Shown here: one piece after another, positions 1 through 42,973 of the stretch | Layout: each line of letters begins with the position of its first letter | How positions within the stretch are numbered: the first letter of the stretch is position 1 | Translations under genes and position numbers: made by a program | NCBI GenBank assembly: GCA_040752815.1 | Contig: JBFMGC010000025.1 | Span: 1 to 42,973 of the forward strand | DNA: 42,973 nt | Direction of reading: 5' to 3' | Source of the DNA: Candidatus Zixiibacteriota bacterium | GTDB taxonomy: Bacteria > Zixibacteria > MSB-5A5 > GN15 > FEB-12 | Notes under the pieces: model-generated | What the model saw: only the letters and a program-made list of their open reading frames with translations | Told to the model about the DNA's origin: nothing | Database searches by the model: none

Positions 1-273
1 TTCTGCCAAATCAATCTGCTATTTCATTCGACGGCTGAATCACTCGGTCGAAGCGACCGAGGATTCTACCCCGCTGATGATAGATTACAAACAACTCGGC
101 AGGCCCAATGTCGACACATAACCGTAGGGCAGAACCCTTGGCGAGATCGCGACAGCGAGCTTGCGGCGGTTCTGCCAAATCAATCTGTCATTTCACTCGA
201 TGGCAGAATCACTCGGTCGAAGCGACCGAGGATTCTGCCCTGCTGATGATATACTACAAGCAATCCGGCAGCC
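1..273. repeat. Degenerate direct repeat, two ~104-bp copies
   Basis: Positions 1-104 and 170-273 are two copies of one sequence offset by 169 bp, both starting TTCTGCCAAATCAATCTG. Each contains the palindrome CTCGGTCG-AAG-CGACCGAG. In the right copy (202-239) outer arms GGCAGAATC and GATTCTGCC extend it to a 17-bp stem with one bulged A. The left copy (33-70) has point changes in these arms. The 65-bp spacer holds another palindrome, GGCAGAACC (128-136) with GGTTCTGCC (168-176). The right copy runs into the last codons and stop (254-256) of the M6 protease gene, so the left copy may be a decayed duplicate of a gene end. No gene is called in 1-253. Confidence 0.8.
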
Positions 274-2812
274 CGAGGCTCGATCCGGTGATAAACAGGT
301 AATCAATCAGATCCGTTATGTCACCAATCGTGATGTCATCACATACCGCATAACCGACCGCCGATTGGTTGACATCGGCCTCATCAAGGCAGGGCAGGAT
401 ACCGTCGCAACTGCCCGTCACAAACTTGGCGTCTATCAAAGTAGTTACGTCGCCGATAGTCGGTTCGTCGTCGCCGGAATAGTTGGCGTCGCCGACCCGG
501 CCAACACAGCACGGATCAAATCCGTCGCAATCCTGATCGATCCCGTCGCCACGAATCTCCGGGGCGCCGGGATATCGCGAGGGGTCATTGTCGCCGCAAT
601 CACAGGCGGCGCCGAAGGTATCCGAGTCCGCGTCGATCTGATCAGGATTGTCCACTGCCGGGCAGTTGTCGCACGCGTCGCCGACTCCGTCAGTATCGGC
701 GTCTTCCTGCTGGGGATTGCCGACAGAAGGACAGTTATCCGCAGGGCAGGTATTGGCCGCAAAACCCGGGTTGCCGTAACCATCGTAATCGGTATCGGTG
801 CAGGGGTCGCAGGCGTCGCCCACGTAGTCGCCGTCGAGGTCATCCTGGGTCGGGTTGGGCGTTTGGGCGCAGTTATCCTGGTGATCCTCGATCCCGTCGT
901 TGTCGTAATCCACTACGGCCGCGACCCGTGCGCGGATCAGAAAATCGAAGTCCGTCATCAGATCGTAGGAGGCTCCATCGCCGGAGAAGTACGAGTTTCC
1001 GGAGATGGGCCGTCGGTCTGAATACGGCACCGCGTAAACGTCGGGACCAAAACCTACATCGATCAGAAACGCCTGGCCGATGGTGAGGTTCTTTGATGAA
1101 GACAGCGCGATCTCGTATAACCGGCTGACCGGCAACGAGGGGAACGAGCCGCTGGTGGTGAAATTGAGTCCGGAAGGCGAACCACCAATCATATCATCGA
1201 AGACTCTGACAGAATAGCCGACCGGGTTATTAGCCCGCACCCCGGCTTGTACCGCAACCAGTTGTCCGTCACCGGGTGCCGTAAACCGAACCGCACCATA
1301 CGTGACTTGGGGCGAACCATAGCCATAACCACCCATCCATGAAAAGTTGTCATAGGCAACTGTATACCCGAGTAGCTCCCTCTGAGTCATCGTCGCCGAC
1401 GCGTTATCTCCAGGTCCCAGTCCGATGTAGAAGACAGACACGCCGGTCGGATTGCCGAAAACATCGTGCGAGGTAGGATTGGAATAAGCGTTAAATGCGG
1501 TGTTGAATGTTGAGCCGGGGTAAAAGTCACCAGCGTCCATGAAGCTAGACCGACTGTCAATCTGATTGAGCCCGTCGGCCTCTTCCAAATCGACAATCCG
1601 GAAGTCGTCCACCGAATTGCCCCCGCGTGTTTCACTGTTGCAGTGCCAGATCAGGATCCCCTCGCCATAGATGCCGCCGTCGAAACCGGTCTGCGTTCTG
1701 TTTTCCAGCAGGAAGTAGCGGCCGCCGCGATACGGGTCGTCCCACAGTTTGTACACCGTCGGGTTGGTCTCCACCGGCGGAATCTCCACTGACATTGTGC
1801 CTATCACCTGAATAGGCGTGAGCCACCCGAGTTGCTCTTTACACCATGGCGACATGTGAGTAGGCCGATGTTCGGTCGACGAGCTCCAACCCGCGCCCCA
1901 GCTACCCAGCCCCATCAGGCAGTACGTCCCGACACCGAATGATGAGTTATCGCCATCGTACAAATCAGGCAGACCGAGGACATGCCCGAACTCATGGCAA
2001 TAAACGCCGATCGGTTTAATAGCATTAGTCGACCCGTTGCCGCGCTCGCCGCCCTGAATGGTATAGGCGTCGATCTGGATAAAGCCGCCGCCCGTACGCG
2101 CGTCGTTGGTTGTATAAGGCGAACCGGATCCGTATCGCAAGTACCAAAAGTGCGCCCAGAAGTTGTCGGAATCACCACCTGATGCGTCACCGTCGGGGAA
2201 GATCACCACCAGAGCGTCTACGTAGCCATCGTCGTCACCGGAATTGGGAAATCCGTCCGGTCCGTCGTTGTCATACTGGGCGAAGTTGATTGCCGGGTCG
2301 CCGACTCCCAGGATGGAGTAGATGAACCCGGACACGTTAGTGGGGAAGTCGCTGCCAAAGCCGTTGTCGCCGTTGACGTAGTACGCCTGTGTCTGCGCCG
2401 CCGTATAGGGTCCGTAGACGGTCCCCGTGATGGCGAACTGGTTGTAAGAGACTTCTGTGTAGTAGTCTGTCATGCTTCCGGTCGGATTGGCGCCGAACAA
2501 ATTGGTCTGGAACTGTGCGCTCGAGAAAATGTGGGCATTGTTGGAGTAGGAGCCCATGATCACGGGGATGTTCCAGGTGGGGGGTGGGGGACCTGCCTGC
2601 AGCCCGCCTTCCGGCGCGTCTACTCTGGCCCGTTTGATCTCCTGAAGCCTGCGGGCAATTCCTGATTCGCCGTAGGAACGTGAGATCTCGCGCAGTGCGT
2701 CGCTCACGTGAGTCGGCATCTCGACAGTCGCATCGGGCGGGGCTACGGCAAGAGCCGCCGCCGGAGCGAGAGTAATCGCGAGGCCGATCCAGAGGATTAC
2801 CGCTCGTCGCAT
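254..2812 (-). CDS. Secreted M6 family metalloprotease with thrombospondin type 3 repeats and dockerin-like tail
   Basis: Secreted zinc endopeptidase of the immune-inhibitor-A (M6) type, 852 residues. Residues 1-22 form a signal peptide ending AAALA. The zinc site is HEFGHVLGLPD at residues 273-283 (ligands H273, H277, probably D283; catalytic E274), followed by the Met-turn LMGLGSWG. A beta-sandwich-like region follows. Residues ~633-755 are Asp/Cys-rich thrombospondin type 3 calcium repeats and a DCDG metal-binding motif. Residues 774-852 are two dockerin-like repeats (GDANYSGDD..., ADVNQSAVG...). The start was set at 2812 because AGGAG lies 7 nt upstream and the signal peptide begins there; the frame stays open to 3019 but that extension looks non-coding. 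Role inferred: extracellular or surface proteolysis. It is monocistronic. Confidence 0.93.
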   Translation of the reverse strand: MRRAVILWIGLAITLAPAAALAVAPPDATVEMPTHVSDALREISRSYGESGIARRLQEIKRARVDAPEGGLQAGPPPPTWNIPVIMGSYSNNAHIFSSAQFQTNLFGANPTGSMTDYYTEVSYNQFAITGTVYGPYTAAQTQAYYVNGDNGFGSDFPTNVSGFIYSILGVGDPAINFAQYDNDGPDGFPNSGDDDGYVDALVVIFPDGDASGGDSDNFWAHFWYLRYGSGSPYTTNDARTGGGFIQIDAYTIQGGERGNGSTNAIKPIGVYCHEFGHVLGLPDLYDGDNSSFGVGTYCLMGLGSWGAGWSSSTEHRPTHMSPWCKEQLGWLTPIQVIGTMSVEIPPVETNPTVYKLWDDPYRGGRYFLLENRTQTGFDGGIYGEGILIWHCNSETRGGNSVDDFRIVDLEEADGLNQIDSRSSFMDAGDFYPGSTFNTAFNAYSNPTSHDVFGNPTGVSVFYIGLGPGDNASATMTQRELLGYTVAYDNFSWMGGYGYGSPQVTYGAVRFTAPGDGQLVAVQAGVRANNPVGYSVRVFDDMIGGSPSGLNFTTSGSFPSLPVSRLYEIALSSSKNLTIGQAFLIDVGFGPDVYAVPYSDRRPISGNSYFSGDGASYDLMTDFDFLIRARVAAVVDYDNDGIEDHQDNCAQTPNPTQDDLDGDYVGDACDPCTDTDYDGYGNPGFAANTCPADNCPSVGNPQQEDADTDGVGDACDNCPAVDNPDQIDADSDTFGAACDCGDNDPSRYPGAPEIRGDGIDQDCDGFDPCCVGRVGDANYSGDDEPTIGDVTTLIDAKFVTGSCDGILPCLDEADVNQSAVGYAVCDDITIGDITDLIDYLFITGSSLGLPDCL

Positions 2813-3155
2813 GTGATTTACTCCTGTCCGGACAGTTTGATATGACCATTCAAGTATAGACTCTGCAGGTCGTTTTTGCAAGCGATCTTGGCACCAATGG
2901 ACTGCGGTGACGAGTTCCGGGTTCACCCGCTGGTGTCGGGGGAGCGCTACCGCGATAGAATTCGGCCTATGTTCACGTCGACGACAGAGTGAAACTGAGG
3001 CCCTCGATTTGGCTGGCATTTGTCTGGCGGACTTGAAGCCAGTCCGCCCTACAAGACTTTGCGGGTTTGAATCAGGCCCGCCCTACAATCTCTGCCAAAA
3101 TGGCAGTTAACTGCCAGAATATCAGAAAAAACCCCAACTTTTTCCTCGGAACCAC
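2813..3155. other. Intergenic region with two short palindromes
   Basis: Divergent gap between the M6 protease and groES. It holds GGCGGACT (3026-3033) pairing with AGTCCGCC (3041-3048), and GCGGG (3061-3065) pairing with CCCGC (3077-3081); each is followed by CTACAA. Both belong to the palindrome family scattered through the window. No gene is visible here. Confidence 0.6.
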
Positions 3156-3183
3156 TTGACAACTTCCGAGTTAAATCTACATT
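3156..3183 (+). promoter_or_regulatory. Sigma70-like promoter of groESL
   Basis: TTGACA at 3156-3161 is a perfect -35 box. After 16 bp, TACATT at 3178-3183 is a plausible -10 (4 of 6 matches). The CIRCE operator starts 9 bp downstream, over the expected transcription start, as in other HrcA-controlled groE promoters. Confidence 0.75.
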
Positions 3184-3191
3184 GAAGACGC

Positions 3192-3218
3192 TTAGCACTC
3201 ATTCAAGATGAGTGCTAA
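3192..3218. promoter_or_regulatory. CIRCE operator (HrcA-binding inverted repeat)
   Basis: TTAGCACTC at 3192-3200, a 9-nt spacer, then GAGTGCTAA at 3210-3218: an exact match to the CIRCE consensus. In the known system the HrcA repressor binds here and is released on heat or folding stress, with GroEL feeding back on HrcA. No hrcA gene lies in this window, so it must be elsewhere on the chromosome. Confidence 0.97.
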
Positions 3219-3272
3219 CAAGTGCAGCAAGGATCGACAGATTTACAGAAACTCAATAAAAGGAGAGTCAAG

Positions 3273-5218
<1,946 letters not shown>

Positions 5219-5240
5219 GTCGACCGACCGTTACGTGGGC

Positions 5241-5260
5241 GGCAGACCTCCTGGACTGCC
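5241..5260. repeat. Short intergenic palindrome (GGCAGACC type)
   Basis: GGCAGACC-TCCT-GGACTGCC, with one mismatch in the arms. It lies between the groEL stop and the terminator and has the same arm sequence as the element at 13829-13847. Confidence 0.55.
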
Positions 5261-5270
5261 CCAAACTGTG

Positions 5271-5304
5271 CCCGGCAGATGTCCTCATCTGCCGGGTTTC
5301 GTTT
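5271..5304 (+). terminator. Rho-independent terminator of groESL
   Basis: A perfect 10-bp stem, CCCGGCAGAT (5271-5280) and ATCTGCCGGG (5287-5296), with a 6-nt loop, followed by TTTCGTTT. It lies 53 bp after the groEL stop. Confidence 0.88.
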
Positions 5305-5323
5305 GGATGGGCGATTCCTGTAG

Positions 5324-5346
5324 GGCAAACCCCTTGGGGTTCTGCC
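5324..5346. repeat. Short intergenic palindrome (GGCAAACCCC type)
   Basis: AACCCC and GGGGTT pair around a short centre inside the sequence from GGCAAACCCC to GGTTCTGCC, preceded by TAG. It belongs to the palindrome family described in the findings and may have little function. Confidence 0.55.
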
Positions 5347-5350
5347 AGAG

Positions 5351-5387
5351 AAACGCCCGGTCGGAAACGGCCGGGCGTTTCTTGTTA
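5351..5387 (+). terminator. Second hairpin, possible backup terminator
   Basis: AAACGCCCGG (5351-5360) and CCGGGCGTTT (5371-5380) form a perfect 10-bp stem with a 10-nt loop, followed by CTTGTTAATT. The weak T-run makes it a less certain terminator than 5271-5304. On the other strand it could stop the convergent gene ending at 5515. Confidence 0.55.
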
Positions 5388-5446
5388 ATTAGAACCGACC
5401 GGTAGATCGAGCCATTCGGCGATACTGCGGGGCACCTTAGTCTCCA

Positions 5447-5464
5447 CCCACCGCAAGCGGTGGG
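5447..5464. repeat. Short palindrome (CCCACC type)
   Basis: CCCACCGC-AA-GCGGTGGG, a perfect 8-bp stem with a 2-nt loop. Its CCCAC arms and GC(AA/TT)GC centre match the elements at 26810 and 42857. Confidence 0.6.
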
Positions 5465-5514
5465 GCACCCGGCTGTCGCGAGCGGCCCAAGGGTTCTGCC
5501 CTTCGATCACCAAC

Positions 5515-5910
5515 TCAGGGCTGCGTTTCTTCTCGGACGGTGTCGTGCTCGACCAGCAGGCCACGGTTGCGGGCCATGGTGCGAAGTAACCTCCGAAACG
5601 GCACGTGAAAACAGTCGTTCTGGCATTCCAGCCAGTCCTCGAGCCTCACGCAATGAGCCTCGCAGCTCGCCGTGCCGGCGAGATTCACATCCGGAATCGT
5701 TTCATCCATAATAGGGATGAAGCGCACAGCCGGTATGACAAAGGTTGTTCGGCATCCCTCAACGTCGTGGTGGAAGTAGAACAGGTTCGTGGTAAGATCG
5801 GCACTTTCGAAAGTAAGTCCGAGAGGTCGAAGATCAGGATTGGACAGGAAATCGGCCAGAGAAAACCGTTGCAGGCAGCTTGGGCATTGTATCGAAAATT
5901 CCTTGTGCAT
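5515..5910 (-). CDS. Small Cys-rich protein of unknown function (CxxC zinc-ribbon-like)
   Basis: A 131-residue predicted cytoplasmic protein; no signal peptide or membrane segment. It begins MHKEFSIQCPSCLQRFSLAD, with a CxxC pair at 9/12. Further cysteines are at ~53 (VEGCRTTFVI), in CEAHC, and in CQNDC, suggesting a structural metal site. A hydrophobic/aromatic stretch NLFYFHHDVEGC follows the first half. The ATG at 5910 was chosen because the conserved-looking part starts there; the frame is open to 6030 and no start has a clear Shine-Dalgarno, so the N-terminus is uncertain. It stands alone, divergent from the FAD gene. I do not recognise a named family. Confidence 0.62.
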   Translation of the reverse strand: MHKEFSIQCPSCLQRFSLADFLSNPDLRPLGLTFESADLTTNLFYFHHDVEGCRTTFVIPAVRFIPIMDETIPDVNLAGTASCEAHCVRLEDWLECQNDCFHVPFRRLLRTMARNRGLLVEHDTVREETQP

Positions 5911-6077
5911 CTGAGTTGGTAGCCCCGTTGTCACTCTGTTAATCATATCGGAGGAGTTGGGGAAGATGTTTAGGACAAAACCCAGCTTGTGTAAGAAGGT
6001 CACGGTAGGATTCCGGACGGTCGCCGGCATTTTTTCTAACCGGTTGACAGGGAGCCTATGACGGCCATAATTGCCCC

Positions 6078-6830
6078 ATGTCCCGGCTGGATCAGTTTCT
6101 CAAGGTTATAGCAAGCGAATTCCCGGCTGACCGCTTAACCTGGCAGAAGCGTCTGCCGACCTTCCATCCCGAATCTGCTGCTGATGCCGCATCGCTTTTC
6201 AGGTTGGCCGTCCGCGAGAAGCAACGCCTGTACATCACTGGATTTGGCAATAATATTGACCCGGTCGGTGAACGGTTTGCCGACATGGTCATTGTTCGCA
6301 CCGACCGCCTGAACGACATCCAGGAAACCAGCAACGCCGACCTGTTCGTCCGAGTCGGCGCGGGGTATCCGTTGCGGGAATTACCGGTTGAACTGGGGCC
6401 GAAAAAGCTGTTTTTGCCGCATGCGACGCTGCCGTACGTGGGCTCGTCGGGCGGTGCGGTCGCGGTCAATCTGACCGCGGAGCTGAATGGACATGATCTG
6501 CCGCTCAAGAAGTACTTCATCCAGGCCGAGGTTGTCACGCCTCAGGGTGAAGTGGTTCGACCAGGATCCGTCTGCTTCAAGTCAGTATCCGGTTACGATA
6601 TCGTGAAGATCTTTGCGTCATCGTGGGGCCTTCTTGGTCTGTTGGTGAGCGTGACCTTTCGCGTGATGCCGGGAAGCGCCGCTGCGGAGTTTACCTCGAT
6701 GAAAATGAAACCGGTTGACCGGCGGCACTTTCTGTCAGGGCTTGACGAATCGAATAACGATGCGGATGCAGTCTACTCGCGCAAGTTGAAGGCGAGGTTC
6801 GATCCTTACGGTATCCTGCCGATTGTGTGA
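6078..6830 (+). CDS. FAD-binding (PCMH/GlcE-like) oxidoreductase
   Basis: 250 residues resembling the short FAD-binding subunit of glycolate oxidase (GlcE) in the PCMH/vanillyl-alcohol oxidase superfamily. The FAD-binding region includes LYITGFGNN, ADMVIVRTDRLN, VRVGAGYPLREL and PYVGSSGGAVAVN, then VCFKSVSGYDIVKIFASSWGLLGLLVSVTFRV. It ends ARFDPYGILPIV, resembling the FDP-GIL C-terminus of full-length GlcD proteins, but the central cap domain is missing. The usual partners GlcD and GlcF are not adjacent, so substrate and electron acceptor are unknown. The next gene, 138 bp away, is a CoA-binding protein. The Shine-Dalgarno is weak and the start fairly certain only by family length. Confidence 0.8.
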   Translation: MSRLDQFLKVIASEFPADRLTWQKRLPTFHPESAADAASLFRLAVREKQRLYITGFGNNIDPVGERFADMVIVRTDRLNDIQETSNADLFVRVGAGYPLRELPVELGPKKLFLPHATLPYVGSSGGAVAVNLTAELNGHDLPLKKYFIQAEVVTPQGEVVRPGSVCFKSVSGYDIVKIFASSWGLLGLLVSVTFRVMPGSAAAEFTSMKMKPVDRRHFLSGLDESNNDADAVYSRKLKARFDPYGILPIV

Positions 6831-6968
6831 GAATGGGAAAGAGGGAAACTTGCGGAGCGATTTATGGTTGGATACAGTACGGCATGAGCCGGACATGGCC
6901 GGCGCTCCTGCCGTGCACAAATGGATGCCCCGGTTGGATCGGGGAATGACAGCTATAGTGAGGTTGAC

Positions 6969-7349
6969 ATGACCAAAGCACCAGAAAACTCGACCGTCGC
7001 CGTCCTGGGCGCGTCCACCAACGAGGAGCGGTTTTCATTCAAGGCGGTGCGGATGCTCAAGGAGTATAAACATCGGCCGATCCCGGTTCACCCGGCGGGG
7101 CACACGGTCGACGGCGTCCCGGGGTTGAAGTCTCTGACCGACATAAAGGAGCCGGTTCATACGGTAACCTGCTATGTGAACGCGAAGATCTCCGATGGCG
7201 AATTCGATAACATCACCGCCCTTAAACCCAGGCGGGTGGTTTTCAATCCGGGTGCGGAGAACGAGAGCCTGGCCGCGCGGCTGGAGCGCGAGGGGATCGA
7301 GGTGGTCCGGGAGTGCACGCTGGTTATGCTTCGCACCGGGCAGTTCTGA
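6969..7349 (+). CDS. CoA-binding domain protein
   Basis: 126 residues forming a single Rossmann-like CoA-binding domain (the YccU type). Typical features are VAVLGASTNEERFSFKAVRML after the first strand, then RPIPVHPAG, VHTVTCYVNA, RVVFNPGAENESLAARLEREG and a final VVRECTLVMLR. The biochemical role of the stand-alone family is not established. GAGG lies 5 nt upstream of ATG 6969; an earlier ATG at 6921 is less well supported. The gene converges on the SWIM-domain gene, leaving 10 bp between stops. Confidence 0.88.
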   Translation: MTKAPENSTVAVLGASTNEERFSFKAVRMLKEYKHRPIPVHPAGHTVDGVPGLKSLTDIKEPVHTVTCYVNAKISDGEFDNITALKPRRVVFNPGAENESLAARLEREGIEVVRECTLVMLRTGQF

Positions 7350-7359
7350 GCGACAACTC

Positions 7360-8211
7360 TCACTCGTACTCCCGCGCCCGCTCGAAATCGCGCAGAAGCT
7401 TCTTCATCTGTCCGGCGTCCTTATCCCCGACGGCGACTTGGCTCAGCGACTCGAAAGTGTCCTCCAGGTACGCCGTCGAAATCGAGCGGAGCCCCAGGCT
7501 GTCGTCGATAAGCTCCATTACGAGAGTTCTGTGAAATTCCTGGGCGTCCAGGAGTATCTGCGCGACAACGAGCGGTGGAGCAGTACCGACATCCGCCCTG
7601 ACTGTTCGCATCACCTCGCAGAAGGCGGCGATCATCTCCCCGGCGCAGAAGTAAGGATCGTAAGCTCTCCTGCGCGACCAACTCTTGATTTCCGTAAAAC
7701 ACTTCTTTACCTCGGCCCTCACCAACCGCTCGCCAAACACGGACAGCGCCCGGGGAGCCTCGGGAAGATCGCTGTGCGGCCTGCCGCGGCCGCCCAGGGC
7801 GGTGATGTCGGGAACATCCCTGAGCAAAAGCAGGTCGGCGTCGAGCGGCCTCTCAAAGAGTGAGTTGATCGCCCGCCTGGGTATGGTCGTTGTCTTTGGC
7901 GCGGCTTTGTCGACGAGGGCCTTATCCGGGACGGCGAGCCCTCTTAACTGGTCCCAGCAGATCGCGGCCGCTACAATGTGTTTGCAAACATAGCCGGTTC
8001 GATTGAAATACGCGCACTCGCACGTGCGGCTGATTCCGTTAGCGACATATTTTAGAGTAACGTCGTAGCTTTCTGTGCCCAGAACCGTGGCCTGTACCCG
8101 GCGATCGTCGTGGCTTTCGATTTCAACACGCCCGGTGCGGGCATACTGCTCGCCGCGCATCCAGACGTCGCGATCAGTCTGCGTCAGCAGCATTGCAGTA
8201 GCAGGCTTCAT
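7360..8211 (-). CDS. SWIM zinc-finger domain protein
   Basis: 283 residues. The SWIM motif is CEC...CKH with C64, C66, C76 and H78, in the typical setting of a beta-rich N-terminal part (RGEQYARTGRVEIESH...VTLKYVANGISRTCEC). SWIM fingers bind nucleic acid or proteins and are often next to Snf2 helicases, but no helicase is nearby. The C-terminal ~200 residues are helical, with FCAGEMIAAFCEVMRTV and two acidic helices near the end, and are unrecognised. The start at 8211 was chosen because upstream codons (open to 8481) are repeat-laden non-coding sequence; ATG 8193 is an alternative. Specific function is unknown. Confidence 0.8.
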   Translation of the reverse strand: MKPATAMLLTQTDRDVWMRGEQYARTGRVEIESHDDRRVQATVLGTESYDVTLKYVANGISRTCECAYFNRTGYVCKHIVAAAICWDQLRGLAVPDKALVDKAAPKTTTIPRRAINSLFERPLDADLLLLRDVPDITALGGRGRPHSDLPEAPRALSVFGERLVRAEVKKCFTEIKSWSRRRAYDPYFCAGEMIAAFCEVMRTVRADVGTAPPLVVAQILLDAQEFHRTLVMELIDDSLGLRSISTAYLEDTFESLSQVAVGDKDAGQMKKLLRDFERAREYE

Positions 8212-8525
8212 ACTGAGGGCAATATACTGACGTTGCGGATTCGGCAAAACCCCAATGGTGGCTGTCCCAGAGGCTGTAGTTGTCGGTTCCGGGATGGAAC
8301 CCGGAGGCGATACCTGAACATTCGACATGGCGCCTGGCGTACCTCCCGGTGCACCCGGGCCCTGGGAGCGAACCGGATATTCTGCTGCGCAAGGAATCGG
8401 GGTGGACGAGGCCCCCCGATCGAGTCGGGGACAGGCTGCACCACGCACAGAATACGGTGGGGTACCGAGGCGGTAGGCCACCCACCTCGATCCGGCCTGT
8501 GCCCCGAAACTAACCTGCCCTACTA
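8212..8525. other. Intergenic region with palindromic elements
   Basis: A 314-bp gap with no credible gene; frames crossing it lack coding character. It contains CCCCGA (8414-8419) pairing with TCGGGG (8425-8430), a longer imperfect palindrome near 8467-8491 with arms CGAGGCGGT and ACCCACCTCG, and the family phrase CTGCCCTAC at 8516-8524. Confidence 0.5.
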
Positions 8526-10073
8526 TTATTCGAGCACTTCGAACACTTCGGGCAGGAAGTCGATCATGTCGCCGGCGATCATCGCCCTCGGTGTAAACTT
8601 ATCGGCCGCGAGATCTCCCGCAAGGCCATGGATGAACACGCCCGCGCCTGCGGCTTCGAACGGGTCGTCACATTGAGCCAGCAGTGTTCCGATAATGCCC
8701 GAAAGCACGTCGCCGGAACCGCCGGTCGCCATACCGTGGTTCCCGGTGGGATTCAAACAGCAGCGGCCATCGGGAGCGGCCGTCACTGTCGGCGAACCTT
8801 TGAGAACGACAACGACACTGTGGTCTATCGCAAACCGGATTGCGGCTTCGGCGCGGGCTTCGATTTCCCGCTCTGTCGGCGGTGTGCTTCCGCACAGGCG
8901 CGTGAATTCTCCCGGGTGAGGTGTAAGCACGAGCGGCGCCTTGCACTCGCACAAGATATCGACATGCCCCTCGAAAGCGTTCAGGCCATCAGCATCGATA
9001 ATCGCAGGCTTGTCCAACCCGGCAACGAGCCGCCGCATCAGCTCCGATGTCTCATGGTGCCTCCCGATACCGGGACCGAGAATCACGGAGTCGTGCTCGG
9101 CGATCAGTTGCCGAATCTCGCCGAGTCCGCGCAAGGCGAACACGCCCTTGTTGCGCACATCGGGCATCGGGCGGGTCATCACCTCGGTCAGCTTTGCAGC
9201 CAGAACCGGTTGAGTCGACTTTGGGCAGGCGAGCTTAGCCAGTCCGCACCCGGCCCGCAAGCTCGATAGGGCCACCATGGCGGCCGCGCCGGTCATGCCG
9301 GTCGATCCGGCGACTGTGAGCACGCGACCGAAATCCCCTTTGTGTCCGTCAGGTTTGCGAGGCGGCAAAATCGACGACACCCATTCAATTGTCGCCAGGC
9401 TGATTCTGAGATTGAACTTTGCGATAACATCATCCGGGATGCCTATCGGGATGATCTCAACATCGCCGCTTGCCTCCCGCCCCGGCGAGAGAAATAGCCC
9501 GAATTTGGGAAGCGCGAGCGTGTATGTGTAATCGGCCTCGATCACCGCACCCTCGCAATCGCCCGTGTCGGAATTCAAACCGGACGGCAAGTCAACTGCC
9601 ACGATTATCGTCCCCAGATCATTGATATACCCGATTATGTCGGCGGCGATACCTCGTGGTGCGCCGGAAAAGCCGGTTCCGAAGACCGCGTCGACTGCCA
9701 GATCGCATTCCAGCATCTCCGGGAGATCTGCAGTCGATTTGACTTCAGTCATCGTCAGCTTAAGATCCTCGGCCCGGTCGAAGTTGAGCCGGGCATCTGC
9801 TGATAACTCCCTCGCTGGACCGATGAAGAAGATTTGTACGTCCACACCGGACTGGGCCAGATGGCGCGCAATCACGAAACCGTCGCCACCGTTGTTTCCT
9901 TTACCGCAGAAAACGCATACATGGGCTGATTCCGGACGAGGCAGCAGATCGGTGAGGATGCGCAGGGCGATGCCGCTGCCGGCATTTTCCATGAGCTTGT
10001 CAGAGGGGATACCGCGATTGTCGATCGCCTCGCGATCGATCTGGCGCATGGTGGCCGATGTTACCAGTTTCAC
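8526..10073 (-). CDS. nnrDE: Bifunctional NAD(P)H-hydrate epimerase / ADP- or ATP-dependent dehydratase
   Basis: 515-residue nicotinamide-nucleotide repair enzyme (YjeF type). The N-terminal domain (about 1-215) epimerises R and S forms of hydrated NAD(P)H and shows FCGKGNNGGDGFVIARHL (GNNGGDG near 59-65) and VAVDLPSGLNSDTG. The C-terminal ribokinase-like domain (about 230-515) dehydrates the S form; it shows HKGDFGRVLTVAGSTGMTGA, VILGPGIGR, LTPHPGEFTRL and GMATGGSGDVLSG near 447-459. The start is GTG at 10073 with GGAG about 9 nt upstream. It lies 34 bp after lon on the same strand and is probably cotranscribed with it. Confidence 0.95.
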   Translation of the reverse strand: MKLVTSATMRQIDREAIDNRGIPSDKLMENAGSGIALRILTDLLPRPESAHVCVFCGKGNNGGDGFVIARHLAQSGVDVQIFFIGPARELSADARLNFDRAEDLKLTMTEVKSTADLPEMLECDLAVDAVFGTGFSGAPRGIAADIIGYINDLGTIIVAVDLPSGLNSDTGDCEGAVIEADYTYTLALPKFGLFLSPGREASGDVEIIPIGIPDDVIAKFNLRISLATIEWVSSILPPRKPDGHKGDFGRVLTVAGSTGMTGAAAMVALSSLRAGCGLAKLACPKSTQPVLAAKLTEVMTRPMPDVRNKGVFALRGLGEIRQLIAEHDSVILGPGIGRHHETSELMRRLVAGLDKPAIIDADGLNAFEGHVDILCECKAPLVLTPHPGEFTRLCGSTPPTEREIEARAEAAIRFAIDHSVVVVLKGSPTVTAAPDGRCCLNPTGNHGMATGGSGDVLSGIIGTLLAQCDDPFEAAGAGVFIHGLAGDLAADKFTPRAMIAGDMIDFLPEVFEVLE

Positions 10074-10107
10074 ATCGCCGCTCCGGGGGGCTTGAAATCA
10101 CGCGTTA

Positions 10108-12486
<2,379 letters not shown>

Positions 12487-12576
12487 AACGTCCTCGTCTT
12501 ACTTACCGCTGTAGCATAACCCGAATATCGGTCGCATTGCGCAATTTCTGAACAGCACCCCAGGGCGCAAACGCGT

Positions 12577-12596
12577 CCGGCCACAGGAATTCCCGT
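12577..12596. repeat. Short palindrome between ychF and lon
   Basis: GCCACAGGAATTCCCGTGGC, a 20-bp palindrome with one mismatched pair, in the 150-bp gap between ychF and lon. The GCCAC/GTGGC ends recall the window's palindrome family. Confidence 0.45.
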
Positions 12597-12636
12597 GGCT
12601 CTGGTGTAACGTCTTCCACGACAGAAAGTTCCATTT

Positions 12637-13689
12637 TCAGATATTGAACCGAAAGAGAATGACATCGCCGTCCTGCACCACGTACTCTTTCCCCTCGAGC
12701 CGCTGTTTGCCGGCGGCTTTGATGGCGGGCAGGGTTTCATACCGGTCATAATCCTCGAACGCAACAACCTCGGCGCGAATAAAACCGCGCTCGAAATCGG
12801 TATGGATTGCCCCGGCCGCTTTTTGCGCCGGCGTGCCGCGAGGTATCGACCAGGCGCGGGCTTCCGGATCTCCGACCGTCAGGAACGATATTAAGCCGAG
12901 CAATCTATACGCTCTCTGAATGACCTGCTCGGTCGCCGGTGTGGCAATACCCAGTTCCGCCATGAACTGCTTGCGTTCATCAGCCTCTAACCCGACCAAT
13001 TCGGCTTCAATCTTGCCGCACACCGCGATTACGTCCCGCTTACCCGTAGACATAATACTCGAATACTGAGCGACAACAGAATCACTTTCGGCCAGGGCGT
13101 TCTCGGCCAGGTTCAGCACGATCAACATCGGCTTCTGGGATAGAAACTGGTAGGCCCTAAGGTGCTTGGTGTCCTCGTCGCTCAACTCGCAGTCGAGCAG
13201 CGGCTTCTCCTGGTCGAGGGTTTCGAGGCAGCGCCGTAAGACGTCGAGCTCTTTGGCGCCGGACTTGTCACCGGTCAGCTTGGTTTTGCGCTCTCGCTTT
13301 TCGATTATCCCCTCTATCAGGACGTGGTCCAGAAGGATTATCTCGTCAACCAGCGCCCCGATATCACTTTCGGGGCGCGACCCTGGTGTGAACGCGTCGA
13401 CCACCATCAGGAATGCGTCGGCCTGGCGGAAGTCTTCGCTCACCTCGAATGCGCCGCACTCTTTGCCACGCCCGGTAAGACCGGGAGCATCAAGGAACTC
13501 TATAGTGGCGTACGTTACTTTGCGCGGGCCTGCAAGTTGCGCCAGGCGATCGAGACGCGAATCCGGCACTTTTACAAGCGCTCGGTGGACTGCTTTGCTG
13601 AAATCGCCCACCGCGGCGTGTTGGCCCGCGACCGCGTTGAAGATCGTGGTCTTGCCCGACTGCGGTTTGCCGATAATCGCCAGTCTCAT
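12637..13689 (-). CDS. ychF: YchF/OLA1-type P-loop NTPase
   Basis: 350 residues, a translation-associated P-loop NTPase that prefers ATP in studied homologues and binds ribosomes. The G1 loop is GKPQSGKT (7-14), diverged from the usual GLPNVGKS; G3 is DAPGL (67-71). The base-specificity motif is NLAE (193-196), the NxxE form typical of YchF rather than the NKxD of GTPases. A coiled-coil insertion spans about 120-185. The C-terminal TGS/DUF933 domain includes LLGLISFLTVGDPEARAW, TPAQKAAGAIHTDFERGFIRAEV and a final YVVQDGDVILFRFNI. The start ATG 13689 has no obvious Shine-Dalgarno. It heads a possible ychF-lon-nnrDE unit. Confidence 0.93.
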   Translation of the reverse strand: MRLAIIGKPQSGKTTIFNAVAGQHAAVGDFSKAVHRALVKVPDSRLDRLAQLAGPRKVTYATIEFLDAPGLTGRGKECGAFEVSEDFRQADAFLMVVDAFTPGSRPESDIGALVDEIILLDHVLIEGIIEKRERKTKLTGDKSGAKELDVLRRCLETLDQEKPLLDCELSDEDTKHLRAYQFLSQKPMLIVLNLAENALAESDSVVAQYSSIMSTGKRDVIAVCGKIEAELVGLEADERKQFMAELGIATPATEQVIQRAYRLLGLISFLTVGDPEARAWSIPRGTPAQKAAGAIHTDFERGFIRAEVVAFEDYDRYETLPAIKAAGKQRLEGKEYVVQDGDVILFRFNI

Positions 13690-13828
13690 AGGCGGGCATG
13701 GTACTGCATTTAGTGGCTGTTTTCAAGCTGGATTGGAAGTTGGTAGATCGGCGGGCGTTCTTGTTTGGTGAGCGGTCCGCCGCCGGCGGATCCTTGTCTG
13801 TCCTCGCTTCCCGCGTCACAACTCTCCG

Positions 13829-13847
13829 GGCAGACCAGGAGGTCTGC
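13829..13847. repeat. Short palindrome (GGCAGACC type)
   Basis: GGCAGACC-AGGA-GGTCTGC, a perfect stem in the 201-bp gap between ychF and the flavoprotein gene. It has nearly the same arms as 5241-5260. Nothing else is seen in this gap. Confidence 0.6.
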
Positions 13848-13890
13848 TGCGCACAGAATATGAGTGGTTCATGCTCGATCCGGACCGATG

Positions 13891-15099
13891 TTACTTCCAC
13901 AGTGACTTGATCAAGCTGGCGAGGGAAAAAAGCCTGCGTGGATCGCCGGTCTCGTCAACGAATGAAGTGACTTGCTGCTGAAGGTACCTGCTTCGACGAA
14001 CCCGTCCGGCCAGGAGATCGCTCAGCCAGGGATGGGCCAGCCACTTCTCGGCGATCGCATACCCGTAATACAGCGGCCGCTGTTCCCGGTCGATGCGACT
14101 GGCGTATTCTTGCAATACAGAGATTTTATGCTCTCGCAACGCGTGGTCAATCACTTCACCGGCGATCCGTCCGGAATGCATCGCCTTGCCGATTCCCTCG
14201 CCCGTGAACGGGAATGTCGTGCCGATGACCTCGCCGATACACAGGACGTTCTTGTGGACAAGGCTGTGGTATCCGGTAAGTCCACACCGAAGCGGCGCGC
14301 CGCGAAACTGGCTGACCTGTGTGCCTCTAGCAACGACCTCTCGTGCTATCGGGAATTCCTTGATGAACAAATCGGCGCAGGTTTGAAGATTGTCGGTTCT
14401 GAGCGCTCCATCGCGAGTGATTATCCCGCAGCCTATGTTATAGCGTTGCTCGCCGACCCGGTATACCCACGCATACCCGGGCAGGAGTGAACGCTCATAG
14501 GCCAGGATTATCTCGTCGAGCGGGCAGTCGGACTCAAAATAGGCGCGGATGGCAACCGCGCTTGGTGAGCGCCGCTCGATAAGCCCGAGTTTATCAGCAA
14601 GATTAACCGATGCTCCGGTGGCCAGAACAACAACTTCAGCATGAAGGGAATGGTCAGATCCGTCAACATTAACGTCGCAAGTGAGTTCGCCGTTTCTTAT
14701 ATGAACGACTTTGCCCTGAACAAGTACCGCGCCGGCGGAGACTGCAGCCTGAGCGAGTATGTGATCGAATTCGAGACGACGCAACCCATAGAAACGGCCG
14801 GGAACAACGAAGTCAGTCCGACCTGGGCTGAAGATTCGCACCGCTCGATGGGCGACCGCACGCTCTTTCACGTTTTCGAGCAGGTCGATACTTTGAAGCA
14901 GGTCAACAGCGTCCGGGATAAGCAGATCGCCGCAGACCTTATCGCGTGGAAACGCGGCCTTATCGAGCAGCAGTACTTTATGACCGGCGCGGGCCAGTGT
15001 CAGCGCGCAGATCGCGCCGGCCGGACCGGCGCCGACGACAATGACCGGCCACGTATCGTTTCCAGCGTCCTCTGTTGACGACTGCGGCAGGCGAGTCAT
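13891..15099 (-). CDS. Geranylgeranyl reductase family FAD-dependent oxidoreductase
   Basis: 402 residues. The FAD-binding Rossmann start is VIVVGAGPAGAICALTLARAG (GAGPAG 23-28) with D46 ending the second strand (VLLLDK). Then comes PRDKVCGD (51-58), the family's diagnostic P-x-x-K-x-C-G motif, and the second FAD motif CIGEVIGTTFPFTGEGIGKAM near 290. Members reduce isoprenoid double bonds (menaquinone side chain, chlorophyll or archaeal-lipid precursors) or act as related monooxygenases; the substrate cannot be read from sequence. The gene follows nfo by 38 bp on the same strand. The start ATG 15099 lacks a clear Shine-Dalgarno but gives family-like length. Confidence 0.88.
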   Translation of the reverse strand: MTRLPQSSTEDAGNDTWPVIVVGAGPAGAICALTLARAGHKVLLLDKAAFPRDKVCGDLLIPDAVDLLQSIDLLENVKERAVAHRAVRIFSPGRTDFVVPGRFYGLRRLEFDHILAQAAVSAGAVLVQGKVVHIRNGELTCDVNVDGSDHSLHAEVVVLATGASVNLADKLGLIERRSPSAVAIRAYFESDCPLDEIILAYERSLLPGYAWVYRVGEQRYNIGCGIITRDGALRTDNLQTCADLFIKEFPIAREVVARGTQVSQFRGAPLRCGLTGYHSLVHKNVLCIGEVIGTTFPFTGEGIGKAMHSGRIAGEVIDHALREHKISVLQEYASRIDREQRPLYYGYAIAEKWLAHPWLSDLLAGRVRRSRYLQQQVTSFVDETGDPRRLFSLASLIKSLWK

Positions 15100-15137
15100 A
15101 CGCTGATATGCTTTTGACGAAAGGTATGGTTAGAGGA

Positions 15138-15983
15138 CTACTTCACCAGCGACCTGAGTACCCTCAGGTTCTCGATATCCTCGGTCAGTTCCTCGTCCTT
15201 GGGCGTCTCCAGAATCATCGGAATCTTCTTCAGGCGTCTGTCATTCACGAAGTTGCGGAACCCGTCCAGCCCGATATGCCCCTTGCCGATGTGCTCGTGG
15301 CGGTCCTTGCGCGATCCGAACTCTTTGAGGCTGTCGTTGACATGGATGATTTTCAGGCGGTCCAAACCGATCACGTCATCGAATCTCTTCATGGTCTTCT
15401 TGTAGTCCTTCGGGTCAGTTATCGGATACCCCGCGGCAAAGATGTGACACGTATCCATGCAGACGCCGATACGCGCCTTAGCCTCGACTTTGTCAATCAT
15501 ATAGGCCAACTGTTCGAAGGTGCAGCCGAGATTGCTCCCCTGCCCGGCGGTTGTTTCAAGGAGCAGGCAGGTTTGGCCGAATGGGACGGTGTCAAAGAGC
15601 TTGTTGACATTCTCGGCGATCAGGTTCATGCCGGGCTCTTCGCCGGAGCCGACATGCGAGCCGGGATGAAACACGAGATTTGGAATCTTCAGTGTCTCGC
15701 ACCGCTCGAGCTCTTCTTTTAGCGCTTCGAATGACTTCTTGTTCAGGGCTGGATCGGGCGAGGCGATGTTTATCAAATAGCTGGTGTGTGAGACCGAGAC
15801 CGTGACACCGGTGAGCTCGATCTGACGGAAGAACTCGTCGATTTCTTTGGTTTCGAGTTTCTTAGCCCGCCACTGGTTGCTCGATTTATTGAACATCTGG
15901 ATGGTGTCACAAGTCGCTTTCTGGCCCAGGATGACGGCGTTAAATACGCCTCCGGCGATAGATTCGTGCGCTCCAAAAAACAT
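15138..15983 (-). CDS. nfo: Deoxyribonuclease IV (AP endonuclease, Nfo family)
   Basis: 281 residues, the TIM-barrel endonuclease IV of base-excision repair, cutting 5' to abasic sites. All nine zinc ligands of the family are visible: H66 (SHTSYL), H106 (FHPGS), E143 (LETTAGQG), D177 and H180 (CMDTCHIFAAGY), H214 (HVNDS), D227 and H229 (DRHEHIGKG), E259 (LETP), with spacing nearly identical to the E. coli enzyme. The start MFFGAHESIAGG is canonical. Transcribed leftward toward the flavoprotein gene; divergent from the DUF433 gene across 143 bp. Confidence 0.98.
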   Translation of the reverse strand: MFFGAHESIAGGVFNAVILGQKATCDTIQMFNKSSNQWRAKKLETKEIDEFFRQIELTGVTVSVSHTSYLINIASPDPALNKKSFEALKEELERCETLKIPNLVFHPGSHVGSGEEPGMNLIAENVNKLFDTVPFGQTCLLLETTAGQGSNLGCTFEQLAYMIDKVEAKARIGVCMDTCHIFAAGYPITDPKDYKKTMKRFDDVIGLDRLKIIHVNDSLKEFGSRKDRHEHIGKGHIGLDGFRNFVNDRRLKKIPMILETPKDEELTEDIENLRVLRSLVK

Positions 15984-16074
15984 GCGGCCTCACTGCTTTT
16001 GACGTACTCTCTTGATACGCCGCAAGATAGAAACTCCGGGGAGCAAAAACAACGCCCTTTCCAATTTGCATTTT

Positions 16075-16104
16075 CACTGACAGCCCCTGTCAGTGGCTTA
16101 TAAA
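16075..16104 (+). promoter_or_regulatory. Palindromic operator over a probable promoter
   Basis: CACTGACAG (16075-16083), CCC, CTGTCAGTG (16087-16095) is a perfect 9-bp inverted repeat. It overlaps CTGACA (16077-16082, 5 of 6 matches to the -35 box), which is 16 bp upstream of TATAAA (16099-16104, -10). The ATG of the DUF433/HTH gene is at 16127. The overlap suggests repression by a dimeric regulator, possibly the downstream protein itself (inference). No T-run follows, so a terminator is unlikely. Confidence 0.55.
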
Positions 16105-16126
16105 AGTTTTGCGGCGGAGGTAAAGT

Positions 16127-16543
16127 ATGAAAACGAGCGTAACCATTCGCGACACCGGAATCTCGATTGTTAGCGTACTTCGCTCAATCAGCCAGGGGTA
16201 CTCGTACGATCAGATTCTCAAGGCCAATCCGGGCCTGATCATGAGCGACATCATGGCCGCCGCCGATCTGGCCCGGCAGGTGATCGAGGCATTTCAGGAC
16301 GACCACGAGCAGGTCGAAATCCACGCCGAGATCAGGTTTGCGTTCACCCGGGGTGAGTTTATCTCGCTCAACCAGCTGCGGCAGAAATATCCCCGGGCGT
16401 ATGTTTCGTGGACTGAACGCGAAGATCAGAACCTGACCGACATGTTCCAGAAAGGGGTCAAGATGGCCGATATGACGCGTCAGCTTGGCCGCCAGCCGGG
16501 GGCTATCCAAGTCAGGTTGCGCCGGCTCAACCTGATACAGTGA
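16127..16543 (+). CDS. DUF433-like plus Myb/SANT-type helix-turn-helix protein
   Basis: 138 residues with two parts. Residues ~3-60 resemble DUF433, a small winged-helix-like domain seen in antitoxin-type proteins (DTGISIVSVLRSISQGYSYDQILKANPGLIMSDIMAAADLA). Residues 94-136 form a SANT/Myb-like HTH (SWTEREDQNLTDMFQKG...LGRQPGAIQVRLRRL). DNA binding is likely; the target is unknown. GGAGG lies 7-8 nt upstream of the ATG. A perfect palindrome overlaps its promoter, consistent with autoregulation. No toxin-like partner follows: the next coding start is 282 bp away. Confidence 0.75.
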   Translation: MKTSVTIRDTGISIVSVLRSISQGYSYDQILKANPGLIMSDIMAAADLARQVIEAFQDDHEQVEIHAEIRFAFTRGEFISLNQLRQKYPRAYVSWTEREDQNLTDMFQKGVKMADMTRQLGRQPGAIQVRLRRLNLIQ

Positions 16544-16825
16544 CCGGGCCGTACCGGCTGAAAAACCGCGTCATTCGGACGTTTTGGCGTGGTTCGCCAC
16601 CTGTTGGACTACGGCTATAGGTGGGGAAGTTTGCCCACGAATTCGTTCGCAAATGTCTGGCGGGCATCCCACCTGTTTACGTCCCTTCGAATCGGCGGTC
16701 TCCGGGCGGAGCGGCTAATTACATGCCAGGTCAAAGGTTGGCCGGGTCTGCAGTCGCCGGTTGCCCGTTCCTGCCCGTTCGGCAAGCAGCTTACATACGT
16801 TTCGGCAGAGCAAAGGACCAAGTAT
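16544..16825 (+). other. GC-rich leader upstream of the pilin genes, possible structured RNA
   Basis: 282 bp without a credible gene. CCACCT (16597-16602) can pair with AGGTGG (16619-16624). Near 16720-16770 the phrases GTCAAAGG, GGCCGGG and CGCCGGTTGCC vaguely recall the 3' half of a c-di-GMP-I (GEMM) aptamer, but the characteristic 5' half is not found. It is therefore not called a riboswitch. Confidence 0.3.
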
Positions 16826-17197
16826 ATGAAGATCAAAAACTTTGCCGATCAGTTCGGGATCACGCTGCTCGAAGTCATGACCGCCATGATTCTCATCAGT
16901 TGCTCTCTACTGATACTCCTGCACATGGCCATGACCGCGCTCGACGGCAACGACTGGTCCCACAGGACCACAGTCGCCACCCAGGTGCTTCAGGAAAAGC
17001 TGGAACATTTGCGTGGGGGCGGCACGGCCGCTCTGGTCAGCGGCAGCGATACCACCCACGGGATGATCCGCACCTGGACCGTGACCGACCAGGGCAGCCA
17101 TCTTCGGCGTGTAGATATCCGCGTCGACTGGGACGACATCAAGGCCGGCTCACACTCGAACGCACTTACCGCCTACATCTCAACCGACTCGTTATAG
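16826..17197 (+). CDS. Type IV prepilin-like protein (PilV/minor pilin)
   Basis: 123 residues. The class III signal is MKIKNFADQF-G11, with cleavage before I12; ITLLEVMTAMILISCSLLILLH gives Glu at +5 of the mature protein and a hydrophobic assembly helix. The remaining ~90 residues form a small beta-rich pilin head ending TAYISTDSL. It probably joins a type IV pilus or pseudopilus tip after processing by a prepilin peptidase encoded elsewhere. AAGGA lies about 9 nt upstream of ATG 16826; the frame is open back to 16589, but that part is not pilin-like. First of three linked pilin-like genes, with an 8-bp gap to the next. Confidence 0.85.
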   Translation: MKIKNFADQFGITLLEVMTAMILISCSLLILLHMAMTALDGNDWSHRTTVATQVLQEKLEHLRGGGTAALVSGSDTTHGMIRTWTVTDQGSHLRRVDIRVDWDDIKAGSHSNALTAYISTDSL

Positions 17198-17205
17198 GAG
17201 TCGTC

Positions 17206-18027
17206 ATGAAAACGCAATCAGCTTCCGTTCGAAACGCTCGCGGCTTCACGCTGATCGAGGTCCTGATCGCCCTGATCCTGACCGGACTGGTGACAGTGGC
17301 TATCATGAACACGTATGTGACGCAACATGAGAATTACATCGTGCAGGACGATGTCACCACCATGCAGCAAAGCTCGCGGGCCAGTATTGATGAGTTGACT
17401 CGACAGATACGGATGGCCGGGCATCATTTGCCCAACGGGCTTGCCGCAATCGTGGCCAGCAACACTAATCCGGATACCATTACGATCACTTATCACGGCA
17501 ATGACTGCGAGACTTATCTATCGGACCCCATGCCGCAGCCGTCGGCCGAGCTGAAATGCGGCAGTGACATCTCGTGTTTCCGGCCGGATCAGTGGGTATA
17601 CATCTACGAGCCGGATTCAGCAGCAGGCGAGTGGTTTAAGATATCCGAGGTTCAGACGGCTGCTGGTCACCTTCAGCACCGCTATGACCCCAAGGAACTC
17701 AGTCGGAGATACGGCGCCAACTCGATAATTCTGTCGCTCAACCGTGTGAAGTTCTTCGTGGACAACACTACCGCCCCGGACAACCCCAAGCTCATGCTTC
17801 AGATCGGTTTTGAGCCGCCGGTGATCTACGCCGACCGGATAACTGATTTACAGTTCCGGTATCGGTTGGCCAACGGATCAATAGTTGATGAGCCGGTGCT
17901 GATTACTGACATCCGCGAGGTGCTCATTGCGATATCGGCCGGTTCGGGTCTGCCGCCTCTGGGCGGTGACCCGGCGAAAGACCGAACGTATACGTCGTCG
18001 GTCAGTCTCAGAAATATCGGAGTTTAG
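17206..18027 (+). CDS. PilW-like minor prepilin
   Basis: 273 residues. The prepilin signal is ARG13-FTLIEVLIALILTGLVT, with Glu at +5. The following helix, DVTTMQQSSRASIDELTRQIRMAGHHL, is characteristic of PilW minor pilins. The rest is a beta-rich head (FRPDQWVYIYEPDS..., a typical measured-value motif VYADRITDLQFRYRLANG). Predicted at the tip or base of a type IV pilus-like fibre. TAGGAG lies 5 nt upstream of ATG 17206. It is 8 bp after the PilV-like gene and 14 bp before the PilX-like gene, so translationally coupled. Confidence 0.88.
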   Translation: MKTQSASVRNARGFTLIEVLIALILTGLVTVAIMNTYVTQHENYIVQDDVTTMQQSSRASIDELTRQIRMAGHHLPNGLAAIVASNTNPDTITITYHGNDCETYLSDPMPQPSAELKCGSDISCFRPDQWVYIYEPDSAAGEWFKISEVQTAAGHLQHRYDPKELSRRYGANSIILSLNRVKFFVDNTTAPDNPKLMLQIGFEPPVIYADRITDLQFRYRLANGSIVDEPVLITDIREVLIAISAGSGLPPLGGDPAKDRTYTSSVSLRNIGV

Positions 18028-18041
18028 CAGGAGAATCTGTT

Positions 18042-19682
18042 ATGCTCAGGAATATGCTATCACAGGAACGCGGTGTGGCGGCGTTGCTGGCTTTGCTGAT
18101 GATCGGGATGCTCTTGCTGATCGGTCTGGCGGCGCTGTCCACGAGCGATGATGAAGTCCAGATAGCCGGCAACGAGTGGCACGAAACCAAGGCGTTTTAC
18201 GCAGCCGAGGCCGGCCTGCAGGTGGCCATGTCGGCGCTTCAGACCGAATACGACAGCACCGGTGTGCCGCCGCTCGTGCTGCCGTCGGGTCAGGTCACGC
18301 TCAACGGCTGCGTGACAAACTATGGCTCAAGCGACAATGGCCCGGCGGTGATGCGGCCGCTCTCGAGCGGAAGCCTGGCCGGATTGCATGCGCTGGTCAA
18401 GTCATTCAGTGTCGATGCCAGCGCGGTAAGCCAGGCGGACAACTCCCGCGTGGACCTGGCGGAATCTTTCGAAGTGGCGCTCGTGCCAATCTTCCAGTTC
18501 GCCGTCTTTTATGATAATGATCTCGAAATCGCCCCGGGGCCGATGATGACGCTGACCGGGCGCGTTCACACCAACAGCAACCTCTACCTGCAGTCCAACG
18601 TGAATCTGCAGATGGACAGCTACATCTCGGCGGCGGGCGAGATTCATCACGGCCGCAAGGGGCCGGGCGGCGCAGGCGCCGGTGACGTGCAGATCAGGGA
18701 CGCCGCCGGAAATCTCGTTTCGATGCGCATGGGCGGGAACTGGCTCGATGCCGACTACAGCAACTGGTATGATTCCTCGCTCGGCCGCTGGAACGGCCGG
18801 GTCAAGGACCAGGCGCACGGCCAGCAACGATTGAATCTGCCCCTCTCCAATAGCGGCAATCCCCATGCGCTAATCGAACGGGCCGCCGGCAACCCGGATT
18901 CGTACGAGAATAAGGCGACGCTGAAGCTCATCGACGGTGTCGCGTGGCGGAAGATGGAGAACGGCTCGTGGCAGGATGTGACCGGGGCGATGATCGCCGA
19001 CGGCGCGCTGGCGTATCGATCCGACGGGTTCACGGACCAGCGCGAGGGCGCTGCTGTCGATGTCACCGAACTGGATGTTGAGAAGATGTACGCCGGCGGC
19101 TACGCACCGCTGAACGGCGTGGTCTATTTCTCGGACGAGCCGACCTCATCGGCCGATTGGCCTGCCCTGCGGCTGGTTAACGGTGATGTGCTCGACGACG
19201 GCCTGACCGTGGCTTCGGAAAACCCGCTCTACACGCTGGGTGATTTCAATTCGAACAATAAGAAGCCGGCCGCGCTGATGGCTGACGCCATCACGTTTCT
19301 GTCCAACTCCTGGGTCGACAGTCTGAGCAACCGGAACAAAGCGGTGCGCCTGGCCCGCCAGACCACCGTAAACGCCTCGTACCTTACCGGCAACGTGGAA
19401 ACCACCGCCTCGGATTACAACGGCGGATTTGAGAACTTGCCAAGATTTCTTGAAACCTGGACCGGTGTCAATTTCAACTGGAAAGGTTCGGCGGTTAATC
19501 TGTGGAATTCACAACAGGCCGACGGCACCTGGAACGGAACCTATTACAGTCCGCCGAACCGGGTGTGGCAGTATGACACCGACCTCAATGACCCCAACAA
19601 ACTGCCGCCGGAAACGCCCATGATACGGGTCTTCCAGCGCACCGGCTGGACGCAGAGATACGTGGGTTACGCCGGGTCGTAA
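18042..19682 (+). CDS. PilX-like prepilin with long C-terminal domain
   Basis: 546 residues. The N-terminus ERG11-VAALLALLMIGMLLLIGLAAL has prepilin-like cleavage context but lacks Glu at +5, as in PilX proteins, and carries the PilX signature AFYAAEAGLQVA at 51-62. Typical PilX proteins are under 200 residues; here ~450 more residues follow, rich in Gly, Asn and Asp, with GRVHTNSNLYL, NPLYTLGDFNSNN and PAALMADAITFLSNSW. These recur in repetitive, possibly beta-helical C-termini. AGGAG precedes ATG 18042 by 8 nt. No PilY1-like adhesin is in the window, so this domain may serve as the adhesive tip (inference). Confidence 0.82.
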   Translation: MLRNMLSQERGVAALLALLMIGMLLLIGLAALSTSDDEVQIAGNEWHETKAFYAAEAGLQVAMSALQTEYDSTGVPPLVLPSGQVTLNGCVTNYGSSDNGPAVMRPLSSGSLAGLHALVKSFSVDASAVSQADNSRVDLAESFEVALVPIFQFAVFYDNDLEIAPGPMMTLTGRVHTNSNLYLQSNVNLQMDSYISAAGEIHHGRKGPGGAGAGDVQIRDAAGNLVSMRMGGNWLDADYSNWYDSSLGRWNGRVKDQAHGQQRLNLPLSNSGNPHALIERAAGNPDSYENKATLKLIDGVAWRKMENGSWQDVTGAMIADGALAYRSDGFTDQREGAAVDVTELDVEKMYAGGYAPLNGVVYFSDEPTSSADWPALRLVNGDVLDDGLTVASENPLYTLGDFNSNNKKPAALMADAITFLSNSWVDSLSNRNKAVRLARQTTVNASYLTGNVETTASDYNGGFENLPRFLETWTGVNFNWKGSAVNLWNSQQADGTWNGTYYSPPNRVWQYDTDLNDPNKLPPETPMIRVFQRTGWTQRYVGYAGS

Positions 19683-19740
19683 ACCACCGGTTCAAGCCAG
19701 GCACCCGACGCAACTTGGGCAGGGCCGGTGCGGGTCGCCA

Positions 19741-22158
19741 CTACTCGATGCTTAGATCAAAGGGCATGCGGGCCAGGATTGCACCTTCGGTGGATACAGG
19801 AAGCAACGGCAGCTCGCCTTCGGGCGAGTTGCCCTTTCCGCTTAGCATCGCCATCACCTGTTTCCAGAGCGAAGCGCCCGGCAGCAGAAACAATGGACGT
19901 TTTTGAGGGTAGATTTCGACTCGGTACCTCTCGAGACCAATCTCGGCGGCGAGATGATCGAGCGCCGGTTTGATGCCGCCGGTCTGGTCGGCGAGACCGC
20001 ACGCCACTGCCTGGCGGCCGGTCCACACACGACCGCGAGCAAGCTGGTCAACCGAGTCCTCGGTGAGTCGCCGACTGGTCGACACCAGCGACACAAAGTG
20101 ATCGTAGAACGCCTGCAGGTGGGACTGATACTTTTCGCGCTCCTCCGGAAGAAACGGACGCATGGTGGAGAGCATACCGGCGTACTGCCCGCGCGTGTAC
20201 AGTTCCTTGCCCAGCTTGATCTTCTCGTACAGTCCGCTCAGATCGAGCTTACCGCCGTAGATACCTATCGAGCCGGTCACGGTTGCCGGGTTTACAAACA
20301 AACGCCGGCTCGGGGTGGCGATATAGTACCCCCCCGACGCGGCCACGTTGGCCATCGACACCATGAGCGGTTTCGTTTCCGCAGCTTTGGCCGCGGCGCG
20401 GTGGATTTCCTCGCCCGCCAGCGCCCAGCCGCCGGGTGAATTTACTCTAAGTACGATTCCGGCCACCTCGGGATTGCGCCAGGCTCTTTCGAAAGCCTGC
20501 GCCATAGGCCTCGGTCTGACGCTTGATGACGGTTCCGGCCAGCCATCATTGCCGCTGTCCTGTGTGATTTCACCGTCGGCCACCACCACGGCGATCACCG
20601 GCGTCGGTTGCCAGGAGTCGTTGACGAGGGTATCGGACTGGTAGCGGCGAAACGAAATCGATGGCAGCCCTGCGAAGTAGTTCCTGGCGACCAGGTCCCG
20701 ATAGCACAAGCCGTCCACCAGGCCGTACCTTAGAGCCTCGTCCGACGTGAACGGGCCGCGATCTATCATGTGGCGCACGGAGTCGGCGGATAGCCCGCGC
20801 CCGTCCGCAATGGCCGCCACGAACTGCTCGAACAGATCGTCGAGCAGCGCGTTGATCTGTTCGCGGTTTTCGTCGCTGGACGACTCCCTCGTATACGCCT
20901 CGGGCGCACTCTTGTACTCACCCACTCGAAGCAGCTCAATCCTGGCCCCGACCTTTTCCAGCGTGCCCGCCCAGAACGTCAGTTCGGCGCGCAAGCCGAC
21001 TAGTTGCAACTGGCTCACTGGAGGGATAAGTATCGAATCGGCGGCACTCGCCACGTAATAGCCGAGATTGTTCGGCGCGCCGAGATGGCAGATGATTCGC
21101 TTGCCGCGCGAGCGAAAGTTCTGAAGTGCGTCGCGCAGTTCCTGGGCCTGCCCCATGCCGAGAGCGAGACGGTCGAGATTGAGTTTCATCGCACCGATTG
21201 AGCGGTCATCAGCCGCACGGTAGATATCCGTAATCAGGGACAGAAACGGCACGGATCGCGGTCCGAAAATCGGCTGCGGCGGATTCTCGGCAACGGTTCC
21301 GCTGATTGTCAGGTCGAGCCGCCGCGGGTTCTCCGGGATCAGCGACGCCTGCCGCATATTCGTGGCGCCGACAAACATTGTCGTACGCCCGTTGTGGCCC
21401 GCTTTGTCGAAGCGGCTGTGCGAACCCACAAAGTACTTGAGCAGGTTCGCCCGGAGACCGATCTGGAAGTTGCCGTCGGAATCCACCCAACTGTTGACAT
21501 ACAGTCCCGGTGTGGGAATTAGCTCGGCATGATAGACGAATTCCGCCTCGCTCAGGTTCTGTCGCGACGAGAGAAACACATCGGCAGCGACCGTCAGAAC
21601 CTGGCCCAGCGGCCGGTAGCCCAGTGAGTAGCGCTGTTCGGTAGCGGTTCTCTCGCCGTCTACCCGGCCCCGGTTCAGGTTGGAAAAAACTGCCCCGACT
21701 GCGAATGAGCCCATTCCTTGCGTGGCGAAACCCAGATTCCACAGATGACGGTTGTTATAGATACCGGGGCCTTTGCGAAAATACCGATACGAGGTGCCGA
21801 CATTGAGAGTCTGCCCCAGTTTCAAACCCAATGATGCTAGCCATTCATCGTAATCTTCACCGGCGGGATTGTCGACATGCCGCACGGCTGTCGCGGCGCC
21901 GTCGCGATAGAACACCGTCCCCCAACTCTTGAAGTAATCACCCGCGTAATAGTCGGCCATGATCTCGAAGCCGGTCATGCCGGTACGCCCCAGGCCGGCC
22001 GGGTTATTCCAAGCCGATTCGAGCCCATAAGTGGTAGCGGCAGGACGGTAATAGAACACACCCTCAGGCAGGGGGATCCGCCGGCTATCATCGGAGCCGT
22101 ATGCGGACGTAATGAGAAGGAATGAAAGAACCGGTCGACACCAGCGCCACGGATTCAT
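19741..22158 (-). CDS. SppA-family signal peptide peptidase with barrel-like N-terminal domain
   Basis: 805 residues, S49 serine protease. Residues 1-20 are a signal peptide. Residues ~40-275 alternate hydrophobic and polar beta strands and start with ATTYGLESAWNNPAGLG, the NPAGL hallmark of outer-membrane barrel proteins of the PorV/TodX/FadL style. The SppA part begins near 280 (RRLDLTISGTVAENPP). The catalytic dyad is K416 (GEYKSAPEAYTR) and S608 (VAASGGYYIATP), spaced as in E. coli SppA (K209/S409), so it looks active. SppA normally clears cleaved signal peptides at the inner membrane; this fusion suggests an outer-membrane or periplasmic protease (inference). The ATG is 1 bp after the stop of the DUF4097 gene. 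Last gene of a three-gene operon. Confidence 0.9.
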   Translation of the reverse strand: MNPWRWCRPVLSFLLITSAYGSDDSRRIPLPEGVFYYRPAATTYGLESAWNNPAGLGRTGMTGFEIMADYYAGDYFKSWGTVFYRDGAATAVRHVDNPAGEDYDEWLASLGLKLGQTLNVGTSYRYFRKGPGIYNNRHLWNLGFATQGMGSFAVGAVFSNLNRGRVDGERTATEQRYSLGYRPLGQVLTVAADVFLSSRQNLSEAEFVYHAELIPTPGLYVNSWVDSDGNFQIGLRANLLKYFVGSHSRFDKAGHNGRTTMFVGATNMRQASLIPENPRRLDLTISGTVAENPPQPIFGPRSVPFLSLITDIYRAADDRSIGAMKLNLDRLALGMGQAQELRDALQNFRSRGKRIICHLGAPNNLGYYVASAADSILIPPVSQLQLVGLRAELTFWAGTLEKVGARIELLRVGEYKSAPEAYTRESSSDENREQINALLDDLFEQFVAAIADGRGLSADSVRHMIDRGPFTSDEALRYGLVDGLCYRDLVARNYFAGLPSISFRRYQSDTLVNDSWQPTPVIAVVVADGEITQDSGNDGWPEPSSSVRPRPMAQAFERAWRNPEVAGIVLRVNSPGGWALAGEEIHRAAAKAAETKPLMVSMANVAASGGYYIATPSRRLFVNPATVTGSIGIYGGKLDLSGLYEKIKLGKELYTRGQYAGMLSTMRPFLPEEREKYQSHLQAFYDHFVSLVSTSRRLTEDSVDQLARGRVWTGRQAVACGLADQTGGIKPALDHLAAEIGLERYRVEIYPQKRPLFLLPGASLWKQVMAMLSGKGNSPEGELPLLPVSTEGAILARMPFDLSIE

Positions 22159-22159
22159 G

Positions 22160-23218
22160 TTACTCTCCCGCCTTTCCGCGTATGAAGATGTTCCCTTTGC
22201 CTTTCACCGAGCCGCGGATATCCACTCGTCCGTCTCCAGCTACGAGGTTCAGCCGGTTGTGCTCTACCAGATCGGGGGTGAAGGAAAAGTTGGAAGCCTC
22301 GATGATCCCGTCGTCATCGACCGACAAAGTGTAAAACGCGGAGAGCGTGTCGGGCACCGAGATTTCGATATCCTCCTGACGATTGCTGATGACCAGTTGG
22401 CCCTCGTCCATCGAAGTGATCTCAACCGCCACCGGCCCCGACGTCCCCCGGATATAGCTGCTGGAGCCTTTGGCCGTCCACTTCTCGATACTGATCCGGC
22501 CGTAGCTGTTCCTCACGTTTAGCGTGCCCACCACACCGACAATGTCGATATCGCCGCCGTCATTACGAAAGCGTGCCTGCTCATCCGGGCACGATAGATT
22601 TTCAACGAGGAGTGACGAATTGGAAGTCACGGCGGAGACCTGTCCCTTGATATCGGACAGGGTGACGCGCCGATTGGCTGTGCTCACGTTGAGCCGTTCG
22701 GTAATCCCGGAAATCTCCATCTTTCCCAGAGACTCGGGGATATCGAGCGCCCGCAGCGGACCACGCGCGGTTAGGTCGTAAATCGGCGCCTCGATCTCCA
22801 ATTCCGCGCCGCTCGGTACGATTAACTCCAATTCTACCATGCCGGCGTAGTCGGTGCCGCTCCACGGCGCTGGGTTGGGCGCGCGCATTTTCACTACCGG
22901 GGTCTCGGCACGCCCCTCTGAAACGACCGAGATCAGATCGATGAAGTCAATTGCCTCCGACCGGCTGGACGCTTTGGCCACCTTGCGATACTCCACCACC
23001 AGGCTATCTGCGGTGTGCGTAACGATTTTGATGCTGCCGGAAAGGTGAACCGCCGACGCGACCTCAATCTTCGCCTTCGGCGCAACCGGCCGGGCGATAC
23101 GGATCGTCTCGGTGGCATAGGTGCCGGACTCGCGCTCGATTACTTCCTGGCCGAGCAAGGGTGAAGCCACCACGGCCAGGTAGAGAACCATCAGCAAAGA
23201 GTACCTCGTCATCTTCAT
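22160..23218 (-). CDS. DUF4097-type secreted beta-strand repeat protein
   Basis: 352 residues. Residues 1-23 form a signal peptide (LLMVLYLAVVASPLLG). The rest resembles DUF4097 (putative adhesin) beta-strand repeats: recurrent short units such as VHLSGSIKIVTHTADSLVVEY, GDIDIVGVVGTLNVRNSYGRISIEK and GDGRVDIRGSVKGKGNIFIRG, predicted to fold as a right-handed beta helix. The function of these proteins is unknown; some are linked to envelope stress. Its ATG overlaps the stop of the SpoU gene by 4 bp (positions 23215-23218) and its stop is 1 bp from the SppA start, so all three genes are coupled. Confidence 0.85.
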   Translation of the reverse strand: MKMTRYSLLMVLYLAVVASPLLGQEVIERESGTYATETIRIARPVAPKAKIEVASAVHLSGSIKIVTHTADSLVVEYRKVAKASSRSEAIDFIDLISVVSEGRAETPVVKMRAPNPAPWSGTDYAGMVELELIVPSGAELEIEAPIYDLTARGPLRALDIPESLGKMEISGITERLNVSTANRRVTLSDIKGQVSAVTSNSSLLVENLSCPDEQARFRNDGGDIDIVGVVGTLNVRNSYGRISIEKWTAKGSSSYIRGTSGPVAVEITSMDEGQLVISNRQEDIEISVPDTLSAFYTLSVDDDGIIEASNFSFTPDLVEHNRLNLVAGDGRVDIRGSVKGKGNIFIRGKAGE

Positions 23219-24012
23219 TTCCTCCGCGACCGGATGTCATAACATTCCTTCATGAGAATCGCTCCGGCTATGGCGGAATTGAGCGATTCGACCTGAGCGC
23301 TGTGCTCGATCCGTACCAATCTGTCAGCAGCCTGGATCATCTCAGGCGAGAGGCCGTCCGCCTCCGAACCTATCGCGAGCATAATGCGGTTATTCTTCAT
23401 GGAGGCCAGAACTGCATCCATTTTGTCCGATCCCTGCAGGGCGGCAGCGATGATGTGAAAGCGCTCTCGTCCTGCGGCGGCCAGTGTCTCCGCCATATCG
23501 GCCGACGCCACCGGCATGCCGAAAACCGCCCCAACCGACGCGCGCACCACCTTCGGCGAAAACGCTTCCGCGCACCTTCCGACCAGCACCACCAGATCGA
23601 AATCGAACGCCAGCGCCGTCCGGATCAGCGTGCCGACATTGCCGGGATCGGAGATGTTCTCGCACAGTAGTACATTACGCATAGTCGGGAGGATAAGTTC
23701 GCCCAGCCGCTGATTTGGAAGCTCGAAAACGGCCAGGATTCCCTGGGATGTTTCGGTGTCGGCGATCCGGGTCAGCTCGCCGGCGCTCACCTGTTGAGTG
23801 GCCACACCCGCCTTGCGAAAACGCTCCACCACCTGTCCGCCTCGGGAGGAGAGTACCGACGGCGCAAAATACAGCCGCGCAGGATATCGTTTGAAGCGGA
23901 GTGTTTCCTCCATCAGGCGAACGCCCTCAGCCAGAAATCGGCGCGACGTGCGTCGACCCTTCCTGGTCTGCAGCGCGCGGAGATTTTTTGTTTCCGATCG
24001 GCTAAGGGGCAA
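23215..24012 (-). CDS. TrmH/SpoU family RNA 2'-O-methyltransferase
   Basis: 265 residues. The N-terminal substrate-binding domain (TRKGRRTSRRFLAEGVRLMEETL) precedes the SPOUT knot with all three motifs: NISDPGNVGTLIRTA (motif 1), LAIGSEADGLS (motif 2) and VESLNSAIAGAILM (motif 3). It methylates ribose in rRNA or tRNA using S-adenosylmethionine; the exact site cannot be assigned. The start is TTG at 24012, with GAGG 9 nt upstream; no better start was seen. It heads the operon with DUF4097 and SppA and diverges from the patatin gene with only 21 bp between starts, so promoters must overlap coding sequence. Confidence 0.92.
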   Translation of the reverse strand: MPLSRSETKNLRALQTRKGRRTSRRFLAEGVRLMEETLRFKRYPARLYFAPSVLSSRGGQVVERFRKAGVATQQVSAGELTRIADTETSQGILAVFELPNQRLGELILPTMRNVLLCENISDPGNVGTLIRTALAFDFDLVVLVGRCAEAFSPKVVRASVGAVFGMPVASADMAETLAAAGRERFHIIAAALQGSDKMDAVLASMKNNRIMLAIGSEADGLSPEMIQAADRLVRIEHSAQVESLNSAIAGAILMKECYDIRSRRK

Positions 24013-24033
24013 GCTTTATTACCTCATTCGACA

Positions 24034-26700
24034 ATGACTGAGAGAATGAACCAGTTAGCTCCTCATTGGCAAGTGAAAACTCTGGCGGCGGTGTTTGCGG
24101 CGGTCGGTCTGCTGTTCTACGGTGCCACCGCGGGAGAATTAGGCATCCAAGTCGGCGGCCTGGACGGGATCGATCCATGGCAGCCCACGCCGAAAGCACA
24201 AATCGGCCTCGCGCTTTCCGGAGGCGGAGCGCGTGGGCTGAGCGCGGTGGGCGTGCTCCAGGCGTTCGAAGAAAAAGGGATCGAGCCAATCGCGATTACC
24301 GGCACGTCGATAGGCGGAGTGATCGGCGGTTTGTATGCGTGCGGATATACGGTTGATGAACTGCGCGAGATCGTGAAAGACCTCGACATCAACACGCTCA
24401 TCGCCACGCGACCGGCGCGGACATCGATGTTTCTAACGCGTCGTCAGGAACGAGAGAAGTATTTATTTTCGGTGCGGTTCAACGGCTGGCGGCCTGAGAT
24501 TCCGCGCGCCTTTACCGGCGGCCAGGAAATCACTTCGCTGCTCACCCGGCTCACGCTCAAGGCCAATTATCTCGCCGACCGCGAGTTCACCAGGTTCCCG
24601 ATCCCGTTCAAGACGGTCGGCACTGATATCGTGACCGGACAGCTTGTCGTACTTGAGCAGGGTTCGCTGGCCGATGCCATGCGGGCCACTATGGCGTTTC
24701 CGCTCGCGTTTACCGGTGTCGAGAAAGGCAATGGCCTTCTGATGGACGGCGGCATGTTGATGCCGGTGCCGGTCGAAGTGCTCCGCCCGATGGTTGATTC
24801 GGGCACCACCATTGTCGCCGTAAATACCGCAAGCCCGCTGCTGGACTTGGACGACCTAAACACACCCGTAGATATTGCCAACCAGGTTACGAGTATAATG
24901 ACCGCGGACAAGCTGCGCTACCAGCTAAGCCTGGCCGACGTTGTGCTGACACCGGTGGGGGAACAGCTCTCGTCGACTGATTTCGAGGACGCCGATAGCC
25001 TGATCGCGCTTGGTTATCGGGCGGCGCTTATGGCAGCCGACACCATACTGGCGCTACAGGCGTCGCGGTCGGCGTTGACTGTCTACGATGTGTGTGACCT
25101 GCAAGTCGTTTGCAGCGATTCGTCGCTCGCCAATAGGTTCCGGGAGTCGAGATTGGACCGTCCGTTCACTCTGCCTCAACTGATCGAAGATCTGAAAACT
25201 CTTGCCCGAACCGAGCCGGTGTTCAGTATCAAAGCCGAGCTTTTCGCCGAATGTGTGGTGCCTGATCAATCATCAGGGGCGCCGGAAAACACTGTAATCC
25301 TGCGTCTTTATCTTCAGCCGCAACCCCGCATGGTGGATATCACGTTGCGCTTCGAAGGGGACATCCTTAACGACGATCTCTCGCTCGCGCGCCTGTGTGA
25401 CTTTTCCGACAGCCTGCTCTCGCCAACCGCGCTTCGCCGCGCTGCCGACCGAATTGTCGAGCGGTACCACGACGACGGCTACGACATGGCCGAGGTGCGG
25501 GATATCGCGGTTGATTTTGACAGAATGTTGGTGACGTTTACAATCGACGAGGCGCGGGTGGGCAGAATCAACGTGGCCGAGAACAAGCGTACTCGCGACT
25601 GGCTGGTGCGATCGTACCTGCCCGTAGCCAGGGGAGGGGCGTTTTCATCCGATAAGGCGGCGCGTGGCCTTTCGGCCCTTTACGGCACCGAACTGTTTGA
25701 GCGGGTGATGCTTGATCTTGAGCCGGGCGACAGCCTGGCAACCATGACCATCCGGGTCAAGGAACGCAAATACTCGCAGGTAAGATTGGGCTGGCACTGG
25801 CATGATGAGTACCAGTCCGAGCAGTTTATCGAGCTGGTCGATGACAACGTCAACGGGGTGGGTCTCGAGTTCCTGACTCACCTGCAGTACGGGCCCGACC
25901 GCCAGGATTATCACACCGGCCTTCGCCTCGACCGGATTTTCTTCACGTATTTGACGGCGCGCCTTGGGTTCTTCTACAATCTGCTCGATCGGGATCTTTT
26001 CGACAGTCAGGGTGATGTCAACGGCTATCGCGACGAGGACCGTTGGGGCGGCGCGTTTTATCTGGGGCAGCAGATCGCCCGTCTGGGCCAGGTGCAGGCT
26101 GGTTTGCGGGTAGAGGAGATCAAGACCGCCGATCACCGCTTCAACACCGTCGGACAGCTGAGCCTTCGCACTCTGCACTTTGAGTCCGAGGTGGAATCGT
26201 TTGACCGTTATCCATTTCCGAATTCCGGAAGCAAACATCGGTTCGATCTCCGGTTTGCCGGCAAACTCCTCGGTGGCGACGTGGAGTTTACGCGATTCAA
26301 TACCTCGCTCGAAGCGTACTACACACTGACTTCATGGCTCAATTACCATCCAAAAATCTCGATGGGCTTGTCGAGGCGAGGCCTGCCGCCGTCGGAGAAA
26401 TTCTACCTCGGCGGGCTTGGTTCGTTTTCGGGATATCGGGTGAACGAACTCTCGGGCGAGAAGATGTTCTTGCTCAATCAGGAGCTGCGGTTCAAGCTGC
26501 CGTTTCGATTCTACCTGACCGGGCGGTTTGACTTTGGCGACATACAGGCCGGCGCCGAGGATATCAAGCCGGAGGAGTTTCGTCAGGGGTTTGGGGTGTC
26601 TCTATCGTTTGACTCGCCTATCGGCCCGTTCGAGTTCGGCTTCGGCGGTGGCGATTCGCCCAAGGATCAATACTACTTTTCCGCGGGGTTCAGGTTCTAG
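24034..26700 (+). CDS. Patatin-like phospholipase with Omp85-type barrel (type Vd autotransporter, PlpD-like)
   Basis: 888 residues, surface-exposed or secreted lipase. Residues ~15-35 are a signal peptide. The patatin domain (about 55-320) has the oxyanion loop GGGARG (63-68), nucleophile S92 in GTSIG and catalytic D238 in MDGGM, so the dyad is complete. POTRA-like repeats follow (about 370-600). A C-terminal beta barrel has the Omp85 motif FYLGGLGSFSGYRVN and a terminal FSAGFRF beta-signal ending in Phe. This order is that of type Vd autotransporters. The ATG at 24034 was chosen by the signal peptide; an upstream extension to 23794 would overlap the divergent methyltransferase gene antisense. 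ATG 24046 is possible. Confidence 0.93.
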   Translation: MTERMNQLAPHWQVKTLAAVFAAVGLLFYGATAGELGIQVGGLDGIDPWQPTPKAQIGLALSGGGARGLSAVGVLQAFEEKGIEPIAITGTSIGGVIGGLYACGYTVDELREIVKDLDINTLIATRPARTSMFLTRRQEREKYLFSVRFNGWRPEIPRAFTGGQEITSLLTRLTLKANYLADREFTRFPIPFKTVGTDIVTGQLVVLEQGSLADAMRATMAFPLAFTGVEKGNGLLMDGGMLMPVPVEVLRPMVDSGTTIVAVNTASPLLDLDDLNTPVDIANQVTSIMTADKLRYQLSLADVVLTPVGEQLSSTDFEDADSLIALGYRAALMAADTILALQASRSALTVYDVCDLQVVCSDSSLANRFRESRLDRPFTLPQLIEDLKTLARTEPVFSIKAELFAECVVPDQSSGAPENTVILRLYLQPQPRMVDITLRFEGDILNDDLSLARLCDFSDSLLSPTALRRAADRIVERYHDDGYDMAEVRDIAVDFDRMLVTFTIDEARVGRINVAENKRTRDWLVRSYLPVARGGAFSSDKAARGLSALYGTELFERVMLDLEPGDSLATMTIRVKERKYSQVRLGWHWHDEYQSEQFIELVDDNVNGVGLEFLTHLQYGPDRQDYHTGLRLDRIFFTYLTARLGFFYNLLDRDLFDSQGDVNGYRDEDRWGGAFYLGQQIARLGQVQAGLRVEEIKTADHRFNTVGQLSLRTLHFESEVESFDRYPFPNSGSKHRFDLRFAGKLLGGDVEFTRFNTSLEAYYTLTSWLNYHPKISMGLSRRGLPPSEKFYLGGLGSFSGYRVNELSGEKMFLLNQELRFKLPFRFYLTGRFDFGDIQAGAEDIKPEEFRQGFGVSLSFDSPIGPFEFGFGGGDSPKDQYYFSAGFRF

Positions 26701-27120
26701 CGGACGGGGGATGACAGGTACGCGGTGGTATCCGGTGGCCCAATCCGCCGGCGGCGGGGTGGGATTGGAAAGTTCCTCGCCCAACCCTTTCCCGGTGGCT
26801 GTCCGGTGGCCCACCTGCTTGCAGGTGGGAGAAGACTCTATTGCGGGCCATGTCTACCGCAGGCAACGCTGACAATTCACAGCAGTTCTGTGGGATGCCG
26901 GTGAATTTGCACGCAACACTCGTCTCTTTGTAACGTTTAGACAAAACAGGGTGAATGGACGCACGGTCCACAAGGTCAACCGCGTTGAACGGGCTGGCCG
27001 TAATATCAAGCGTGGCCCGCGGGTGGTCGGAACAACCAACCAAGTTCGTCATAGAATGCAGAATCTCCGGCAATTGATCGATAATGCCTTAACCAGAAAA
27101 CACTTCGAATCGGAGGCAGC
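26701..27120. other. Intergenic region with a perfect 9-bp palindrome
   Basis: 420 bp between the autotransporter and hydrolase genes. It contains CCCACCTGC-TT-GCAGGTGGG at 26810-26829, a perfect hairpin of the palindrome family, and more GGTGGCC-like phrases at 26735-26810. A weak 57-codon plus-strand frame (GTG 26951 to TGA 27124) ends across the hydrolase start codon; it lacks a ribosome-binding site and is not called a gene. No promoter could be assigned. Confidence 0.5.
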
Positions 27121-28164
27121 GTGAAAGCTGCATGGTCAAACTACAACGAAGCTAAAGCTGTGATCGCTCTTGCCCTTTGTCTGTTGTTTACGACGGTTGG
27201 ATCGGTTCGCTGTCAGGATCAGTGTGAACGGATAATGCAGCAGGACAGCACTCTCAATAACCTCATCGACCCGCCCGGCTACAAGACATGTCCGTTGGGG
27301 ACTCTGGGTGGTGTCGAGAAGGCAGGTACCGGGCCGCAACCAATGGTTCTGATTCCGGGATTGGGCTTTGGCGGCGATATCTTTCGCGACTTTATGACGT
27401 CTCATCTGACTCAATACACCATGTACGCGGTCACCCTGCCGGGCATGGGAGGAACCCCAGCCCCGCCGTCGCCGCCTGAAACTGTCAGCTTTGGGGAACA
27501 AACCTGGACAACCGGTGCCCTGTCTGCTATCGAAAAGCTGATTCAGGACAAGGGACTGGACCGGCCGATCGTACTGGGACACTGGATTGGCGGTACTCAG
27601 ATCGCCTTGCGCCTGGCGCTGAGTCATCCCGAAAGAGTCAAAGCGGTGATTCTGGTCTCAGGGAGCGCCTGTATGGTTCCCACCGATACTGCCAGGTTCC
27701 CCACACGCCTGTCTCTCGATCAGCGAACCAAAGCAACTGACCTGTATATGGCCCCGCTATGGTTCAAGACCGTGACCAGGGAAACCTGGGACGACAACAA
27801 CTTCCTGCCCGGAGACTACGCAGTCAACCCGGTTCGCGGCCTGAGGTTGTGGCGACAAGCCGCGACGCCGCCGTTGCATGTGTGGGTACGTTATCTCTGC
27901 GAGTTCAACGCCCAGGACATCGGACTAAGTCTGGACAGTCTTGCTGTTCCGACTCTCTTGATAAGGCCGGGACTGGAGGGTGCGGCGGAAGAATCGGGGA
28001 GCAAATACCTCGAAGGATATTGTCACAAAAGCTGGGAACTGCCTGTGGTGACCGGCGGTAAGTTTCAGATGGTGACGGTACCGAATTCGCGTGTTTGCCT
28101 CTGGTACGATCAGCCGTCTACATATGACAGCTTGATCGAAGCATTCGTCAATGTACTCGATTGA
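27121..28164 (+). CDS. Secreted alpha/beta hydrolase-fold protein lacking the catalytic nucleophile
   Basis: 347 residues with a signal peptide (AVIALALCLLFTTVGSV, cleaved near 30). The hydrolase fold is clear: MVLIPGLGFGGDIFRDF (oxyanion loop), MYAVTLPGMGG, then the nucleophile elbow VLGHWIGGTQIALRLALSHPERVKAVILVSGS. The elbow should read GHSxGG, but the nucleophile position is Trp (W155, TGG at 27583-27585), one base from TCG Ser. The catalytic His region near the C-terminus (FQMVTVPNSRVCLWYDQPSTYDSLIEAF) has Arg where His is expected. It is probably a non-catalytic binding protein or uses a different mechanism. The start is GTG with GGAGG 4 nt upstream. Downstream is repeat-rich DNA. Confidence 0.82.
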   Translation: MKAAWSNYNEAKAVIALALCLLFTTVGSVRCQDQCERIMQQDSTLNNLIDPPGYKTCPLGTLGGVEKAGTGPQPMVLIPGLGFGGDIFRDFMTSHLTQYTMYAVTLPGMGGTPAPPSPPETVSFGEQTWTTGALSAIEKLIQDKGLDRPIVLGHWIGGTQIALRLALSHPERVKAVILVSGSACMVPTDTARFPTRLSLDQRTKATDLYMAPLWFKTVTRETWDDNNFLPGDYAVNPVRGLRLWRQAATPPLHVWVRYLCEFNAQDIGLSLDSLAVPTLLIRPGLEGAAEESGSKYLEGYCHKSWELPVVTGGKFQMVTVPNSRVCLWYDQPSTYDSLIEAFVNVLD

Positions 28165-28520
28165 ACGATCTGTTGCTCAGACCAGTGCTGATAGGTGGCC
28201 CACCCTCTGGGTGTGTTTCCTGTTTGGTACAAACCGGGGACATAGGTATCAGATTGATCCGGGGACATGGGTGATGGCTCTTATGACGTGAATTCAATGC
28301 TACTTTCCAAGGCTACTTCAATAGAAACCCACCTGGAAGGTGGGCCACCCGACCCACAGCAGCCGGTTGTATTGACACATGTTCAGCGAAATCGGAATTG
28401 CTGATCAGTGGGAAAATTGTATATTTAGCAACGACTAGGTCAAACGGAAAGGGATACAGGTGTCAATCAGACTCTCCATGCCAAGTATTACCGGGACTAA
28501 AACAAGACAGGAATGATACA
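28165..28520. other. Intergenic region with palindromes and an IS-end-like direct repeat
   Basis: 356 bp. CACCC-TCT-GGGTG at 28201-28213 and CCCACCT-GGA-AGGTGGG at 28328-28344 belong to the palindrome family. CCGGGGACATAGGT (28234-28247) is repeated as CCGGGGACATGGGT (28259-28272), reminiscent of insertion-sequence termini, though no transposase is present. The following gene has different composition. Confidence 0.5.
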
Positions 28521-29159
28521 ATGTCACATGAAGAACCGCGGATTATCAGGGTCATCTCTGGATATGATGCAACCGCGACGGGGCATTGGAGTTACTGTGA
28601 ACAAATAGTGAACGCCCATGCAGGCGTACGTTCCTTTTTCTATGCAGCACTGGAACTTCGCCTGTGCATTGAGCGCTTATGTTTCGAGTACTTGGCATTA
28701 CTTACCTATCGACGCAGGAAGCTGAGCAAGTCTGAGCTTAAGCTCTACAAACCAAAGGACATCTTGAAGCGCGTCAACAATGAGAGTCCCGATTTCAAGA
28801 AGAGAATGGACTTTCTCAATGCCCTCCTTGAAGTAAATGGGAGCTGTGAAAGGATGAAGTGTCCAGACACTAGTTGGCTTGAGAAGACACACGGAAAGCT
28901 CGGAGACTATCTTCATGCATACAGGGAGCCTCCGACCCAGGAAGAACTTATCAGATTCGGCGAGTTCGTTAAGGACACCTTGGTTGATCTCAAATCATAT
29001 ATCTACCCGCGAATGAGCATAGTAGACCTGAGACCACATGCTCAGGCGGTGTTCGATGAATATGTTGCGGGAAGGATCACGTTGTCATCTCTGACAAAGC
29101 GACTCGAGATCGCTACGATTCCAATGCATCTAATAAACCCTCCGGGGCGTACAGACTGA
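28521..29159 (+). CDS. Hypothetical protein of unknown family
   Basis: 212 residues, soluble and helical, with no signal peptide or membrane segment. It begins MSHEEPRIIRVISGYD; the mid-part is rich in charged residues (ALLTYRRRKLSKSELKLYKPKDILKRVN) and the end has LSSLTKRLEIATIPMHL. ATG 28521 was chosen because AGGA lies 8 nt upstream; the frame is open to 28398. The region is visibly more AT-rich and uses codons unlike the surrounding genes (AGA, ATA, TTA), and it follows an IS-end-like repeat, suggesting acquisition by transfer. I do not recognise a family. Confidence 0.6.
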   Translation: MSHEEPRIIRVISGYDATATGHWSYCEQIVNAHAGVRSFFYAALELRLCIERLCFEYLALLTYRRRKLSKSELKLYKPKDILKRVNNESPDFKKRMDFLNALLEVNGSCERMKCPDTSWLEKTHGKLGDYLHAYREPPTQEELIRFGEFVKDTLVDLKSYIYPRMSIVDLRPHAQAVFDEYVAGRITLSSLTKRLEIATIPMHLINPPGRTD

Positions 29160-29233
29160 TGTTTAGACAGCGAAGGCGGCATTCAGCGCTTCGTACACGT
29201 TAAGCACTTGTGGCTGTTCTCACCGCGACTACC

Positions 29234-29258
29234 GTCCACCACAGCTTGCTGTCGGTCG
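29234..29258. repeat. Copy of the CCCACAGC-type element
   Basis: CCACCACAGCTTGCTGTCGG, followed by TCGTTGCATT, matches CCCACAGCTTGCTGTGGG plus TCGTTCCATT at 42857-42884 with few changes. It lies beyond the 3' end of secA and is evidence that these elements share flanks as well as arms. Confidence 0.6.
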
Positions 29259-29268
29259 TTGCATTGGC

Positions 29269-32253
29269 CTACCCCCTCGTGCCGTGGCACTTCTTGTACT
29301 TCTTGCCGGAGCCGCACGGACACGGGGCGTTCGGGCTGACCTTGGGCATCTCGCGGCGCACAGTCGCAGCGCGGGTACCTGCCTGTGAGGCCGCTGCCAT
29401 CGGATTTGATTCACCCGCGCCGGTCGGACCGGCAGGAGCTGCGACCGCCGAGCCGCGATACCCCAGGTTGGTCGATTCCTGGTGCGACGCCACCAGATGC
29501 GGCTGCCTTTGCGGCGCACGCGCCTGCTCGGGGATTCGCACTTGCAGTTTGTAGACCAAATTGACGATCTCGCGATCAATTGCGCCGATCATCTTCTCGA
29601 ACATGCCAAACGCCTCGCGCTTGTAAATATCAATCGGCTTACCGATCTGGCCGTGATACGCCCGAAGGCCGATACCGGCACGAAGTTCCTCGATCTCGGA
29701 GAGATGATCCCGCCAGTGGCGGTCGATTGTGGACAGCACCGCATACCGCTCCAACTGGCGCATGATGTCTTCGCCGTAGGCCGCTTCTTTTTGCCTGTAG
29801 AACGCAGTTACCGCGCTATGAATCTTCTCGCGCAGCGACTCGCGGGTAAGCGCCGGTATCTCCTCATCCTTTAGGCGAAGGTCGAACAGGTAGACGTTGC
29901 GAAGTTCCTCGCGCAACCCCGCTAAATTCCAGTTCTCAGGATATTCTTTTTCGGGGCAATGCGGTTCGATCAGGTCATCGAGCACAGTGTCAATCAGCTC
30001 CACCACTTCGTCCTTGATCGACGGCCGCTCCAGAGCGGCGAGACGGCGCTCGTAGATCCACTTGCGCTGGACATTCATAACGTCGTCGTACTCAAGCGTA
30101 TGCTTGCGGATAGCGAAGTTCTGCGCCTCGACTTTTTTCTGCGCTCGTTCGATAGCCCGGGTGACCATCGGGTGCTTGATGACCTCACCTTCCTGCACGC
30201 CGAGACGGTCCATGATCGAGCCGAGGCGGTCGCCGCCGAAGAGGCGCATCAGGTCATCTTCGAGCGAGAGGAAGAACTTCGATGATCCGGGGTCGCCCTG
30301 GCGTCCGGCGCGGCCGCGCAACTGACGGTCAATACGCCGTGATTCATGCCTCTCCGTGCCGACAATGTGCAGCCCGCCTTTGTCGACTACACCCGGTCCG
30401 AGCTTGATATCAGTGCCGCGCCCGGCCATGTTGGTGGCGATAGTCACCGCGCCCGGCTGGCCGGCATAGGCGACAATCTCCGCCTCGCGCTGGTGCTGTT
30501 TGGCGTTGAGCACGTTGTGGTCGATTCCGGTGCGCTTGAGCATGCGGGAAAGCGTTTCCGATACCTCGACCGAGACCGTCCCCACCAGCACCGGACGGCC
30601 CTGGTTGTGCTTCTCGACAATCTCATCGATAATGGCATTGTACTTCTCGCGTCGCGTGCGGTAGATCTCGTCGTCGAGGTCCTCGCGGATGACCGGCAGG
30701 TTGGTCGGGATAACGACAACGTCGAGTTTGTAAATGTCCCAGAACTCACCCGCTTCAGTCTCGGCGGTGCCGGTCATGCCGGCCAGCTTTTCGTACATGC
30801 GGAAATAGTTTTGGAGGGTGATGGTAGCGAGCGTCTGGCTCTCGGCTTCGATCTTAACGCCTTCTTTGGCCTCTATCGCCTGGTGCAGACCGTCGGAGTA
30901 GCGCCGGCCGGGGAGAATGCGGCCGGTGAATTCGTCGACAATCATCACCCGCCCTTCCTGAATCACATACTCGACATCTTTCTCATATAGGGTGTAGGCA
31001 CGGAGTAGTTGATTGATGGCGTGAACTTTCTCCGAGCGCTCGGCGTGAAGTCGGTACGCCTCGTCGGTCTTCTTCTTGCGCTCTTCCTCCGATAACGACA
31101 TGTCCCCATCTATTTCCGAGAGCATGGTCGACAGGTCGGGAATCTCGAACAGAAGCTGCTCGGCGCGGGGAAGCTGGGCGGTGCCGAGATCGGTGATGAC
31201 TATGGCGTGTTCGCGCTCGTCCATGTAGTAATAGAGGCGGTCGTCGATTTCATGCAGCTTTTTCTCGCGCATGTACGACGATTCCACCTCGGTCTTGAGC
31301 TTCTGCATGCCGGTTTCTTTGAGGAGCTTGAGAAGCCGTTTATTCTTCGGCGAGCCGCGACCGACCGTCAGGAGCAGTGTCCCCAGCTCGAATTCGTCAT
31401 CGGCCTTGCCGGATTCCGCCAACTGCTCGGCCTTAGTCATCATCTCGTTGATCAGCGCCAGTTGCTTGCGGGCGAGCTCCGAGACGGTCGGTTTCATCTC
31501 GCGGTAGCGGTCATGTACCGTGGAGGCCTCGACAATACCGGAGATAATCAGCGGCGTGCGGGCCTCGTCGATCAGAATTGAATCGACCTCGTCGATGATG
31601 GCGTAATTGTAGCCGCGATGTACCCGGTCTTCGGCGCGCTGGGCCATGTTGTCGCGGAGGTAGTCGAAACCGAACTCGTTGGCGGTTCCGAAGGTTATAT
31701 CGCACTGGTACATCTGGCGGCGCTCGGCGTTGGTCATCTGGTTCTGGATGACACCGACCGTCAGGCCGAGATACTTGTAGATCTGGCCCATCCACTCGCT
31801 GTCGCGCAGGGCGAGGTAGTCGTTGACGGTGACGACGTGCACGCCCCTTCCGGTCAGGGCGTTCAGATAGGTCGCCAGTGTGGCGACCAGCGTTTTCCCC
31901 TCGCCGGTGGCCATCTCGGCGATCTTGCCCTCGTGCAGGACGACACCGCCCAGCAACTGGCAGTCGAAATGGACCATGTTCCATTCGGTGGAAATACCGG
32001 CCACACTCCAGGTCTGCCCGACATGACGACGACAGGCCTCTTTGACCACCGCAAATGCCTCGGGCAAAAGCGCATCGAGCGGTTCGCCGTCAGCAAGGCG
32101 CTTGCGGAACTCATCGGTTTTCGACCGGAGCTGTTCCTCGGAGAGGTCCGCGAGCTGGGCGAAGTGCTCGTTTACTTCAAGCGCGGTGGGGGTGAGGCGT
32201 TTGACCTCGCGATCGTGCTTGGTGCCGAAAATCTTGGTCAGCAGGTTTTTCAT
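29269..32253 (-). CDS. secA: Preprotein translocase ATPase SecA
   Basis: 994-residue motor that drives unfolded preproteins through SecYEG. Walker A is MATGEGKT (K120) and Walker B is VDSILIDEARTPLIIS. NMAGRGTDIKLGPGV and GTERHESRRIDRQLRGRAGRQGDPG give helicase motifs V and VI. The C-terminal zinc finger CPCGSGKKYKKCHG uses C978, C980, C989 and H990 and normally contacts SecB and lipids. Standard length for bacteria with the C-terminal linker. The ATG at 32253 is canonical (MKNLLTKIFGTKHDREVKRL). It is transcribed alone, divergent from rsgA. Relevant to export of the many secreted proteins here. Confidence 0.99.
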   Translation of the reverse strand: MKNLLTKIFGTKHDREVKRLTPTALEVNEHFAQLADLSEEQLRSKTDEFRKRLADGEPLDALLPEAFAVVKEACRRHVGQTWSVAGISTEWNMVHFDCQLLGGVVLHEGKIAEMATGEGKTLVATLATYLNALTGRGVHVVTVNDYLALRDSEWMGQIYKYLGLTVGVIQNQMTNAERRQMYQCDITFGTANEFGFDYLRDNMAQRAEDRVHRGYNYAIIDEVDSILIDEARTPLIISGIVEASTVHDRYREMKPTVSELARKQLALINEMMTKAEQLAESGKADDEFELGTLLLTVGRGSPKNKRLLKLLKETGMQKLKTEVESSYMREKKLHEIDDRLYYYMDEREHAIVITDLGTAQLPRAEQLLFEIPDLSTMLSEIDGDMSLSEEERKKKTDEAYRLHAERSEKVHAINQLLRAYTLYEKDVEYVIQEGRVMIVDEFTGRILPGRRYSDGLHQAIEAKEGVKIEAESQTLATITLQNYFRMYEKLAGMTGTAETEAGEFWDIYKLDVVVIPTNLPVIREDLDDEIYRTRREKYNAIIDEIVEKHNQGRPVLVGTVSVEVSETLSRMLKRTGIDHNVLNAKQHQREAEIVAYAGQPGAVTIATNMAGRGTDIKLGPGVVDKGGLHIVGTERHESRRIDRQLRGRAGRQGDPGSSKFFLSLEDDLMRLFGGDRLGSIMDRLGVQEGEVIKHPMVTRAIERAQKKVEAQNFAIRKHTLEYDDVMNVQRKWIYERRLAALERPSIKDEVVELIDTVLDDLIEPHCPEKEYPENWNLAGLREELRNVYLFDLRLKDEEIPALTRESLREKIHSAVTAFYRQKEAAYGEDIMRQLERYAVLSTIDRHWRDHLSEIEELRAGIGLRAYHGQIGKPIDIYKREAFGMFEKMIGAIDREIVNLVYKLQVRIPEQARAPQRQPHLVASHQESTNLGYRGSAVAAPAGPTGAGESNPMAAASQAGTRAATVRREMPKVSPNAPCPCGSGKKYKKCHGTRG

Positions 32254-32331
32254 TAGTCACCCGTTTTCTTATACCGGTCAGGGAAGAATACGAAAACAAC
32301 GCAGTCAAGGCAATTGGTGCGACAATAGTAG

Positions 32332-32421
32332 GTCGGGGCCCTCGTGGTCCCGACATTTGCCACAGTGCTGCAAGGCTGCAGACGAGGGTCCGCCGTGGCG
32401 AGCGGGTCCGGACTAGGACCC
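32332..32421. repeat. GTCGGG-type palindromes between secA and rsgA
   Basis: GTCGGGGCC-CTCGT-GGTCCCGAC (32332-32354, one mismatch) and GGGTCC-GGACTA-GGACCC (32404-32421, perfect) lie in the 278-bp divergent gap. No clear promoter was picked out. Confidence 0.5.
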
Positions 32422-32531
32422 GACGCAACACACCTCGCTTGTGAGACGGGCTTAACTGGCCCGCCGCGCACCATACAATCAACACACTCCAACAAGTTGT
32501 TTCCCCAGTTAGTATTGGTTATTTTCTCCCC

Positions 32532-33437
32532 ATGTCAGATTCTGTACGTGGTGTGGTGGTATCCAGCCGAGGTAAGCGGTTTGAGGTTCTGGCCGAGGAT
32601 CACTCTCGCTGGCAGTGCGAGGTCAGGCAGAAAGTCAAGAAGGATGCCGAGCAGACGACCCCGGTTGCGGTCGGCGACGACGTGCTGTTTACCCGCGCAC
32701 TTGAAGGCACCGGCGCGATAGATCAAGTCCTGCCCCGCCGCACGGTCTTCGTCAGGCCGCTGAAACGAAGCTCCACTATACAGCAGGTCATTGCTGCCAA
32801 CCTCGACCAACTGGCGGTGGTGGCATCGGTGCGCTCGCCGGTTCTCCGAACCGGGTTGGTGGATAGGTGCCTGGTAGCGGCACAATACGGTCGCCTGGAT
32901 CCGCTGATCATCTTCAATAAGATCGATCTCGGCGCCGAGCCGGATTTCGAGAGCATCTTGCGGGGTTATCGCGCGATTGGTTATCCCGTGTTCGTGGTGT
33001 CCGCTCTCACAGGTGCCGGTCTGGACACACTTATACCAGCGCTGGCTAATCATCGCACTCTATTTACCGGGCATTCGGGTGTGGGCAAGTCCGCGCTCTT
33101 AAACCGGTTGATTCCGGGAGTGGACATTCGCACGCGAGAAGTCTCCGATTATTCTGATCGCGGCAGACACACCACTAGCACGATCGAGCTTTATGAGCTA
33201 CCGACCGGCGGCTTCGCCGTTGACTCGCCCGGTCTCAAAGTGATGGGTCTATGGGAGCTAACCGCGGATGACCTGGCCGATTTCTACCCCGACTTTGAAA
33301 AGTATCTGGGCCAGTGCCGCTTCAACCCCTGCTCACATTCGCATGAGCCGGGATGTGCGGTGAAGACCGCGGTGGAAACCGGCGAGATCGCGCGTTTCCG
33401 CTACGACAACTACCTCATCATAAAAGAGAGTTTGTAG
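32532..33437 (+). CDS. rsgA: Ribosome small-subunit-dependent GTPase A
   Basis: 301 residues, a circularly permuted GTPase that checks late 30S maturation. After an N-terminal OB-fold, the motifs appear in permuted order: G4 NKID (129-132), G5-like VSAL, G1 GHSGVGKS (180-187), then G2 near HTT (213-215) and G3 DSPG (231-234). The C-terminal zinc site is C262, C267, H269 and C275 (C-x4-C-x-H-x5-C). The start ATG 32532 has only a weak upstream purine run. It is the first of a long plus-strand run ending with pyrF. Confidence 0.97.
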
Positions 33438-33543
33438 CCGACGGCAGGTCAGGCTGCGGCGCCATCTGCCGATAATTGACACAACAGGAAACCCCGGAGT
33501 CAGTCCGGCGGTTGTGACTAACTGAAACCGGAGAATTCAGAGC

Positions 33544-35712
33544 ATGGCCAGATTCAAACTCGCCTTTGGCATACATAACCACCAGCCGGTCGGAAACTTT
33601 ACCGCCATATTCGAAGAGGCCCATCAAAAAGCCTACTCGCCCTTTGTCCAGTTGCTGAGCGAGTTTCCCGCGATTAGGCTATCGCTGCATCAGTCGGGCA
33701 TCCTCTGGGATTGGCAGAAGGCGGTGCACTCCGAATACTTTCAGCAGATCGGTAGACTCGTCGATCGCGGCCAGATCGAATTGATGACTGGCGGCTTCTA
33801 CGAACCGATACTCACGTCGATCCCCCAGCGTGACGCGCTTGGCCAGATCAGAAAGCTCACCGACTACCTGGGCTCGCATTTTGGCTGCAACCCCGACGGA
33901 CTCTGGCTGACCGAGCGAATCTGGGAGCCGCACCTACCGAAACTCCTCGCCGAGGCGGGGATTCGCTATCTTCCTGTCGACGATACGCACTTCATATACG
34001 CCGGTTTCGAACAGGCCCAACTGACCGGGCCGTTCCTCACCGAGGATGAAGGCCGCGCCGTCACCCTGTTGCCAATTCAAAAACGCCTGCGTTACCTGAT
34101 CCCCTTTGGAGATGTAGAAGAGGTAATGTCCGATCTTCGTTCCAGGGCCTCGTTGGATCAATCGGGGATGGCTGTATATGCCGATGACGGCGAGAAGTTC
34201 GGGGTCTGGCCCAAGACCTATGAGCATTGTTATCGCGACGGCTGGCTGAGGCGGTTTTTCGAAGCGCTCGCACGCGAATCGGACTGGCTTGAGGTTGTTC
34301 CGCTGGGCGAGGCGGCGTCAACCGGGCCGGCCGGTCGGGCGTATTTGCCGACCGCATCCTACGAAGAAATGCTCCACTGGGCTTTGCCGCCGGTGGCGTT
34401 TGTTGACTATGAGCATTTCGAGCAGTGGCTCAAGAGCTGCGGCAAGAAGGAGCAGTTCGGCCGGTTTGTTCGCGGCGGCCACTGGCGGGGGTTCCTGGCT
34501 AAGTACGAGGAATCAAACCTGATGCACAAAAAGATGCTGCGCATTTCGGATCGTCTCGCCGCGCTCGAAAAGCAACCGCATCCCAGTCATGCCGATTTGT
34601 CGGCCATTCGCGAACACTTGTACGCATCGCAGTGTAACTGCCCCTACTGGCACGGCGTATTCGGCGGCTTGTACCTGCCGCATATCAGACAAGGCGTGTA
34701 TAGTCATATGGTCAAAGCGACAGCTGCGTTGCAGGAACAGTCGCCGTCGGCAGCTACGCTGACGGTTGAAGACTACGATCGCGATGGCCACGATGAGATT
34801 CTGTTTGAGAGTCGATCTCTCGGCGCTATAATCAAACCGCGTCGCGGCGGCATGTTGATTGAGTTATGTCTAAACGCCCACGGTTTTAACCTGACCGATA
34901 CGCTGACCCGGCGGCGCGAAGGGTATCACCTCAGGCTTGACAGAGCTGTCCACCCGAATAAGGCCGCCGGGCAGGCATCGATTCATGACTTGGTGCTCGC
35001 GAAAGAAGAGGGACTGAAAAACTACCTGGTCGACGATTGGTATCTCAAACGCTGTTTTGTCGACCATTTCTTCGCTGCCGATACCGATCTGGCCCGCTTC
35101 CGAACCGGGCGGTTCGGTGAGGAGGGGGATTTTATCCTCGAGCCGTACACCTGGCGTGTCGATGAGCATAGCCTGAGTGTGTCTATGCGCCGCGACGGGT
35201 TTGTTCGCCGGACCGATGGCGAGTTTGCCGTTACAGTGATCAAACAATTGCGTTTTCGTGCGGACTCCGAGGCCTTCGAGGTTTCATACGAATTAACAGC
35301 CCCGCATTCGGCGGGTCTGGGGGTATCCTTCGGGGTTGAAAACAACTTCAACTTCCAGGCAGGACACGCGGAGGATCGGTTTGTCGTGGTCGACGGCCGT
35401 CGCCCGGTCGAGGGTTTCCTCGATTCGGTCGGTGCTTCGCCGTCCGCGCAGTCAATCGCCCTAGTGGATGAATATCGGTCAATCGCGGTGGCGGTGACCT
35501 CGGACCAACCGTCGGAACTCTGGCGCCTGCCGATATTCACGGTGTCTCTGTCTGAGGGCGGTTTCGAGAAGGTTTACCAGGGGACAACTACAGTTCACAG
35601 GTTCGCCCTTCGCCTCAGCGCTGCCCCAATTCGGCTGAGCTTTTCTGTCCGCGCGGGCGAGATGAGCCGCGTCCTGCCATCTGCTTATGCCACCGCAGCG
35701 CTGCCGGGATGA
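33544..35712 (+). CDS. GH57 4-alpha-glucanotransferase / alpha-amylase-type glucan enzyme
   Basis: 722 residues, cytoplasmic (no signal peptide), remodelling alpha-1,4-glucans. GH57 landmarks: HNHQPVG (11-17), GGFYEP (83-88), catalytic nucleophile E124 in WLTERIWEP, acid/base D214 in YADDGEKFGVWP, and a later YASQCNCPYWHG. These match Thermococcus litoralis 4-alpha-glucanotransferase (E123, D214) almost position for position. Later parts correspond to DUF1925/DUF1926-type C-terminal beta domains. Likely part of glycogen or maltodextrin turnover; no other glycogen genes lie nearby. ATG 33544 has GGAG upstream. Downstream, 71 bp later, is the sirtuin gene. Confidence 0.92.
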   Translation: MARFKLAFGIHNHQPVGNFTAIFEEAHQKAYSPFVQLLSEFPAIRLSLHQSGILWDWQKAVHSEYFQQIGRLVDRGQIELMTGGFYEPILTSIPQRDALGQIRKLTDYLGSHFGCNPDGLWLTERIWEPHLPKLLAEAGIRYLPVDDTHFIYAGFEQAQLTGPFLTEDEGRAVTLLPIQKRLRYLIPFGDVEEVMSDLRSRASLDQSGMAVYADDGEKFGVWPKTYEHCYRDGWLRRFFEALARESDWLEVVPLGEAASTGPAGRAYLPTASYEEMLHWALPPVAFVDYEHFEQWLKSCGKKEQFGRFVRGGHWRGFLAKYEESNLMHKKMLRISDRLAALEKQPHPSHADLSAIREHLYASQCNCPYWHGVFGGLYLPHIRQGVYSHMVKATAALQEQSPSAATLTVEDYDRDGHDEILFESRSLGAIIKPRRGGMLIELCLNAHGFNLTDTLTRRREGYHLRLDRAVHPNKAAGQASIHDLVLAKEEGLKNYLVDDWYLKRCFVDHFFAADTDLARFRTGRFGEEGDFILEPYTWRVDEHSLSVSMRRDGFVRRTDGEFAVTVIKQLRFRADSEAFEVSYELTAPHSAGLGVSFGVENNFNFQAGHAEDRFVVVDGRRPVEGFLDSVGASPSAQSIALVDEYRSIAVAVTSDQPSELWRLPIFTVSLSEGGFEKVYQGTTTVHRFALRLSAAPIRLSFSVRAGEMSRVLPSAYATAALPG

Positions 35713-35783
35713 GTAGCCCGATAACCCACCCGCCACGCAATTGATCTTTGCTTTTGACCCGAGCGGCAATATCTTGCGAGGCG

Positions 35784-36536
35784 ATGCTCGATCAAGTAAT
35801 CAAGGTCGTCGCGAACTGTTCCAGCGCGGCCGTATTGACCGGCGCCGGCATCTCGGCGGAGTCCGGCGTACCTACTTTTCGTGCTCAGGAAGGACTCTGG
35901 AAGAAGTTTCGCCCCGAGGAGCTGGCCACTATGGACGCCTTCCTGGCCAATCCGGGGATCGTCTGGGAGTGGTACAACTGGCGTCGCCGCCTCATTGCCG
36001 ATGCCCGGCCCAACCCCGGTCATTATGCCCTACGGGATCTGGAGGCGTGTTTCGACGATTTCACCGTGATCACTCAAAACGTCGATAACCTCCACCGGCT
36101 GGCCGGGTCCACCCGCATTCTTGAATTGCACGGCAACATCTATCGAAACAAATGCGCCGATTGTAGTCGCCAGTTCGGCGCCGAAACGGACATTGACCCC
36201 GCCGCTATCCCAACGTGTCCCCAGTGCGGCGGCAAGATTCGCCCCGACGTGGTCTGGTTCGGGGAAATGCTGCCGCAGCAGGTAATCGAGGAAGCCTTCC
36301 GCAAGGCAGAGCAGGTCGAGGTCTTCTTTGCCGTGGGAACATCGGCAATAGTCCACCCGGCGGCATCACTGCCGCTTGTGGGTAAGCGGCATGGAGCCGC
36401 CCTAATCGAGGTCAATCCCGAACGTACCCCCTTGAGCGAATATGCTGATTTTAGCTTCCAGGCCAAATCAGGAGAACTGCTGCCGGAACTGGTTACCAGG
36501 CTCATGGCGGCAAGGCTGCCGGGGACGATGAAATGA
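35784..36536 (+). CDS. NAD-dependent protein deacylase (Sir2 family, class III-like)
   Basis: 250 residues. NAD-binding LTGAGISAESGVPTFR (18-33), TQNVDNLH (97-104), catalytic H116 in LHGN, zinc ligands C124, C127, C145 and C148, and VWFGEMLP are all present. Y64 and R67 in WYNWRRRL match the Y-x-x-R pair of class III sirtuins (Sirt5, CobB), which bind the carboxylate of succinyl- or malonyl-lysine, so desuccinylase activity is likely in addition to deacetylation. The ATG at 35784 was chosen by alignment with family N-termini; a TTG at 35748 would add 12 residues. It lies between the GH57 and lipoprotein genes. Confidence 0.94.
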   Translation: MLDQVIKVVANCSSAAVLTGAGISAESGVPTFRAQEGLWKKFRPEELATMDAFLANPGIVWEWYNWRRRLIADARPNPGHYALRDLEACFDDFTVITQNVDNLHRLAGSTRILELHGNIYRNKCADCSRQFGAETDIDPAAIPTCPQCGGKIRPDVVWFGEMLPQQVIEEAFRKAEQVEVFFAVGTSAIVHPAASLPLVGKRHGAALIEVNPERTPLSEYADFSFQAKSGELLPELVTRLMAARLPGTMK

Positions 36537-36612
36537 CTGCAATGGCAAACCGTGAACGTACCCGTTCCATGACTGTAGAAGAAGCAGGGCCCGGCGCGTT
36601 CGGCTCTATACT

Positions 36613-38766
36613 ATGAGGTACACGACAAGATTCGTCCTGCTGATTATGGGGGTAATAGCGCTTGTTGTCCTTACCTCAGGTTGCAGTGTCTACTTCAATA
36701 CGTTCTTCAATGCGAAGAAGGCCTTCAATTCGGCGGAAAAGGCCCGCAAGGAAAGCAAGCGTGAGGGAGCCGGGAGAAACGAGTACCAGAAGGCCATCGA
36801 GAAAGCGCTCAAAGTAGCCGAGAACCACCCCAACTCGAAATACTATGATGACGCCATCTACGTTCTTGGAGTGTCTTACTACCACACGGCCCAGTACGCC
36901 AAAGCCGAGCGTCGTTTCCGCGAGCTGTTGGCGAACTACCCGAACTCCAAGTATACCAGGGATGCCACGATCTACCTGGCAAAGTCCAAGCTCGCACTAG
37001 GCGATATGGATGACGCCCTGGCGGCGTTCGCGGCGGTGTTTGATTCCGGCTACGACAAGGAATACAAAGCCGAGGCCGCGCGGGCGCTCGGCGAGCATCA
37101 TCACAAGGAGAAGGAATACTCGGATGCCCGGCGGTATTTTGTCGCGCTTCGAGACTCGCTGGGTGATGGGGCCGCTGCGCGCAACGCGCAGATGTTTATT
37201 GCCGACGGCTACTTTGAGGCCTTCCAATTTCAAGACGCCTTGAGTGGGTATCTGCAGGTGTTGGGGATGAAGCCTGACAAGGGCGAAAAGTACCACGCGC
37301 TCTACCAGGCCGGCCTATGCTCCATACGACTCCAGCGAATAGACGCCGGACTGGCCTATCTCAATCAACTCGCCAAAGATGAGCTCTATTTTGATTCGCT
37401 CGGCATACTGAAATTGACCATGGCGGAGGGGTACGAGTACGACGGCGACCTGGCCCAGGCTGAAGCTCTATATGAAGATGTAATGTCCACCAGTGAGAAG
37501 AAAAGCTGGCAGGCGATTGCCGCCTATCGGCTCGGGCTGATCTACCAGATAGACTACGACCAGCTTAGCAAAGCTCAGGAGTATTATGACAAGTCAGTCG
37601 AGATCGACAAAACCTCGCCGGTGCGGAGCGACGCCATTGTGCGGTCGTCCGACATCGGTAAACTGAAGACCTTCGCCCGCACCCATCTGGATTCTACCGC
37701 CACCCCGGCGGCGATCGAAACGGCCGCCAATACGCAGCTTCTCCTCGCGGAACTGTACTGGTCGAAATTGAACAAGCCCGATTCGGCCATAGCCGAAATG
37801 CACTACCTGGTTGACTCGATTGAGACCTCATACCATACGCCCCAGGCGATTATCATGCTCTCCCAGATGATCCGCGAGCATACCGGGGACAACCAGGCGG
37901 CCGACAGCATGCTGCAGACCGTACTTCAGAAATATCCCCACTCCGATTTCGTACCCGAGGCATTGGAGGCGCTGGGACTTGAGGGGACCGAAGCGGACTC
38001 CGGTTACGCGGCCCTCTACATCGACAGGGCTGAGGACTTTCTCATTAACGGCGAAGAGATTGACTCGGCCCGCACTTACTATCAGTACGTAGTGGACAAC
38101 TTCCCCGAATCGGACCACTACCTTCCGGCTCGCTTTGCCCTGATCTGGCTCAGAGACAATTACGAAGCGCCGGGGGATTCGTCGATCTACTACGCCTACA
38201 AGGAGTTTATCGACTCTTTCCCCGACAGCGAGTGGTCCCGGACGGCCTCCCGGATGATAGGGGGGGCAGTGCAGCCTGTCGGCCAGCCGACGAGCACGCA
38301 GGAGGAGCAACTCACCGACTTGGAGAAAGATTCCATCCGGCACGGGGATACACGGGACGATATCGAGCGGCCGCCGGATACGGCGGTGGGCTATATCGAC
38401 CCGATGATTGCGCTCTACCGCACTCCCAAGGGGGATACCCTGGTAGACCTGAGACTGCAACCCATTGAAACCCAGATTCCCTTTGAGTTCCCGCCCGAAT
38501 TCTCCACGGGCACCCAAAACGACTGGAAACTCTATTTCCAGTTGCTGATTGATTTTTCCGGGAAAGTTGTGGATTATAACCTGAAGATCCCCTCCGGTAT
38601 CGAGGAGATCGACAAGCGGGCCCGTGAAACGGTGGGTTCCATGACTTTCGACGCCATGGAGGTATCCAACCGGGTGGTTGACGCCGGCCAGACCGATAAA
38701 CGAACCGAAGAAGGTTACTGGTTTGTATATATGTACGTCGTGACAAAACCGGAATATCTCAGATGA
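36613..38766 (+). CDS. TPR-repeat lipoprotein with TonB-C-like end
   Basis: 717 residues. The lipoprotein signal LVVLTSGC has lipidated C24. From ~60 onward come repeated TPR units, many of BamD/YbgF style (ALKVAENHPNSKYYDDAIYVLGVSYYHTAQYAKAERRFRELL), then a Ser/Thr/Glu-rich linker (~570-600). The last ~80 residues (LIDFSGKVVDYNLKI..., AFDAMEV-like and YWFVYMYVV) resemble a TonB C-terminal domain. It is an envelope scaffold, perhaps in cell-envelope assembly or cross-membrane coupling. The ATG at 36613 has no strong Shine-Dalgarno. Its last 4 bases overlap the pyrK start (ATGA, 38763-38766), an unusual pairing. Confidence 0.85.
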   Translation: MRYTTRFVLLIMGVIALVVLTSGCSVYFNTFFNAKKAFNSAEKARKESKREGAGRNEYQKAIEKALKVAENHPNSKYYDDAIYVLGVSYYHTAQYAKAERRFRELLANYPNSKYTRDATIYLAKSKLALGDMDDALAAFAAVFDSGYDKEYKAEAARALGEHHHKEKEYSDARRYFVALRDSLGDGAAARNAQMFIADGYFEAFQFQDALSGYLQVLGMKPDKGEKYHALYQAGLCSIRLQRIDAGLAYLNQLAKDELYFDSLGILKLTMAEGYEYDGDLAQAEALYEDVMSTSEKKSWQAIAAYRLGLIYQIDYDQLSKAQEYYDKSVEIDKTSPVRSDAIVRSSDIGKLKTFARTHLDSTATPAAIETAANTQLLLAELYWSKLNKPDSAIAEMHYLVDSIETSYHTPQAIIMLSQMIREHTGDNQAADSMLQTVLQKYPHSDFVPEALEALGLEGTEADSGYAALYIDRAEDFLINGEEIDSARTYYQYVVDNFPESDHYLPARFALIWLRDNYEAPGDSSIYYAYKEFIDSFPDSEWSRTASRMIGGAVQPVGQPTSTQEEQLTDLEKDSIRHGDTRDDIERPPDTAVGYIDPMIALYRTPKGDTLVDLRLQPIETQIPFEFPPEFSTGTQNDWKLYFQLLIDFSGKVVDYNLKIPSGIEEIDKRARETVGSMTFDAMEVSNRVVDAGQTDKRTEEGYWFVYMYVVTKPEYLR

Positions 38767-39557
38767 GCAAGTACTCCTCTGAGCGCGTACCTGTAAGCCG
38801 GGTTCGTCACCTTTCCCCTAATTATCACTCCCTCAAACTGGGTCCCTGGAGTCGGATCAACGAGTGCCGCCCCGGACAATTTGTCCATCTCGGGCTGCCC
38901 GATTCAGAGATATACTTTCGCCGGGCGATGTCAATCGCCGCGGTAGACACCGGCTCGGGTCAAATCGAGATCATTTTCAAAGTTTTCGGCCGGGGTACGC
39001 GGATTTTGTCCGGCTACCACAAGGGGGACGTTGTCGACGTGCTCGGCCCGCTCGGGGTTCCGTTTACGCCACCCCGGCAAAACGAAACCTGCCTTTTCGT
39101 GGCGGGCGGGGTCGGTTTCCCGCCGCTGTTTTACTTGGCCAGTCGGCTGGTGGCAAGAGGGCGGGATCCGGAAACAATCGAATTCTTTTACGGCGGCCGT
39201 ACATCGGGCGAGGTAGTGGAGCGGCAGCGGATCCGCCAACTTGGAGTACGCTTCCACCCCGTGACCGATGACGGCAGTTTCGGCTCAAAAGGGCTCGTGA
39301 CCGAAGCGGTGGAGAAGTATCTGGACGGCCATCCCGTCAAGCGTCCTCGCATGTACGCCTGTGGACCTGACGGCATGCTGAAGGCGGCCGATGACCTCGC
39401 CCGAAAGCTCGGAATACCGGGAGAGGTGTCGCTCGAAGCGCCGATGCCGTGCGGATTCGGAGTCTGCCTGGGCTGTGTGGTGCCGCTCCGCGCCGGAGGC
39501 CACGCCCGCGTCTGCAAGGAAGGGCCGGTGTTCCAAATCGGGGAGGTGCTGCTGTGA
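38763..39557 (+). CDS. pyrK: Dihydroorotate dehydrogenase B electron-transfer subunit
   Basis: 264 residues, ferredoxin-reductase-like FAD subunit carrying electrons from PyrD to NAD+. The FAD part contains RPGQFVHLGLP and YFRRAMSIAA, then the NAD part LFVAGGVGFPPLFYLA and YACGPDGMLKA. The [2Fe-2S] cluster cysteines are C230, C235, C238 and C251 in PMPCGFGVCLGCVVP...ARVCKEGPVF. The start overlaps the end of the TPR lipoprotein gene; its end overlaps pyrD's GTG by 4 bp. It functions as a complex with PyrD in pyrimidine synthesis. Confidence 0.96.
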   Translation: MSKYSSERVPVSRVRHLSPNYHSLKLGPWSRINECRPGQFVHLGLPDSEIYFRRAMSIAAVDTGSGQIEIIFKVFGRGTRILSGYHKGDVVDVLGPLGVPFTPPRQNETCLFVAGGVGFPPLFYLASRLVARGRDPETIEFFYGGRTSGEVVERQRIRQLGVRFHPVTDDGSFGSKGLVTEAVEKYLDGHPVKRPRMYACGPDGMLKAADDLARKLGIPGEVSLEAPMPCGFGVCLGCVVPLRAGGHARVCKEGPVFQIGEVLL

Positions 39558-40471
39558 AGCCCGACCTGCGCGTCACAATCGCCGGGATGGAATTTGCCAA
39601 CCCGCTCATGACCGCATCTGGTTGCTGCGGATACGGCGAAGAACTCGCCGAGGTCTTTCCGCTCTCCCGTTTGGGCGCACTGGTCACCAAGTCGATCACG
39701 CTCAAGCCGAGGCTGGGACATCCACCGCCGCGCACCGCCGAGACAGCTTCCGGTATGCTCAACGCAATCGGCCTGGCTAATGTCGGGATTGATGCGTTCA
39801 TTACCGACAAGCTGCCGTTTCTGGAAAAGCAGAAGACCAGGGTGATCGTGAATGTCGCCGGTTCATCAGCGTCGGAGTATATTGAAGTCTGCCGCCGTCT
39901 GAACGACTGCCCGAGAGTCGATATGGTCGAGCTTAACGTCTCCTGTCCGAATGTCGACGAGGGCGGTATCGAGATCGGCACTGATCCACTGCAGACCGAG
40001 AAGATCGTCGCCGACGTACGTAAGGTATTCAAGCGGCCAATCATCGCCAAGATGACCCCCAACGTAACCGATGTTGGCATCGTGGCCAGGGCGGCCGAAG
40101 CCGGCGGTGCGGATGCGATCTCGCTGATCAACACCCTGACAGGGACATCTATCGATGTCAATACCTGGCGACCACGCTTGACTTACAATCGAGGCGGACT
40201 CTCCGGGCCGGCGATCAAACCGGTGGCGCTGGCCATGGTCGACAGAGTATACAACTGCACCAGGCTCCCGCTTATTGGAATTGGCGGTATCACTACGGCC
40301 GACGACGTTGTCGAGTTTATGCTGGTCGGTGCGACCGCGGTGCAGATCGGGACCGCGCTGTTCGTGCAGCCCGATGCCCCCGTGCGAATCGCCAAAGATC
40401 TGACCGCCTATCTTCGCGAGAAGAAGCTGCACTCGGTCACAGAATTGATCGGCAAGGTAAGGAAATACTGA
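39554..40471 (+). CDS. pyrD: Dihydroorotate dehydrogenase, catalytic subunit (class 1B)
   Basis: 305 residues, FMN TIM barrel that oxidises dihydroorotate to orotate. N-terminal GMEFANPLMTASGCCGYG, VTKSITLKPRLGHPPPR, and catalytic C131 in ELNVSCPNV (class 1 uses Cys, class 2 Ser). C-terminal LIGIGGITTADDVVEFMLVGATAVQIGTAL is the phosphate/FMN-binding end. Pairing with PyrK makes it the NAD+-linked B form. The start is GTG at 39554, overlapping the pyrK stop (GTGA), with GGGAGG about 8 nt upstream. Its TGA overlaps the pyrF ATG by one base. Confidence 0.97.
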   Translation: MKPDLRVTIAGMEFANPLMTASGCCGYGEELAEVFPLSRLGALVTKSITLKPRLGHPPPRTAETASGMLNAIGLANVGIDAFITDKLPFLEKQKTRVIVNVAGSSASEYIEVCRRLNDCPRVDMVELNVSCPNVDEGGIEIGTDPLQTEKIVADVRKVFKRPIIAKMTPNVTDVGIVARAAEAGGADAISLINTLTGTSIDVNTWRPRLTYNRGGLSGPAIKPVALAMVDRVYNCTRLPLIGIGGITTADDVVEFMLVGATAVQIGTALFVQPDAPVRIAKDLTAYLREKKLHSVTELIGKVRKY

Positions 40472-41478
40472 TGTTCGCTTTGGAGAAACTGCAGAAAGCC
40501 CAGCAGGCCAATCGCTCCTTTATCTGTCTGGGGCTGGACCTCGATCCCAAAAAGATGCCGCAGGATTTCGGCAACAGCACGCGGGGGATGTTCGAATTCG
40601 CGAGGCGCATTGTCGAGGCCACCGCCGACCAGGTCTGCGCTTACAAACCGAATCTCGCGTTTTACGAGGCGCTCGGCGCCGACGGCTGGTCGCTTCTGAA
40701 CCTGCTCGTACAGCGAATACCGGAGCGTATCCCGATCATTCTCGACGGCAAGCGCAACGATATCGGCAACACCGCCGCCCAGTACGCGTCGGCGCTCTAT
40801 GACAGGTTCAGGGCCGACTGGGTGACGGTCAACCCGTATATGGGCTACGACTCGATGCGCCCGTTCATGGAACGCAAGGACAAGGGCGTGTTCGTGCTCT
40901 GTTTAACCTCGAACGCAGGCGCTCGTGATTTCCAGATGCTGGAGGTTGAAGGCCGCGCGCTCTACAAAGTCGTGGCCGAACGAGTCAGATTCTGGAACAA
41001 GGACAACAATTGCGGCCTGGTAGTAGGTGCAACTCACCTTGATCAGCTCCGCGAGATTCGCGAAATCGCCGGGGACATGCCGCTGTTGATTCCGGGAGTC
41101 GGCGCACAGGGGGGATCGTTGGATGATTCGATAATCGCCGGCACCGATAATTTCCTCAAACCGGCCGTGGTGAACGTCTCCCGCTCGGTGCTGTACGCGT
41201 CGAACGCAACTGATTTCGATCAGCGAGCCCGCCAGGAAATAGCGAAACTGAACGCCGCGGTCACTCGTCTCCGCTACGGTGACAAACCCGCCGAGCCGAA
41301 GGGCCAGCCGGTGGTGTCGAACAGTCAGCAGACCGTTTCGAACAATCCGCAGTCCGCACCCAACAATCAGAAGGACACAGGGGAGAGAGCGTCCGGTGCC
41401 CCACCGCCTGGGGTGGGCGAAGATTCTGGCAATACCTCACCTAAGAGTGGGCCAACTGAGATTACGAACCAATCGTAG
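40471..41478 (+). CDS. pyrF: Orotidine 5'-phosphate decarboxylase (subfamily 2)
   Basis: 335 residues. It decarboxylates OMP to UMP, the last step of UMP synthesis, directly downstream of orotate production. Core residues 1-270 have FICLGLDLDPKKMP, YKPNLAFYEALG and the catalytic loop ILDGKRNDIGNTA (D92, K94, D97), the long-form PyrF type. The last 65 residues are a low-complexity Pro/Ser/Asn/Gln tail with three imperfect 7-residue repeats (VSNSQQT, VSNNPQS, APNNQKD) and a palindrome of the intergenic family. The tail is probably disordered and secondarily acquired. The ATG overlaps the pyrD stop. The gene ends the pyrKDF unit. Confidence 0.93.
   Translation: MFALEKLQKAQQANRSFICLGLDLDPKKMPQDFGNSTRGMFEFARRIVEATADQVCAYKPNLAFYEALGADGWSLLNLLVQRIPERIPIILDGKRNDIGNTAAQYASALYDRFRADWVTVNPYMGYDSMRPFMERKDKGVFVLCLTSNAGARDFQMLEVEGRALYKVVAERVRFWNKDNNCGLVVGATHLDQLREIREIAGDMPLLIPGVGAQGGSLDDSIIAGTDNFLKPAVVNVSRSVLYASNATDFDQRARQEIAKLNAAVTRLRYGDKPAEPKGQPVVSNSQQTVSNNPQSAPNNQKDTGERASGAPPPGVGEDSGNTSPKSGPTEITNQS
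41314..41376 (+). repeat. Three 21-bp imperfect tandem repeats in pyrF
   Basis: Units at 41314-41334, 41335-41355 and 41356-41376 each encode 7 residues (VSNSQQT, VSNNPQS, APNNQKD). They lie in the low-complexity tail of pyrF, upstream of the intergenic-type palindrome CCCACC (41400-41405) / GGTGGG (41412-41417). Confidence 0.7.
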
Positions 41479-41918
41479 CCCTGGCGTCCGATGCCCCCAC
41501 CACCCATGCCGGAGGGCGGGTTCAGAATCTGCCAATACTCATCGATAATCGAAGTCACCCCATTCTGGCGGAGAGGCAGGGATTCTCCGGCTGCGGAAAA
41601 CGTTAACTCTTTGATTTTCAACAAATTGGCTGTAATTGAGTGGCATTTCGAAGGTTAACTATCGTGTAGTATCGTGAAGTTCGGTGAAGTATCTTGAAGT
41701 TCAGCGTAGTTCGCGGTTAGAAAATTGTTAGAAAATTTCGGGCACGGGAAGATACAGTTTTTGGTGAATGGCGGTGGTAAGGTGGAGTAACAAGGCGAAT
41801 ATACTGGTCGTTAGAGTCGCTGGGACGGAGAAGAAGCCGCCAACAACAAATCGTCAAAGGCTCTACATATGAATTGTTCAGATGACAGGGAAGCTTACGC
41901 TGCGCCCCAGGAACAATC
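41479..41918. other. Intergenic region with a 10-bp-period tandem array
   Basis: 440 bp, AT-richer than the coding DNA, between convergent genes. From 41661 to 41720, six units of 10 bp (ATCGTGTAGT, ATCGTGAAGT, TCGGTGAAGT, ATCTTGAAGT, TCAGCGTAGT, TCGCGGTTAG) follow one another, the last degenerate; then GTTAGAAAATT repeats near 41716-41737. A short frame 41869-42000 overlaps the next gene antisense and is not called. Nothing else is visible. Confidence 0.6.
41661..41720. repeat. Tandem 10-bp repeat array
   Basis: About six head-to-tail units of consensus (A/T)TCGTGAAGT, spaced by nearly one helical turn. The period suggests a protein-binding array or slippage-generated DNA; iteron-like by look only. 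Confidence 0.65.
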
Positions 41919-42689
41919 TCATCCTTCGCAGAAGAGCCACTTACCGCTAGTCGCGTTTATAATACACCGTATGCTCGTGCTAGACAATCTCGACTCCTGA
42001 GTTGCTGGGCTCAACGATGGTGCCGAGGGTTTTGGGAAGGGAATTGTCCCTCTGGCCAGAATAATCCAGCATGGTACTGGCTGCGCACCGTGGTGGGAGA
42101 ACATAACAAGCCAGGCTTGGATTTCTTTTGCTTGAAGTGGGTTCGTTGGCACTGCTGCGTCGAGAGCTTGATAGAAACTAACAAAAGGTACCGACTCCAC
42201 TAGAGATACGTGACGTTCATTCCTACTGAGGCGGACCGTGGAGGAATCGGTTGGCGGTTCTGGAAGCAATGCTGAGTCAGGTCCTTCATAGGTTGAGTAC
42301 ACTTTCAGTAAGCGGCCGGTCGGCGGATCGAGAACAAAGTTGTAAGTCTTTCTGATCTGATTTGAAACGGTTTCTGAACTCCATCCGCCAAAGTCCAAGA
42401 ACACGCTATCGAATGTGACGATCCACCGCTTTGGACCGGCGATACTATCAGACAGAAACGGTGTCGTGGAATCAGCAAAGGCGGTTTCAGTAACGCAAGA
42501 CGCTGCAGAGGGACGAACAAAACCCTTGGAATTCGCAAATCCTGCGTACTTAAGTGCCCTGTTTAACGCCTGCTCCTGGTTCTCGATCACCACGCTACGT
42601 GGGGTCTCGGCCGCCTCCAATGTCGCCAAGACCAGCAAACTAGCAAGGAATGCGCCAAGCGCAGGTCTTTCAGCAAAAACCTGAAACAT
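41919..42689 (-). CDS. Secreted protein of unknown function with PepSY-like segments
   Basis: 256 residues with a signal peptide (residues 1-27, GAFLASLLVLATLEAAE). Two segments look PepSY-like, each ending in a turn of D/N-x-x-TG: RWIVTFDSVFLDF...YNFVLDPPTGRLLKVYS and PCWIILARGTIPF...RCIINATSGKWLF. PepSY-like domains often act as inhibitors or regulators of extracellular proteases, but the match is weak and was seen by eye. GGAGG is 5 nt upstream of ATG 42689; an upstream ATG at 42707 is not preferred. It lies 42 bp downstream of a small frame on the same strand. Confidence 0.68.
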   Translation of the reverse strand: MFQVFAERPALGAFLASLLVLATLEAAETPRSVVIENQEQALNRALKYAGFANSKGFVRPSAASCVTETAFADSTTPFLSDSIAGPKRWIVTFDSVFLDFGGWSSETVSNQIRKTYNFVLDPPTGRLLKVYSTYEGPDSALLPEPPTDSSTVRLSRNERHVSLVESVPFVSFYQALDAAVPTNPLQAKEIQAWLVMFSHHGAQPVPCWIILARGTIPFPKPSAPSLSPATQESRLSSTSIRCIINATSGKWLFCEG

Positions 42690-42731
42690 GCTAACCTCCG
42701 TTTCCAATCACAGATCGAGTTGCTAACAACT

Positions 42732-42902
42732 CTACAGCAGTGGAACCAGATCGCCAACCTCCAGTGAGTCGCGGCTCTCAATTGTCATAAACCATTGGCC
42801 ATGCTCATCCACCCTCTCCTCGACAACAGCTCCATATTCCCCAAGAAGCAAGGTAGCCCACAGCTTGCTGTGGGTCGTTCCATTCACGGGCAGATCCCTC
42901 AT
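42732..42902 (-). CDS. Possible small protein (56 aa)
   Basis: An open frame of 56 residues, MRDLPVNGTTHSKLWATLLL..., ending ESRDSLEVGDLVPLL. The C-terminal half looks coding-like (RVDEHGQWFMTIESRD), but the first third overlaps the intergenic palindrome at 42857-42874. The ATG overlaps a preceding TGA (positions 42899-42902), suggesting coupling to the partial gene at the edge. It precedes the PepSY-like gene by 42 bp. No family recognised. Confidence 0.4.
   Translation of the reverse strand: MRDLPVNGTTHSKLWATLLLGEYGAVVEERVDEHGQWFMTIESRDSLEVGDLVPLL
42857..42874. repeat. Short palindrome (CCCACAGC type)
   Basis: CCCACAGC-TT-GCTGTGGG, a perfect 8-bp stem with TT loop, preceded by GTAG and followed by TCGTTCCATT. 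The flank recurs at 29253-29262 in slightly altered form. Confidence 0.7.
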
Positions 42903-42973
42903 AGCTCAATCTTGTCTATCCGCAAAGCTACATCGTCTCGACCACAATAGCAATTGTAACTCGACCACCGCCA
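42899..42973 (-). CDS. Partial gene cut by the window end
   Basis: The last 24 codons of a minus-strand frame, ending GRDDVALRIDKIEL then TGA. Its stop overlaps the ATG of the next small frame by 4 bp (ATGA), a sign of a real gene pair. Too little is seen to assign a function; it could also be chance. Confidence 0.35.
   Translation of the reverse strand, partial: WRWSSYNCYCGRDDVALRIDKIEL

Follow-up and report, generated by a model that had tools for sequence, protein, structure and literature searches.

The window, a stretch of 42,973 nucleotides from a Candidatus Zixiibacteriota genome, carries on its reverse strand a three-gene cluster that starts with a SpoU-family methyltransferase gene and ends with a gene encoding an SppA-type peptidase fused to an N-terminal barrel-like domain (Table 1). 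The tight spacing described in the initial annotation is present in the sequence: the SpoU and DUF4097-like genes overlap by four bases (ATGA), and a single base separates the DUF4097-like gene from the SppA gene (TAA-C-ATG). The methyltransferase matches Pfam SpoU_methylase (E 5.2e-31) and is MRM3-like (E 1.4e-14). The divergent neighbour matches Pfam Patatin (E 7.8e-28) and Omp85 (E 6.7e-24), and we take its product to be a type Vd-like patatin-POTRA-Omp85 protein (PlpD type). Convergent to the SppA operon lies a pilus-type cluster with PilX-like minor pilins (18042-19682, forward strand), which is kept in family f1 (L037, L040) and partly duplicated in some genomes.

The name given to the middle gene stands as a remote assignment. 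A Pfam search with its product returned nothing at E<=0.1, and the NCBIfam LiaG model was matched with E 3e-4, under that model's cut-off; 4 of 18 homologues match PF13349 (DUF4097), with a best E of 2e-7.

Table 1. Genes, domains and sites of the cluster, with related sites at other loci
Feature	Position	Strand	Basis or remark
Barrel-SppA fusion gene	19741-22158	-	ORF, 805 aa; two Peptidase_S49 stretches
DUF4097-like (toastrack) secreted protein	22160-23218	-	ORF, 352 aa; upstream neighbour, order kept
SpoU-family RNA 2'-O-methyltransferase (MRM3-like / RlmB-like)	23215-24012	-	265 aa; first gene of the cluster
Patatin-POTRA-Omp85 protein	24034-26700	+	Divergent neighbour; Pfam and synteny
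Predicted signal peptide, residues ~1-22, MNPWRWCRPVLSFLLITSAYG	22093-22158	-	By eye from sequence; N-terminal hydrophobicity in most relatives
N-terminal barrel-like domain, residues ~28-276	21331-22077	-	Family alignments; predicted strands; PorV profile match; border of standalone homologues
NPAGL motif, residues 52-56	21991-22005	-	NP conserved without exception in fusions of the class
S49 N-terminal lobe, residues ~279-510	20629-21324	-	First strand equivalent to E. coli LLLDISG
Putative catalytic Lys416 codon	20911-20913	-	Aligned to the E. coli SppA lysine
S49 C-terminal lobe, residues ~517-760	19879-20610	-	Alignment and Pfam
Putative catalytic Ser608 codon, within AASGGYY	20335-20337	-	S in all relatives compared
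f3/f4 loci with HxxEH-less M16	L051, L054, L060, L062, L063, L065, L068, L070, L075
f18 frame-break sites	L119:5405-5588; L120:5395-5503		T9 run, same place in both

The S49 tandem and the transmembrane anchor

Pfam detects S49 in two stretches of the fusion protein (E 7.6e-70, 234 bits). The NCBIfam model TIGR00706 (SppA_dom) is matched at 227 bits, above its cut-off of 155, and the 67K equivalog TIGR00705 at 287.5 bits, below its cut-off of 311.45. The closest solved structure is that of E. coli SppA (3bez, E 3e-49), with an alignment that begins only at residue 307. A broader alignment puts the start of the S49 module at about residue 279, where RLDLTISG lies opposite LLLDISG of E. coli (LLLDISGVIV), leaving an extra N-terminal portion of about 278 residues with the signal peptide counted in. 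The N-terminal addition noted previously is real, but it is longer than the ~235 residues first given.

E. coli SppA (protease IV, 67K type; 3bez/3bf0; TIGR00705) shares with the fusion the tandem S49 arrangement, with the lysine in the first lobe and the serine in the second, and the two proteins are collinear over fusion residues 307-757. Unlike the fusion, it has a short N-terminus with a transmembrane helix at residues ~18-49 and no barrel-like domain. The short SppA proteins (36K type, e.g. B. subtilis) share the S49 catalytic lobe, but they have a single S49 domain, preceded by an N-terminal transmembrane helix (PMC7568657), and no barrel. Lys416 and Ser608 had been picked out correctly as the dyad and are kept in every fusion checked, their equivalents being K and S in 36/36 relatives and in all 43 members of a larger set with E. 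coli SppA among them. From this conservation we infer that the fusion protein is an active SppA-type Lys/Ser peptidase.

What the fusion protein lacks is the usual membrane anchor. Its highest 19-residue hydropathy window is at most 1.17, and no window exceeds 1.6, compared with 2.53 for E. coli SppA and 3.19 for a barrel-less relative by the same measure. The N-terminus is of the cleavable type and is followed by the barrel-like domain; the signal-peptide segment of this particular protein is short and weakly hydrophobic (19-residue mean 0.53), and N-terminal hydrophobic segments are present in most relatives. The host genome yields three S49 matches, of which two are the halves of the fusion gene and the third is a 304-aa short SppA (L001) with a clear transmembrane helix (mean hydropathy 2.78). 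These comparisons support the replacement of the transmembrane anchor of ordinary SppA by a signal peptide and a barrel-like domain. By sequence, the fusion protein is a member of the S49/SppA family, yet one without the transmembrane anchor and with a TIGR00705 score under the cut-off.

The N-terminal domain

The domain that occupies the place of the anchor comprises about 250 residues, is all-beta by prediction and is of the NPAGL type. The motif, initially placed near residue 53, was found with its start at residue 52, and its NP is invariant across 25 fusions. No Pfam or NCBIfam family matched the domain over its cut-off, and profile searches of the PDB found no relative. When the domain was aligned by hhalign with PorV-family proteins of the same genomes, a match was obtained over the first ~125 residues (E 7e-6, probability 84%); those PorV-family proteins in turn match the solved PorV structure 6h3i (E 1.1e-23). 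Among Pfam families, Porin_4 gave the best match (E 5.4e-4, in 6 of 45 members of the domain family), together with weak TraF_2 matches, and one of 32 members matched NF033709 (PorV_fam) with E 0.01, under the cut-off. The beta-amphipathic ratio of the domain is at the PorV level (1.37), as opposed to 0.69 for the S49 part; on its own this measure is not discriminating, because the soluble DUF4097-like protein scores high too.

PorV/PorQ (NF033709; PorV 6h3i) and the FadL/TraF_2-type NPA barrels resemble the domain in their order of signal peptide, NPA(G)L helix and beta strands, but the PorV-family proteins are mostly separate proteins of ~330 aa, and the domain forms another, smaller family. 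PorV-family barrels are strongly expanded in G000 and its relatives, with 7-19 matches per genome, some of them within proteins of 600-950 aa, and in G000:C15 two such barrels stand in tandem in one 687-aa frame.

AlphaFold models were built from an alignment of three sequences only (those of the window, L004 and L005). With this input the full-length fusion reached a pLDDT of 36.6, and the domain alone was modelled as an NPAGL helix followed by ~11 strands, with a pLDDT of 49.1 and a pTM of 0.50. Foldseek neighbours of this low-confidence domain model are nearly all transmembrane barrels (E>0.04), none of the matches reaching E 0.001. Standalone homologues of the domain stop at the same border as the domain does in the fusions. 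Motif, PorV profile match and Foldseek neighbours support the proposal that the domain is an outer-membrane barrel, and with it an outer-membrane location, but neither is proven; for the closed barrel the models do not suffice, because they are of low confidence and derive from three sequences.

Spread, gene order and natural splits

Relatives of the locus are Candidatus Zixiibacteriota MAGs, and among 60 of them the members of families f1, f2 and f3 generally have the complete fusion. A profile of the domain finds it in 121/132 genomes of this phylum, candidate Zixibacteria, in most cases within SppA ORFs of ~800-950 aa, while a broader profile finds it in 124/132 of them and in 30 of the 109 genomes sampled outside the phylum. 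Fourteen of the outside loci were examined in full: 13 hold complete barrel-SppA fusions and one a barrel alone. By profile search the two genomes of family f7 (93-99% complete) are without the domain, which is a genuine absence. When an outside-phylum fusion (L132) was compared with plasmids by tblastn, 1,621 records matched, none of them over 80% query coverage; among the matches listed, alignments start at residues 276-324 and correspond to the S49 part without the domain. The arrangement is far beyond chance because it is conserved across the phylum, and on the strength of the 121/132 phylum and 30/109 outside genomes we reject both a quirk of one lineage and two genes joined in error by gene calling. 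These surveys support a fusion that is real, ancient and widespread, occurring phylum-wide and in unrelated lineages, whose N-terminal domain varies more than its S49 part. In the literature searched, which covered few subscription journals, no earlier description of the fusion was found. The gene is interrupted in some assemblies: in G032 an A9 homopolymer in the S49 part breaks it (L072:6456-6560), and in G028 a run of N cuts it (L066:6400-6515 and L067), with the C-terminal part elsewhere on the contig, probably through misassembly.

The S49-part tree sets the window's type (type I) apart with support of 100/99 and joins a second type (type II) with three outside-phylum fusions in one branch (100/100). 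Type II occurs in f4, f11, f15, f17 and in G002/G007 of f1, and its N-terminal domain is homologous to that of type I (hhalign E 1.8e-15). The two SppA proteins without a barrel branch within the fused ones, where the deep nodes are weakly supported.

Sufficient flanking sequence was available for 48 type I loci; SpoU and DUF4097 genes both lie immediately upstream in 42 of them, one only in five, and neither in one. The patatin-POTRA-Omp85 gene is usually divergent from SpoU and kept by the operon in most families; at type II loci the SpoU, DUF4097 and patatin-POTRA-Omp85 neighbours are absent. The conservation check that had been proposed thus returned a phylum-wide fusion and, for type I, a strongly kept DUF4097 neighbour and gene order. 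Because neighbour and order are so strongly conserved, a functional link between the DUF4097-like protein and barrel-SppA is likely. At loci of f2-f6, f9, f10, f13 and f16 the next genes downstream encode M16 peptidases, usually two; in the window's family f1 the pair is not adjacent, and M16 pairs are found on other contigs. The first M16 gene keeps its HxxEH in f2 and the wider class. All seven f4 loci, which have no S49 part either, and both f3 loci carry beside the barrel an M16 gene that has lost this zinc motif.

Two natural splits of the fusion were found. In f4 and in G002/G007 the domain is a standalone protein of ~290 aa at the same locus, directly after SpoU-DUF4097, and a type II fusion is present elsewhere in the genome. 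Separate, unlinked barrel and SppA genes, which the initial annotation had named as evidence against its proposal, are therefore seen in these genomes, but the other SppA there has its own divergent barrel-like domain, which rules out an unlinked ordinary SppA in f4. In both genomes of f18 (G123 and G124, of two genera) the linker of the fusion contains a T9 run at which the frame shifts by -1, splitting the gene. Because the downstream SppA frame lacks a signal peptide or transmembrane helix of its own, its export would depend on frameshifting or slippage, except if a base is missing from both assemblies. The T9 run is a possible site of programmed frameshifting or transcriptional slippage, from which both barrel alone and barrel-SppA would arise; the alternative is an error common to the two assemblies.

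A possible peptidase at the outer membrane

The reading we prefer, with somewhat more confidence than doubt, is that of an active SppA-type peptidase anchored in the outer membrane by a barrel and cutting peptides there. The inner-membrane anchor of SppA would have been exchanged for a signal peptide and a ~12-strand NPAGL (PorV/FadL-like) beta-barrel. The protein would be exported by Sec and its barrel then inserted into the outer membrane. Both termini of the barrel would face the periplasm, where the S49 tandem would hang, and the most likely arrangement is an SppA tethered to the outer membrane on its periplasmic side, with the short SppA of the same genome working alongside it from the inner membrane. 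The E. coli enzyme is a tetramer, and the S49 tandem may assemble similarly, as an oligomer with enclosed active sites. SppA proteases are oligomers anchored in a membrane, in which subunits or lobes share the active sites; that of B. subtilis is an octamer (PMC7568657). With the barrel in place of the anchor, the chamber of such an oligomer would come to lie on the periplasmic side of the outer membrane. Its likely substrates at the outer membrane would be peptides or unfolded stretches of protein, such as remnants of lipoproteins or outer-membrane proteins, or arriving peptides. M16 peptidases degrade short peptides, and for this reason the operon may be a peptide-clearance system at the outer membrane, in which, in many families, the two co-encoded M16 enzymes would complete degradation. 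The secreted DUF4097-like protein would be a conserved partner and might conceivably, as first suggested, act as a substrate or regulator. The outer-membrane proteolysis proposed at the outset is consistent with the fusion, the dyad, the loss of the transmembrane helix and the barrel-like domain, though the barrel fold itself is unproven.

Considering that the domain model is of low confidence, that no barrel family is matched over its cut-off and that soluble beta proteins also have amphipathic strands, the domain could instead be a soluble periplasmic beta-rich unit, for substrate binding or oligomerisation, which would make the fusion a soluble periplasmic SppA. We regard this as unlikely in view of the NPAGL motif with its collinear N-terminal match to PorV-family barrels, the porin type of the weak matches and the barrels that dominate among the Foldseek neighbours; moreover, in a family of membrane proteases the sole alternative anchor is gone. 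The weight could also lie on the barrel, for instance as a channel for small molecules or lipids or as a partner in secretion, with the S49 part an accessory that can be lost, as the barrel standing alone behind SpoU-DUF4097 in f4 and G002/G007 might suggest. Those genomes, however, encode another, divergent barrel-SppA at a different site, every fusion keeps the dyad and the partners in other families are peptidases, all of which makes a barrel-centred function improbable. An ordinary SppA whose N-terminal extension has no consequence, or two genes joined by misannotation, would fit the ordinary S49 E-values and the lower conservation of the N-terminal domain, but is hardly credible given that the same one-frame architecture recurs in almost all genomes of the phylum as well as in distant ones, and that the transmembrane anchor is lost.

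The type Vd-like proteins, whose enzyme is a phospholipase and whose barrel is a C-terminal Omp85 domain, likewise combine an enzyme and an outer-membrane barrel in one protein; in barrel-SppA, by contrast, the barrel-like domain is N-terminal and the enzyme is an S49 peptidase. Beyond the anchored peptidase, we put forward a more tentative proposal, which may well prove wrong: barrel-SppA could be an undescribed outer-membrane-tethered SppA of many lineages and two ancient clades that, with the DUF4097-like protein and the M16 pair, forms a dedicated peptide-clearance machine distinct from inner-membrane SppA, and in f18 frameshifting or transcriptional slippage at the T9 run may govern how much free barrel is made relative to barrel-protease.

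SppA is viewed as an inner-membrane enzyme that clears spent signal peptides. If the outer-membrane reading is true, part of the SppA family would have a different job, at the outer membrane. The operon offers testable partners in the DUF4097-like protein and the M16 peptidases, and the split forms in f4 and f18 are ready-made experiments on the role of each half.
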